Part shown: positions 1 through 44,202 of the stretch, piece by piece
Numbering within the stretch: the first letter of the stretch is position 1
Layout: each line of letters opens with the position of its first letter
Notes under the pieces: model-generated
What the model saw: only the letters and a program-made list of their open reading frames with translations
Databases searched by the model: none
Told to the model about the DNA's origin: nothing
Translations under genes and position numbers: made by a program
Origin: a virus
Virus record (IMG/VR): IMGVR_UViG_3300031873_000009
Coordinates: 1-44,202 of that record
Reading direction: 5' to 3' (one strand)
Length of the DNA: 44,202 nucleotides

Positions 1-189
1 GGGATCGCGGAGTTTTCCGGCAGCAGGATTCTCAAAAACTTCTCAAGCTCCTCAACTTAGGAACCCTCGAAACGGAGATCCGCTCGGACATCGCCGACTC
101 CGAGCGCGCTCAGCGCGAGAACCAGATGTTCATCGACGATCGCTACGAAGCGATATCCGGAAAGAACCGCGGGGTATGGGTCTATATCC
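1..189. repeat. terminal redundancy closing the circular genome (left copy)
   Basis: Bases 1-189 match bases 44014-44202 in the same orientation at a constant offset of 44013. Only positions 56, 57, 59 and 62 differ. Both copies lie inside the portal reading frame, where the differences change AAC-TTA-GGA to AAT-CTC-GGC (Asn-Leu-Gly in both). The contig ends fall at an arbitrary point inside a gene, so this is assembly overlap of a circular or circularly permuted molecule rather than a defined packaging repeat. The mismatches show that two sequence variants were joined. Confidence 0.95.
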
Positions 190-473
190 ACGATGACCAT
201 GCTCTTCACCTCGATACTCATACGGCCCTCCAGAAGTCGGAGGAGGCCGAACAATGGGACGATGATCGGGTCATGGCCCTCGAGGAGCACATCATGAAGC
301 ATTGGGAGTATTTCATGAAACTCAAGGAAATGCAGGCCAACGCCGCCCAGGAAGCCGGTAGTGCCGAAGCCGGCGGGGCTGCGGTCGAAGCCATTGAGCA
401 GGGAGGCCGGCCTTCCGGGGCCGGTGCCGGAGGAGCAAATCTACCGGGTCAACCGGAGACTGAAGAAATTTAA
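1..473 (+). CDS. portal protein, C-terminal part (gene continues from 42462-44202)
   Basis: This is the 3' end of the portal gene that starts at 42462 and runs off the right edge. The frame opens at base 3 and stops at TAA 471-473. Joined across the circle the gene encodes about 674 residues, a usual size for a podovirus-type portal. The C-terminal tail visible here is charged and helical (around 240-330), then low-complexity Ala/Gly/Glu-rich (about 340-470), as is common for portal tails. The scaffold gene follows after 11 bases, the classic portal-scaffold-capsid order. Confidence 0.9.
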   Translation, partial: DRGVFRQQDSQKLLKLLNLGTLETEIRSDIADSERAQRENQMFIDDRYEAISGKNRGVWVYIHDDHALHLDTHTALQKSEEAEQWDDDRVMALEEHIMKHWEYFMKLKEMQANAAQEAGSAEAGGAAVEAIEQGGRPSGAGAGGANLPGQPETEEI

Positions 474-484
474 AGGAGAAAATT

Positions 485-1687
485 ATGTCGAAAGAGGAAG
501 TCAAAAAAGAGCAAGATCCTAAAACAAAGGAGCCCTCTTACGAACTTCCGAAGACGGAATTTTTCGAGAAGGGAAACATCCGCAAGTTTGCCGAGCACTA
601 CGGGCTCTTCGATGGAGAGCTCGGATCGCCCGGCAAGCCCCCGCTAAAGGACGCGCCGAAGCCCTCCACCAAGGAAGACGAGGATTGCCCCGGTTGCCCT
701 AAGGGGACCGACAAGAAGGCCGCTGCGACACCTCCGGCAAAAGAGCCGGCAGCTGATCGTAAGCCGATTCGGGTCCTCAAGGTCAACGGAAAAGAGGTCC
801 CCGTCTACACGGAGGAGGAGCTCAACAATCTGGCCCAAATGGGCGTTGACTACAACACCAAGCGCCAGAAAGATAAGGCGTGGGAAACGGACCTGCAGGG
901 CCATGAAGACCGGCTGGCGAAGCTCGCCGCCCCGCTCATGAAGCTCGCAGAGATCGCCGAAAAAGGCGGACTTCCCGGCATAAGGCGGCAGGAACCCGAA
1001 GAGCAAACGGACGAGGAAGACCTCGACGAATCCCTGATCGACCCTGCCGTAAAGAAACGAATGGTAGCTCAGGAGACCAGGATCAAAGAACTCGAGGCTC
1101 GCGACTCCGAGCGCGAGGGCGAGAGAAATGTCGCCCAGACGCAGAAAGCAACGCAAGTCATCGACCAGATCGTCATCAAGTCTCGTGAAGAATTTCCGTT
1201 CACCCAAGAAATCAAAGACGGCGACGATAACATCATTGAGACCCTTTTCGCAGGGACCGTTGTCGCTACCGTGAACAAAGAAGCGATCCAGAAGAAGATG
1301 GATCCGAACTTCAACCAGCGACCCCTGCCGGAGGTGATCCGCGACAGCGCCAGACGCATGAATGTCGTCGAACAGTATTATGCGAAAAAATACGGCGAAA
1401 CCGCGAAGGTCACCCTGGATGCGCTGAAGAAGGACAACCCGGACCTCTACCGCGAAATCGGTGAAGACTATATCGCCGCGCGGAATAAAGAGACGGGTGA
1501 TCTTCCGCCGAGGGTTCCGGCGACAAACAGGGAAGTGAGCTCAAGGAGCGCGCCGAGCCAGAAGACCGACAGGACGGTCGCGCCTAAAGATGCCATCAGA
1601 GATGCCATCTCCAGAGGTCTTGCAGATCCGGATGTTCAAGACGGTCTGCAAGAAATCGGTCAGATCAAAAAGTATGGACTGAAATAA
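485..1687 (+). CDS. putative capsid scaffolding protein
   Basis: The product has 400 residues and starts at ATG 485 behind AAAGGAGAAAATT. It lies directly between portal and major capsid genes, the usual place of a scaffold in tailed phages, and its composition fits: highly charged, Glu/Lys-rich, with long predicted helices around residues 110-240 and an acidic stretch near 175-190 (EEQTDEEDLDES). A CPGC pair lies near residue 68. The C-terminus is basic and could bind the capsid shell, as scaffold tails do. Function is inferred from position and composition, since scaffolds diverge beyond recognition. No protease motif was seen. Confidence 0.7.
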   Translation: MSKEEVKKEQDPKTKEPSYELPKTEFFEKGNIRKFAEHYGLFDGELGSPGKPPLKDAPKPSTKEDEDCPGCPKGTDKKAAATPPAKEPAADRKPIRVLKVNGKEVPVYTEEELNNLAQMGVDYNTKRQKDKAWETDLQGHEDRLAKLAAPLMKLAEIAEKGGLPGIRRQEPEEQTDEEDLDESLIDPAVKKRMVAQETRIKELEARDSEREGERNVAQTQKATQVIDQIVIKSREEFPFTQEIKDGDDNIIETLFAGTVVATVNKEAIQKKMDPNFNQRPLPEVIRDSARRMNVVEQYYAKKYGETAKVTLDALKKDNPDLYREIGEDYIAARNKETGDLPPRVPATNREVSSRSAPSQKTDRTVAPKDAIRDAISRGLADPDVQDGLQEIGQIKKYGLK

Positions 1688-1702
1688 CAGGAGAACATCA
1701 CT

Positions 1703-2992
1703 ATGTCCGTTTTGAATATGGGGGCCGATGCTGTAAACAAGCTTTTTCTTGAATACATCATGCCCGGCCTCAACACGGAAATCAGAGCAAATTCCGTTCT
1801 CTACGATCGCTTTGAGACCGACATCGACCACGTTGTTGGCAAATACGCAGTCTTCAAATGCCTGACGTCTTCAGCCAAGAGCGCTCGACCGTCGAGCTCC
1901 ACGACCTTCCCGACCGCGAAGCAGGGGGTCTACAACGAGTTTATCATCTACATGAAGCGCGGCTTGTATGCTTCGCTCCAGTTCGATAACCTCGCCGTAG
2001 CCTGCTCGCAGGGCAAGGGGGCCGTCATGGACGTCCTCGAAGCGGAGTTGAGCGGAATCAAAATCCACATCGCGAACAAGATGAACCGGCAGTTCTGGGG
2101 AGACGGCTCCGGCAAGCTGGCTCAGGTCATGGGGGCGGTTTCGGCATCGCCCACCGTGCCCGTAGACTCGCCGATCTTCGGGACCAGCGCAAGCGCCTAC
2201 ACGAACCCGTCCAACTATCTTGACGAGGGTCAGGAAGTAGACTTCATCAATCCCACAACCGGGCTTGTTGAAGAAGAGGCGGTCGAGATCTCCTCGATCG
2301 ACATCGCCGGGGCGGGCCATGACCACCTGACCATGTCGAGGGCTTGCACTATCTCGGACAACGCCTGGGTCTTCGACCATGACACCATGGCTTCATCGCA
2401 GGCTGCCGGAACAGGCGTTCCGATGGGACTCCGGGGAATCATCGCCACCACGGATCCCTACACGGGGATCACCGAAACCAGTTTCCAGAACGTCGACCGG
2501 GACACCTACAGCTGGGCTCGGGCTCAGTCGACGACAATGGGCGGGGCAGTCGCCGCAGTCACCAACGCCAAGATCCTCGAAGCGATCATGAACCAGGAGA
2601 AGTATGGCCGGACGTCGGTCATCCTCTCAAACGACATTCTCTGGCGGTGTTTCTACACCATCCTGGAACAGGACAAGACCATGCCCAACGACCCGGCTTT
2701 CTGGGGAGGCTTGACGGGCCTCACCTTCTACGGCGGACGCGCGGGAAAGATCCCTTGGATCTATGACAGCGATGCTCCGGACGAGACGCTGCACTTCCTC
2801 GACGATTCGCTCCTGAAGGTCTTCAGCCCGGTCAAGAACGGGATGGCCTGGCTGCCCGGGGACAACGGGATCCTGACAAGGGTCTCTGGCAAGGACGAGT
2901 GGGCCGCGAACCTGGCGTATTACTACAACTTCGGAACCGCGAAGCCGCTGGGCCTCAACAAGCTCATCAACGTCAAACACGCCGCGAGCTAA
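1703..2992 (+). CDS. major capsid protein
   Basis: The product has 429 residues and starts at ATG 1703 behind ACAGGAGAACATC. The N-terminus (MSVLNMGADAVNKLFLEY) and the following region to about residue 130 resemble HK97-fold coat proteins of podovirus-like phages, and the C-terminal third is rich in beta strands. Order (portal, scaffold, this gene) and length support the call. No long N-terminal delta domain is evident; the separate upstream scaffold gene fits that. The next gene starts 10 bases downstream. A hairpin terminator after that gene (3388-3435) may allow extra transcripts covering capsid and its partner. Confidence 0.87.
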   Translation: MSVLNMGADAVNKLFLEYIMPGLNTEIRANSVLYDRFETDIDHVVGKYAVFKCLTSSAKSARPSSSTTFPTAKQGVYNEFIIYMKRGLYASLQFDNLAVACSQGKGAVMDVLEAELSGIKIHIANKMNRQFWGDGSGKLAQVMGAVSASPTVPVDSPIFGTSASAYTNPSNYLDEGQEVDFINPTTGLVEEEAVEISSIDIAGAGHDHLTMSRACTISDNAWVFDHDTMASSQAAGTGVPMGLRGIIATTDPYTGITETSFQNVDRDTYSWARAQSTTMGGAVAAVTNAKILEAIMNQEKYGRTSVILSNDILWRCFYTILEQDKTMPNDPAFWGGLTGLTFYGGRAGKIPWIYDSDAPDETLHFLDDSLLKVFSPVKNGMAWLPGDNGILTRVSGKDEWAANLAYYYNFGTAKPLGLNKLINVKHAAS

Positions 2993-3002
2993 GGAGAAAA
3001 TC

Positions 3003-3362
3003 ATGCTTAATTCTGCCGATCAAATCGTCAACAAAATCCAGGTCGACGAGAAGTTTCTTCTTGGCGGCAAACCCAAGCTCGTCGATTACCAGCACCTTGC
3101 TATAGCCGGCGCCATCGACATCATCCACCCGATCACCTACATCGACTCGGCTGGAGCGATCGCCATGACGCTCGCGAACGGCGAGGAAGGCCAGATCAAG
3201 ATCATCCGGTCGCACGGAACAATGACAGGGGCCGTCACGGTCACTCCCGCCAGCTTTGAAGATTCCACCATCACGTTCGCCACCGCCAAGGAGACGTGGT
3301 GCGGGATTTTCTACGGAGGGAAGTGGCTGACGCTTTTCATCCGAAGCTGCACGGTCGCGTAA
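3003..3362 (+). CDS. small head protein, possible capsid decoration protein
   Basis: A 119-residue protein starting at ATG 3003 behind TAAGGAGAAAATC, ten bases after the capsid gene. The first 30 residues are helical and charged. The rest reads as alternating beta strands with many Thr, Ala, Gly and Ile (for example GAVTVTPASFEDSTITF), like a compact beta-sandwich. Position right after the major capsid gene, similar ribosome site strength and a terminator immediately downstream suggest high-copy expression with the capsid, as for decoration or head-fibre anchor proteins. No specific family is recognised. Confidence 0.55.
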   Translation: MLNSADQIVNKIQVDEKFLLGGKPKLVDYQHLAIAGAIDIIHPITYIDSAGAIAMTLANGEEGQIKIIRSHGTMTGAVTVTPASFEDSTITFATAKETWCGIFYGGKWLTLFIRSCTVA

Positions 3363-3387
3363 ACCTGGCCAGCAAGGGAATTTTTTT

Positions 3388-3435
3388 GAGGGGCCGGAAT
3401 ATGGTCATCCTAGCGCCTGCCGGCCCCCTCTTTCT
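3388..3435 (+). terminator. hairpin terminator after the capsid/decoration pair
   Basis: Arms GAGGGGCCGG (3388-3397) and CCGGCCCCCTC (3420-3430) form a GC-rich stem with one bulged C and a loop of about 22 bases, followed by TTTCT. It sits 25 bases after the stop of the preceding gene and 25 bases before the next start. It lies inside the late operon, so it is probably a partial terminator. Confidence 0.6.
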
Positions 3436-3460
3436 AAAAGCGCTTTAGGAGGGCGCGAAA

Positions 3461-4399
3461 ATGCCTATTTGGAAATCTAGGGGAATCTCAAACGGTCGAT
3501 ACGTCCCGGATCTCGGCATTGACTTTTCCGTCGCCGAGGCACTCACTCTTCCGACGGCCGGGACGTGCATCAAGTTCAAAAGCGGAGCAACGCTCGGATA
3601 TAACCGCACCTCGGGCGAATGGGAGAAGGGCATTATTCTCAAGGAAACCCTGAGCGCCGGAACCCTGGTGGGGACGGAAGGGGCCGAGAATTGGAAGGGT
3701 ATGTATGGACGAGCTTTTGAAATCGCCGTAAACACCACCAGCACCAAAAACGGTCACACGCAGGGCGCCTGTTTTCTTGCAACCTTCACCAGGGAAGCCG
3801 CGTATGCTCACACGGGAGGCTCCGAAGACATCGCCGCCAGGGTTATCGGATCAAACTATGCAACCTTGACCCTAGGCGGTATTCGCGGCCTGAATGTCGA
3901 AGCCATGAGCAAGACGGGAACCGTGGCCAAGGTTCAGGGGATGCTCGTAACGGCTCACCAGAAAGACGCGGGTCACTTCACGGTCGGGCTCTATGGCGCG
4001 AGGATCGTCTCGAAGAACAGACAGCCGACCGGGGGGACGGGTTACCAGCACGCGCTGGAAGTCGCAGACGAATCCGACGGTGTTCAGCCCGCCGAGAACT
4101 CCATCATCTTTATCGAGAAACATTCGAACTCGAATACGCTCGATACGAAGGCTGCCGTTGAAATCTGCAATAACGCATTGACGGGCGCATCCAAGGTCAT
4201 AACGCATGGTATCTACTTCAAGTGCGGGGTGGCCAACTCGAACATCACCAATGCCTTTGGCTTCGACAGCACGGATGGAACCGACGGCGCAACGATGTAT
4301 GCCGGGACGATTACCGGAAGTGGAAACATGGCTCGAATCGCGATAAAAGTGGGAACCGTAACCTACCACATTCTCGCCCATGCTTCCGTCGATCATTAA
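3461..4399 (+). CDS. hypothetical structural protein, beta-rich
   Basis: The product has 312 residues and starts at ATG 3461 behind TTAGGAGGGCGCGAAA. It is rich in Gly, Thr, Ala and short beta-strand patterns throughout, with almost no charged helices, as in virion surface proteins (head fibres or decoration). The C-terminal third repeats short Gly/Asn/Thr segments (NSNITNAFGFDSTDGTDG). It is flanked by two hairpins, giving it a transcription unit of its own within the head cluster. No family is recognised. A head-surface protein is the best guess from composition and position. Confidence 0.5.
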   Translation: MPIWKSRGISNGRYVPDLGIDFSVAEALTLPTAGTCIKFKSGATLGYNRTSGEWEKGIILKETLSAGTLVGTEGAENWKGMYGRAFEIAVNTTSTKNGHTQGACFLATFTREAAYAHTGGSEDIAARVIGSNYATLTLGGIRGLNVEAMSKTGTVAKVQGMLVTAHQKDAGHFTVGLYGARIVSKNRQPTGGTGYQHALEVADESDGVQPAENSIIFIEKHSNSNTLDTKAAVEICNNALTGASKVITHGIYFKCGVANSNITNAFGFDSTDGTDGATMYAGTITGSGNMARIAIKVGTVTYHILAHASVDH

Positions 4400-4407
4400 A
4401 AACTGAA

Positions 4408-4440
4408 TTTAGGGGGGAGGGATTTCTCTCCCCCTTAAAA
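4408..4440 (+). terminator. GC-rich hairpin, possible weak terminator
   Basis: Arms AGGGGGGAG (4411-4419) and CTCCCCCTT (4428-4436) form a stem with an eight-base loop nine bases after the upstream stop codon. The 3' side continues TTAAAA rather than a long T run, so it may act as a weak terminator or as an mRNA-stabilising hairpin. Confidence 0.4.
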
Positions 4441-4455
4441 TCCATCGGAGGACGC

Positions 4456-4776
4456 ATGAGAACAAGAGAAGAAATCCAGGTTGATTGGGATCATGATCCG
4501 GGGGTGGCGAGGGACAAGGTCACGCGACTTTGGCTTGAATTATTTCTCGACATCAGGGACTTGAGCGGAGGCGTCCAACCGGGGCCCGGAATCCTTGCAG
4601 AACTAGAGGCCATCCACGCGGCCGTCGATGCCGCCCTGCCCGGAATCGGAACAAAGCTTGAATCCATCGTCGATGAATCCAAGAAGATCGTCCTGGGCCA
4701 GGAGCAAACAGCGGATATGCTGAAAGACTGCCTGACCAAGATCATCGATCTTTTGGAGAAGATTGCCGGTAAGTAA
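4456..4776 (+). CDS. hypothetical small helical protein in head cluster
   Basis: A 106-residue protein starting at ATG 4456 behind ATCGGAGGACGC. The open frame extends further upstream, but that part overlaps the previous gene and the hairpin, so the ATG with the ribosome site is chosen. Residues 45-105 form an amphipathic helix or coiled coil (GTKLESIVDESKKIVL onward). Gene 42140-42454 has a similar size and helical character, but no clear homology between them is seen. It is likely a minor head or connector-associated component. Confidence 0.55.
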   Translation: MRTREEIQVDWDHDPGVARDKVTRLWLELFLDIRDLSGGVQPGPGILAELEAIHAAVDAALPGIGTKLESIVDESKKIVLGQEQTADMLKDCLTKIIDLLEKIAGK

Positions 4777-4822
4777 ATCCTCACGCCTTAAAAAGCGGAG
4801 GTTAAGTAGGAGGAATATTTTT

Positions 4823-5311
4823 ATGTCGAACAAAGGAAAAGTGCCGATGACGATGCTCGGCAAGGTCATGGATCTGACGGTCAAGGATCGCCTGATCATC
4901 CTTCAGTTGCTCCCGCAGCGCACATCGCTCGTGTCTCAGATTATCGCGAAGCATATCGTGGAGAAAGTCCAGATCAAGGAAAGCGAGAAGGAGGGGATCG
5001 AGTGGAAAGAAGAGGCCGGCCGCGCCGCCTGGAAAGAGGAGAACGCGAAGAAAAGGACCGTCAAATTCACATCTACCGAGATCGACTTCCTTCGCGCCCA
5101 GATCAAAGAATGGGACGAAAAGAAATCAATCCCGATGGACTTCGTGGACACGATGCTCATGATCCAGGGAATGAGCAATATCCCGGAGACGGAAGATGTC
5201 GAGGAGCAGCTAGAAGAGCCGTCTTTGGGGCCTGGCTTGCCCCAGGGCGAGAAACTCCCCGAGGTTGAGGAAGAATCCCCTGGGGGCCCAAAGGAACCAG
5301 CTGGAGATTAA
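4823..5311 (+). CDS. hypothetical charged protein of the head cluster
   Basis: The product has 162 residues from ATG 4823, preceded by TAGGAGGAATATTTTT. The first half is helical and hydrophobic/basic (LTVKDRLIILQLLPQRTSLV), the middle (60-100) strongly charged, and the last 35 residues acidic and Pro/Gly-rich. The gene ends one base before the next start. A small helical protein with a disordered acidic tail between capsid and connector genes could be an assembly factor or minor head protein. No recognised domain was found. Confidence 0.6.
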   Translation: MSNKGKVPMTMLGKVMDLTVKDRLIILQLLPQRTSLVSQIIAKHIVEKVQIKESEKEGIEWKEEAGRAAWKEENAKKRTVKFTSTEIDFLRAQIKEWDEKKSIPMDFVDTMLMIQGMSNIPETEDVEEQLEEPSLGPGLPQGEKLPEVEEESPGGPKEPAGD

Positions 5312-5312
5312 C

Positions 5313-5735
5313 GTGGTCGTTCCTGAATGGTTCAAGAAGGAACTCGAGGTCATCGACCCTCGCTATTTCGTCGTCTACAATCCGGACTATAACTACTTCC
5401 AGGTGAGGCACCGATTCGAGTATGTCGTCGTCACAAACGGCAGCCTCAACAAGCGCGAGGGGGAGGCCGCCCTGGCGACCTACACCCGCCTCAACGATTC
5501 GGCGATCACCGATATGCGCCGGCGGAAGCAGATCGGGCTAAAGTTCCAGCGGACTTATAATCCCAACGCCTATCTCCAATGGATCAAGGCCATGAACAAA
5601 GAGGCTCAGCAGAAGGCGCATCGGATCGCCCTGGAGATGGCGGCCGAGGGATTCATGAAGATCGACCACTTCCTGAAAACCCAGACGTTCGACATCGGCG
5701 CGTCTCATGAAAAGGCGAAGGAGGCAACAGCATGA
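5313..5735 (+). CDS. hypothetical head-completion/minor virion protein
   Basis: A 140-residue protein. The start is placed at GTG 5313 with GGAG seven to nine bases upstream, immediately after the previous TAA (5309-5311); the frame is open further upstream but overlaps the preceding gene. It has aromatic-rich strands (FVVYNPDYNYFQVRHRFEYVVV) followed by a long basic helix (residues about 60-125). It overlaps the connector gene by four bases (ATGA). Position before the connector suggests a head-completion or minor virion role, but no family is recognised. Confidence 0.6.
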   Translation: MVVPEWFKKELEVIDPRYFVVYNPDYNYFQVRHRFEYVVVTNGSLNKREGEAALATYTRLNDSAITDMRRRKQIGLKFQRTYNPNAYLQWIKAMNKEAQQKAHRIALEMAAEGFMKIDHFLKTQTFDIGASHEKAKEATA

Positions 5736-6448
5736 CGCTAGCAGACATAAGGACGGACATTCGCACCCTGGCCAAGGACACCAGCGCCGAAGCCGGCACC
5801 CTCTTTCCTTCGGACAACGCGATCATCGACCTGTTCATCAACATGGCCGTTGAGCTCGTCGTCGTGGACCTCGTCCCGTATCTTTCGACGTGGTTTTTGG
5901 ATTATGAGGACATCAACCTTGTCGCCCTTACGCAGCCATACACGCTGACGAAGGAATGGATTCAGATCTGGAACATGGCCCAGAACGTCTCTGGCGAACG
6001 TCCTCGACCGCTCGAGTATATCCCCTGGCACGATGAACTCCTGGCGCAATATGTAGGCGAGACGGCGGATTATCCGCCGGCGTGGACGCTCAAGGGCAAT
6101 ACGATCATGTTTCTCCCAAAGCCGGCGTCGGCTCAAACCGCCTACGCGCGCGCCTGGATCATAAAGCCCGAAGTTGCGACCATGGTCACCGGTGGCCCGG
6201 CCATGATCCCCAGGATCGCGCACAGGCTCATTCCGCTTAAGGCGCTCGAACTCATCTCCGTGACGCTCGAGGTCGGTATCCTGGCGGCCTGGGAAAAGCT
6301 CTACAACAAATTCTTCGGAGCGATCCAGAGGGTCCTGGGCAACCTTGTCCAAGGCCAGCCTCGGTTCCTTGGCAGTTCCTTCCGAGAGAAACAATTCGTT
6401 GATCGACGGGATCCGGCGTTCTTTGACACAGGGGGTTTCTTCAAATAA
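5732..6448 (+). CDS. head-tail connector/adaptor protein
   Basis: The product has 238 residues, start ATG 5732 overlapping the upstream stop as ATGA. The beginning, MTLADIRTDIRTLAKD, then a helical region and a strand-rich centre resemble gp4/gp6-like adaptors that form a ring under the portal. Order (capsid, adaptor, long tail-nozzle protein) is that of podovirus tail genes. The C-terminus ends in FFDTGGFFK, and its stop overlaps the next ATG by one base. The specific family (P22 gp4-like or T7 tail-tubular-A-like) cannot be settled by eye. Confidence 0.65.
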   Translation: MTLADIRTDIRTLAKDTSAEAGTLFPSDNAIIDLFINMAVELVVVDLVPYLSTWFLDYEDINLVALTQPYTLTKEWIQIWNMAQNVSGERPRPLEYIPWHDELLAQYVGETADYPPAWTLKGNTIMFLPKPASAQTAYARAWIIKPEVATMVTGGPAMIPRIAHRLIPLKALELISVTLEVGILAAWEKLYNKFFGAIQRVLGNLVQGQPRFLGSSFREKQFVDRRDPAFFDTGGFFK

Positions 6449-9096
6449 TGTTTGAAACCGCGAGAGGGCTGAAAGATATCCAGGTCGTCGTCAGCGGCGG
6501 CGTCGACGAGATTTCCGCCGTTACGCATATCGATGTCAAAAACTGCGTTCAGATGGTGAACTTCCGGGTCAGCCCGGACACGAAGCGGATCGAGAAGCGC
6601 GGCGGCCTGGAACTGCTCGTCAACCTCGGCGACGGCTATGACGTCTACGGCTACGGAACCTACTACGATGCCTCGAATCACTTCTGCCAACTTGCGGTGA
6701 CGAAGAGATATATTTGGCGTAACATCGCAGGCGCAGGGTGGGTCAATATCCACACGTTCGCCTCTCCGTATATCACTCACCCCGTAAAGATCTTCGAGAT
6801 CCAGAAGCGGATCTATGTTTTGACCGAACTCGAAAACGTGATGCTTCTCGCGAGCGGATCGGGCGGAACGGAGGCCGTTTGCGGCATCGTGGCGCCGACG
6901 ACGCTTCCGACCGTGGCCGTGGCGGCGGATTCGACCCTCGTCGATGAATCCTTCGCGGCGATCGGATCCTGGGCCGACGAGGATGCCGGCGGCGGCGCTT
7001 CTTCGATAGCTACGATCGACAGCCAGTCCAGCCTTCGGCTCTTATGCGCGGCCGCTTCCGGCGACATCGCTAAGCGATCGCAGACCTTCGCCAACTTCGG
7101 TCCGGAACTCTCGCTCGATATGCACATCTGGATCAACACGATCGGGATCTACCAGGACACCAATTACTTCCAGTTCGATATTTACAACGGCCGCGTCCTG
7201 GCTCAGGTTCGGATCGACAAAAACGATATGTATGTTTATAGCGGTCAATGGTGGGTCGCCTGCGGGATCACCATCGACCAGGATGCGTGGATGACTTTCC
7301 GGTTTTACTTCAACACGAATGAAGTCGGCGAAGAGTATGTCGCCATCTTCAAGAACGATTGGACGATCGGAGAGTTTATCGTCTCCCAGGCGAACGTCGG
7401 GAGCACCGGCAAGGTGATCCTGGCCGCCTACGGAAATACCGTCGCGACCGATGTCTACATCGACTATATCAAGATGGGGACGCCGGCCGGCGGCAACCTC
7501 ATGGGCAAATACCGATATGCGATCGCCTATGAGCGCGGCGGAAACTACGGCGGCTACAGCAACCCGATTAAATCGCTTATTGGAACAATCACTTTCAGTA
7601 CAGCCCCTGGGCTTAACGACCTCACTATCACCGGGACCTACGCCGGCGACGTAGACCGGACGATCGTCGTCTATTGCGACACGGGCGGAGCGGGGACGAA
7701 CACCTTCAAGTGGTCGGAGGACGGCGGCGTCACCTGGAACTCGACGCTCATCAGCATGGCCGCGGTAAATTATCTCAATTATGGCATCGAACTGAATTGG
7801 GCCGCGGTGACGGGTCATACCGCCACGAACACCTGGACCTTCACTTGCCGGGCGATGGCGGCCGTAGCCGTCCATCAATGCGTGACGCTGTCCAGCCTTC
7901 CGGTCTCCGGGGACAGCCAGGTCACCTTGAAAGACATCTACCGAACGACGACCAACGGCGCCCTCTATTATCTGGCCGCGCAGATCCCAAACGCCCAGAC
8001 GACCTGGAAAGACAATGTGCCCGACGGTGCGCTCGGACTCGCGATGCGAGAGGATTGGGATATTCCCCCGGTTGAGAAATTCGCACAATGGTGGGACGAC
8101 AGGCTCTGGATCGCGGACGCGGACGAGAACATCGTCTATTACTCGGACATTAATTTCCCCGAAGCCTTCGACCTCGGTTCCCGCTTCGTTAGCTTCAGGG
8201 TCGGCGATCAGAACGACAAGATCACGGGGATTATTCCTTACAAAGAATATCTCTACGTCTTCAAGAGGAAAAGCATTTTTTACATTCGCAAGAAGGCGGG
8301 TGGGGTATACGGTCGGTATCTAACCTGCAAAGATTTCGGCTGCATCGCGCCCTGGTCGCTCCACGAGGCCTACGGGCTCTTGATGTTCTTGTCCTACCGG
8401 GGATGGGAAGTCTTCAACGGGTGCGAGGGATTCGCGAACCTTTTTTCTCTGCCCGTGGATCCGACGATAAAGACGATCGACAAATCCAAGCCGGACCTGA
8501 TCTGCGCGGTCCACAACCGGGCCTACAACGAGATGTGGCTTTCGACTCCGGATCGGTTGCTGAGCGCATCGGCCTTGACGTTCGTCGTGAATTATCAGAA
8601 GGGCCAATGTTTCTACTATTTCCAGTTTCACCAGGTCCCGTCCTGCCTCGTCGAGGCTTGTGATTCGGCCGGAGAACTCAAAATCTACATGGGAACGCGC
8701 GTTGGCTACATCTACACCTGCGACACCGGGACCCAGGACGGGACGACGAACATCGCCGCCTACGCAAGGATCCCCTGGATCAAACTTCCGATCAAGAATA
8801 TGGCCGACCACTTCGAGCTCGAATTTGAGGCGCCGACCGGGATCACGCTGACGTCTGATTTTTATGCGGACTTTCAGGCCGCCTCGGTCCGGACGACCAC
8901 CCACACCGGGGCGACGCCGAGCTCTGCAGACATTCTGAGGAAGCCGATCTCAGACGAGAAGTCCATGAAGGTGAACTTTAAATATCTCTCATGGAAATTC
9001 GCAAATGCCCAGAACGTCGGGGCGGCATTGAAAATAAACTCCTGCAAGGTTTTCTTCCAGGACCTCGTGAGAAAGAACAAAATAACGCCGGATTAA
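6448..9096 (+). CDS. tail nozzle / tail stabilisation-like protein
   Basis: The product has 882 residues, starting at ATG 6448 overlapping the previous TAA. The N-terminal VNFRVSPDTKRIEKRGGLE pattern (a short strand with Asn and Arg followed by a double Gly) is typical of P22 gp10-like and T7 gp12-like nozzle proteins. Later, DRLWIADADENIVYYSD and YKEYLYVFKRKSIFYIRK match the propeller-like repeats of that group. Residues 170-350 may be an inserted beta-sandwich domain (laminin/LamG-like pattern, unproven). It probably assembles below the adaptor as the tail tube. The next gene starts within its stop codon (TAATG). Confidence 0.7.
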   Translation: MFETARGLKDIQVVVSGGVDEISAVTHIDVKNCVQMVNFRVSPDTKRIEKRGGLELLVNLGDGYDVYGYGTYYDASNHFCQLAVTKRYIWRNIAGAGWVNIHTFASPYITHPVKIFEIQKRIYVLTELENVMLLASGSGGTEAVCGIVAPTTLPTVAVAADSTLVDESFAAIGSWADEDAGGGASSIATIDSQSSLRLLCAAASGDIAKRSQTFANFGPELSLDMHIWINTIGIYQDTNYFQFDIYNGRVLAQVRIDKNDMYVYSGQWWVACGITIDQDAWMTFRFYFNTNEVGEEYVAIFKNDWTIGEFIVSQANVGSTGKVILAAYGNTVATDVYIDYIKMGTPAGGNLMGKYRYAIAYERGGNYGGYSNPIKSLIGTITFSTAPGLNDLTITGTYAGDVDRTIVVYCDTGGAGTNTFKWSEDGGVTWNSTLISMAAVNYLNYGIELNWAAVTGHTATNTWTFTCRAMAAVAVHQCVTLSSLPVSGDSQVTLKDIYRTTTNGALYYLAAQIPNAQTTWKDNVPDGALGLAMREDWDIPPVEKFAQWWDDRLWIADADENIVYYSDINFPEAFDLGSRFVSFRVGDQNDKITGIIPYKEYLYVFKRKSIFYIRKKAGGVYGRYLTCKDFGCIAPWSLHEAYGLLMFLSYRGWEVFNGCEGFANLFSLPVDPTIKTIDKSKPDLICAVHNRAYNEMWLSTPDRLLSASALTFVVNYQKGQCFYYFQFHQVPSCLVEACDSAGELKIYMGTRVGYIYTCDTGTQDGTTNIAAYARIPWIKLPIKNMADHFELEFEAPTGITLTSDFYADFQAASVRTTTHTGATPSSADILRKPISDEKSMKVNFKYLSWKFANAQNVGAALKINSCKVFFQDLVRKNKITPD

Positions 9097-12056
9097 TGCC
9101 CGATATAAAACAGATTTTCACTTTCCTCGAACCCGATCAGGGGATGCTGGACGGAAAGTCCTGCAACCCGTGGGCGGACGCGAGTTTTAATTATTGCACG
9201 CTCGAACCGGGAGCGGACGACTTCGAGGAGAAGGCCGGGATCGAAACGACGACAATTGAAAAGATCACGACTATCATCGACAAGGGTTCCTGCTACTGGA
9301 AGAAAATCGGATCGGACATTTATTACGACGCGGGCGATGTCCTCATGGGCATCTCCACCTCGCCGGGGGAGGGCCGGGTTACGATCCAAAAGCCGGGGAC
9401 GCTCGGCTTCAACCTGGATATTCTGGAACTTGTCAATTCGGCGGCCGGGACGAACATCATCGGGACCGCGAGTTCGATCGTTTGGTATGGCTACCACGAA
9501 GACACGACGGCCAAATCTTCGCGAGTCATGGCTCGGATAACGGCCGGGATCGAAACGAACTGGGCAACAACTTCCTATACGTTATATACAGAAGTTTCTA
9601 GGTTCGGTCATTATGGGACCGGGTCGGCAGAATTTGCCGACCCTTATGGGATTTGTTCGGATGGTTCTTATCTTTATATTAGCGACACTCTAAATCATCG
9701 GATTATAAAACGAAGTCTATCGGACTACTCAGTTGTAGCAACGGTTGGAACATCGGGAACCGGCGATTTAAATTTTAAGAATCCTTACGGAATCGCCACG
9801 GATGGGTTCTATCTTTATATTTGCGATACCCATAACTGGAGGGTCAAGGTCCACAGGTGTTCTGACTTGAGTTTTTTTAAATCATTCGGAACGTATGGAT
9901 CAGGCAACAATAACTTCTATGGACATACCGGAATTTGTATAGTCGGTTCGACCTTATATATCACGGATAATTATAACCATCGGATCAAGAAACACAATGT
10001 CGACGGAACCTTCATTGCAACTTATGGGTCTCTCGGATCGGGAGATGCGCAGTTCGACCACCCAGTCGGCCTTTGCTCCGACGGGACTTATCTTTATGTA
10101 ATCGATGCACTTAATAATAGGATCAAGAAGCATCAATTATCAGATTTATCTTATGTCGCTCAGGTTGCCGATGCCACCGGAACCTTGGCATGTTGTTATG
10201 TCGATCCGTATATTTATTTTGCCGGTGATTCCGGCCAGATAGAAAAATATACGAGATCTTTAGTGCTCGTAGAAACATCGTCTGTTTTATCTGCGACAAT
10301 GTGGGGGATCATCTTAGTCGAACCCTATTTTTTCGTGACCAACTATTGGGGTGATGACGGATATGTTAAACACGGCGTCGGCGTCCTCGTCGGCCCGGGG
10401 GCCATATATACAGCAAACGTCTTTAATTCCAATCTCAGTTTTTCTACTACCTATCAGGGAATTACAAAACCTTGGGTTAGGATAAGTTCGCTTGGTTATA
10501 TGGGCGTAGGCACCCTTAATCCAACAGAGCGAATTGAGGCTAACGGAAAAATTAAGACCAACAACCAGTTCATCTCAAGCCTGGCGGTCGGGACGAAACC
10601 GATCGATGTCACCAGCACGACTCTCTGCGCGAACCTCAACGCCGATCTTTGGGATAATTTTCATCTCCCTTCAATGACGGGAGCCGCAAACTATGTTTTT
10701 GGGGTAGATGCCGACGCAGACGGACTCGAATATAAACAACTAATCGCCGGCGCGAACATCACCATCACGCATGGAGTCGGGAGCGTCACGATTGCCGCGG
10801 GCATAGGCTCACACGCCCTCCTTTCCGCGACTCATTCGGATACAGTTGCCGACTCTGTTCTGGCCGGAGATTTGATCTATGGGAACGCGACTCCTAAATG
10901 GGCAAGGTTGGCTAAAGGGACGGACGGGAATTTCTTGAAGATGGCTTCGGGCTATCCTGCTTGGGCCGCTCACGGATTGACCTATAGCGATGTCGGCGCG
11001 GCGGCGTCGGGCCATGATCATAGCGGAGTTTATGATCCCGCCGGAACGGGTCACACGGAAGCGTCGACTCACGTTTCTGATCATGCCGCCTTAATCACGG
11101 GCGTTCACGGCTTAGTCTTTACGGCGGGGAAGGCCTTGACGCTGACCGAATCGTTGACGTTGAACGCCCTTCCTGTCGGCGGGCTTGCCGTTGCTACGGC
11201 GGCGAATACCCTTGGCTCTTTGGCCGTGGGAACAGTCCTTCAAATCCTTGTCGGGGGCGGTGCGGGAGCGGTCCCCGTGTGGGGAACCGACCTTCCAACG
11301 GCAGTCACGATAGGATCGGGCTATGTCTATCGGGCAGGCGGAACCGACGTCCCCGTGGCCGACGGCGGGACGGGAAAATCGGTCTTCGTAGTGGGCGACA
11401 TTGTTCACGCGACGGGAACGACTACCCTTGCGGGGCTGGCGGATGTCGCGGTCGGCTCATACCTGGCCTCCGGCGGTGTGGGCGTGATTCCCGCATGGGC
11501 AACATTGAATCAGGCGGCCATCCCGGAGTTGACGACGGCAAGTGGCCCGACTTTCGCCCATATCCATATTACGGACTTAGCCGCCATTTATACCCCCGCC
11601 GAATCCTGGATTGGGCCGAGCAGCACGACCGGGATATATTTTAAGGGCGGCAACGTCGGCATCGGGACGACGAGTCCGGGGGCGAAACTTGATTTAAGTT
11701 CAACAGTAGGAAAAAAACTCCTTACCTATTATTCCACAAATATTTATCAAGGTCTGGGAGTTGATATTTATGGCGGAGAGTATGAAAGTACTTGGTTTGG
11801 TAGCGCTGGTCCTTCAAACACAGGATTCCTTTCTCTCGGATTTTACTCGCATGCGGAACCACCAGTTTATAGTGAAAAAGTTAGAATTCAGGCAGGCGGC
11901 AACGTCGGCATCGGGACGACGAACCCCAAAAGCGTTCTTCACGTCGTGGGATTGCCCGTCTATGCCAATAACGCGGCGGCGGTAGCGGGCGGGCTCACGG
12001 CGGGCGCATTTTATCGTACGGGCAGCGATCCTGATCCCGTTTGCGTTACACATTAG
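9096..12056 (+). CDS. tail fibre with NHL beta-propeller
   Basis: The product has 986 residues from ATG 9096 (TAATG overlap). Residues 1-160 are the probable virion-attachment part. Residues about 165-430 hold four clear NHL-type repeats (such as NPYGIATDGFYLYICD, then HNWRVKV) and two degenerate ones, fitting a six-bladed propeller. Residues 480-830 have Gly/Ala/Thr-rich fibre repeats. The motif GNVGIGTT occurs twice near 850-940, and the last 35 residues (LPVYANNAAAVAGGL onward) match a tail-fibre ending seen in many phages. The NHL part and an 11.7-11.9 kb patch are visibly more AT-rich than their flanks, suggesting acquired modules. It probably binds the host surface. Confidence 0.82.
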   Translation: MPDIKQIFTFLEPDQGMLDGKSCNPWADASFNYCTLEPGADDFEEKAGIETTTIEKITTIIDKGSCYWKKIGSDIYYDAGDVLMGISTSPGEGRVTIQKPGTLGFNLDILELVNSAAGTNIIGTASSIVWYGYHEDTTAKSSRVMARITAGIETNWATTSYTLYTEVSRFGHYGTGSAEFADPYGICSDGSYLYISDTLNHRIIKRSLSDYSVVATVGTSGTGDLNFKNPYGIATDGFYLYICDTHNWRVKVHRCSDLSFFKSFGTYGSGNNNFYGHTGICIVGSTLYITDNYNHRIKKHNVDGTFIATYGSLGSGDAQFDHPVGLCSDGTYLYVIDALNNRIKKHQLSDLSYVAQVADATGTLACCYVDPYIYFAGDSGQIEKYTRSLVLVETSSVLSATMWGIILVEPYFFVTNYWGDDGYVKHGVGVLVGPGAIYTANVFNSNLSFSTTYQGITKPWVRISSLGYMGVGTLNPTERIEANGKIKTNNQFISSLAVGTKPIDVTSTTLCANLNADLWDNFHLPSMTGAANYVFGVDADADGLEYKQLIAGANITITHGVGSVTIAAGIGSHALLSATHSDTVADSVLAGDLIYGNATPKWARLAKGTDGNFLKMASGYPAWAAHGLTYSDVGAAASGHDHSGVYDPAGTGHTEASTHVSDHAALITGVHGLVFTAGKALTLTESLTLNALPVGGLAVATAANTLGSLAVGTVLQILVGGGAGAVPVWGTDLPTAVTIGSGYVYRAGGTDVPVADGGTGKSVFVVGDIVHATGTTTLAGLADVAVGSYLASGGVGVIPAWATLNQAAIPELTTASGPTFAHIHITDLAAIYTPAESWIGPSSTTGIYFKGGNVGIGTTSPGAKLDLSSTVGKKLLTYYSTNIYQGLGVDIYGGEYESTWFGSAGPSNTGFLSLGFYSHAEPPVYSEKVRIQAGGNVGIGTTNPKSVLHVVGLPVYANNAAAVAGGLTAGAFYRTGSDPDPVCVTH
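11646..11673 (+). repeat. 28-bp direct repeat, copy 1 (tail fibre)
   Basis: An exact 28-base copy of 11895-11922, beginning GGCGGCAACGTCGGCATCGG and encoding GGNVGIGTT in the same frame. The two copies enclose a 221-base AT-rich segment. Confidence 0.9.
11895..11922 (+). repeat. 28-bp direct repeat, copy 2 (tail fibre)
   Basis: Second exact copy of the repeat at 11646-11673, 249 bases downstream (83 codons), so recombination between copies would keep the reading frame. Confidence 0.9.
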
Positions 12057-12064
12057 GAGTTAAA

Positions 12065-12406
12065 ATGGCTCTTCCGATATTACAGATTACGGTTGACGCG
12101 CTTCCCTTGGCTGGTATAATTGGCCTTGTATGGAGAGAGGTCATGAAAAGCAGGAAAGAGAAGAAAAGTCCTGGGAACGGAAAAGAGGTTAACGGTATTT
12201 TGAGGGCGATCCAGACGGACATTAATGCCCTCAAGGCCTCTTCTTCTACGCTCGATAAGAATTACGCCGTAATCGCCGAGGGAATAAGAGCATGGCACGA
12301 AAAGTGCGCGCTCCACCTGGATGCCCAAACGACAATAAATCTTGAAATGAAAGGCGAAATAAAATCTTTGGACGACAAGATCTTCGAGATCGTCTCCAAA
12401 GACTGA
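12065..12406 (+). CDS. small protein with N-terminal membrane segment and coiled coil
   Basis: The product has 113 residues from ATG 12065 behind TTAGGAGTTAAA, nine bases after the fibre gene. Residues about 10-26 are hydrophobic (DALPLAGIIGLVW) followed by a basic patch (KSRKEKK), so the protein probably anchors in a membrane with a basic stem. The rest is a helical, coiled-coil-like region with a single Cys near residue 80. Hemolysin-XhlA-like or minor holin proteins have this build, but the position beside fibre and ejection genes could also mean a virion component. Unassigned. Confidence 0.5.
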   Translation: MALPILQITVDALPLAGIIGLVWREVMKSRKEKKSPGNGKEVNGILRAIQTDINALKASSSTLDKNYAVIAEGIRAWHEKCALHLDAQTTINLEMKGEIKSLDDKIFEIVSKD

Positions 12407-12416
12407 GGAGGAAACC

Positions 12417-12893
12417 ATGGACCCCATGACGATGATGATCATCATGCAGATTGCGCCATATCTCTTGAAGGCTCTTTCCGGCGGCGACGAGGAGCAAGAT
12501 CCGCGCACGCTGAGGGAGAACCAGAGGCTCGTAGAGCAGAAACAGACGGCTATGCCATCGGGATATCAAAGTCCGATGCTTGGGATGGCCGACATGTTCA
12601 CCATGGACAACCTGACCAGGATGCTCGATTCTTATTCCGGAGCCGGCTTCCCGTCCGGCGGCGGATGGGGATCCCCGTTCACGTCCGATATTCTCAAAGC
12701 GCTTTCGAGCCAGATGCCGCTTCTCCTCCAGGGTGTTCAAGGTCAATCCCAGACGGCCGGGAAGATCAGAAGGAAGAACGAACCGAAGGCCACGACAGCC
12801 CCGAAGGCCGCGAGCAGCTATGACAAGTATGACGTCCCCTACAATCCACCGCCGGCGCTCAAACGCCGTTCGGGCGGCGCAGAGCGGAGGTGA
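12417..12893 (+). CDS. hypothetical virion/ejection-cluster protein, paralogous N-terminus
   Basis: The product has 158 residues from ATG 12417 behind GAGGAAACC. The first 35 residues (MDPMTMMIIMQIAPYLLKAL, then GGDEEQDPRTLRENQ) form a hydrophobic, Met-rich helix and closely resemble residues 27-62 of the 13851-14534 product, pointing to a duplicated module. The remainder is Pro/Ser/Gly-rich and ends strongly basic. It opens a run of small genes leading to the 2553-residue protein, as ejection proteins do, so a membrane-active or DNA-binding virion protein is plausible. No known domain. Confidence 0.55.
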   Translation: MDPMTMMIIMQIAPYLLKALSGGDEEQDPRTLRENQRLVEQKQTAMPSGYQSPMLGMADMFTMDNLTRMLDSYSGAGFPSGGGWGSPFTSDILKALSSQMPLLLQGVQGQSQTAGKIRRKNEPKATTAPKAASSYDKYDVPYNPPPALKRRSGGAERR

Positions 12894-12896
12894 CCC

Positions 12897-13841
12897 ATGG
12901 GCTTTTATGGTGGAGATCTAAAAAAGATCACCAAGGGACAGCTAAGCCAATCGGATGCCGAGCGTCGCTCCAGGATGGCTAAGTCCAAGGGCGGCGAACC
13001 AAAGGGCCGCGTCCCTGATCCGGACAAGGCCAAAAAATGCGCCGAAGGATGCGCGGCCAAGGGCCTTAGCCCCGGAACTCCGGAGTGGACGACCTGCATA
13101 ACAGGGTGCGCCGGGGGCGGCGTTATTGTCGGCAAGGATGGCAAGGATGGCAAGGGCGGCGGATGCGGAAAGGGCAAGGTGACGAGCGGAGGCTACCCCA
13201 ACGGCCGCGATTGGGAAGGCTGCCCCTGCTCCGCGGCCTATTTTCCAAATGAGGGAGAGGCTTGCCAGGCCGGCTACACGGCCACGGGATCCGGCGCCGA
13301 CTACCGCTGCGAGTGCGACAAGTATGATGCCGAGGTCGGCGACGAAAGCGGTAAAGAGAAACTCGGAGAATTCAACTGGCCGACGGAAATGTCGGATTAC
13401 TACGGTCAGCTCATGGGCCGCGGTCGCGAACTCCTGAACAAGAAACCCGGCTACGGCGAAGCGATCATGAAGATGATGATGGGCCAGGGGATTGACCTGG
13501 CCAGGTCCGGTGAAGTCAATAAGCGCCAGGCTATGCAGGCTGACCTCGGGGCCGAAGGGCTCCTTGGAACAGGCGCCGGAATCAATGCGCTGAGGGTCCT
13601 TCCGTCCGAGACCGAGGCCGGTATCAGCAACCTGTCCAGGGAGATCCAATTCCAGAACGAGGCCCAGAAGCGCAAGGATACGGAGCTTTGGACAACTTTG
13701 GCCGACAAGCTTTTCGGGACCGGCATGGGTTACCACCAGACTCGCGAGGCGATCAACGCCGGCCGGCGCGGCGAGGGCCTGACGGCTCAGGCGCTCTGGC
13801 TCGAATATCTGAAATCACTACTTTCATCCTGGAAGGGATAG
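12897..13841 (+). CDS. Cys-rich hypothetical virion protein
   Basis: The product has 314 residues, start ATG 12897, with GGAGGTG at the end of the previous gene as ribosome site. Residues 40-145 hold about a dozen Cys in pairs (CAEGC, CITGC, CPC, CEC) and a short collagen-like run GKDGKDGKGG at about 79-88, encoded by tandem GGCAAGGAT units. Residues 155-314 are helical and resemble ejection-cluster proteins (long amphipathic helices, many Gln/Glu). Either a metal-binding or disulfide-bonded module is joined to a helical virion domain. The neighbours suggest a particle protein; function is unknown. Confidence 0.55.
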   Translation: MGFYGGDLKKITKGQLSQSDAERRSRMAKSKGGEPKGRVPDPDKAKKCAEGCAAKGLSPGTPEWTTCITGCAGGGVIVGKDGKDGKGGGCGKGKVTSGGYPNGRDWEGCPCSAAYFPNEGEACQAGYTATGSGADYRCECDKYDAEVGDESGKEKLGEFNWPTEMSDYYGQLMGRGRELLNKKPGYGEAIMKMMMGQGIDLARSGEVNKRQAMQADLGAEGLLGTGAGINALRVLPSETEAGISNLSREIQFQNEAQKRKDTELWTTLADKLFGTGMGYHQTREAINAGRRGEGLTAQALWLEYLKSLLSSWKG

Positions 13842-13850
13842 GAGGACAAG

Positions 13851-14534
13851 ATGCCAGACCTTACCAGATTAACTCAACCGGATTGGAAAAATCTCCCGTT
13901 AGGGCAGGGAAAATCTGGAGCAGGCGTTGATCCAATGACGGCCATCATGCTCTTGGTGACGCTCGGGCCGCAGATCCTAAAGATGCTGGGCGGAGGTGGC
14001 GAAGAGCCTTCTCCTCGTGACCTGCGGACGCAAGGTCAAAACCCATTTCGCACCGAAGGCGAACGCGCCGCCGGTATCGTCCGAAGGACGGGGCAACCCG
14101 AAAGCGCAGGTCAGAACATTCTTGCCCAGATGGCCATGGCCGGAAAGCCGAGAACCACAACGACAGAAACGTTGGAAACACTTCCGGAAGAGGGTCTCGA
14201 TATCGGTAGCCTTTTAATGATGCTGCTGATGATGGGCGGGAATAAAACCCCTGGCCTTGCAAATTCCGCGGCCTCGGCGACGGCCGGCGCCGATAGCAGA
14301 GCAACCGGGGAGGCGTCCATGGCCGAGGATCTTTGGCCCGGCTCGTATTCAATCCCCGGGTTCACGCCTCCCGGGCGAGGCCGATATATACCTCAACCCG
14401 GACCCGGTGGAGTGCCTGGTGTCGGAGGACCCGAAGGGCCTTCCTATCCAGGCGCGCCCACAGCTGGTGGCGGCGCGGGGATTGATCTCACCAAACTCGG
14501 AGATCTTCTGTCGCTGATGCTGGGGCTGAGGTAA
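13851..14534 (+). CDS. hypothetical protein with paralogous hydrophobic segment
   Basis: The product has 227 residues from ATG 13851 behind TAGGAGGACAAG. Residues 27-62 (VDPMTAIMLLVTLGPQILKM, then LGGGGEEPSPRDLR) are a near copy of the beginning of the 12417-12893 product. A second Met/Leu-rich segment lies near residues 115-130 (GSLLMMLLMMGG). The C-terminal 90 residues are Pro/Gly-rich and likely disordered. Two hydrophobic helices in a virion-cluster protein suggest membrane interaction during DNA delivery, but this is inference. The downstream gene starts three bases after the stop. Confidence 0.55.
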   Translation: MPDLTRLTQPDWKNLPLGQGKSGAGVDPMTAIMLLVTLGPQILKMLGGGGEEPSPRDLRTQGQNPFRTEGERAAGIVRRTGQPESAGQNILAQMAMAGKPRTTTTETLETLPEEGLDIGSLLMMLLMMGGNKTPGLANSAASATAGADSRATGEASMAEDLWPGSYSIPGFTPPGRGRYIPQPGPGGVPGVGGPEGPSYPGAPTAGGGAGIDLTKLGDLLSLMLGLR

Positions 14535-14537
14535 TCC

Positions 14538-15665
14538 ATGCAGCTAAAGTTTGATCGCAAGTCTCTCAACAAATCTCTCCAGGCCCTCGCCGAATACATG
14601 ATGAGGCAGAAACTCTACGAGCAGGAGCAAGAAGGCCGAATGACCTATCTCGGCGAGGCACAACGCGGCCGGATGGCGGAGGTGGGAGAGGAACAACGGG
14701 GTCGCATGGAATATCAGACCGCGCAGGAAAGGGCCAGCCAAGCGCTCGAAAAGACGGAGCATACGAACAGGATGGCCCAGATCAACGAACAACTGCAAGG
14801 CGAACTCTTGAGGATGCCGACGATCGCCAGGATGAGAGCTCAGGCCGAACTCGCCAAGACAAAGGGAGACCTGGTTGCGGCGAAGAAATACGACGACGAT
14901 TCTATCGTAGAGGCCGGCAACCTTGGCCGCCAAGCCTACCTATCTCAGTTCGGCGAACGCGCTACCGAGGAAGAATTGACCCAGGCCGCCAGGACAAGCG
15001 AAACGGCCATGACGAACTTCCTGCAGGAGGGAGGCATGGAGCGAAGATCTATGCGTGCCGCCAGCGTCGAAGGGGCCGGCCAGCAGATCCGGAGAGAAGA
15101 GCTCGGCGAGAAGATCGCCGGCAAGGGCACCGAGGAGTTCCGAAAAGATCAGAAAATCTGGCTCGATATCGTCGGCGATAAAATCAGCGGACTCCAGTCT
15201 CAGGGAGTGACCAGTTCGGGCGGCTCGCTGAGTGCTATCTCTGCATTTTTCAGCCAGAAATCATTTAACCCGATGTCTCCCGAAGACCTGGGGAAAGCGC
15301 TCGAGGGGCTCACTCAGCTTCAAACAAAGATCGCCTCTCCGATGAAGAACGGCCGGGGATACCTACCGACCGGCGAGGAGCAGGCCTTCATCAATAAAAT
15401 CGTCAACGTAGCTCAAGTCAAAAAGGAAGGCGGTCTGCCGAGCCCCGAAACCGGCCGTTGGCCGAGTGAACAGAAGGATCTCGAGAAACGGATCACGGAC
15501 GCGCAGGAACTCGAGTTCGTTCGAAATGCGATGACGAACTATAATTTCAATGGTTTTTTCGTTTCCGAGGCAACCGCCAGACAGCTTTACAAGGAGTTTC
15601 TCAAAGATAAGGCCAGGGCCATACAGCGATCCAGGACACCCGCGGCTGCCGCACCGATAAAATGA
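14538..15665 (+). CDS. helical internal virion protein candidate
   Basis: The product has 375 residues from ATG 14538. It is Gln/Glu/Arg-rich and helical, with three phased RGRM-type units near residues 33-60 and a long coiled coil to about residue 130. The region 220-375 is globular (FNPMSPEDLGKALEGLTQLQ). Its stop overlaps the start of the 2553-residue gene as ATGA, showing translational coupling. Coupling to the giant gene, and the size, fit the accessory ejection proteins that accompany a large internal protein (like T7 gp14/gp15). No family could be assigned. Confidence 0.55.
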   Translation: MQLKFDRKSLNKSLQALAEYMMRQKLYEQEQEGRMTYLGEAQRGRMAEVGEEQRGRMEYQTAQERASQALEKTEHTNRMAQINEQLQGELLRMPTIARMRAQAELAKTKGDLVAAKKYDDDSIVEAGNLGRQAYLSQFGERATEEELTQAARTSETAMTNFLQEGGMERRSMRAASVEGAGQQIRREELGEKIAGKGTEEFRKDQKIWLDIVGDKISGLQSQGVTSSGGSLSAISAFFSQKSFNPMSPEDLGKALEGLTQLQTKIASPMKNGRGYLPTGEEQAFINKIVNVAQVKKEGGLPSPETGRWPSEQKDLEKRITDAQELEFVRNAMTNYNFNGFFVSEATARQLYKEFLKDKARAIQRSRTPAAAAPIK

Positions 15666-18600
15666 GCGTTGATCTCCGGGCCTATGATGACTTCCTTCAA
15701 GGGAAGGGCTTAACCCCCATTGATAAATCCGCCGGAGCTCCGCCGTCGATCGGCGGCCGGGGCGCCACGGATCCGGAGGAAACAAAATTCCAGGAGTGGT
15801 ATAAATCATGGGCCAAGATAGCGGAGATCGATCCGAATCCTGACAACCCTCTTCATAAATACGATTACCGCGCCGCCTTCAAGGCTGGCGTCGAGCCGGA
15901 GTTCGATCCGAAAGATACTAAGTATCATTGGCCGAGCGAATTCAAGGCCCCGGATCACCCGAACAGATTTGTCGGCGGGGTCGACACGATCACCGGGCAA
16001 TCTACCTATCAATCCAAGCCGGGCATGGAAGAATTTGATTCTTTCCTCCAGGCGAAAGGGTTGAAGCCGATCGTCGTGCCGCAGGTTGAACCCGAGCGGC
16101 TTGGAGAGTTCGATAGCTGGCTACGAGGCAAGGGCTATAAGCCCATGAACGAACTTCCGGAGCGCCTGCCTCCAGGAGCGGCTCCGGAGATGCTCCCCTC
16201 TCGACAACCCACAATGAGAGCGGTAACGCCACAGGAGAAGGCCGCGTTCCTTGGGCCCGAGAAGCCCGCCATGCGAGAGTTCGCTCCGAAAGACTATGTC
16301 TCTTATGAGCAGCGCACTAGCCTCACGAGGAACCTTAAAGACCTCGCGAAAGTAGCGATCAATGACCCGACCGGATTCATGGATCTAATGAAGATGGAAG
16401 CCGGCCAAGGCGTTGTGACCGGCCTGACCCTGGGCAACGTCAACGGGATCAATGTTTTGAGCAAGCTAACCGGCCGAGACATTCGCGGCGAACTCAATCA
16501 AGCTTGGCAAAAAAAGGCTGGATACGTTCCCGAAAAAGCTCTCCAGATCGTTCAGCAGGGCGGCGCTTTTCTTGGAGGAGCGATCCCGGTAGCCGCCATA
16601 GCGATCACCAGCGGCGCTGCTGCGGCGGCCGCGACGAGCATCCCGATCCTTCAATCTGCGATCAGGATCGCCGTAGGCAGCACGCTCTTCGGCCTCGCTC
16701 AGAAACCCGAGGATGATACGCTCTGGAATAGATTCGCCCAGATCCCCGGCGCCGCGAAATTTTGGGCGATCGCCGATTTGGGCATGATGACCGGCAGCCA
16801 ACTCCTGCAGGTCTATAGGTGGAACAAGGCCTTCTTGGGTGAGGAGGCCGTCAGGTTCACTCCGGAGCAAATGTATAAACTCGCGATGAAGCAGAGAAAC
16901 GGGATGACGGCCGGGATGAAACGCGGTGACCCAAACTACAAATTGAATTTTACTCCCGAAGAACTCGACGTCATGGATACCCTTTCGAAGGGCACTAACG
17001 ACGGTTGGAAGAACGCCGTGAGGGAAGGATACGTCAAGGAGCCCGTCTTGCCCAGGAAGCCGGAGGGGGGAGATTTCTTCCGGCCAATGACGCAGACCAA
17101 GGTTCCCGCTGATCTAAAGGCACAATGGGCAGCCAAGGGTTACGAGAAAGAAGCGATCCGCCATCCCGTTGGAGAGGCGCCCTGGACCGGAGCTGGGCCT
17201 CCGCCGGGAGCGATCCCGACGCCTCCCGGACCAACGCCTCCACCGCCGACGCAGCCAGGCGCCTCTCCGGTTCCCGCGGGGAAGCAACTCGCTCCTCCGA
17301 AAGTCAAGGTGACGCCCACGCCCGACGGCGGTTGGGAGTATGAGGTCGTTCCCCCGGCAAGAGAGCCGGCAGCGCCACCGATCGAGTGGCCGGAAGAAGG
17401 AGTTAAATATGACACCACAAAAGGTAGAGGAATACCTCCGGAGCCGCGGCCTGGAGCCGGACCCGGAGAGCGAGCTATACCTCGTGCTATTGGGCCAGGA
17501 CAACCCCTCGATGCTAGGTTCGGGACCCATCTCGAAGGAAGTCTCGGAACTGTTCGCAACGCCTCCGGCTACAAGCAAAGCCCGATTTATCACAAGTCGG
17601 TTGAAAACGCAGCCCTCTACATCCAGGCAGAATTTAACCGCCTCCCCGAACCCGCAAAAAACTGGTTCTTAGATCAGCTCGATTCAGGAAAAGTAAAACT
17701 TAAGGTCTGGACCTACCTTACGGATCTCCCGACGGCGGAAGGTCCATTTCCAAAGTACGTTATCGATTACGCCGATGCTTTCACATGGGATAAAAAAGAT
17801 ATCTATGTAAATCCCCTGAAGCTCCAGGAGTTTTACGGCGGGAAGATCCCGGAAGGGATACTCTCTCACGAGATCCTTCATACGGCGTTCGCAGAGATAG
17901 GGTCAAAGAATCCGGAGCAGGTCGAGTTTTACAAAAAGCAGATTGCAACCCTCTCCCTACCCTATATCGAACATCTCGAAAAATCCTACACAAAACAACT
18001 GCCGCTCGATCATCCTGATTATTTCGCCGACATGATTTATAGTTCGATGCTGGACATATCTCGAAACGTCCCGGACCCGACGACGCAACAGTGGTTCTTA
18101 CACGACATGATCGTTAAGGCCATGAGCGTCAGGATGGCGGATCCGCTCGGACCGGCGAAGTGGAGTTTCTTTAAACGATGGAGGGAGCTGAGGGGTCTTC
18201 AACCTGGGCCGGTCAGCGCTCGCGATCGACAGGCGATTATGCTCTCATACATTCACACGATCTATGACAGGCTCGGCATTGCTGGTGAACTTGGAGACTT
18301 CGGCTTTCATGAATTATTCGCCTATAACGCGATGGTCGATCCGGCGATGGTCGAGAATCTTTTCAGGCCGCTAAGACCAGGGGCCCCCAAGGCTGCGCTG
18401 CCCGCGGGAAAAGGCGTTAAGCCGGCGCCCCCAAGCGAACCTGCACCGCCGCCAACGGCCAAGGGGGCCCCTAAAGAAATACCTCCGGCTCCGGAACGCG
18501 AGCCGATTCCTCCTGCGAAACCCATTCCCGAGGCTCAACCGGAGCCGGTTCAACCACCGGGAGCCGTTTTTGATAGTAAGTTTTCCATGGGCGGGAAGAT

Positions 18601-21600
18601 TGTCACGGTTAAAGCGATAGGCTGGAAAAAAATAATCCCAAATTCAAAGCCGGGAAGGTTGACGCAGATTTATGATGCCTGGATAAGATTGAGGCCCGAT
18701 GTTATTCCGTATGTTTCATATCAAAAAATCGCGAAGGAAACCGGCCTAACTATCGAAGACGTTGCGGCTGAATTAAAGGCCCTTTGGGAAAAAGATAAGA
18801 CGGCGTATGTGCCTACCGTTGATCGCCTGGGCAATAATTATGCCTTCAAATTCCGCGCAGATTATAAACCATCAGCGGAGATCTTCAAGGGGCCAACTCC
18901 GCCACCGATCGGTGGGAAGCCGACCGGGCCCTGGAAGATCTACACTAAAATCCACGGCACCAGAGACGCGGACATCATGGGGTCGCTCGAGGCCGAGCCC
19001 GGGGTCACGGTCAAGACGATAAAAGTTGATCGCACCGGCCACCGGACGCTCGAGATCTCCGGTCCGGAGAAGAAGAACGTCCTGGCCGTCGGCAAGCGGC
19101 TCCAGCGGACATACGGCAAAAGGATCAGACCGGTCCGCCCGGATCCCACCGATGAAACTGCGAACGCGAAGGCCAACCTCTTCGGCCGGATCCGATCGAA
19201 CTTCATGATCCTAGACAAGCAGCCGAAACCGCCGGCCAAGATCAAGCCCCGGGTCTCCGTCTGGCAGGACGATCTCTACGGCTTCATTAAGTCGGTCGGC
19301 GGAATAAGACCGGGCGGAGCCTTTGGCATGGCTGAGTTCAGGGACCTTAACCTTCCGCCGGGCCTTGTCAGAAAAGGTGGATCCTCGGCCGAGGACATCT
19401 ACACCCAGGCCAAGGCCGAGGGCCTCATTCACGAGAGCAAATTCGGTGACGCTCGAGATCTTTATACGGAGCTCGAGAATAGGAAGCTTGCACGCGGCCG
19501 GCCGCCGGTCGAGACCGAAGAGCCCCTGCCCGACGAATACCAGGCCCTTAGAAGAATCGAAGACAGCAAGCGCCCGATTGACGGCGAGACATACAAAGAG
19601 TGGGAGGCTAGGGTCAAGAAGCACCAGCGCGCCCTTCCCTTCGGCGAGGAGGAGGCGAAGCCTATCACGGAAGCAGAAATTTCTAGACTCCAGGCTAAAA
19701 CAAAAGAGTTGGCTAAAATATCTAAAGAAACCTTAGACAAGATGACGCCGCCGCTCGGTGTCGGGATGACGTATGAGGCCGAACCAGGCGTTATAGAAAA
19801 AGCCGAGGCCGAGGCAAGGACGGAAAAGGTCCAGCGCTCGGAGATCACGGCAAAGGGTCCGTTCAAGCCGATCGAGATCGAGGAGGAGCTGCCAAAGATC
19901 CCAACGAAAGAGGAGATGCGGGAGTTCGACGACGCGCAGTTCGATCTTTTCAATCAGCCGCCTCCAGCCGGGCCCGGTAGGCTTACTACCGATTGGGATG
20001 CGGTGAGAGCGAGGGTCAAGGCCGAGGAAGCCGAGCAAGCCAAGATCGAAGGCTTATCTAAAATTATCAAAGATAGTTCAGAGCGCATGGTGGAGATTTC
20101 CGAGGAGCCGCCGGGACCGCCGTTGTTCCTGCCGGACGAAGAACTCATGAACTACGTCGTCAGGACCCTCGACGGCATGAAGGGCCAGTTTGTCAACCTC
20201 TCCAATTCTGATTATTACCAAGACCGTTTCCTAGATCTGGTCAACGCTTTCCAGGGCAAGGATGTCGCAAAGATGGAGAACTACGCGCGGGTCCTCCTGA
20301 GTAAGCGCGGGCTACGGCGGATGGCCAAGACTTACGATAAAGAAGGTAAGATAACCGGCTACATACCCAGGGAGCCCGAACAGATGCCCGCACCCGCTGA
20401 GCGCGAGAAAGAAAGGGGTGAAGAGCCATTGGAGCGCGCAGAGCCCGTCTTCCAAGGCACCATGCCCGGGCCGGAAGAAGGGCTCCACATGGAATCCATC
20501 GAAAAGGCAAATCAGCTGGCCCTGGAAAAGACGCTCGACGACTTTCGATACATCGCCCAGGAGAACGATCGCGACTTCGAGATCCTCAAGGACACCTATA
20601 TCAACGGGCTCTCTTTACGCGAGATCGCCGAGAAGCTCCGGACGTCCTACATGACCGTGAGCCGGCGGCTCGATGCCATGCGCGCGAGCGGCCAGATCGC
20701 CGGGAGCGCAGCCTACCGGCGCTACCTCGAAACGAAGATCCAGATCAACCGGATGCTCGATAAACGCGCCCAGCCGCTCCTTCACTACTACGCCGGGATC
20801 CCGGGGCCGACGAGCAAGATCGAGGCCATGGAACTCTGGGAAAATTTCAAGCGCCTGTTCTTTACGGGCCGCGGCCTGCCGAAGGAAATCGAGCACGCGG
20901 CCGACCAGCGGGTGAATGAGTTCGTCGCCCACAAGTTCATGGCCACGGTCGAGGCGCGCGAGCTCAATCGATGGATCGCCAAGGAGAACAATAACAACCC
21001 GCGCGTCCGGGCCTATGTCCTCGACGTCCTCACGGGAGAGGAGGATCCCAACTTCGGCTATCTACCGGAAAAGATCAAGGACCTCCTTCGAAGGATGCGC
21101 GGTCAGCTGGATCTTCTCTCTCAGCAGATCATCGCCAACGTCGTTCCCAAGACGCCAGCCGAGCGAGCGCTTATTAACTCGATCGGACGAAACCTCGGGC
21201 ACTATCTCGGAAAATTCTATAAGCTTCACGAATACAATCTGAAGTATGCCCGGCGGAAGTGGCTCAGGCGTTACTATCATCCTACGCCCGAGGCCCGCGA
21301 AGCCTTCAAGCAGCAACTCCTCCGCGACCACCCGAGGATCTTCGGGGGACTCTCGAATAAAGACCTGGAGGAATATCTCGACTCGATCATCCGCGGTAAA
21401 CCGTTTCAGTATCAGTTCCAGGGATCGCGCCGGAAGTCCATCCCGACCCAGCACTTCATCAAGCGAAAGGAACTGTCGCAGGCCTGGAGAGATTTCCTGG
21501 GCGAGATCGAGGATCCGGTCTATCTTTACATCAGGACGACCGTCGACATGGCCTCTATGGTCTACAATGCGAAATTTCTCAATCAGGTTTATGCCGGCTA

Positions 21601-23323
21601 CGAGGGCAAGCTCTGGAGCAGGACGCTCGTGCCTTCCTGGAAAAATTACACGCTCGACGACAATCTCAAGTGGGGCAAGATGCGCGGCGCCTACATCCAC
21701 CCGGCTCTTTATGAGTTCCTGAAATACGAGCTCACCCCCATGGTCGACGCGACGTCGAGGTTTATCGAACAACTCATCATCAACCCGTTCAAGCTGAGCA
21801 AGACGGTCTTCTCGGTTCCGACCCATGCCAGAAACTTTTTTGGAAACGTCATGTTCTCAATGCTCAATAGGAACCTCATTCTCAACCCGACGAACTGGCG
21901 CTATTACCTGAAGGCCGCAGACGTCTTCTTCAATCGGAACAGGATCCTGGGGCCGGAGAAGGGCGCCGATGCCTGGAATGAACTTGTCCGCCGCGGCGTC
22001 ACGGAAACTCAATACTACGGTGCCGAGGTCCCGAAGATCTATGAGCGGCTCATGAGGCTCGACCCGGAGGAGTGGTGGGACTATCTCGCGAGGGTCCCGC
22101 GCTGGACTTTGGCCAAGCTCGGCGGCGCCTACAACTTCGAGGACGCGCTCTACAGGATCGCGGCCTATTACAAAGACGTCGAGCATTTCAATATGACCCC
22201 GGCCGAGGGCGTGGACGAGGTCAACCGGAGCATGACGAACTACCGGAAGCTTCCGGCTGCCGTCGATTGGCTCCGCAAGTGGCCGGTCCTCGGGCCGTTC
22301 GTTTCGTTCAAGTGGAACGTCGGCAAGATCCTGGCCAACCAGGTTGTCGAAGGGATTAATCAGGTCCGCGCCGGCGCCGGCTACGGAGAACCGAAATACA
22401 GGTCGGGCCGCAGGGGCGGTCCGTTCGGCAACGTGCCGAGCCCGGAAGCCGAGGCCGGCTACGAAAGAATGAAGAACAGCGGTATGTTCTGGGACGGGAT
22501 GCGCCGACTGTGGCGGGTCATGGCTGCCGTATCCACGCCATTTTTGATCAAAGAGGCCGTCGAGCGTTACTACGAGATCGACCAGGAGAAGATGGCCAAG
22601 ATCGAAAAATTCTACCCCGACTTCCTGCGCCAAGGGATCTTCGTCTACTGGAAAGACGACCAGGGCCGGGTCCGGCAGATCGACCTCTCGAACATCTGGC
22701 CGACCGGCGAACTCGCAGAGCTCATAAAGGCGATGAAGAAGGGCGATGTATCGGCTGCACTCAAAGTCCTGAACGTCGCCGAGTCTCCGCTCTTTGATCT
22801 CTGGTCCATGTTCAAGGGGATCGACCCCGTGACGCTGCAGCAAATGGATCCCAATCTCCTGAAGCGCGCCGGCTATATGCTGCAGAGGATCTTCCTTCCG
22901 GCGTCCCTTCCGATCCCGAGCTCAGGCACGCTCCGGCAGCTCATTAAAACGGGCAAGTTCGAGCCCCGCGCCGGGATCCTGACGACCAACCAGATCAAGC
23001 GCCTTATCGACGCTTATTGGGGTGAGGGCGTAAGCGGGACGAAGCTGCCCGAAGAGCTCCGCGCCTTCTTCACCGGGATGAGATCGTATGTCGTCGATCC
23101 CCAGAGGATCCTCGGCATGGCAGCCAGGTCCGCGCAGAAGCAAATCGAGGAGGAGCGACGCAAGTTATCGTCCTGGGGATTTAAGAGCTCGAAGGCTCCG
23201 AAATGGGAGATCGCCGAGAAGATCGAGGGCTTCAATCAGCGCATCGCGAAGATCGCGAAAAAGCTTGAAGAGATAAACGAACTTCAAAAATATTTCTTAG
23301 GAGGAGAAGATGCCGGACGGTAA
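15662..23323 (+). CDS. giant multidomain virion (ejection) protein with HExxH motif
   Basis: The product has 2553 residues, ATG 15662. The N-terminus carries three copies of a 13-residue motif of the form [YF]D[DS][FW]LxxKG[LY]xP (8-20, 125-137, 150-162). Between them lies a widespread phage motif (YDYRAAFKAG, HWPSEFK, about residues 67-95). Residues about 300-345 are Ala/Gly/Ile-rich and hydrophobic. H736-E737-I-L-H740 is a zincin-type HExxH. Pro-rich linkers lie near 500-580 and 905-965. Residues about 1640-1675 hold a helix-turn-helix (LSLREIAEKLRTSYMTVSRR). The C-terminal third (LSKTVFSVPTHARNFFGNVM at about 2045) resembles large polyvalent phage proteins. It is probably ejected with DNA. 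The HExxH may process host or virion proteins, but its third ligand is not evident. Confidence 0.75.
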   Translation: MSVDLRAYDDFLQGKGLTPIDKSAGAPPSIGGRGATDPEETKFQEWYKSWAKIAEIDPNPDNPLHKYDYRAAFKAGVEPEFDPKDTKYHWPSEFKAPDHPNRFVGGVDTITGQSTYQSKPGMEEFDSFLQAKGLKPIVVPQVEPERLGEFDSWLRGKGYKPMNELPERLPPGAAPEMLPSRQPTMRAVTPQEKAAFLGPEKPAMREFAPKDYVSYEQRTSLTRNLKDLAKVAINDPTGFMDLMKMEAGQGVVTGLTLGNVNGINVLSKLTGRDIRGELNQAWQKKAGYVPEKALQIVQQGGAFLGGAIPVAAIAITSGAAAAAATSIPILQSAIRIAVGSTLFGLAQKPEDDTLWNRFAQIPGAAKFWAIADLGMMTGSQLLQVYRWNKAFLGEEAVRFTPEQMYKLAMKQRNGMTAGMKRGDPNYKLNFTPEELDVMDTLSKGTNDGWKNAVREGYVKEPVLPRKPEGGDFFRPMTQTKVPADLKAQWAAKGYEKEAIRHPVGEAPWTGAGPPPGAIPTPPGPTPPPPTQPGASPVPAGKQLAPPKVKVTPTPDGGWEYEVVPPAREPAAPPIEWPEEGVKYDTTKGRGIPPEPRPGAGPGERAIPRAIGPGQPLDARFGTHLEGSLGTVRNASGYKQSPIYHKSVENAALYIQAEFNRLPEPAKNWFLDQLDSGKVKLKVWTYLTDLPTAEGPFPKYVIDYADAFTWDKKDIYVNPLKLQEFYGGKIPEGILSHEILHTAFAEIGSKNPEQVEFYKKQIATLSLPYIEHLEKSYTKQLPLDHPDYFADMIYSSMLDISRNVPDPTTQQWFLHDMIVKAMSVRMADPLGPAKWSFFKRWRELRGLQPGPVSARDRQAIMLSYIHTIYDRLGIAGELGDFGFHELFAYNAMVDPAMVENLFRPLRPGAPKAALPAGKGVKPAPPSEPAPPPTAKGAPKEIPPAPEREPIPPAKPIPEAQPEPVQPPGAVFDSKFSMGGKIVTVKAIGWKKIIPNSKPGRLTQIYDAWIRLRPDVIPYVSYQKIAKETGLTIEDVAAELKALWEKDKTAYVPTVDRLGNNYAFKFRADYKPSAEIFKGPTPPPIGGKPTGPWKIYTKIHGTRDADIMGSLEAEPGVTVKTIKVDRTGHRTLEISGPEKKNVLAVGKRLQRTYGKRIRPVRPDPTDETANAKANLFGRIRSNFMILDKQPKPPAKIKPRVSVWQDDLYGFIKSVGGIRPGGAFGMAEFRDLNLPPGLVRKGGSSAEDIYTQAKAEGLIHESKFGDARDLYTELENRKLARGRPPVETEEPLPDEYQALRRIEDSKRPIDGETYKEWEARVKKHQRALPFGEEEAKPITEAEISRLQAKTKELAKISKETLDKMTPPLGVGMTYEAEPGVIEKAEAEARTEKVQRSEITAKGPFKPIEIEEELPKIPTKEEMREFDDAQFDLFNQPPPAGPGRLTTDWDAVRARVKAEEAEQAKIEGLSKIIKDSSERMVEISEEPPGPPLFLPDEELMNYVVRTLDGMKGQFVNLSNSDYYQDRFLDLVNAFQGKDVAKMENYARVLLSKRGLRRMAKTYDKEGKITGYIPREPEQMPAPAEREKERGEEPLERAEPVFQGTMPGPEEGLHMESIEKANQLALEKTLDDFRYIAQENDRDFEILKDTYINGLSLREIAEKLRTSYMTVSRRLDAMRASGQIAGSAAYRRYLETKIQINRMLDKRAQPLLHYYAGIPGPTSKIEAMELWENFKRLFFTGRGLPKEIEHAADQRVNEFVAHKFMATVEARELNRWIAKENNNNPRVRAYVLDVLTGEEDPNFGYLPEKIKDLLRRMRGQLDLLSQQIIANVVPKTPAERALINSIGRNLGHYLGKFYKLHEYNLKYARRKWLRRYYHPTPEAREAFKQQLLRDHPRIFGGLSNKDLEEYLDSIIRGKPFQYQFQGSRRKSIPTQHFIKRKELSQAWRDFLGEIEDPVYLYIRTTVDMASMVYNAKFLNQVYAGYEGKLWSRTLVPSWKNYTLDDNLKWGKMRGAYIHPALYEFLKYELTPMVDATSRFIEQLIINPFKLSKTVFSVPTHARNFFGNVMFSMLNRNLILNPTNWRYYLKAADVFFNRNRILGPEKGADAWNELVRRGVTETQYYGAEVPKIYERLMRLDPEEWWDYLARVPRWTLAKLGGAYNFEDALYRIAAYYKDVEHFNMTPAEGVDEVNRSMTNYRKLPAAVDWLRKWPVLGPFVSFKWNVGKILANQVVEGINQVRAGAGYGEPKYRSGRRGGPFGNVPSPEAEAGYERMKNSGMFWDGMRRLWRVMAAVSTPFLIKEAVERYYEIDQEKMAKIEKFYPDFLRQGIFVYWKDDQGRVRQIDLSNIWPTGELAELIKAMKKGDVSAALKVLNVAESPLFDLWSMFKGIDPVTLQQMDPNLLKRAGYMLQRIFLPASLPIPSSGTLRQLIKTGKFEPRAGILTTNQIKRLIDAYWGEGVSGTKLPEELRAFFTGMRSYVVDPQRILGMAARSAQKQIEEERRKLSSWGFKSSKAPKWEIAEKIEGFNQRIAKIAKKLEEINELQKYFLGGEDAGR

Positions 23324-23843
23324 CCAAGGCGTGGACCTTGACAAGATCTTCTGTATCAACTCGAAGAAATACAGGATCCACAAGCTGCTGCTCAAGGCCG
23401 TGGCCAAGACAGAGAGCTCGCTCAACGTCTATGCCTACAGGTTTGAGCCGCTGTTCTTTGAAAACGTTCTTAAGAAAACGGTAGAGTGGAAGGACCAGGA
23501 TCCCAAGATCGTGAGTGCGAGCTATGGCCTCATGCAGCTCATGTTCACGACCGCCTGGCAGATGGGGTTCCGCGGAGCGGCTGCCGATCTTTACAATCCA
23601 GTAATCAATGTGGAGCTGGGCGCCAAGCTGCTGCGGCAGTTGCTCGATGGGATCGACGCCGGCACCGATCACATTCATTTTCAGATCTGGCCCTATGCCT
23701 TGGCCTTGTCTAGATACAACGGCGGATTTTCTGGCAACCCGACCGTCAATGGGGGCCTTCGAAACATGGACTATGTCAAGCGCGTCTGCGCTTATTGGGA
23801 AGGATTGAAAAAGGCGGGAGAGAACGACGCCTGCTATGATTAA
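23310..23843 (+). CDS. lytic transglycosylase-type lysozyme (SLT fold)
   Basis: The product has 177 residues, starting at ATG 23310 behind GGAGGAGAAG and overlapping the giant gene by 14 bases. AVAKTESSLNVYAYRFEP (residues 30-47) holds the catalytic Glu35, SASYGLMQL (about 69-77) is the conserved G-L-M-Q block, and LSRYNGG (about 133-139) closes the active site, as in soluble lytic transglycosylases. The enzyme would cleave the MurNAc-GlcNAc bond of peptidoglycan. No signal peptide is visible. It lies between the ejection genes and membrane proteins, so it may be the endolysin or a virion-associated muralytic enzyme. Confidence 0.85.
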   Translation: MPDGNQGVDLDKIFCINSKKYRIHKLLLKAVAKTESSLNVYAYRFEPLFFENVLKKTVEWKDQDPKIVSASYGLMQLMFTTAWQMGFRGAAADLYNPVINVELGAKLLRQLLDGIDAGTDHIHFQIWPYALALSRYNGGFSGNPTVNGGLRNMDYVKRVCAYWEGLKKAGENDACYD

Positions 23844-24153
23844 AAGAAAATTCTGGCCGAACTCTTTCAAGCTCATCGAGGAACTTGTCGGGCTGGTCTT
23901 TCTTGGTTGCCTTCTTCAATCAACGATACTGCCGAGATTCCCGGCCGAATCATTCATGATTTTAATGGGGCCGGTTATCCTTGGTGCCTATGCGATCAAA
24001 AAAACCGGAGACGTTAAGGAGGTTAAATATGGCGGTTATCCTAGAAAAGATTCAGAAGGTCTGGGCCCGGTTGACCTGGCCGCTCAAGGCGGCGCTCCTG
24101 GTCCTGGTCCTGGCGTCGTTATTCCTGATCGGTCGATCGTGCCGGAACGTTGA
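23836..24153 (+). CDS. two-TM membrane protein, holin candidate
   Basis: The product has 105 residues, start ATG 23836 overlapping the lysozyme gene by eight bases. Two hydrophobic segments at about residues 13-32 (LIEELVGLVFLGCLLQS) and 38-54 (SFMILMGPVILGAYAI) are separated by a short turn, and a positive N-terminus (MIKRKF) precedes them. This is a holin-like build, and the gene sits between lysozyme and a spanin-like gene. From residue 65 on, the frame lies over the next gene and is Gly/Pro-rich, so the functional part may be the first 60-65 residues. The lysis role is inferred from topology and neighbours. Confidence 0.6.
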   Translation: MIKRKFWPNSFKLIEELVGLVFLGCLLQSTILPRFPAESFMILMGPVILGAYAIKKTGDVKEVKYGGYPRKDSEGLGPVDLAAQGGAPGPGPGVVIPDRSIVPER

Positions 24154-24694
24154 TCCAAAGATCCAGGTCCTGGAGGGCGAGAAAATCATCCTCAAAGTCC
24201 AACTCCTGGAGGGCGAGAAAACACACGAAGCCCAGCGGAAGGAATGGGATAAGAAGACCGCTGAGCTCCAGGGCCATATCGACTCAGCCAATACAGAAAT
24301 CGCCCGGCTCGATCAAGCCGCCGAGGCCTCAAGCAAAGAGCGTGAAGGACTCGAAGAAGAACTTAAGGCTGTCCAGGGAGATCTCGACAAAGAGAACAAG
24401 ATCCTCCGCGAGCTCTATAGAAAGGCGGTCGCGGAGATTGACCTCAGCATCAAGGCACGCGCCGAAGACGGGAAGATTATCTTTGATCTCAAAGAGCAGA
24501 TCGCCTTGGAGAGAGCCGCGAAGCTGACGTTCCAGAAAGACTGGCTCAACGAGAAGCAGTTGCGCGAGCTCGTCGAGAAACAATCGAAATTGAAAGACAT
24601 TAAAATTCTGCAATTAAAAACTAAAAACACCTTTAGTTTGGGGGGAAATGTCGCCCTGGTCGCGGTTGCCGCCTACCTAATCCTCAAGAAATAG
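24029..24694 (+). CDS. coiled-coil membrane protein, spanin-like
   Basis: The product has 221 residues. The start is ATG 24029 behind TAAGGAGGTTAAAT, which is also inside the previous gene (125-base overlap in another frame). A membrane anchor lies at about 20-36 (KAALLVLVLASLFLIG), then a long heptad-rich coiled coil (about 45-195), then a second hydrophobic segment at about 205-219 ending in KK. Spanins bridge the inner and outer membranes with such helices, and the position after lysozyme and holin candidates fits. A C36-like lipobox is not convincing (IGRSC), so it is not a standard u-spanin. It is the last gene of the late operon. Confidence 0.6.
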   Translation: MAVILEKIQKVWARLTWPLKAALLVLVLASLFLIGRSCRNVDPKIQVLEGEKIILKVQLLEGEKTHEAQRKEWDKKTAELQGHIDSANTEIARLDQAAEASSKEREGLEEELKAVQGDLDKENKILRELYRKAVAEIDLSIKARAEDGKIIFDLKEQIALERAAKLTFQKDWLNEKQLRELVEKQSKLKDIKILQLKTKNTFSLGGNVALVAVAAYLILKK

Positions 24695-24810
24695 CGTAGA
24701 ATCCTATCCTTGGGGGGTTTCTATCAGGGGGAATCGACGATCTCGGCGTTTACGACCCGCAGGTAGGTCCGGGAGATCGCCCGTCCTGGGGCATCCTGAC
24801 GCGATTTTTC
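24695..24810. terminator. convergent intergenic region with weak terminator-like structure
   Basis: The gap separates the late operon (ends 24694) from the left early operon (ends 24811) where they converge. The best fold is at about 24776-24812, where ATCGC and GCGAT pair with an inner GTC/GAC, followed by TTTT on the + strand. No long stem is found, so termination here is likely but not proven. Confidence 0.3.
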
Positions 24811-25329
24811 CTAGTAGATGATGATATCAATCCCGGTCATTTCGTCGGACTTCTTTTTAACAAGAACCTGTTCGACTTTGGCCTTGAAGATGTCTGGGCC
24901 ATCGCCTCGAGCCCATCCGCACTCAACCAGGCTGTCGGTCCACGGCTTCGTGCCGGCCATCAGATTGTCCTCGTCGAGGAGCGACCTCCGGAAGTCGGTG
25001 TAGATAACCCTGGTCATCCAATGGTCGATGATCTCTCCCGCGGCCCTCAGATCATCGAACTCACGCTTCGCCTCGAGGGTAAGCCAGTAGATCTCTTTGC
25101 TAAGGGCCTTTCTGTATCCATGGCGCTCAGCCCAATGCTTTTTTTGGATGATGTTTTCTGACCGGATCATCGTCGGGGTGAAGAACCTATAGTGAAACTC
25201 TCTCATTTGCTTTTGATGTTTTGAAAAATCGGAGGCGTGCGGTTCGCCCAGGTCGACTCGCGGCGAGAGCACCGCTCGTCGATCTTCACGATGCCATAAG
25301 CGATCAACCCAATAACGATAAGGAGCCAT
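24811..25329 (-). CDS. rusA: RusA-type Holliday junction resolvase
   Basis: The product has 172 residues. The start is ATG 25329, with GGAGAG seven bases upstream; an inner ATG at 25206 lacks a ribosome site. The motif LLDEDNLMAGTKPWTDSLVE (residues 117-136) contains the conserved D-x-D-N and a second Asp of RusA enzymes, followed by the usual acidic turn GDGPD. RusA dimers cut four-way junctions and resolve branched replication or recombination intermediates before packaging. About 40 residues precede the usual family beginning, which is long for RusA. Lying last in the left early operon beside YopX fits recombination-dependent replication. Confidence 0.8.
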   Translation of the reverse strand: MAPYRYWVDRLWHREDRRAVLSPRVDLGEPHASDFSKHQKQMREFHYRFFTPTMIRSENIIQKKHWAERHGYRKALSKEIYWLTLEAKREFDDLRAAGEIIDHWMTRVIYTDFRRSLLDEDNLMAGTKPWTDSLVECGWARGDGPDIFKAKVEQVLVKKKSDEMTGIDIIIY

Positions 25330-25351
25330 ATTGTTCTCTCCAGAAGCCTTC

Positions 25352-25801
25352 TCAATTCGGCTTACTTCCCTTCATGTTCTTAAGGAACGGATCCCTCATA
25401 TTCAAAAGTTCTGCGTTCTCATACACATTTCCAATAATGACGATCGTTTCAACCTTGAGCCTGTTTCTGATTTCGAGAAAGGGAATGAACTCGCGGCCGC
25501 GGAGAACTCCAAAGGAGCCATGGACGAAGACGACCGGAAGATGGAAGATCAGCGCGTCATGGCTTTCGACCGAAACGATGTCGCCCTCGAAGATCCAGCT
25601 CTTGTTGCCGTCGCATAGGCTGGTACATTGATTAATGATAAGTTCGCCGGCCGGGAGCGAAAGCTGCGTAGGGTCTCTGATCAAGATCCGCGTTGCGTCC
25701 GTGAGCGGATCAGCAGTCGGGATATAATACGGAGTAAGCATTTTTTTGAGAGCTTTCGACCATGCTCGGAACATGAATCTCTTATAGACTTCAGGGTTCA
25801 T
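25352..25801 (-). CDS. YopX-like protein
   Basis: The product has 149 residues. The start is ATG 25801, overlapping the upstream stop (TAATG); the frame opens further upstream but that part lies over another gene. The C-terminus (EIRNRLKVETIVIIGNVYEN) is a YopX signature, and FRAWSKALKKML near the N-terminus is a variant of its opening. YopX proteins are common in phages and plasmids of bacteria but have no established activity. The gene precedes the RusA gene by 22 bases in the same direction. Confidence 0.75.
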   Translation of the reverse strand: MNPEVYKRFMFRAWSKALKKMLTPYYIPTADPLTDATRILIRDPTQLSLPAGELIINQCTSLCDGNKSWIFEGDIVSVESHDALIFHLPVVFVHGSFGVLRGREFIPFLEIRNRLKVETIVIIGNVYENAELLNMRDPFLKNMKGSKPN

Positions 25802-26400
25802 TAAAGCGGCCTCTCCAGGTCCTCGATATCGATAAGCGCAGCGCCGTCGACCGTCGCGGTCTTGAGATCCGGGAACGCCCTGCCGGCAGCGACCATGAAC
25901 TCTTTCGTGAACGTCCTTTGGACGACCGGGATAAAAGCCAGCCGGCGGATGACCGTCTCGCCCATCCGGATCTCCGCGATAACGCGGCCGTAGGCCTCGA
26001 GCCACTTGCTCACGTTGTTGTAGAAGGCTAGGTGGAGCGGCTTGTAATTGTAGAACCTGACCCTCTCGGTCGTAATGTCATAGAGTAGGACGAAGCCCGG
26101 GCCCGGGAACGTCGGGTCCTGCCAGCCTGGAGCCGCCTTGTCGACGTCGCTCGAGAACAGAAGGTAGACGCGATCGGTGCTGAGCGAAGCCTTGATGGCC
26201 ACGAGATGAACGATAACGGGACTGCCGAAGATTTCGGCCTTGACCACAACGCAGTCGGGGCGATCCTCGACATGCTCGATCGGTGCGCTAAAGGCCCTGG
26301 AGAAAAGATCCCTGACCTTCGGGCTCTGCCAGGAAGAAACGAGCTCGTCGTAGTTTTCGGTGAAGGTCAAAGTCGGCGGGGGAAGGGGCCTATGTCTCAC
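25801..26400 (-). CDS. hypothetical protein
   Basis: The product has 199 residues. The start is set at GTG 26400, which overlaps the TGA of the upstream small gene (GTGA) and suggests translational coupling; an alternative GTG 26445 lies within that gene. The protein is mixed alpha/beta with many strands (VVVKAEIFGSPVIVHLVA, GFVLLYDITTERVRFYNY). It ends in the short acidic stretch DIEDLERPL. It matches no family I recognise. Position between a Cys-pair microprotein and YopX, in a recombination operon, suggests an early function. Confidence 0.6.
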   Translation of the reverse strand: MRHRPLPPPTLTFTENYDELVSSWQSPKVRDLFSRAFSAPIEHVEDRPDCVVVKAEIFGSPVIVHLVAIKASLSTDRVYLLFSSDVDKAAPGWQDPTFPGPGFVLLYDITTERVRFYNYKPLHLAFYNNVSKWLEAYGRVIAEIRMGETVIRRLAFIPVVQRTFTKEFMVAAGRAFPDLKTATVDGAALIDIEDLERPL

Positions 26401-26546
26401 TTCCCTACATCCGCTTCGGCCATCAGGCGACTTTTTTTGATACACTTATTATCATCGTCCAAATAAATGCAATGGATCACTTCACTACCCGAATATTCAT
26501 CCTCCTCATAGTGAGGACAGTTTGCATCGGGGCAATCGTTATACAT
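26397..26546 (-). CDS. 49-residue Cys-pair microprotein
   Basis: This short gene starts at ATG 26546, overlapping the previous stop (TGATG) behind GGGGAGAAAAG, and ends with a TGA overlapping the next GTG. The product begins MYNDCPDANCPHYEEDEYSG and has Cys5, Cys10, Cys26 and Cys35 plus two His, a spacing that could hold a zinc ion. Tight coupling at both ends and a good ribosome site support a real gene although it is under 60 codons. Function is unknown; similar small zinc proteins are common in phage early regions. Confidence 0.65.
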   Translation of the reverse strand: MYNDCPDANCPHYEEDEYSGSEVIHCIYLDDDNKCIKKSRLMAEADVGK

Positions 26547-27217
26547 CAACTTTTCTCCCCTTCCTGGGCGGCGTGGCCGAGGATGAGGGCAATCTTGTTG
26601 AACATTTTCTTGCAGTATATGTTGTCTGAATAAGTATCCTCACAAGTAACATAATGCCCATACCATCCTTTAATGGCTGAAAACATTTCTTTCCCCTCCT
26701 CCTCACTCGGCCCCGCAAGCGCGGCCCCTTCCTTTGGGCATGGGCGATCCGGAGTCCATTCCGTCATCTTCAGCTCAAGCTCGGCAAGGATGGAGTCGAA
26801 CATGGATTGATCGCCATATTGTTCTTCACTCCAATAATCTCGGCTATCAGAATCATCATTCATTTCTATGAGCCGCTCTCTCCAATTAATCAGGCAATTT
26901 TTCTTTTCCTTTATCGTGATGTCCGGCTCCATCGCGGCCTCCTTGCCCGTGATTAGATCGCGGATTTTCCGGCATTTGGGACTATTCCATTCCGTTTTAT
27001 AATTGACAAAACTAGACATGATATCTTGAAAATAATTTAGCGTCTCCCGCCTTTCCCCCTCCGTCACCTTCGGCTCAAGCTCGGCAAGGATGGCCTGCAT
27101 CATTTCCATGTCTTTCCTTGCCTTTTTAATGTCTATCGAGCCCGGATATGCCTTAATAAATTTCTCAATATGATTAATCTTCTCTTCCAGCCACGCCCTC
27201 ATTTCGTTAGTCGCCAT
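26546..27217 (-). CDS. hypothetical protein with internal duplication
   Basis: The product has 223 residues, ATG 27217. It is largely helical and acidic. The segment ILAELEPKVTEGER near residues 42-56 recurs 100 residues later as ILAELELKMTEWTP, and the surrounding helices are alignable (for example SPKCRKI against YCKKMFNKI), so the gene looks like a tandem duplication of a ~100-residue domain. It overlaps the downstream gene by the TGATG junction and the upstream gene by 11 bases. No known family. It lies between small Cys-rich genes of the left operon. Confidence 0.6.
   Translation of the reverse strand: MATNEMRAWLEEKINHIEKFIKAYPGSIDIKKARKDMEMMQAILAELEPKVTEGERRETLNYFQDIMSSFVNYKTEWNSPKCRKIRDLITGKEAAMEPDITIKEKKNCLINWRERLIEMNDDSDSRDYWSEEQYGDQSMFDSILAELELKMTEWTPDRPCPKEGAALAGPSEEEGKEMFSAIKGWYGHYVTCEDTYSDNIYCKKMFNKIALILGHAAQEGEKS
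26761..26794 (-). repeat. internal coding repeat (copy 2, C-terminal)
   Basis: On the + strand, 26761-26793 and 27061-27093 share the pattern CCGTCA, then CTT, then GCTCAAGCTCGGCAAGGA, with two mismatches in 33 bases, exactly 300 bases (100 codons) apart. They encode ILAELE in the same frame of the 26546-27217 gene. Confidence 0.7.
27061..27094 (-). repeat. internal coding repeat (copy 1, N-terminal)
   Basis: N-terminal member of the pair described at 26761; the DNA identity is higher than that of the rest of the two domain copies, so this stretch is either recently exchanged or strongly conserved. Confidence 0.7.
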
Positions 27218-27467
27218 CGCGGACCTCTACGTTGATCTGATTCATTAAGTCCTCCAATAGAGATAGAACGTGCATCTCGCCAAGATTTTGATCTGTTGCA
27301 ATTACATGGGCTCTAAAACGAAGTTGATCCCGAGTCACAGACGGCAGCTTGGGCAGGGGGCAGGAGGCGGGAATATTTTTATCTAGAGAATCCTGACATT
27401 CCTTGCAATCGTCCTCACAGGGACAATCCCGGCAACAGTCGACCACGATCATCCGCTTATCGGTCAT
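27207..27467 (-). CDS. small Cys-rich N-terminal protein
   Basis: The product has 86 residues, ATG 27467 (MTDKRMIVVDCC). Cys11, Cys12, Cys15, Cys17, Cys21 and Cys24 are packed into the first 25 residues in a CCxxCxC pattern, then a helical region follows (RAHVIATDQNLGEMHVLSLL). It overlaps the upstream gene by four bases (ATGA) and the downstream gene by 11 bases. The dense Cys cluster looks like a metal-binding knuckle. No family is recognised. Confidence 0.6.
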   Translation of the reverse strand: MTDKRMIVVDCCRDCPCEDDCKECQDSLDKNIPASCPLPKLPSVTRDQLRFRAHVIATDQNLGEMHVLSLLEDLMNQINVEVRDGD

Positions 27468-27658
27468 GCTCTCTTGTCCTTTCTTCGGAGTGAGACGCGA
27501 AGTTTTTGCCAGGAAATCAATATGTGATCCGTTTTTACATACACCCCGAGAGAGTGAACTTTATGAATAACTTCTATGCCGCCCTTTCCCTCATAATACC
27601 AATTGGTATCATTAATTTTCTGTGGGTTTCGGCTTAAATGTTTATCGCTCATGTTCAT
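27464..27658 (-). CDS. hypothetical 64-residue protein
   Basis: Starts at ATG 27658, with GGAGG about eight bases upstream; the start overlaps the previous stop (ATGA). An ATG six bases downstream could be used instead. The product is small, basic, with an aromatic and hydrophobic core pattern (NWYYEGKGGIEVIHKV, then SLGVYVKTDHILISW), like a short SH3-type or RNA-binding fold. It is coupled to both neighbours. Function unknown. Confidence 0.5.
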   Translation of the reverse strand: MNMSDKHLSRNPQKINDTNWYYEGKGGIEVIHKVHSLGVYVKTDHILISWQKLRVSLRRKDKRA

Positions 27659-27867
27659 TCCCTTGGCCTCCCCCCGCCCATCTTCTCCAGGATCTGCCGA
27701 ACCGAATAGGATAGCTGGTTAAGAACTCGGAAAGAGCACATTCCGCCCCGCTCTATGAAGAGCTCGCACTTCTCTCTGCAGCAAAGCCGAACCTCGTCGC
27801 GCATCATTGAAAATGGGCAGATCTTCTCTATCGGAGCGAGCGGTCCTTCGTCGTTTCTTGGTGCCAT
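27655..27867 (-). CDS. small Cys-rich hypothetical protein
   Basis: The product has 70 residues. The start is ATG 27867 (MAPRND), because AAAGGA lies nine bases upstream; an in-frame ATG at 27885 has no ribosome site. Cys residues occur as CPF, CCREKC and CSF, suggesting metal binding. The C-terminal half is helical (RVLNQLSYSVRQILEKM). It is the first gene after a probable terminator following the exonuclease gene, so it may have its own expression level. No family is recognised. Confidence 0.55.
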   Translation of the reverse strand: MAPRNDEGPLAPIEKICPFSMMRDEVRLCCREKCELFIERGGMCSFRVLNQLSYSVRQILEKMGGGRPRE

Positions 27868-27895
27868 GTTCTTAAATCCTTTCATGAAAAATGGA

Positions 27896-27968
27896 GGGGG
27901 CCGGCAGGCTCATACGCCAAGGGAGGTGACGTAGAATCATGCACACAAGGAGGGCGCCCCCGGCCCCC
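27896..27968 (-). terminator. terminator-like hairpin after the exonuclease gene
   Basis: Arms GGGGGCCGG (27896-27904) and CCGGCCCCC (27960-27968) pair perfectly. On the - strand the distal arm is followed by TCCATTTTT. The loop is long (55 bases), which weakens the call, but it lies exactly in the only gap of this operon stretch (27868-27973). Confidence 0.4.
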
Positions 27969-27973
27969 AGGTT

Positions 27974-28972
27974 TCAAAGTTTATCTCCGAAGAACTTTAT
28001 TTTACCCATGAATACGGTCGAGGTCTTCTCGTATTTCTTTTTCAGATCATCGGGAATGTCATAACCTTTTTTAGGGTAGGAGGACCAGTCGATTCCGAAG
28101 TCTCCGCACCTGACATTCACGCCCTTGAACATATCCTTGAGTTCCTTCTCGGCCTTCTCGGCCTCTTTCGCTTTCTCTGCGAACGGCTTGAGCTCATAAT
28201 GTCTCATGAACAGCGCCAGGACTTCGGGGTCGTCGATGATTTTGACATCGCCGTCGGACAGCCTGGCCGGCGGCTCTTCGAAGCAGTCGGCCCGGAAGGC
28301 GCAATAGTGGCAGGCGTCGATCGGCTGAGCATCCGGAGCCTGCTTCTCCGCGATGAACTCGTTGGCCAGGTGGATCGCCGCGAACAGATCGGTCAAGTAA
28401 GCCCCGCCTTCGTTCGGCGAGGTTTCGATGATGTGCGGAGTGCCGCGCGATTTGTCCTTGAACAGCCAGGCGCCGCCGGCAGCGTCGGCCATCAGGGTTT
28501 GGATCCAAAGTTGCGCCGGGTAATTGCGGACCCACCAGAAGTTCGACTCCAGGAGGTCCTTCGCGACCTGGGCACGCTGCAGGATCCGGAAGACGTTCGG
28601 GTCCGCGCTCTTGAGTTCGAGCGGGTAGTAGACGTCCCGGATCTTGATCATTGTATCGAGTTCGCATCCCATGTCCAGATCTTTCGAGTAGAATTTTATG
28701 CGGTCAGCTGGATCGAGCGAGATCACTTCGAGCTTTGCTTTCTGGAGATCCTCGACGATCGCTTCTTCCTGGACATGGCCCTCGTGGAAAATGCGGAGCG
28801 ACTCGATCGACTTCTCGTCCATCTTCTCAGGCCGGAGCCGGAGGTTGACGAAGTGCCGCATACAGGTCAGCGCCCAACCGGCTTCGGATGAATGATTATG
28901 CGAGCGGTCGATGTCTTTCCTTTCGCTCATGACGAGTTCATCAAGAGCGGGGAGAACGATTTCTTTGATCAT
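27974..28972 (-). CDS. Cas4/RecB-like exonuclease (PD-(D/E)XK, probable Fe-S)
   Basis: The product has 332 residues, ATG 28972 overlapping the XRE gene's stop (ATGA) with GGAG upstream. Catalytic motifs: His66 (EGHVQEE), Asp106 (GCELD), Glu119-x-Lys121 (PLELKS) and Gln154. Cys37 near the N-terminus with Cys221, Cys224 and Cys230 at the C-terminus matches the four-cysteine iron-sulfur arrangement of Cas4 and AddB-type nucleases. Such enzymes resect DNA 5' to 3' and give 3' single strands to an annealing protein, here RecT. The C-terminal 90 residues extend past the nuclease core. The lack of Cas1/Cas2 or a CRISPR array makes a recombination role much likelier than adaptation. Confidence 0.82.
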   Translation of the reverse strand: MIKEIVLPALDELVMSERKDIDRSHNHSSEAGWALTCMRHFVNLRLRPEKMDEKSIESLRIFHEGHVQEEAIVEDLQKAKLEVISLDPADRIKFYSKDLDMGCELDTMIKIRDVYYPLELKSADPNVFRILQRAQVAKDLLESNFWWVRNYPAQLWIQTLMADAAGGAWLFKDKSRGTPHIIETSPNEGGAYLTDLFAAIHLANEFIAEKQAPDAQPIDACHYCAFRADCFEEPPARLSDGDVKIIDDPEVLALFMRHYELKPFAEKAKEAEKAEKELKDMFKGVNVRCGDFGIDWSSYPKKGYDIPDDLKKKYEKTSTVFMGKIKFFGDKL

Positions 28973-29175
28973 GATAACTCCTTTTTGGGGATGGGAAAGA
29001 GCCAGTCCTTTTCGACGTTAAGCGCCTTGGCCATTTTTTCTTTTTGATCTTCAGTCGGTGTTATATAGCCGCACTCAATTCTTGAAATCGTCGAATAGTG
29101 AACGCCGGTCGCCAGCCAAAGCCTGATTTGGGGCATCCTTGCCATGAACCTTGCTTCCCTTAATCGATTCTCCAT
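28969..29175 (-). CDS. XRE-type helix-turn-helix regulator
   Basis: The product has 68 residues, ATG 29175 behind AAAGGAGTTATC. Residues about 15-55 form a Cro/C1-type HTH (GVHYSTISRIECGYITPTED), with the usual following helix (MAKALNVEKDWLF). It lies between the annealing protein and the exonuclease and is coupled to the exonuclease by an ATGA overlap, so it may tune that pair. It has no C-terminal cleavage or dimerisation domain, so it is not a full-length prophage repressor. A target operator is not evident. Confidence 0.8.
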   Translation of the reverse strand: MENRLREARFMARMPQIRLWLATGVHYSTISRIECGYITPTEDQKEKMAKALNVEKDWLFPIPKKELS

Positions 29176-29199
29176 GATAACTCCTTTAAAAACGGATCC

Positions 29200-30333
29200 C
29201 TAAAGCGGATTCTCGTTTGATGCCGTGGCCTTATCCTCTTCGGCCTTGACGGTCTTCGTTAGAATGTCGATCACCCACTCCATCTGCTGTTTCGTGATGC
29301 TGTCGAACTCTTTGTGATCAGCCTTGAAGAATTTGTTGACTCTGCGGACGATCTCGCGCTTGAGAGTTTCGGGATCCCTGCCGAACTCCTGGAGCTTGGC
29401 CAGGTAATCGAACACGGCGTTGATCTGGAGCTCGGTCGGCTTCGCTGCTTTGAGAAGTCTGGGGTCGGGCTCTTCCTTTGCTGCCTTCGGCTGCATATCG
29501 GCCGGCGCCGATTTCACTTCGGGCTTCGCTTGCTCTGCTTTCGGCTTCGGGGTCTCGGCCAAGGGCTTGGACTCGATGACCTCGACCTGTGCCGGCTGCG
29601 GTCCGCGGTTGACCTCTTGGGCGTCCGTGATCTTCGGCGCCTCTGCCCCGAAGTCCTGCATTTCGTCGATCGTGTAGGCTCCGGAGAGGACGTCCGGATG
29701 GAAAGCGCGGAGGCCCTTCGACATGGCCCGGTAGTAGAGCATCGTCTTTTTTTCTTTCACCCAATTATCCTTGTGGAGTAGCTGAGCGAGCTTCGCGTCG
29801 TTATGAGTATAGGTGTAGACCGATTCAGGGAATCCCGGCCGGGTGAAGCGCAGGGTGACGACCTGGTCGGTCCACTCGACGGCGTGAATTCTTATGCCAT
29901 GGATCATGGCCAGGGCTTGAAGCGCCTGGGCGGTGATCCCAAGCTTTCCGTCAATGACGTGAAAATTCTGGAGCGAGTAGACGGGCTGGAATCCCATTTC
30001 CCTGCCCCACTCGATCGCAGTCACAACCGCGGCCTGAGTCGGGAAGTGTTTTTTAAACATCAGGCCGTCATGCAGGAACTTGGCCAGGTCCATCGCCTCT
30101 TTCACGGTCGGCAGCGGCCGCGTGAGCGCCGTTGTTTGCGCTGCCGGAACAGGGAGCGAAACTTCGTGGGCGATCCCTTCTTTTTCCGCCTGCTTAACAA
30201 CGAGCCCCGTGAGCCTTTCGGCGTCCTTGTCCTTTGCCGCCGGCGCGAAGACGGCGTCCTTATCGGGCCAGGGCTCTTTCTCGTCGATGGCCATTTGCTC
30301 CGAACCGGGATCAGGATTTTTCTTTGTTGTCAT
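29200..30333 (-). CDS. recT: RecT-family single-strand annealing protein
   Basis: The product has 377 residues, ATG 30333 behind AAGGAGGCACA. Residues about 75-235 match the RecT fold: AAVVTAIEWGREMGFQPVYS, then NFHVIDGKLGITAQALQALA, then the aromatic strand region and YYRAMSKGLRAFHPDVL. RecT proteins coat 3' single strands and anneal them to complements, working with a 5'-3' exonuclease (next but one gene). Residues 245-310 form a low-complexity Lys/Pro/Ala linker; the C-terminus is charged. The start overlaps the preceding zinc-ribbon gene by 23 bases. Confidence 0.86.
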   Translation of the reverse strand: MTTKKNPDPGSEQMAIDEKEPWPDKDAVFAPAAKDKDAERLTGLVVKQAEKEGIAHEVSLPVPAAQTTALTRPLPTVKEAMDLAKFLHDGLMFKKHFPTQAAVVTAIEWGREMGFQPVYSLQNFHVIDGKLGITAQALQALAMIHGIRIHAVEWTDQVVTLRFTRPGFPESVYTYTHNDAKLAQLLHKDNWVKEKKTMLYYRAMSKGLRAFHPDVLSGAYTIDEMQDFGAEAPKITDAQEVNRGPQPAQVEVIESKPLAETPKPKAEQAKPEVKSAPADMQPKAAKEEPDPRLLKAAKPTELQINAVFDYLAKLQEFGRDPETLKREIVRRVNKFFKADHKEFDSITKQQMEWVIDILTKTVKAEEDKATASNENPL

Positions 30334-30526
30334 TGTGCCTCCTTATGGCTTCTGCCCTTCCCGGAGGGGGAAAGGCGTAGGTGATATCTATCCACGGCCC
30401 CTTGAACAGGTATGACGTCCGGACGAGCTTTGTCCCACAGTTCGGGCAGTAAGCGTCATACAGGTGGGCCGGACACTCGAACCGATAACCGAATTTACAA
30501 ACGGGGCATTTTCCTTGTGTGCTCAT
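30311..30526 (-). CDS. zinc-ribbon microprotein
   Basis: The product has 71 residues, ATG 30526 overlapping the upstream stop by four bases. The motif CPVCKFGYRFEC, then CPNCGTKL, gives two Cys pairs (residues 8-11 and about 28-31), a typical zinc ribbon. The frame runs into the recT start (23-base overlap). Such ribbons bind nucleic acid or protein. The partner is unknown. Confidence 0.6.
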   Translation of the reverse strand: MSTQGKCPVCKFGYRFECPAHLYDAYCPNCGTKLVRTSYLFKGPWIDITYAFPPPGRAEAIRRHNDNKEKS

Positions 30527-30768
30527 GGCCGCTTCTCCATCTTAGCACAGGGATCATTCGGATTGAAGTGAGCGTAGAGCGCCTTGAAGCCGCTCGTCAG
30601 CGAGAATTTATTTAAGTCGGTATAGAGGACCGCCTCATTGAGCAGGCAGTAAGTGATATACCTGGCCTTCGCGCCGCTTGAATCGTTTTTGCAGGCATCC
30701 ACGAGTCGCGTGAGCGCATGAGCCTCGGGCTCTTTCAGAGGACATTTTCCTTTGCGTAGGAATTTCAT
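30523..30768 (-). CDS. hypothetical small protein
   Basis: The product has 81 residues. The start is ATG 30768 (MKFLRKGKCPLKEP) with GAGGAGCG just upstream; the frame is open upstream but there overlaps other genes. A basic N-terminus is followed by helices and a conserved-looking GFKALYAHFNPNDPC segment. It couples to the next gene by ATGA. No family is recognised; possibly a small nucleic-acid-associated protein. Confidence 0.6.
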   Translation of the reverse strand: MKFLRKGKCPLKEPEAHALTRLVDACKNDSSGAKARYITYCLLNEAVLYTDLNKFSLTSGFKALYAHFNPNDPCAKMEKRP

Positions 30769-30941
30769 CGCTCCTCCTCGTAGCCGTCGAACCACTCGAC
30801 GAATCCGTCTTTGCCGATCAAGTGAGTTTTGGGATCTCGACAATGAGCGATTGCCGCGGCCTTCGATAGACCATGGGCAATCAGCTGAGTATCGACGGGG
30901 TCTGCTTTCGGCCAAGTTCTGACGATGCGATAGGTCTTCAT
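30765..30941 (-). CDS. hypothetical 58-residue protein
   Basis: Starts at ATG 30941 (MKTYRIVRTW); start and stop overlap the neighbours by four bases each. The product has a beta-alpha-beta-like pattern: TYRIVRTW strand, helix LSKAAAIAHCRD, then a strand GKDGFVEWFDGY, similar to small DUF-type phage proteins. The frame extends upstream, but that extension overlaps the previous gene and lacks a ribosome site. Function unknown. Confidence 0.6.
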   Translation of the reverse strand: MKTYRIVRTWPKADPVDTQLIAHGLSKAAAIAHCRDPKTHLIGKDGFVEWFDGYEEER

Positions 30942-31171
30942 GCTTTCCCCTTGAGTTCGCGGAAGACACAATGCCGATAGACGACGACCTTGCGCTCCCC
31001 CGAGTAATTGTTCGGAAGCATCTCGACGCGCTCCACGCGCCGGCCCTTGCTGTCCGTGAGCCCAACCCAAATGTTGACGATGCCCAGCGGCGTTTCGACA
31101 TGGAGCAGCCGCGTTCTCCTTCGGCCATTCGGGTCGATCGCGATAACCCTTGTGTTACGTTCTGAACTCAT
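30938..31171 (-). CDS. hypothetical basic protein
   Basis: The product has 77 residues, ATG 31171 behind GGAGGATC. It is Arg-rich with beta strands (VIAIDPNGRRRTRLLHVETP) and a second half VEMLPNNYSGERKVVVY. It overlaps the upstream gene by four bases and the downstream start by four. The basic strands could bind nucleic acid. No known family. Confidence 0.55.
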   Translation of the reverse strand: MSSERNTRVIAIDPNGRRRTRLLHVETPLGIVNIWVGLTDSKGRRVERVEMLPNNYSGERKVVVYRHCVFRELKGKA

Positions 31172-31476
31172 GATCCTCCCTCCTTGAAGAGATCCAGCTG
31201 CCCTTGCTGGTCGAGCGTCATCTGCTCCGGCTTAACCGCCGCGGCTGGCGGACTGTCACACAGCCGGCCCTGCTGCCAGGTGACCTGGTTGAGCTCGAGC
31301 GGATCGCCGTCCTCGAGCACCTCGGCTCCATGGTTGAGCGTTCGCGCGCACTCGCCGCATAACAGGACATAAAGGAAGATCGGCTCTCCCCCATAGGTTT
31401 CATGGCGGAAGCGAGCGCGCTCAGGAATATCCCGCTCGTGGAACTCGCGCTTGCAGTAGTGGCAGCGGTCTCCCAT
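31168..31476 (-). CDS. zinc-finger-like hypothetical protein
   Basis: The product has 102 residues, start ATG 31476 (MGDRCHYCKREF) overlapping the upstream stop by one base (TAATG). CHYC near residue 5 pairs with CGEC near residue 45, a treble-clef-like spacing that can hold zinc. The C-terminal half is polar and ends QLDLFKEGGS, a short sequence resembling a sliding-clamp-binding peptide (QLxLF). It is part of a coupled chain of small left-operon genes. Confidence 0.6.
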   Translation of the reverse strand: MGDRCHYCKREFHERDIPERARFRHETYGGEPIFLYVLLCGECARTLNHGAEVLEDGDPLELNQVTWQQGRLCDSPPAAAVKPEQMTLDQQGQLDLFKEGGS

Positions 31477-31763
31477 TATGCCCTTCTCCCTGCATAGGGC
31501 AGGTCGATTTCCTTGATGGGCCATACGGACTTGATGCGCTTGAGTTCGCCTTCGGAGAAGTCGCCCCACTCTTCCTCGAATCCCTGGACCAGACCATACC
31601 AGATCGTATCCCCATGGATAACGCTGCCGTCACCCATGGCGCTGTCTTGAGTTTGGACTTTCTCCGTGGCGAACCAGTACCAGCCGGAGTAAGACTCCCA
31701 ACCCTTAATGACCTCGTGGCCATCGACCAGGAGCTTTCCGTTTTCGTTTGTGAATTTCGCCAT
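31476..31763 (-). CDS. hypothetical small protein
   Basis: The product has 95 residues, ATG 31763 (MAKFTNENGKLLVDG) overlapping the previous TAA by one base, with GGAGAAAGTC upstream. It is Trp-rich (SYSGWYWFATEKVQ), strand-rich and ends with a basic tail. It resembles small phage proteins of a single beta-sheet, but I cannot place it. It is coupled to both neighbours by one-base overlaps. Confidence 0.6.
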   Translation of the reverse strand: MAKFTNENGKLLVDGHEVIKGWESYSGWYWFATEKVQTQDSAMGDGSVIHGDTIWYGLVQGFEEEWGDFSEGELKRIKSVWPIKEIDLPYAGRRA

Positions 31764-31972
31764 TAGACTTTCTCCAGGTTCCAGCCGGGGAGCCATAGCC
31801 CCACTCTGTAGAAGTCTCCGGCCTTGTCCTTGCGGATGATGTCTCCGTCGCGGTCTCCCTCCTCCCGTTGATCCGTGTCATAGTCGCGGACCTCGACCTC
31901 GACGCCCTGGGGAATGTCGAAGACGTTTTGAACGACACCGCCCTCGACGATCACGATGATTTTTTCTGCCAT
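31763..31972 (-). CDS. hypothetical small protein
   Basis: The product has 69 residues, ATG 31972 behind GGAGGTGACGGC. It begins with a beta-hairpin (KIIVIVEGGVVQNVFDIP) followed by an acidic linker and a Trp-containing end (GLWLPGWNLEKV). Proteins of this general form are widespread in phage early regions and rarely characterised. A 42-base gap separates it from the RadC-like gene upstream. Confidence 0.6.
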   Translation of the reverse strand: MAEKIIVIVEGGVVQNVFDIPQGVEVEVRDYDTDQREEGDRDGDIIRKDKAGDFYRVGLWLPGWNLEKV

Positions 31973-32014
31973 GCCGTCACCTCCACGCCCTCAACCGCCG
32001 AGCGGCGCCGGTTG

Positions 32015-32497
32015 TCACGCCACGCCTCGGCGCGAGCGGATGAGCGGCGCTTGAAGCGCTTCGTTTTGGATTTGCTCCATTAACCCATGCTCCGAAAAGG
32101 AATAATAAACTCCCTGGCCGATGATAATATGGTCGTGAATCAAAATGTCAAGAACCTTGCCGACGCGATAGAGATCGCGGGTGATCTCCCTGTCTGCTCT
32201 GGATGGCTCAGTATCCCCCGATGGATGATTATGAATGAGAATGAGCGCAGTCGCAGATTTCAAAAGCGCGAGCTTCATGACCTCGCGGGGATAGATGGCC
32301 GAGCTTGTTAAACTGCCGATCGAATGAAGCTCTTGATGGACAATATGATTTTGTGAATTGAGATAGATAACGATCATCGCCTCTCTGTCCCAATCCGCCT
32401 GCCCCTTAAAATGCTCATAGGTAGCGCGGGGGTCTTGCAGTTTCCCCTTTATGGCGGGCCTTGTCACCCTAAAGACGCTGATTTGTTCTTGCATCAT
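32015..32497 (-). CDS. radC: RadC-like JAB/MPN protein
   Basis: The product has 160 residues, ATG 32497 overlapping the upstream gene's stop (ATGATG). Residues 53-60 (VHQELHSIGSL) give the Glu, and 89-102 (HNHPSGDTEPSRAD) the HxH and Asp of the JAMM metal site. RadC-family proteins occur in genomic islands and phages; a direct repair role is doubtful, and the protein has been linked to defence and counter-defence settings. The N-terminal HhH part of long RadC proteins is absent, so this is the short JAB-only form. It belongs to the left early operon. Confidence 0.82.
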   Translation of the reverse strand: MMQEQISVFRVTRPAIKGKLQDPRATYEHFKGQADWDREAMIVIYLNSQNHIVHQELHSIGSLTSSAIYPREVMKLALLKSATALILIHNHPSGDTEPSRADREITRDLYRVGKVLDILIHDHIIIGQGVYYSFSEHGLMEQIQNEALQAPLIRSRRGVA

Positions 32498-32700
32498 AAG
32501 CTCCTGTTCGGGAAGAAGTCCTCGTCATGGATGGCGGACATGGTTTCCTTATTGGCTTCGTGGCATTTTTCGTCAACCTCGCATTGAAGCCCCCGCTTAC
32601 GGGGGAAGTAGAGCGCCCGCTCGCCCGGATATATTTTCCGCCGGCAGATCGAGCACTCGCCGGAATATTTAACGGTGATGTAGTATGGATCACCTTTCAT
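32494..32700 (-). CDS. zinc-ribbon-like microprotein
   Basis: The product has 68 residues, ATG 32700 behind TTAGGGGGATGCT. CSICRRKIYPGERALYF and a later CxxxxxxC (QCEVDEKC) form a zinc-ribbon-type arrangement. It couples to the RadC-like gene by a four-base overlap. No exact family was recognised, but the pattern is like small phage zinc-binding regulators. Confidence 0.65.
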   Translation of the reverse strand: MKGDPYYITVKYSGECSICRRKIYPGERALYFPRKRGLQCEVDEKCHEANKETMSAIHDEDFFPNRSL

Positions 32701-32709
32701 AGCATCCCC

Positions 32710-33027
32710 CTAAAACCAGCTTGCGAGCTCGGGCTCTCTGCCCGTCTTTGCTGCTCTCATGACGTAGGCGAGCGCGAGCTTATAGCTGGCCATGAATCCG
32801 CTGTGAAAATGTCTCGTTCGAATTGCCTGCTTTACGGCATCGAGCGCCAGGCCATGATAGCAAGCGTCGATCCATTCGCAGTAGTTTTGTTTTCTTCGAT
32901 CCGCATCGCGGAGGATCGCCGCGGCGCATGATGGCGTAGCGTAGCCCAACGACTCGGCGATGATATGAGCGGTGATCCGCGGATATCTCGCCATGTAAAA
33001 TTCCCTCGTTTCTTCGTGTTCTCTCAT
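32710..33027 (-). CDS. hypothetical helical protein
   Basis: The product has 105 residues, ATG 33027 behind AAGGAGGAAAAC. It is helical with Ala/Tyr/Arg-rich segments, for example ALDAVKQAIRTRHFHSGFMA and YKLALAYVMRAAKTG, and a conserved-looking ARYPRITAHIIAESLGY. It is the second gene of the left operon, after the PC4-like gene, separated by about 108 bases with two hairpins. No function can be assigned. Confidence 0.6.
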   Translation of the reverse strand: MREHEETREFYMARYPRITAHIIAESLGYATPSCAAAILRDADRRKQNYCEWIDACYHGLALDAVKQAIRTRHFHSGFMASYKLALAYVMRAAKTGREPELASWF

Positions 33028-33057
33028 GTTTTCCTCCTTTGCCTAATCGGGGGTTGA

Positions 33058-33078
33058 GCGCCGTCAATCCGACGGCGC
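33058..33078 (-). other. hairpin in intergenic gap
   Basis: GCGCCGTC (33058-33065) and GACGGCGC (33071-33078) form an eight-bp stem with a five-base loop, without a T run. It is the distal of two hairpins between the PC4-like gene and the next gene. Confidence 0.5.
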
Positions 33079-33100
33079 CACTCCCCGTATCGGTGTGAAA

Positions 33101-33123
33101 GGGGGAGGCCGCTGTCCTCCCCC
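33101..33123 (-). terminator. hairpin after PC4-like gene, weak terminator
   Basis: GGGGGAGG (33101-33108) and CCTCCCCC (33116-33123) pair perfectly with a seven-base loop. On the - strand the stem is followed by TTTCAC only, so it may reduce, rather than stop, transcription into the rest of the left operon. Confidence 0.45.
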
Positions 33124-33135
33124 GTCCGATAGCAA

Positions 33136-33414
33136 TCAGACTTTGTTGGCTAGTTCCCTGTCAGCGATGAGGTCCCGAATCTCACCTCCGCGGCTCTTCA
33201 GCAACACGTCGATGACCATGGCCCAAACATGGGGACTCAGCGATATGCCCTTCTTCGTGGGCAAGTAGTCCAGGGTCCCCTCTTCGGAGACCAGCAGGTA
33301 GAACTTCCGGACGTCCACAAAGACGCCCTTGCCTTCGATCTCTCTCTCGGAAACCTGAAGACGCTCCGTACCCCGCTTGTTGAGCGGGATTCCGACGATC
33401 TTCTCGTCTGTCAT
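33136..33414 (-). CDS. PC4/Sub1-like single-strand DNA-binding protein
   Basis: The product has 92 residues, start ATG 33414 behind AGGGAGCGTGTT. Residues about 33-75 match the PC4 core: VFVDVRKFYLLVSEEGTL, then PTKKGISLSPHVWAMV, the strand-turn-strand and helix of this family. PC4 proteins dimerise on single-stranded DNA; bacterial and phage members are thought to assist transcription or replication. It is the first gene of the left early operon, next to the probable origin, and is expected to be made early and in quantity. The N-terminus (25 residues) is basic, as in other PC4 proteins. Confidence 0.85.
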   Translation of the reverse strand: MTDEKIVGIPLNKRGTERLQVSEREIEGKGVFVDVRKFYLLVSEEGTLDYLPTKKGISLSPHVWAMVIDVLLKSRGGEIRDLIADRELANKV

Positions 33415-33516
33415 AACACGCTCCCTTGACGTTGTGGATTCGGGAAGCTCTTGCGACCTCCCGACCGCCACCGACCGGCGACGGCAACCCACCAACCGCC
33501 ACCGAAACGCCGTTGT

Positions 33517-33543
33517 CACAAAAGCCCCTTCGGGGCTTTTGTG
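33517..33543. terminator. bidirectional hairpin terminator in the left leader
   Basis: A perfect 12-bp inverted repeat: CACAAAAGCCCC, loop TTC, GGGGCTTTTGTG. TTTT runs lie in the stem on each strand, as in bidirectional intrinsic terminators. It is about 100 bases upstream of the PC4-like start, so transcription of the left operon from the AT-rich area would cross it. Confidence 0.6.
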
Positions 33544-33570
33544 CGGCTCGCGCCAAAGCGCGCAAGCCGC
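33543..33570. other. second tandem hairpin
   Basis: GCGGCT with AGCCGC and inner CGCGC with GCGCG form an 11-bp stem with a two-base bulge and four-base loop, directly adjoining the first hairpin. Confidence 0.5.
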
Positions 33571-33576
33571 ATCCGG

Positions 33577-33601
33577 CCGCCGGCCAGAACCGCCGGCCAG
33601 A
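33577..33601. repeat. tandem 13-bp repeat
   Basis: CCGCCGGCCAGA occurs at 33577-33588 and again at 33590-33601, thirteen bases apart. The surrounding 33440-33655 also holds several ACCGCCAC-like units. Confidence 0.6.
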
Positions 33602-33659
33602 CGAGAACCGCCCAAACCACCACCCCAAACCGCCACCGCGGAGACCGCTAGCTTCCTGT

Positions 33660-33865
33660 GAGAGCCCAAGAATAGCTATCTAGCTAGTATCTTAGCTATC
33701 TAAGAAAGAAAGAGAGTAGCTAGTGGGCGAAGCCCAAGACGCGCAGGTGAAGACTGGGGGAGGGCTAGTCTATATGCTACCCCACAGTCTCTTCACTCAC
33801 GCGCACGCGAAGATTAGCTATATAGCTATCTTGGAGAGCTATTGTCTTGGATTATAGCTAGGTCT
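33660..33865. repeat. TAGCTA iteron-like cluster
   Basis: At least seven TAGCTA[TG] elements occur, with the nine-mer TAGCTATCT at 33673, 33693 and 33823 and further copies at 33681, 33717, 33815 and 33854; two more lie near 34025. The cluster is in an AT-rich stretch of the divergent region. Such clusters bind initiator or regulator proteins. Confidence 0.6.
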
Positions 33866-33991
33866 AGGGAGGGAGGCGGCGTGCTCGCGAGGCTGGACAT
33901 GGGCATACCCCTATGGGCACTCGCGACTATCTGAGCGCATGGGTATGACTGTCCTCTCCCGCGACATCTCCCATATTTTCTGAGCTATTCT

Positions 33992-34021
33992 GGGGGATTT
34001 CTGGGGAATTTTGGGGATGGG
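33992..34021 (+). promoter_or_regulatory. G-quadruplex motif
   Basis: Four G runs (GGGGG, GGGG, GGGG, GGG) are separated by 6, 6 and 2 bases, satisfying the standard intramolecular G4 pattern. It lies on the + strand 44 bases before the first right-operon start codon. Confidence 0.5.
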
Positions 34022-34065
34022 ACAGCTAGCTATTCTAGGCGGTTGAACTCGCATAGGAGGCTCAG

Positions 34066-34365
34066 ATGCGCGAAGATTGGCTTAGAGACAAAGCATGGCT
34101 TACCGGGCAGGGATTGGCCCTGATTTTCTTGCCGAGATCAAATCCGTGTATAAGTGACAGCGATCTTTTACTTTTGATCTTGAGGTATGGGCTTTACGGA
34201 ACCAGGCCAAGAACGCTCCAGGAGCTTGCGAAGAGGAGGAACGTGACCAAGGAGAGGGTCCGGCAGATCGTTTGCGAGAACATGAGGATCCTCAAGTATC
34301 CGGCAAGGCGTGAATGGATGGAGGCCTTTGTGAAGCATTGGCAGGGGGACGAAAATCCTGGTTGA
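34066..34365 (+). CDS. stand-alone sigma-70 region 4-like protein
   Basis: The product has 99 residues, ATG 34066 behind TAGGAGGCTCAG. Residues about 33-85 match sigma-70 region 4: LLLLILRYGLYGTRPRTLQE, then LAKRRNVTKERVRQI, including the characteristic ERVRQI recognition helix. In sigma factors this domain contacts the -35 element and the RNA polymerase beta flap. There is no region 2, so it is not a complete sigma factor; it may act as a promoter-specific activator, a sigma mimic or an antitermination component. It is the first gene of the right early operon. Confidence 0.85.
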   Translation: MREDWLRDKAWLTGQGLALIFLPRSNPCISDSDLLLLILRYGLYGTRPRTLQELAKRRNVTKERVRQIVCENMRILKYPARREWMEAFVKHWQGDENPG

Positions 34366-34542
34366 CGGATGTGACAGGAAGCTGAGCTCAGCGGTTGGGA
34401 AGGCGTCTCGGCTAAATCCTGCTGAGCTACAAAGCTTAGGGTCACTCAAGCCCTGGCGGCGCTTGGCAGGCGGACCGATCTTCGAAGGGACCGGGCGACA
34501 CCGGATCGGCGGTGCCCGGGTAAAATTCAGATAGGAGGAATC
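34366..34542 (+). promoter_or_regulatory. structured leader region between right-operon genes
   Basis: This 177-base gap holds two strong hairpins. AGCTCAGC (34385-34392) pairs with GCTGAGCT (34421-34428). CCGGG...CACCG (34491-34503) pairs with CGGTGCCCGG (34510-34519) with a three-base bulge. The second ends about 23 bases before the next start codon. A D-arm-like stretch here does not form a tRNA. Confidence 0.45.
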
Positions 34543-34818
34543 ATGAGAAAGGAATCTTTGAGGGACGAGATGGTTCGCGAGGCGCAGAGGCCTGGGGGGG
34601 GCAAGTACTGGTCCGAGCTCACGGTGGAAGAGAAGCTGGAGAGGATGCGTGGGGTCTTGAAGACGCTGGAGATGAGCCAGGGGGGACTCCGGAGGCAGTT
34701 TGACAAGCTTAGGCTGCATCGGCATGGTGAGAACGGGCTTCTTTTGGTCCCGATCGATTCGGTTTACGGCGTTGAGGAAGGCCAGAAGCGTCCCGAGCCG
34801 GGGAAGGAGTGGTTCTGA
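34543..34818 (+). CDS. hypothetical small protein
   Basis: The product has 91 residues, ATG 34543 behind ATAGGAGGAATC. Residues 20-65 are helical and charged (SELTVEEKLERMRGVLKTLE, then QGGLRRQFDKLRLHRHG), followed by a hydrophobic stretch LLLVPIDSVYGV. It follows a structured leader. The stop overlaps the next gene's ATG by one base. No family is recognised. Early small DNA-associated or regulatory protein by position. Confidence 0.6.
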   Translation: MRKESLRDEMVREAQRPGGGKYWSELTVEEKLERMRGVLKTLEMSQGGLRRQFDKLRLHRHGENGLLLVPIDSVYGVEEGQKRPEPGKEWF

Positions 34819-35045
34819 TGCGCTACGCTAAGCTAATAGAACTCCTAAAGAACGACATCTCGGGACTCGAGAAGCAAATCAAAGTAGCGGAAGCTGAGAT
34901 ATCAAATCTCATGGATGTCCTGGAAGTGAAGCGGGCCAACCTCAAAAACATGGACGCTGAGCTTGAGGAGTGGAAGGAGGCCCTTTTCATCATAAGTCCG
35001 CGCGAGCCGCTCGATTCGGTCGAGAAGGACACGATCAAGGTGTAG
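34818..35045 (+). CDS. short coiled-coil protein
   Basis: The product has 75 residues, ATG 34818 overlapping the previous TGA, behind AAGGAGTGGTTCTG. It is almost entirely one heptad-patterned helix (KLIELLKNDISGLEKQIKVA and so on to about residue 55), so it is expected to oligomerise. The downstream gene starts two bases after its stop. Such coiled-coil proteins are frequent in the right operon and are unassigned. Confidence 0.6.
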   Translation: MRYAKLIELLKNDISGLEKQIKVAEAEISNLMDVLEVKRANLKNMDAELEEWKEALFIISPREPLDSVEKDTIKV

Positions 35046-35046
35046 C

Positions 35047-35235
35047 ATGGCAAAAAAGAAGCGACCGACGTTCGGCGACATGAGCCTCGTGGTCATGGAG
35101 AAACTCTCGAGGGACTATCTCATCCCGGGCCTGATCGCGCAGAAAAAGCAGGAGATCGAGTTCCTGGAAAAGCTGCTCGGGCGGATCAAGGAAAGGCTGA
35201 CCAAGAAGGAGAAACGTGGCAAGAAAAAAACTTAA
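35047..35235 (+). CDS. small basic helical protein
   Basis: The product has 62 residues, ATG 35047. It is Lys-rich at both ends (MAKKKRPTFGDM and KKEKRGKKKT) with a central helix (QEIEFLEKLLGRIKERL). The basic ends suggest DNA or RNA binding. The 3' end overlaps the next gene, whose GTG lies within it. Its ribosome site is weak, and expression may be coupled to the preceding gene. Confidence 0.55.
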   Translation: MAKKKRPTFGDMSLVVMEKLSRDYLIPGLIAQKKQEIEFLEKLLGRIKERLTKKEKRGKKKT

Positions 35236-35653
35236 GCGGGGCGAGTTCGTGATCACGGTCTCCGACTTCAAGATCCTAAGTAACCTCAGGAGGGGCCGGA
35301 GATACGCTACGATCGAATCCGCGAAGGCCAAATCGGGCAAGGTCCTTGGCTATTATGGAGACGCAGTCATGGTCGAGTTCATCTGGCCTATCGCGATCTA
35401 CGGTCACGAGGGATGGGACGAGCTCAAGGGCTATCCCGGCCATTGTCTTCTTGTCCCGGAGGAAGCGCTGGCGCGAGACGTCAGCTACTATGAAGCCATG
35501 AGGATCAAGGCGCTTATCCGGTCCGGGAAGTTTCCCGAATACTCGACCGACATCCGGATCGTCGACATCGACGGCCTGCTCCAGCTGGTGAGGGTCGACT
35601 TCATCCCGATCTTCAACCATGACTGCATTATCGAGGAGCTGGAGACGATCTGA
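35216..35653 (+). CDS. hypothetical protein
   Basis: The product has 145 residues. The start is GTG 35216 with AAGGAG five to ten bases upstream (AAGGAGAAACGTG). It has strands and helices: an N-terminal Lys/Arg-rich part (RKKLKRGEFVITVSDFK), then EFIWPIAIYGHEGWDEL, and a C-terminal VRVDFIPIFNHDCIIEELE. A small beta-sheet with an acidic C-terminus; no family is recognised. It overlaps the previous gene by 20 bases, and its stop overlaps the next ATG by one base. Confidence 0.6.
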   Translation: MARKKLKRGEFVITVSDFKILSNLRRGRRYATIESAKAKSGKVLGYYGDAVMVEFIWPIAIYGHEGWDELKGYPGHCLLVPEEALARDVSYYEAMRIKALIRSGKFPEYSTDIRIVDIDGLLQLVRVDFIPIFNHDCIIEELETI

Positions 35654-35889
35654 TGAAAAGCCTGCAGGATCCCTATAACCTTGCAGACCGGCAGCGCGTC
35701 CAGGATTGGCAGGGGATCTGGATCTGGCGGATCCGGATGGAAGACATTCTTCTCGCCTTTGCCGTCTGGGGAATAAAGGCGGAAATCGAGGCCCGGGCGA
35801 GGGTTTGGGACAAGATTCTCGCGCGCGACCTATCCGGCGGCATAAGGAGCGGAAAATTCATTTATTTCCCGGTTCACCCGAAAAAATAA
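35653..35889 (+). CDS. hypothetical small protein
   Basis: The product has 78 residues, ATG 35653 (TGATG junction). It begins MKSLQDPYNLADRQRVQDWQ and is Trp-rich (WQGIWIWRIRMEDILLAFAV), then becomes basic. The hydrophobic stretch at about 20-45 could be a membrane-associated helix or a packed core. No known family. Confidence 0.55.
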   Translation: MKSLQDPYNLADRQRVQDWQGIWIWRIRMEDILLAFAVWGIKAEIEARARVWDKILARDLSGGIRSGKFIYFPVHPKK

Positions 35890-35922
35890 ATGGGCTGGGC
35901 GGAACGAAAAAGGAGGAATAGT

Positions 35923-36135
35923 ATGAATTATCTACAGACGGGACATTGTCCCAAGTGCGGAGCCCCGATCTTCACGGCGAACCCGGCGGTGATCAGGGAC
36001 GCCGGGCTGGTCGTGTTTGCGGGAATCCCGGATCCGGACGTCTATTTCAGCTGCGTCTGCTCGAAGGATTGGCAGAAGACGCGCGTCCCTGCCCCGAAGC
36101 TTATGACGTTCGACGGGACTGTGGGGAAACCATGA
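35923..36135 (+). CDS. zinc-ribbon hypothetical protein
   Basis: The product has 70 residues. The start is ATG 35923 behind AAGGAGGAATAGT; an in-frame ATG at 35890 lacks a ribosome site. CPKCGAPIF (residues 9-17) and CVCSKDW (about 45-51) form two Cys pairs typical of a zinc ribbon. The stop overlaps the next ATG by three bases. Likely a small nucleic-acid- or polymerase-associated ribbon; function unknown. Confidence 0.6.
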   Translation: MNYLQTGHCPKCGAPIFTANPAVIRDAGLVVFAGIPDPDVYFSCVCSKDWQKTRVPAPKLMTFDGTVGKP

Positions 36136-36443
36136 ACATCGGCGCTTACATCATCATTTGCGCCGTCGGCGCTGTCCTCATGATCATCGGATTCTGGATC
36201 GGCTACATCTACCGGGCGACGCACGAGCCACCTTCGACGCCAGTTGATTGGGGCAAGGTTATCAATCGAACGGGGATCGACCTTGGATCCCCGGAGGGTT
36301 CGCGCACGCATGGGTTCGAGTTCACGATCGACAAGGACGGGAAATTCGAGGAGACGGATCGTCAGAAAAAGAGGGACTTCAAGGCCGGTAAGGTTCTCTT
36401 GCCAACGCTGGAGAAGAAGAACAAAGATGCCCCTAAAGTATAA
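36132..36443 (+). CDS. membrane protein, single N-terminal TM
   Basis: The product has 103 residues, ATG 36132. The first 25 residues are hydrophobic (AYIIICAVGAVLMIIGFWIG) followed by YIYRAT, a membrane anchor with a basic stop. The rest is polar and acidic (about 70 residues). An early inner-membrane protein with a cytoplasmic or periplasmic tail is the likely form. A superinfection-exclusion role is possible but only inferred. It overlaps the HNH gene by 17 bases. Confidence 0.6.
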   Translation: MNIGAYIIICAVGAVLMIIGFWIGYIYRATHEPPSTPVDWGKVINRTGIDLGSPEGSRTHGFEFTIDKDGKFEETDRQKKRDFKAGKVLLPTLEKKNKDAPKV

Positions 36444-36690
36444 GCCCTCGCCGAACTGGCCGATCATCCGGACTAGGATCCTCAAGCGTTCCGGCGGCTT
36501 CTGCGAGCTCTGCTTCGCCAAGCGGTATCATCCGCATTGGAAAACGTCGAGCAAGGTGATCCTCACGGTCCATCATGTCAACGGCAACTACTATGATCAG
36601 CGGGCCTGCAATCTTCTGGCGCTCTGCCAGCGCTGCCACCTGCGGCTCGAGGCGCCCGGGAGATATCCCCAAAAATCTTTAGGCTTTTAG
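36427..36690 (+). CDS. HNH endonuclease
   Basis: The product has 87 residues, start ATG 36427. CELC (26-29) and CQRCH (67-71) are the zinc ligands; VHHVNG (48-53) with N62 gives the HNH core, and it fits the HNH endonuclease pattern (His, Asn, His). The small size and lack of extra domains make it a free-standing nuclease. A role as homing nuclease, packaging-associated HNH or host DNA degradation cannot be told apart. Terminases sometimes use a nearby HNH, but this one is in the early operon. Confidence 0.8.
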   Translation: MPLKYKPSPNWPIIRTRILKRSGGFCELCFAKRYHPHWKTSSKVILTVHHVNGNYYDQRACNLLALCQRCHLRLEAPGRYPQKSLGF

Positions 36691-36699
36691 GAGGAAAAT

Positions 36700-37962
36700 A
36701 TGATCAACTTTCGAAAATGGATCTGCAAGAACCTGGCGAAGCCGGGGACCTGGCTCTACAAGGCCTCGGACTGCCATCGCTACGAGCCCCCGCAGACCGT
36801 CACCGTTACGGTCTGCGCGAAGAATGTCGAACCTACCTACGTTCTGGCTGGCCCGAACTGTAAAGAGACGGTGGAGAAGATCTTTGCGAGAGGCTACGAA
36901 CCCATGTTCTACTGCGCGACCTGCAAGCCGGTCGAGCCCGAGGAGGCCTTTCCGCTCGACAATCCGAAGCCGGACTGGATGCCGGCCATGGTCATCGCCT
37001 GGCTTGGCGGTCACTATATGCTCAGGACCTACCCGGATGCGGACGTGAAGGAATTCGCCGAAAAACTTAGCCTGGCCGGCGTGGACTATGTCCGGATCAT
37101 GGGGGATTGGGAATCGACGTTCGAGCCGGGTCCGGGCGTAAGTGCGTTCATGCGCGGAACGTCCGGGAAGTTCGACCTCAATAGGCCGAATCCGATCTGG
37201 GATGACGAGCTACTCTTTCTCAAGCGCCTGCTCAAGCCCTACCACATCAAGATTTACCTCGACCTGATCGATCATTGTGACGCCGCCAAGGGTCCCTGGG
37301 AATGGAATATTCAGGGGCTCAAGTCGATCTACGACCCAATGCTTCTCCAGAGATACATCGACTTCTTCGACCGGGCCTACGAGATCCTGGGCCGCGATGC
37401 CAAGTGGGGGATCGGCAACGAGTTCCAGCTGGACCGAACCGACTGGATGCGAGAGTGCGTCCTGCCGCTGGCCGAGCACATGTATGAGCGGGTCGACAAG
37501 CCGATCTGCTTCAGCGGCGATGATATGACGGCGCACCACCTCCACGGGCTGCTGAGCCCGGACGTGAGCAAGGTATTCGGGATCCGCGACTCCTGCCTGG
37601 TCCGGCATTGGTCGGCAACGGTGTCTCAGATCCGGGATTTTCTGGCCAAAGGCTCTGGAGTCCGATGCTACGCTATATCAGACGACGGCGTTTGCATGGA
37701 GAGCCTTGCTCCGGTCGCCCACGGACCATGCACGCCGCCCGGGGTAGCCTGCCAGGGCACGATTGAGCAGAGGATCGCCGTGGCCAGGGAGGCCTGTTCC
37801 TGGTTCGGTCTCCCCATGAACCGGCTGGATCACATCGAGTTCCTGCCCCGGGAACTCTCCTGGGGAGAGAACCCGAACACGATCAGTCAGGATTCGCTCG
37901 ATATCTATCCCCGGCTCGCCTCTGCGCTCTGGGGCCAGGACATCAAGAGGAAGATGCCATGA
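36700..37962 (+). CDS. putative glycoside hydrolase (TIM-barrel)
   Basis: The product has 420 residues, ATG 36700 behind TTAGGAGGAAAAT. Residues about 1-80 are Cys-rich (six Cys, ending CATC) and may bind metal. From residue 95 the pattern AWLGGHYMLRTYPD, then KLSLAGVDYVRIMGDW, resembles the opening of a clan-A barrel. IGNEFQLD holds Glu241 as candidate acid/base, and IEFLPRELSW near 380 could carry the nucleophile. No signal peptide. A sugar hydrolase in an early operon is odd. It could modify DNA-linked sugars, capsule precursors or host polysaccharide, or have lost catalysis. The family assignment needs structure comparison. Confidence 0.55.
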   Translation: MINFRKWICKNLAKPGTWLYKASDCHRYEPPQTVTVTVCAKNVEPTYVLAGPNCKETVEKIFARGYEPMFYCATCKPVEPEEAFPLDNPKPDWMPAMVIAWLGGHYMLRTYPDADVKEFAEKLSLAGVDYVRIMGDWESTFEPGPGVSAFMRGTSGKFDLNRPNPIWDDELLFLKRLLKPYHIKIYLDLIDHCDAAKGPWEWNIQGLKSIYDPMLLQRYIDFFDRAYEILGRDAKWGIGNEFQLDRTDWMRECVLPLAEHMYERVDKPICFSGDDMTAHHLHGLLSPDVSKVFGIRDSCLVRHWSATVSQIRDFLAKGSGVRCYAISDDGVCMESLAPVAHGPCTPPGVACQGTIEQRIAVAREACSWFGLPMNRLDHIEFLPRELSWGENPNTISQDSLDIYPRLASALWGQDIKRKMP

Positions 37963-38984
37963 AAGACCGCAAGGGAGACGACTGGTTCCCATTCTGGATA
38001 GACAAGTGGCTCCTGGGCTCTACCCGAGACGAACTTATCATCCGGGACGAGCATGGTAACTTCGTCGAGGATCTCCGGGGGATCTTCACGGACCTGATGG
38101 CCATGGCCTATAAGGACAGCGGCTATATCAGGGCAAATGAAGGCATGCCCTACTCTACGAGGCGCTTGGCCGGCTCCCTGGACATTCCACAGGAAAAGCT
38201 GGACGAAACGATAGCTATCTGCCTGAAAACGGGGAAGCTGGAGGCTAAACCCGATGGAACCTTATTCCTGACGAGCCTCGAGAAATATGAACTTCCAGAG
38301 AGAACTAAACAGCGAAGGGACAAAGAGCTTCGAGAAGTGGCGGATAAAGACGACAGGGTGGCGAAGAAGGTCGCCAAAGTGGCGGAAAAGTCCGCCACGC
38401 TCTATTCTCCTCTAATCTCTTCTAATTCTTCTTTAGCTAGGAAGAAAGAAAGGCCGGAGGGTTGGACAATTCGGACTGCCGAGATAGTCGCCATCTTTTC
38501 GAATCGGGAGTTTGCGTTCTCGCCTTCGATCGTCATCTACATAACTGACCTGACCTTCGAGTTCCCGGAAGTCGACTGGAAAGAAGAGATCGAGAAGAAG
38601 CTCGCTCACCTAAAGGATCATCCGCTAAAGCAAGGTTCGAATGTCGCGCTCCAGTTTCGGAACTGGTTTGTGAACGCCAGGAAGTTCGCGGCCGAGCGAA
38701 CCAGGAATGACCAGGTCGGCGCTCAGCAACCGGCCGGGGCGTCGCCGCCGGTCCCGAAAGACGATTTCAGGGTCGCCCAGGAAGCGAAGATCTCAGAGAT
38801 CATGGAGAAATTCAGGGCCACAATAGAGGCCATTGAATCCGAGGATCCGTTCGACCCCCATGCGCTCCAGCGCGTCAAAAACGAAATGCGGGGCGAGCTC
38901 GATGATTGGACGAGCAATTATCTAAAGGAGAAAAATGAGCATATACAACCGGGCTCCAAAGAAGAAGACGAAGGGCCCCTATGA
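37959..38984 (+). CDS. replication initiator / replisome organiser-like protein
   Basis: The product has 341 residues, ATG 37959 overlapping the previous stop (ATGA). The N-terminus (residues about 8-115: WFPFWIDKWLLGSTRDE, then FTDLMAMAYKDSGYIRANE) follows the winged-helix start of phage replisome organisers. The middle is low-complexity and Lys-rich, and the C-terminus charged. Such proteins bind origin DNA and recruit host helicase loading. No helicase or loader of its own is seen, so host DnaB would be used. A copy of the TAGCTATCT element lies inside this gene at 38212-38220. Confidence 0.7.
   Translation: MKDRKGDDWFPFWIDKWLLGSTRDELIIRDEHGNFVEDLRGIFTDLMAMAYKDSGYIRANEGMPYSTRRLAGSLDIPQEKLDETIAICLKTGKLEAKPDGTLFLTSLEKYELPERTKQRRDKELREVADKDDRVAKKVAKVAEKSATLYSPLISSNSSLARKKERPEGWTIRTAEIVAIFSNREFAFSPSIVIYITDLTFEFPEVDWKEEIEKKLAHLKDHPLKQGSNVALQFRNWFVNARKFAAERTRNDQVGAQQPAGASPPVPKDDFRVAQEAKISEIMEKFRATIEAIESEDPFDPHALQRVKNEMRGELDDWTSNYLKEKNEHIQPGSKEEDEGPL
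38212..38452. repeat. intragenic TAGCTATCT and polypyrimidine tract
   Basis: A copy of the control-region nine-mer TAGCTATCT (38212-38220) and a TTAGCTA followed by AAGAAAGAAAG (38432-38451) match the 33693-33712 pattern. A run of about 35 pyrimidines with three A's lies at 38400-38432. These lie in the linker of the initiator-like gene. Confidence 0.45.
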
Positions 38985-39129
38985 AGTCGACGTCGCGCGG
39001 GACAGTTCGCTCTACATAGGCTCCCATCGTGTCCGGGGAGTCCAGTTGGTCTGCCGCCGGTGCCGGAAAAAATGCAAGGTCTTGAAGGCGAGGGGCGCTA
39101 AGTTTATTTGCTTCAGTCGTGAAATATAA
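38935..39129 (+). CDS. small basic Cys-pair protein
   Basis: The product has 64 residues, ATG 38935 behind AAAGGAGAAAA. It is Lys/Arg-rich with one clear CRRCRKKCKVLKARG cluster and a later C, like a small zinc finger binding nucleic acid. It overlaps the end of the initiator-like gene by 50 bases in another frame. It is the last gene of the right early operon and is followed by a strong terminator. Confidence 0.6.
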   Translation: MSIYNRAPKKKTKGPYEVDVARDSSLYIGSHRVRGVQLVCRRCRKKCKVLKARGAKFICFSREI

Positions 39130-39134
39130 TCGAC

Positions 39135-39197
39135 GCCGACCATCCACACGCTGACGAAAGTCAGAAGGCTCTCGAAGTGGCTCTGGTCGGCTTTTTT
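39135..39197 (+). terminator. strong terminator of the right early operon
   Basis: GCCGACCA (39135-39142) pairs with TGGTCGGC (39184-39191), with an inner CTGAC-GAAA-GTCAG hairpin (39151-39164) and then TTTTTT. It lies six bases after the last early stop codon and 23 bases before the late promoter. Confidence 0.85.
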
Positions 39198-39219
39198 ATT
39201 TTCATCGGAAAAAAATATC

Positions 39220-39248
39220 TTGACACGACAAAAAATAAAGCCTATAGA
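39220..39248 (+). promoter_or_regulatory. late promoter (sigma-70 type)
   Basis: TTGACA (39220-39225), a 17-base spacer and TATAGA (39243-39248) fit the sigma-70 consensus well. The start of transcription would be near 39256. The next coding start is 39341, and the whole packaging and structural block follows in the same direction. Confidence 0.85.
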
Positions 39249-39278
39249 TTAATCTGATTTGTTTGTGTTTCATTTTCC

Positions 39279-39326
39279 GGGCCGTCGATCACACGGGCAC
39301 GCGACCGACGGCCCCATCGTTTTTTT
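39279..39326 (+). terminator. leader terminator-like hairpin in the late transcript
   Basis: GGGCCGTCG (39279-39287) and CGACGGCCC (39306-39314) pair perfectly around an 18-base loop; five bases later comes a run of seven T. It lies about 25 bases after the predicted transcription start, so it could stop unmodified polymerase before the late genes. Confidence 0.55.
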
Positions 39327-39340
39327 CCTGGGGGTAGAAG

Positions 39341-39505
39341 ATGCCTTATGAGATTCGGAAGGTCGGGGGGAAATTCTGCGTCTTTAACCAGGATACCGGA
39401 AAACGTCGCGGCTGCTCGCCGACGCGGAAGGCGGCTGGCGAATTCATGAAGGCCTGCTACGCGCATGAACCGGCGAGTGAAAAAAAATCAGGAGGAAAAA
39501 AATAA
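39341..39505 (+). CDS. 54-residue conserved small phage protein
   Basis: The product starts at ATG 39341 and ends TAA 39505 (MPYEIRKVGGKFCVFNQDTG onward). The pattern PYEIRKVGxKxCVFNxDTG followed by Arg/Lys-rich GCSPTRKAA is common in phage genomes as an uncharacterised small protein. Three Cys are present. The weak GGGGG is upstream. It is the first late gene, directly after the leader hairpin, and its last codons contain the ribosome site (AGGAGG) of the next gene. Confidence 0.7.
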   Translation: MPYEIRKVGGKFCVFNQDTGKRRGCSPTRKAAGEFMKACYAHEPASEKKSGGKK

Positions 39506-39507
39506 CA

Positions 39508-40119
39508 ATGGAAACACTTCCGAACGGCGACAGGAAAGTCACGCTTAATGAGCTCTGGTCTGCGATCGGAGGCGGCACGAAGTTCACTCACGATGAACTC
39601 GTGGCCATGGCCTTCAATCAGCAGAAGGACCGCAAGCCCTTCAACGTTCAGCATCATGACTATCGTTTCGAAGTCGGGCTCGAGGATCTCGATATTTACT
39701 TCCGCGAAAACCCGCTTCCGGAGTCGGCGAAGTCGCTCGAGGACCAACTCGCAACGCTGAGAAAGAGGAATGAGGACCTGCAGATGGAAAACGCTCTTCT
39801 CCGGGATGAGCTCCAGCGCGCTTCGCTTCCCATCCCTGCGTCGATGACCGGGGTCCCCGCCGAAGTACTTCGCGGACCGATCCCGCCCGGACTCCCTAGC
39901 CCGGATCCGCGGCCGGGCGACCTCGACTTTACCCCTCCAGCAATTCCCGCCGGAGACAGAATTCCTTTTTCCAAGATTCAGGACGAGCTCAAGAAAGATC
40001 TCCAGTCCAAGAAAGTGAACCCCGTCATGTCAAGGACGTCGTTCGCGCCGAAGGCAAAGACGATGCCGCCGGCAGCCCCGCCCGGAGCGGAAAATACGGG
40101 TGACAATGAACCTCTTTGA
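39508..40119 (+). CDS. hypothetical protein, coiled coil then Pro-rich tail
   Basis: The product has 203 residues, ATG 39508. Residues 1-65 look folded (NGDRKVTLNELWSAIGGG), 70-105 form a coiled coil (SLEDQLATLRKRNEDLQMEN), and 108-203 are Pro/Ala-rich and probably disordered. It lies immediately before the terminase small subunit, overlapping its TTG start by four bases. A packaging-linked or DNA-binding function is possible, but no family is recognised. Confidence 0.6.
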   Translation: METLPNGDRKVTLNELWSAIGGGTKFTHDELVAMAFNQQKDRKPFNVQHHDYRFEVGLEDLDIYFRENPLPESAKSLEDQLATLRKRNEDLQMENALLRDELQRASLPIPASMTGVPAEVLRGPIPPGLPSPDPRPGDLDFTPPAIPAGDRIPFSKIQDELKKDLQSKKVNPVMSRTSFAPKAKTMPPAAPPGAENTGDNEPL

Positions 40120-40643
40120 ACGAACGCGATAAGTCGCTCTGGCCGACCCCGCAGGGAAAGGTCACGCCGCGGACAGCGAAGTTCTGGAAGTATCTCTTAG
40201 AGAACGGCCTCGACGAATCAAAGCTCGGTCAATGCGTAGAGGCTGCCGGATTCAAAAGCAAGCATCCTCGCTCCTACGCTAAAAAACTTCTCGACAATCC
40301 CGTCGTCAATGCGCTTTTCAACGACGAGATGGAGCGCAAGGGCCTTACCGTCCCAGCGCTCGTCTCCAAGATGGCCGAGCTCCTTGAGGCCAAGAAAGAA
40401 TCCCACTTCGAAGGCAAGGCCGCTGTTCCCGACGGCCGGCTCCAGAAAGATACGCTCCGCCTGGCCATGGAAGTCCGCAACGTCTTTCTGAATCCTAAGC
40501 TCACGATCGAGAAAAAAGAGGAACACCTCTATCAGTTTGATTTCGACACTCTCCGCCGGGCCGAGATAGTAACCGGCGAGCAGATCATTGAAGTTATTCC
40601 GGAACCCGAGGAGCTTGATGAAGATCTCGACCGCCCCCTCTAA
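40116..40643 (+). CDS. terminase small subunit
   Basis: The product has 175 residues. The start is TTG 40116, overlapping the previous stop; no ATG is suitably placed. An N-terminal helical DNA-binding region (residues 20-65: FWKYLLENGLDESKLGQCVE, then SYAKKLLDNP) is followed by a long helix (MAELLEAKKESHFEGKAA) and an acidic tail. This is the usual plan of small terminases that recognise phage DNA for packaging. The overlapping large-subunit gene starts 26 bases before its stop, giving translational coupling. Confidence 0.75.
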   Translation: MNERDKSLWPTPQGKVTPRTAKFWKYLLENGLDESKLGQCVEAAGFKSKHPRSYAKKLLDNPVVNALFNDEMERKGLTVPALVSKMAELLEAKKESHFEGKAAVPDGRLQKDTLRLAMEVRNVFLNPKLTIEKKEEHLYQFDFDTLRRAEIVTGEQIIEVIPEPEELDEDLDRPL

Positions 40644-42153
40644 CACCATCACGCTCTACAACAAGAATTGGACGCGCGAGCGTTGGCTGGAGGAGTGTCG
40701 AAACCTCTGGTTTTTCGTCTATGTCATTCTCCCCAGGGTCCGCTCGGATAAATTTCAGAATTTCGGGGTTCTTCATCGCTATCTCTGCGAATATCTGGCC
40801 AGCCCCAGCGGAAAGAAGTGGGTTTCAATGTTCCGCGGATCCTATAAGACGACCGTCATCCTGGGATACCTTCTCTGGCTTTTCTGTTGGTCTGTCCAAC
40901 TCGACCTTGGCGAATCCATAGTCTACAACACGGCCTCGAAAGACAACGCCTCGATCTTTAGCCAGGATTTTCGAGATTACCTGGCCGAGGGCGAGGAGCT
41001 GCGCTGGATCTTCGACAAGATCCCGGCCAAGGCCGAGCACTTCAAGAAAAATACTCAATGGCGCGTCGAGCAGGGCACGACAAAGTTCCACGTCGCCTCA
41101 CTCGATACCCGCCAGGTCTTCCGTCACTACCGGACGATCGTCAACGACGACTTGGTCAACGACAAGAACGCCTATTCCGAATCTCAGCGCGCAGACGTCA
41201 TCAAACAATGGCGCCTTCAGAAGTCGATTCTCACCCGCTACCGAAAATTCAAGATCGGAAAAGAGATCGACGTCGGCACGCCTTATCACCCAAAGGATCT
41301 GGCCGGCCATATCCGCCGCCTCGGAAGCTATGATAAATTCATCATGCCCTATGCGCTCGAGGACGGCCGCGGCCCGGTGGATCCCTATAAGAAAAACGGC
41401 GTCCTGACCTTTCCGGAAATGTTCACCTGGGAGGACTTTCAGGACCTCCGTGAGGAGCAGGGGTTCTCCGTTTTCAACACTCAGTACCGCCTGGAGACCG
41501 TCGATGAAGCGGACGTCCTCTGCAAGTCCGAGTGGATCCACTACTGGATCTCGCTGCCTGGGAATTATTGGCGGATCATGGTCGTGGATCCGGCCGGCGT
41601 GGAGACCAAACACAGTTCGGCCAGCGGGATCACGATTTGCGACCACGCGGGCTCCGGCATTTATATCCTCCACGGACAACGCTATTGGGTGACGCCGAAG
41701 AATCTCATCAGGATCATGGAGAGCCTCAAGGAAACCTATAATCCCGACGAGATCTTCGTCGAGCGAGAAAAATACTCGGTGACGATCGCCGACACGATCG
41801 ACCACGAAAAGACAAGGCTGAATTTTTCTTTCGTTGAACCGCGTGGCCGGGCGAAGCCCGCGCGGATCATGCGGCTTCGCCAATGGTTCGAGACCGGGCG
41901 GATCCTCCTGCCGCGGAATCAGAACACCGAGCTCGAGGACGCCCTCACCCTCTATACGCCGGGTGCCTCTGAATATGAGGACCTTCTCGATTCGCTGGCT
42001 TACCACCTGGATAAATACAATCCGCCGAAATCGAATGTTCTCCGCCATGAGAACACGATCGAGAAAGCTTTGCAGAAGGATTTTGACGATGAACTTAAAC
42101 GTATTGCCGGGCCTCAAAGACGTTATCAGGAGGACATGGATGCGCTTTTTTAA
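40618..42153 (+). CDS. terminase large subunit
   Basis: The product has 511 residues, ATG 40618 behind GAGGAGCTTG (an upstream TTG at 40588 is not needed). A deviant Walker A, FRGSYKTT (72-79), and Walker B, TIVNDDL (173-179), mark the packaging ATPase. The RNase H-like nuclease carries Asp324 (VVDPAG), Glu382 (FVERE) and Asp455/Asp458 (EYEDLLDSL). It pumps DNA into the prohead through the portal and cuts concatemers. Its stop is inside the next gene (14-base overlap). Confidence 0.92.
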   Translation: MKISTAPSNTITLYNKNWTRERWLEECRNLWFFVYVILPRVRSDKFQNFGVLHRYLCEYLASPSGKKWVSMFRGSYKTTVILGYLLWLFCWSVQLDLGESIVYNTASKDNASIFSQDFRDYLAEGEELRWIFDKIPAKAEHFKKNTQWRVEQGTTKFHVASLDTRQVFRHYRTIVNDDLVNDKNAYSESQRADVIKQWRLQKSILTRYRKFKIGKEIDVGTPYHPKDLAGHIRRLGSYDKFIMPYALEDGRGPVDPYKKNGVLTFPEMFTWEDFQDLREEQGFSVFNTQYRLETVDEADVLCKSEWIHYWISLPGNYWRIMVVDPAGVETKHSSASGITICDHAGSGIYILHGQRYWVTPKNLIRIMESLKETYNPDEIFVEREKYSVTIADTIDHEKTRLNFSFVEPRGRAKPARIMRLRQWFETGRILLPRNQNTELEDALTLYTPGASEYEDLLDSLAYHLDKYNPPKSNVLRHENTIEKALQKDFDDELKRIAGPQRRYQEDMDALF

Positions 42154-42454
42154 AGGCCCTAAATATATCGTCCAGGCGATAGAGGCCCAGGCCGAGGCCG
42201 GCCGGGTCCAGGCCGAATCGAATACCGGCCTTCTGGTCCTTCACCTCACGACAATTAACAACCAGATCCTTCAACTCAAGGCCGAGTTCGATAAAATCGT
42301 CGGATCGCAGAAGGCCGTAGTCAGCCAGGTCAGCGCGACCCAGGCTGCCCAGGCCGCGCTTCTTTCCGCTTTCGCCGACCTCCTGCGCCGCCGGCCGGAT
42401 ATTCAGAACCCCCCGGAGGGAAAGTCGGCGAATCCGTTGGACGATATTTTCTGA
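42140..42454 (+). CDS. hypothetical small coiled-coil protein
   Basis: The product has 104 residues, ATG 42140 (MRFFKGPKYIVQ), behind CAGGAGGACATGG. It overlaps the terminase end by 14 bases. The frame is open long upstream but that part is over the terminase gene. It is an Ala/Gln/Leu helix (about 8-80) ending in a polar tail. A small gene between terminase and portal is common (head-completion or connector accessory), but no family is recognised. Confidence 0.65.
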   Translation: MRFFKGPKYIVQAIEAQAEAGRVQAESNTGLLVLHLTTINNQILQLKAEFDKIVGSQKAVVSQVSATQAAQAALLSAFADLLRRRPDIQNPPEGKSANPLDDIF

Positions 42455-42461
42455 GGAATAA

Positions 42462-44202
42462 ATGGCAGACTTAAAAAAATGGCTCAAGGTTCCCGGCCAG
42501 GATCTCCAAGGCGAGGAAGAATTTTCCACCTTCCTCCTAAAGCAGGCCAAGGACCATCCAGTCGTCCTGGAAGAGCATGGTCAATGGAATGAGCTTATCG
42601 AGTGGGCCGAGGGCAATCAATTCTCAATGTGGAACTCGGAGAAGCGCCAGGTCGTCTCGGTTGAACTGACCATCCGCAAGAAGCGTGTCGTCATCAATCT
42701 CATGAAGCCTCTCGTCGAAACCCTCGAGGGCAAGATCAACCTCTACTATTCCGTGATCGGCGTCCCGAACTCCGGAGAGAATACCGACATCTATGGATCC
42801 CAGGTCGCCACCAAGCTTATCGCCCATAACGACAACGAGAACGGCATCGAGGATCTCCAGGAAGATCTCAAATATGACCTTCTCCATTGTGGGACGGCCT
42901 GCCGGCGGTGGGTCTACGATAAAAATTATCCAGTCAAGGTCGCGATCAAAAAAACGACCGGCGGCAACGGCCAGGGCAAGACGGACTGGAAGGTCGAGGA
43001 CGACAAGGGCGAGGTCGTAGGCGAGGCGATAAATATTTTCAATATCCGACCGAACCCGGCGGCGAAAAACCCAAGGCAGCTCGAATGGGTCGTCGAGCTT
43101 AAAGAAATATCGGTCAACGAATTTAAGCGTCTTTTCCCGGACTTCACCGACGAGGAGACGATCAAGGCCGTTACAATCAAGGGCGACAAAGGGGGCTACC
43201 GGGGATATTACCGCTCAGAAGCCCACGCGGGCGACGATACCGTTTTGCTCATGGAGTTCACGGAGAAGCCGAACGCAGATTATCCGGACGGCCGCTCGAT
43301 CATCGGCGCCGGCAACAAGATCGTCCACGCCGAGAAGAACGCGAACCCAGGCGGACACCTGGGTTATTATTTTTATTACTACCGAAAAAACAAACGATCC
43401 TTTTGGGGCAAGGGGCCGCTTCACTATATCCAGGGCATCCAGCGGGAGTTTAACCGCATGGTTTCGATCCAGTCCGAGCACCATGAATCCTGGAAGCCGA
43501 AGCTGATCGTTCCGACCGGATCTACGGCGAGATACAATTCCTTGGTGACCGATTCGCTGGAGCTCGTAGAGCTCAACTACGGCGCCAGCGAACCGAAGCC
43601 GATGCAGATGCCCGAACTCTCGCCGCAGCTGACGATGTACCGGGACTTCCTTGTCTCCTCGGTCGACCGGGTCTCGAACGTCCATGAGGTGAGCTACGCG
43701 CGGCTGCCCCAATACGCGACCCGGGCCCCGGCTTCGCTCTATTCGATGATGCTTGAACAGGAATCGATAAAGCTCGATCCCATGGTCAAGCGGGCGAACC
43801 GGACGCTGATCGAAGAATGTCGATTCCGGCTAATGCTCATGGGCAAATATTATTCGAAGCCGCGGGTCATCAAGATCTTTGGCGCGAACCGGGCCGCCGC
43901 CGTCGGCTACTACGAGACGGCGGACCTCAGCTCGAACTTCGACGTCATGCTTTCGGTCGGGATCTCGATCAACCAGTCGAAGACAGTCGAACAGAAGATG
44001 CTCCTCGAGCTCTGGGATCGCGGAGTTTTCCGGCAGCAGGATTCTCAAAAACTTCTCAAGCTCCTCAATCTCGGCACCCTCGAAACGGAGATCCGCTCGG
44101 ACATCGCCGACTCCGAGCGCGCTCAGCGCGAGAACCAGATGTTCATCGACGATCGCTACGAAGCGATATCCGGAAAGAACCGCGGGGTATGGGTCTATAT
44201 CC
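42462..44202 (+). CDS. portal protein, N-terminal part (continues at 1-473)
   Basis: ATG 42462 behind GAGGAATAA, eight bases after the previous gene. About 580 residues are present in the window; the remainder is at 1-473. The sequence has a portal-type helix-rich build, including GKGPLHYIQGIQREFNRMVS (typical central stem helix), and the RVSNVHEVSYARL region before the long wing helices. The order terminase, portal, scaffold, capsid supports it strongly. The right edge cuts the gene in the middle of the C-terminal domain. Confidence 0.9.
   Translation, partial: MADLKKWLKVPGQDLQGEEEFSTFLLKQAKDHPVVLEEHGQWNELIEWAEGNQFSMWNSEKRQVVSVELTIRKKRVVINLMKPLVETLEGKINLYYSVIGVPNSGENTDIYGSQVATKLIAHNDNENGIEDLQEDLKYDLLHCGTACRRWVYDKNYPVKVAIKKTTGGNGQGKTDWKVEDDKGEVVGEAINIFNIRPNPAAKNPRQLEWVVELKEISVNEFKRLFPDFTDEETIKAVTIKGDKGGYRGYYRSEAHAGDDTVLLMEFTEKPNADYPDGRSIIGAGNKIVHAEKNANPGGHLGYYFYYYRKNKRSFWGKGPLHYIQGIQREFNRMVSIQSEHHESWKPKLIVPTGSTARYNSLVTDSLELVELNYGASEPKPMQMPELSPQLTMYRDFLVSSVDRVSNVHEVSYARLPQYATRAPASLYSMMLEQESIKLDPMVKRANRTLIEECRFRLMLMGKYYSKPRVIKIFGANRAAAVGYYETADLSSNFDVMLSVGISINQSKTVEQKMLLELWDRGVFRQQDSQKLLKLLNLGTLETEIRSDIADSERAQRENQMFIDDRYEAISGKNRGVWVYI
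44014..44202. repeat. terminal redundancy closing the circular genome (right copy)
   Basis: Identical to bases 1-189 except for four synonymous positions. See the left copy for the meaning; the circle length is 44,013 bp. Confidence 0.95.

Follow-up and report, generated by a model that had tools for sequence, protein, structure and literature searches.

The ejection proteins of podoviruses are exemplified by gp14 to gp16 of T7 and by gp7, gp20 and gp16 of P22, and a transglycosylase is found within the set. Phage-type polyvalent proteins were defined as a class by Iyer et al. in 2017, together with their late-gene context (PMC5512222). About 36% of polyvalent proteins bear zincins, and the virion RNA polymerase of N4-like phages also bears an HExxH domain (PMC5512222). 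A preliminary description of the locus analyzed here had read one very long polypeptide as an ejection protein with possible protease and DNA-binding cargo. Its assignment to an ejection-type class is retained below, as is a sigma-like helix-turn-helix (HTH), while the protease was not established.

The window, that is the whole stretch of DNA analyzed, is the IMG/VR virus record IMGVR_UViG_3300031873_000009 (44,202 bp). Its portal gene (737 aa) reads through the record ends in a single frame, which makes a complete, circularly permuted genome of 44.2 kb probable. Besides the portal gene, those for terminase, capsid, a nozzle-like internal virion protein and RecT were recognized. For the portal and capsid proteins, similar sequences in cultured phages are few, come mostly from phages of actinobacteria and are only about 25% identical, which places the lineage far from cultured phages. 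A near-consensus host-type promoter, TTGACA-17-TATAGA, is found at 39220-39249 on the plus strand, upstream of the terminase/structural (packaging) operon. Elsewhere, about 400 bp of noncoding DNA between divergent operons (33670-34065) contain many short AGCTA/TAGCTAT-like repeats and form a possible control region. A shared early-promoter motif was looked for, and none was found.

The giant gene and the neighbors with which it overlaps are on the plus strand, as are all features of the giant described below. Its open reading frame (15662..23323) starts with ATG and translates into 2553 residues, and it takes up 17.3% of the record, in agreement with the earlier statement that it exceeds one sixth of the genome. 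The start codon overlaps the stop codon of a gene for a 375-aa late protein (14538..15665). In two related loci, L004 and L125, ORFs of 387 and 415 aa precede the giant at the same place, a correspondence of position and size only. At the other end, the gene of a lytic transglycosylase (23310..23843; Pfam SLT, E=2e-14) begins inside the 3′ end of the giant ORF, and in L004 and L125, too, the gene directly after the giant encodes a transglycosylase, with 40-41% identity to that of the window. The giant thus sits among late virion genes, with capsid, nozzle-type protein and transglycosylase nearby, which is the context expected of a polyvalent protein, and the phage is podovirus-like in gene order and in this transglycosylase partner.

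Homology identifies a C-terminal module common to phage giant proteins (residues 1717-2548, about 830 residues; 20810..23305). Residues 1717-2388 match the giant protein of Pseudoalteromonas phage Y3 (WPJ21803.1; E=4e-18), and residues 1790-2228 match Cellulophaga phi13:2 gp127, which is annotated as a virion structural protein, and its relatives, with 22-24% identity to the Y3 giant and gp127. Scans of viral contigs with single sequences, either the whole protein or its C-terminal part, gave no match, and alignments were therefore needed to find relatives: a scan from the three-sequence alignment of the window, Y3 and phi13:2 proteins confirmed 102 relatives, with 80 IMG/VR loci kept. The giant ORFs extracted from 63 relatives are mostly 1000-4000 aa long. 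Nearest to the window are L004 (31% identity over 1636-2548) and L125 (31% over 1599-2541), and L005 is 26% identical in the C-terminal part only. No relative was found among plasmids or in two scans of prokaryote genome contigs. In the Y3 record (L001, OR779980.1), at about 8200-8900, the end of a first giant ORF is the same as the start of a second one over a few hundred residues, possibly through a second-frame reading of one ORF, a duplication or an assembly artifact.

Upstream of the module, the relatives differ. A cassette survey, which took in L125 as a whole and, in the other members, for the most part some 620 residues ahead of the module, recognized ART-PolyVal in 11 of 61 members, LPD1 in five and LPD5 in three; rarer cassettes include LPD3, LPD23, MuF_C, GGDEF, RadC, ddrB-ParB, methyltransferase and HATPase domains, and several metallopeptidase-like (zincin) families. 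This is the polyvalent repertoire (PMC5512222). In L004, a GGDEF-like segment was read by eye in the middle of the protein, where Pfam gave no match; the middle of L125 has a HATPase match (E=9e-7) and a weak GGDEF match (E=0.03), and its chain of 3105 aa (L125:3080-12394) comprises HATPase (HSP90-like) and GGDEF-like segments as well as an HEFTH motif. Residues 1199-1275 of the window protein are only marginally similar to a domain of L004 (z=2.3), and their similarity to L125 is not significant. The aligned proteins are read as having a constant frame at both ends and exchanged cargo in the middle. Since relatives with the shared C-terminal module bear swapped polyvalent cassettes, the giant is probably a polyvalent (ejection) protein of the phage type, which would be packed in the head and delivered into the host. 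The polyvalent domain network is reached through relatives that share the C-terminal or the HWPSEFK part (see below), and the named Pfam polyvalent domains (LPD, ART-PolyVal) had no match in the giant itself. As for its multidomain character, 2553 residues and a sigma-4-like domain are seen, with a zincin as candidate for a second activity.

The N-terminal part begins with a repeated motif, as the preliminary description had it. One copy, YDDFLQGKGLTPI (residues 8-20; 15683..15721), was read from the sequence, and two others, FDSFLQAKGLKPI (125-137; 16034..16072) and FDSWLRGKGYKPM (150-162; 16109..16147), were also found by an internal-repeat test, in which the top pair of 14-mers scored z=6.5 and was matched by none of 60 shuffles. 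Short N-terminal repeats with z>5 occur in roughly 20 of about 72 giants vs. 14 of the 307 further proteins from these loci, an enrichment that is approximate because the shuffle numbers of the two tests were unequal and the sets contain some redundancy. Repeats near the N terminus (first 200 aa) are seen in the giants of L004-L083, and their sequence is family-specific.

Between the first two repeats lies a domain of about 75 residues (38-113; 15773..16000), here called HWPSEFK, with invariant HWPS, F-K and HP positions in 30 metagenomic phage loci. Its profile matches the window with E=5e-36, a value that is not independent since the profile includes the window's own sequence; the domain was also noted in L058 and L095-L124. 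Residues 38-113 had no match in Pfam and PHROG searches, and a self-written HWPSEFK consensus had none at E<=1e-3 in 50,697 cultured phage records. The carriers are giants with ART-PolyVal, radical SAM, RadC or 2H/Acb1-like domains, and also smaller proteins; their gene neighbors include head-closure, tail, nozzle-type and DNA-ejection proteins. The idea that the domain tags several proteins per phage was rejected, each record having a single copy. The HWPSEFK domain is a candidate packaging element; it marks giant phage cargo proteins in metagenomes and gives a handle for finding others. Further along, a conserved domain common to L004 (E=7e-6) and L125 (E=2e-9) extends over 16250..17086. It surrounds the hydrophobic Ala/Gly block that had been pointed out earlier (about residues 296-345; 16547-16696), whose hydropathy makes it a borderline candidate for a membrane segment (Kyte-Doolittle peak of 1.72 over 19 residues).

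The best-supported element of the cargo is the HTH. With the NCBIfam sigma70-ECF model TIGR02937, the whole protein gives E=3.4e-8 over residues 1516-1671 (20207..20674; profile positions 29-155 of 165). The firm part of this stretch is region 4 (1631-1671; 20552-20674), which on its own scores 29.2 bits (E=6e-7), and regions 2 and 4 together (1516-1671) score 36 bits (E=5e-9). The candidate region-2 stretch thus adds 7 bits, in the correct order and spacing; cut out alone it had no match to TIGR02937, nor did Pfam Sigma70_r2 match there, and a sigma region 2 is a possibility suggested by the profile alignment. As the TIGR02937 scores of 33-36 bits are under the curated cut-off of 42.9, the domain is termed sigma-like here, short of an assignment as a sigma factor. 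In Pfam, residues 1640-1675 score 22.2 bits with Sigma70_r4 (E=1e-4; cut-off 24.1) and 21.2 bits with Sigma70_ECF (cut-off 21.1). The sigma-like HTH of the preliminary description is thus borne out, and a region-4-like HTH is firmly predicted, with a score well beyond chance.

Structural comparisons are less specific. Searched against PDB sequences, the HTH gave a CRISPR-repeat binding protein as best match (E=0.002) and a sigma factor at E=0.036, and a three-row profile recovered the same sigma factor at E=0.005. The AlphaFold2 (AF2) model of residues 1485-1725 from a three-row alignment was poor, with its best local confidence at the HTH, and its Foldseek matches to Lrp/AsnC, NarL and DeoR-type HTHs (about 47 columns, 2.1 Å, E about 0.7) lend weak backing to a predicted HTH fold. 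Alignment of the HTH with L004 gave z=5, reached by none of 200 shuffles, and the pairwise test with L125 was not significant. A region 2 read by eye in L004 and L125 was unsupported on testing, and the sigma model matched only the window's giant among 61 upstream regions scanned. A literature search reaching few subscription journals found no description of a polyvalent or ejection protein with a sigma-like domain; such a domain would be an unusual cargo and may be new to the literature. Outside the giant, a separate protein of 99 aa (34066-34365, plus strand) has matches to RpoD-type sigma factors in their region 4 (best E=5e-12), and the phage therefore encodes two sigma-4-like proteins.

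The metalloprotease-like site fared differently. The motif HEILH is exactly where it had been noted (residues 736-740; 17867-17881), in a candidate zincin segment delimited from the motif only (606-915; 17477..18406), and E884 in “FHELFAY” (18311-18313), picked by eye, is a candidate third ligand. HEILH occurs once, and in a check of the 15 larger predicted genes no other HExxH was seen; as 1.8% of shuffled copies of the giant also contain an HExxH, the motif by itself is a hint of limited strength. The protease reading of the site gained neither a family, nor a relative, nor a usable fold. Profile search, proposed earlier as a check, matched sigma models to the HTH; zincin families of Pfam and NCBIfam did not match the giant, nor did those among PDB sequences. 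Relatives of the segment were sought by tblastn, in two contig scans and in 42 virus records, all without a match, and the 10 matches to a degenerate HE-x-LHTAF pattern appeared by eye to be unrelated. Among the closest relatives, L004 has no HExxH and L125 has one elsewhere. Comparison of the segment with the relatives' HExxH regions by hhalign and HMMs disclosed no related region; the top HMM score (1.6 bits) was above those of 100 shuffles and spans the motif itself only. Structure prediction by segment, likewise proposed, gave for 606-915 without an alignment a low-confidence AF2 model (pLDDT 47.6) with no meaningful Foldseek match. Two short strands precede the motif helix in this model, an arrangement also expected of a zincin but of no weight at such confidence. 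In the other segment modeled, the HTH was the best part. The frequency of zincins among polyvalent proteins raises the prior for one in the giant, and in the author's judgement the segment is somewhat more probably a zincin than something else.

We infer virion packaging, injection, an activity of the cargo and a delivery function for the frame formed by the conserved ends. The giant would be made late, packed in the head of a podovirus-like phage and ejected together with the DNA or shortly ahead of it. Packaging and passage through the envelope would be the tasks of the N-terminal repeats, the HWPSEFK domain, the hydrophobic domain and the C-terminal module; the middle is the place of exchangeable cargo, as the relatives show. 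In this giant the cargo includes the sigma region-4-like domain, a DNA-binding element of supported family and putative role, whose likeliest job would be the recruitment of host RNA polymerase to the phage genome as it enters. If the HExxH segment is a zincin, it would most likely cleave the giant into working pieces, as has been proposed for other polyvalent proteins. In its full form, the proposal is that a sigma factor travels in the virion as one domain of the ejection protein, by which host RNA polymerase is captured for early promoters at DNA entry, before phage gene expression; it is put forward tentatively. If true, it would add a route for starting early transcription to host-type promoters and packaged RNA polymerase, and if residues 1516-1671 work as a sigma factor after injection, phages are able to load a transcription factor in advance in place of a whole polymerase.

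The same HTH may have other uses. It might simply keep hold of phage DNA, packaged or entering, as an ordinary DNA-binding element with no role at RNA polymerase, a possible reading that we nevertheless doubt; the Lrp/AsnC, NarL and DeoR-type matches of the weak model and the CRISPR-repeat binding protein at the top of the PDB sequence matches point that way, but sigma models are top-scoring in both Pfam and NCBIfam. Rather unlikely, in our estimate, is an action against the host, in which region 4, once injected, would vie with the host sigma for RNA polymerase and dampen host transcription instead of directing phage promoters. Region 4 is alone in being firmly recognized, region 2, which a working sigma needs, being weak, and the near-consensus host-type promoter before the packaging operon implies that this operon needs no phage sigma, yet the region-2 stretch raises the sigma score with the right order and spacing.

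A further alternative denies the cargo altogether. The giant would then be a purely structural ejection protein, presumably like T7 gp16 and P22 gp16 and gp20, in which HExxH and HTH are look-alikes devoid of catalytic or regulatory role. The podovirus-like gene order and the transglycosylase partner suit this explanation, as do the candidate status of the HExxH and the nearness of the HTH scores to the Pfam cut-offs. It is nonetheless unlikely, given that the relatives swap the middle for enzyme domains and that the HTH scores far beyond chance.

The proposal of a delivered sigma-like domain can be set against the systems named at the outset. The giant resembles the T7 and P22 ejection proteins in late-region position, hydrophobic segment and a transglycosylase in the set; it differs in that no sequence match to them was found and in that its transglycosylase is a separate gene. 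With the N4-like virion RNA polymerase, a giant injected protein that starts transcription on entry, the likeness is one of analogy only: Pfam finds no polymerase domain in the window's giant, and where N4-like phages bring a complete polymerase of their own, the host enzyme would here be recruited by a sigma-like domain. The Y3 giant and phi13:2 gp127 have a homologous C-terminal module and other upstream cassettes, which in Y3 are ART-PolyVal, ddrB-ParB, LPD1 and LPD5. Also close are the polyvalent proteins (PMC5512222), with which the giant shares its nature as a giant multidomain late protein with a constant frame and exchanged cargo, and a C-terminal module common to giants with ART-PolyVal, LPD, ddrB-ParB and zincins. 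Unlike them, it is itself without a named LPD or ART domain, and its sigma-like domain is not in that account, which has only infrequent “other HTH domains” (PMC5512222). Protease and DNA-binding domains joined in one giant virion protein are a combination already known, and the sigma-like nature of the DNA-binding part may be its new element.
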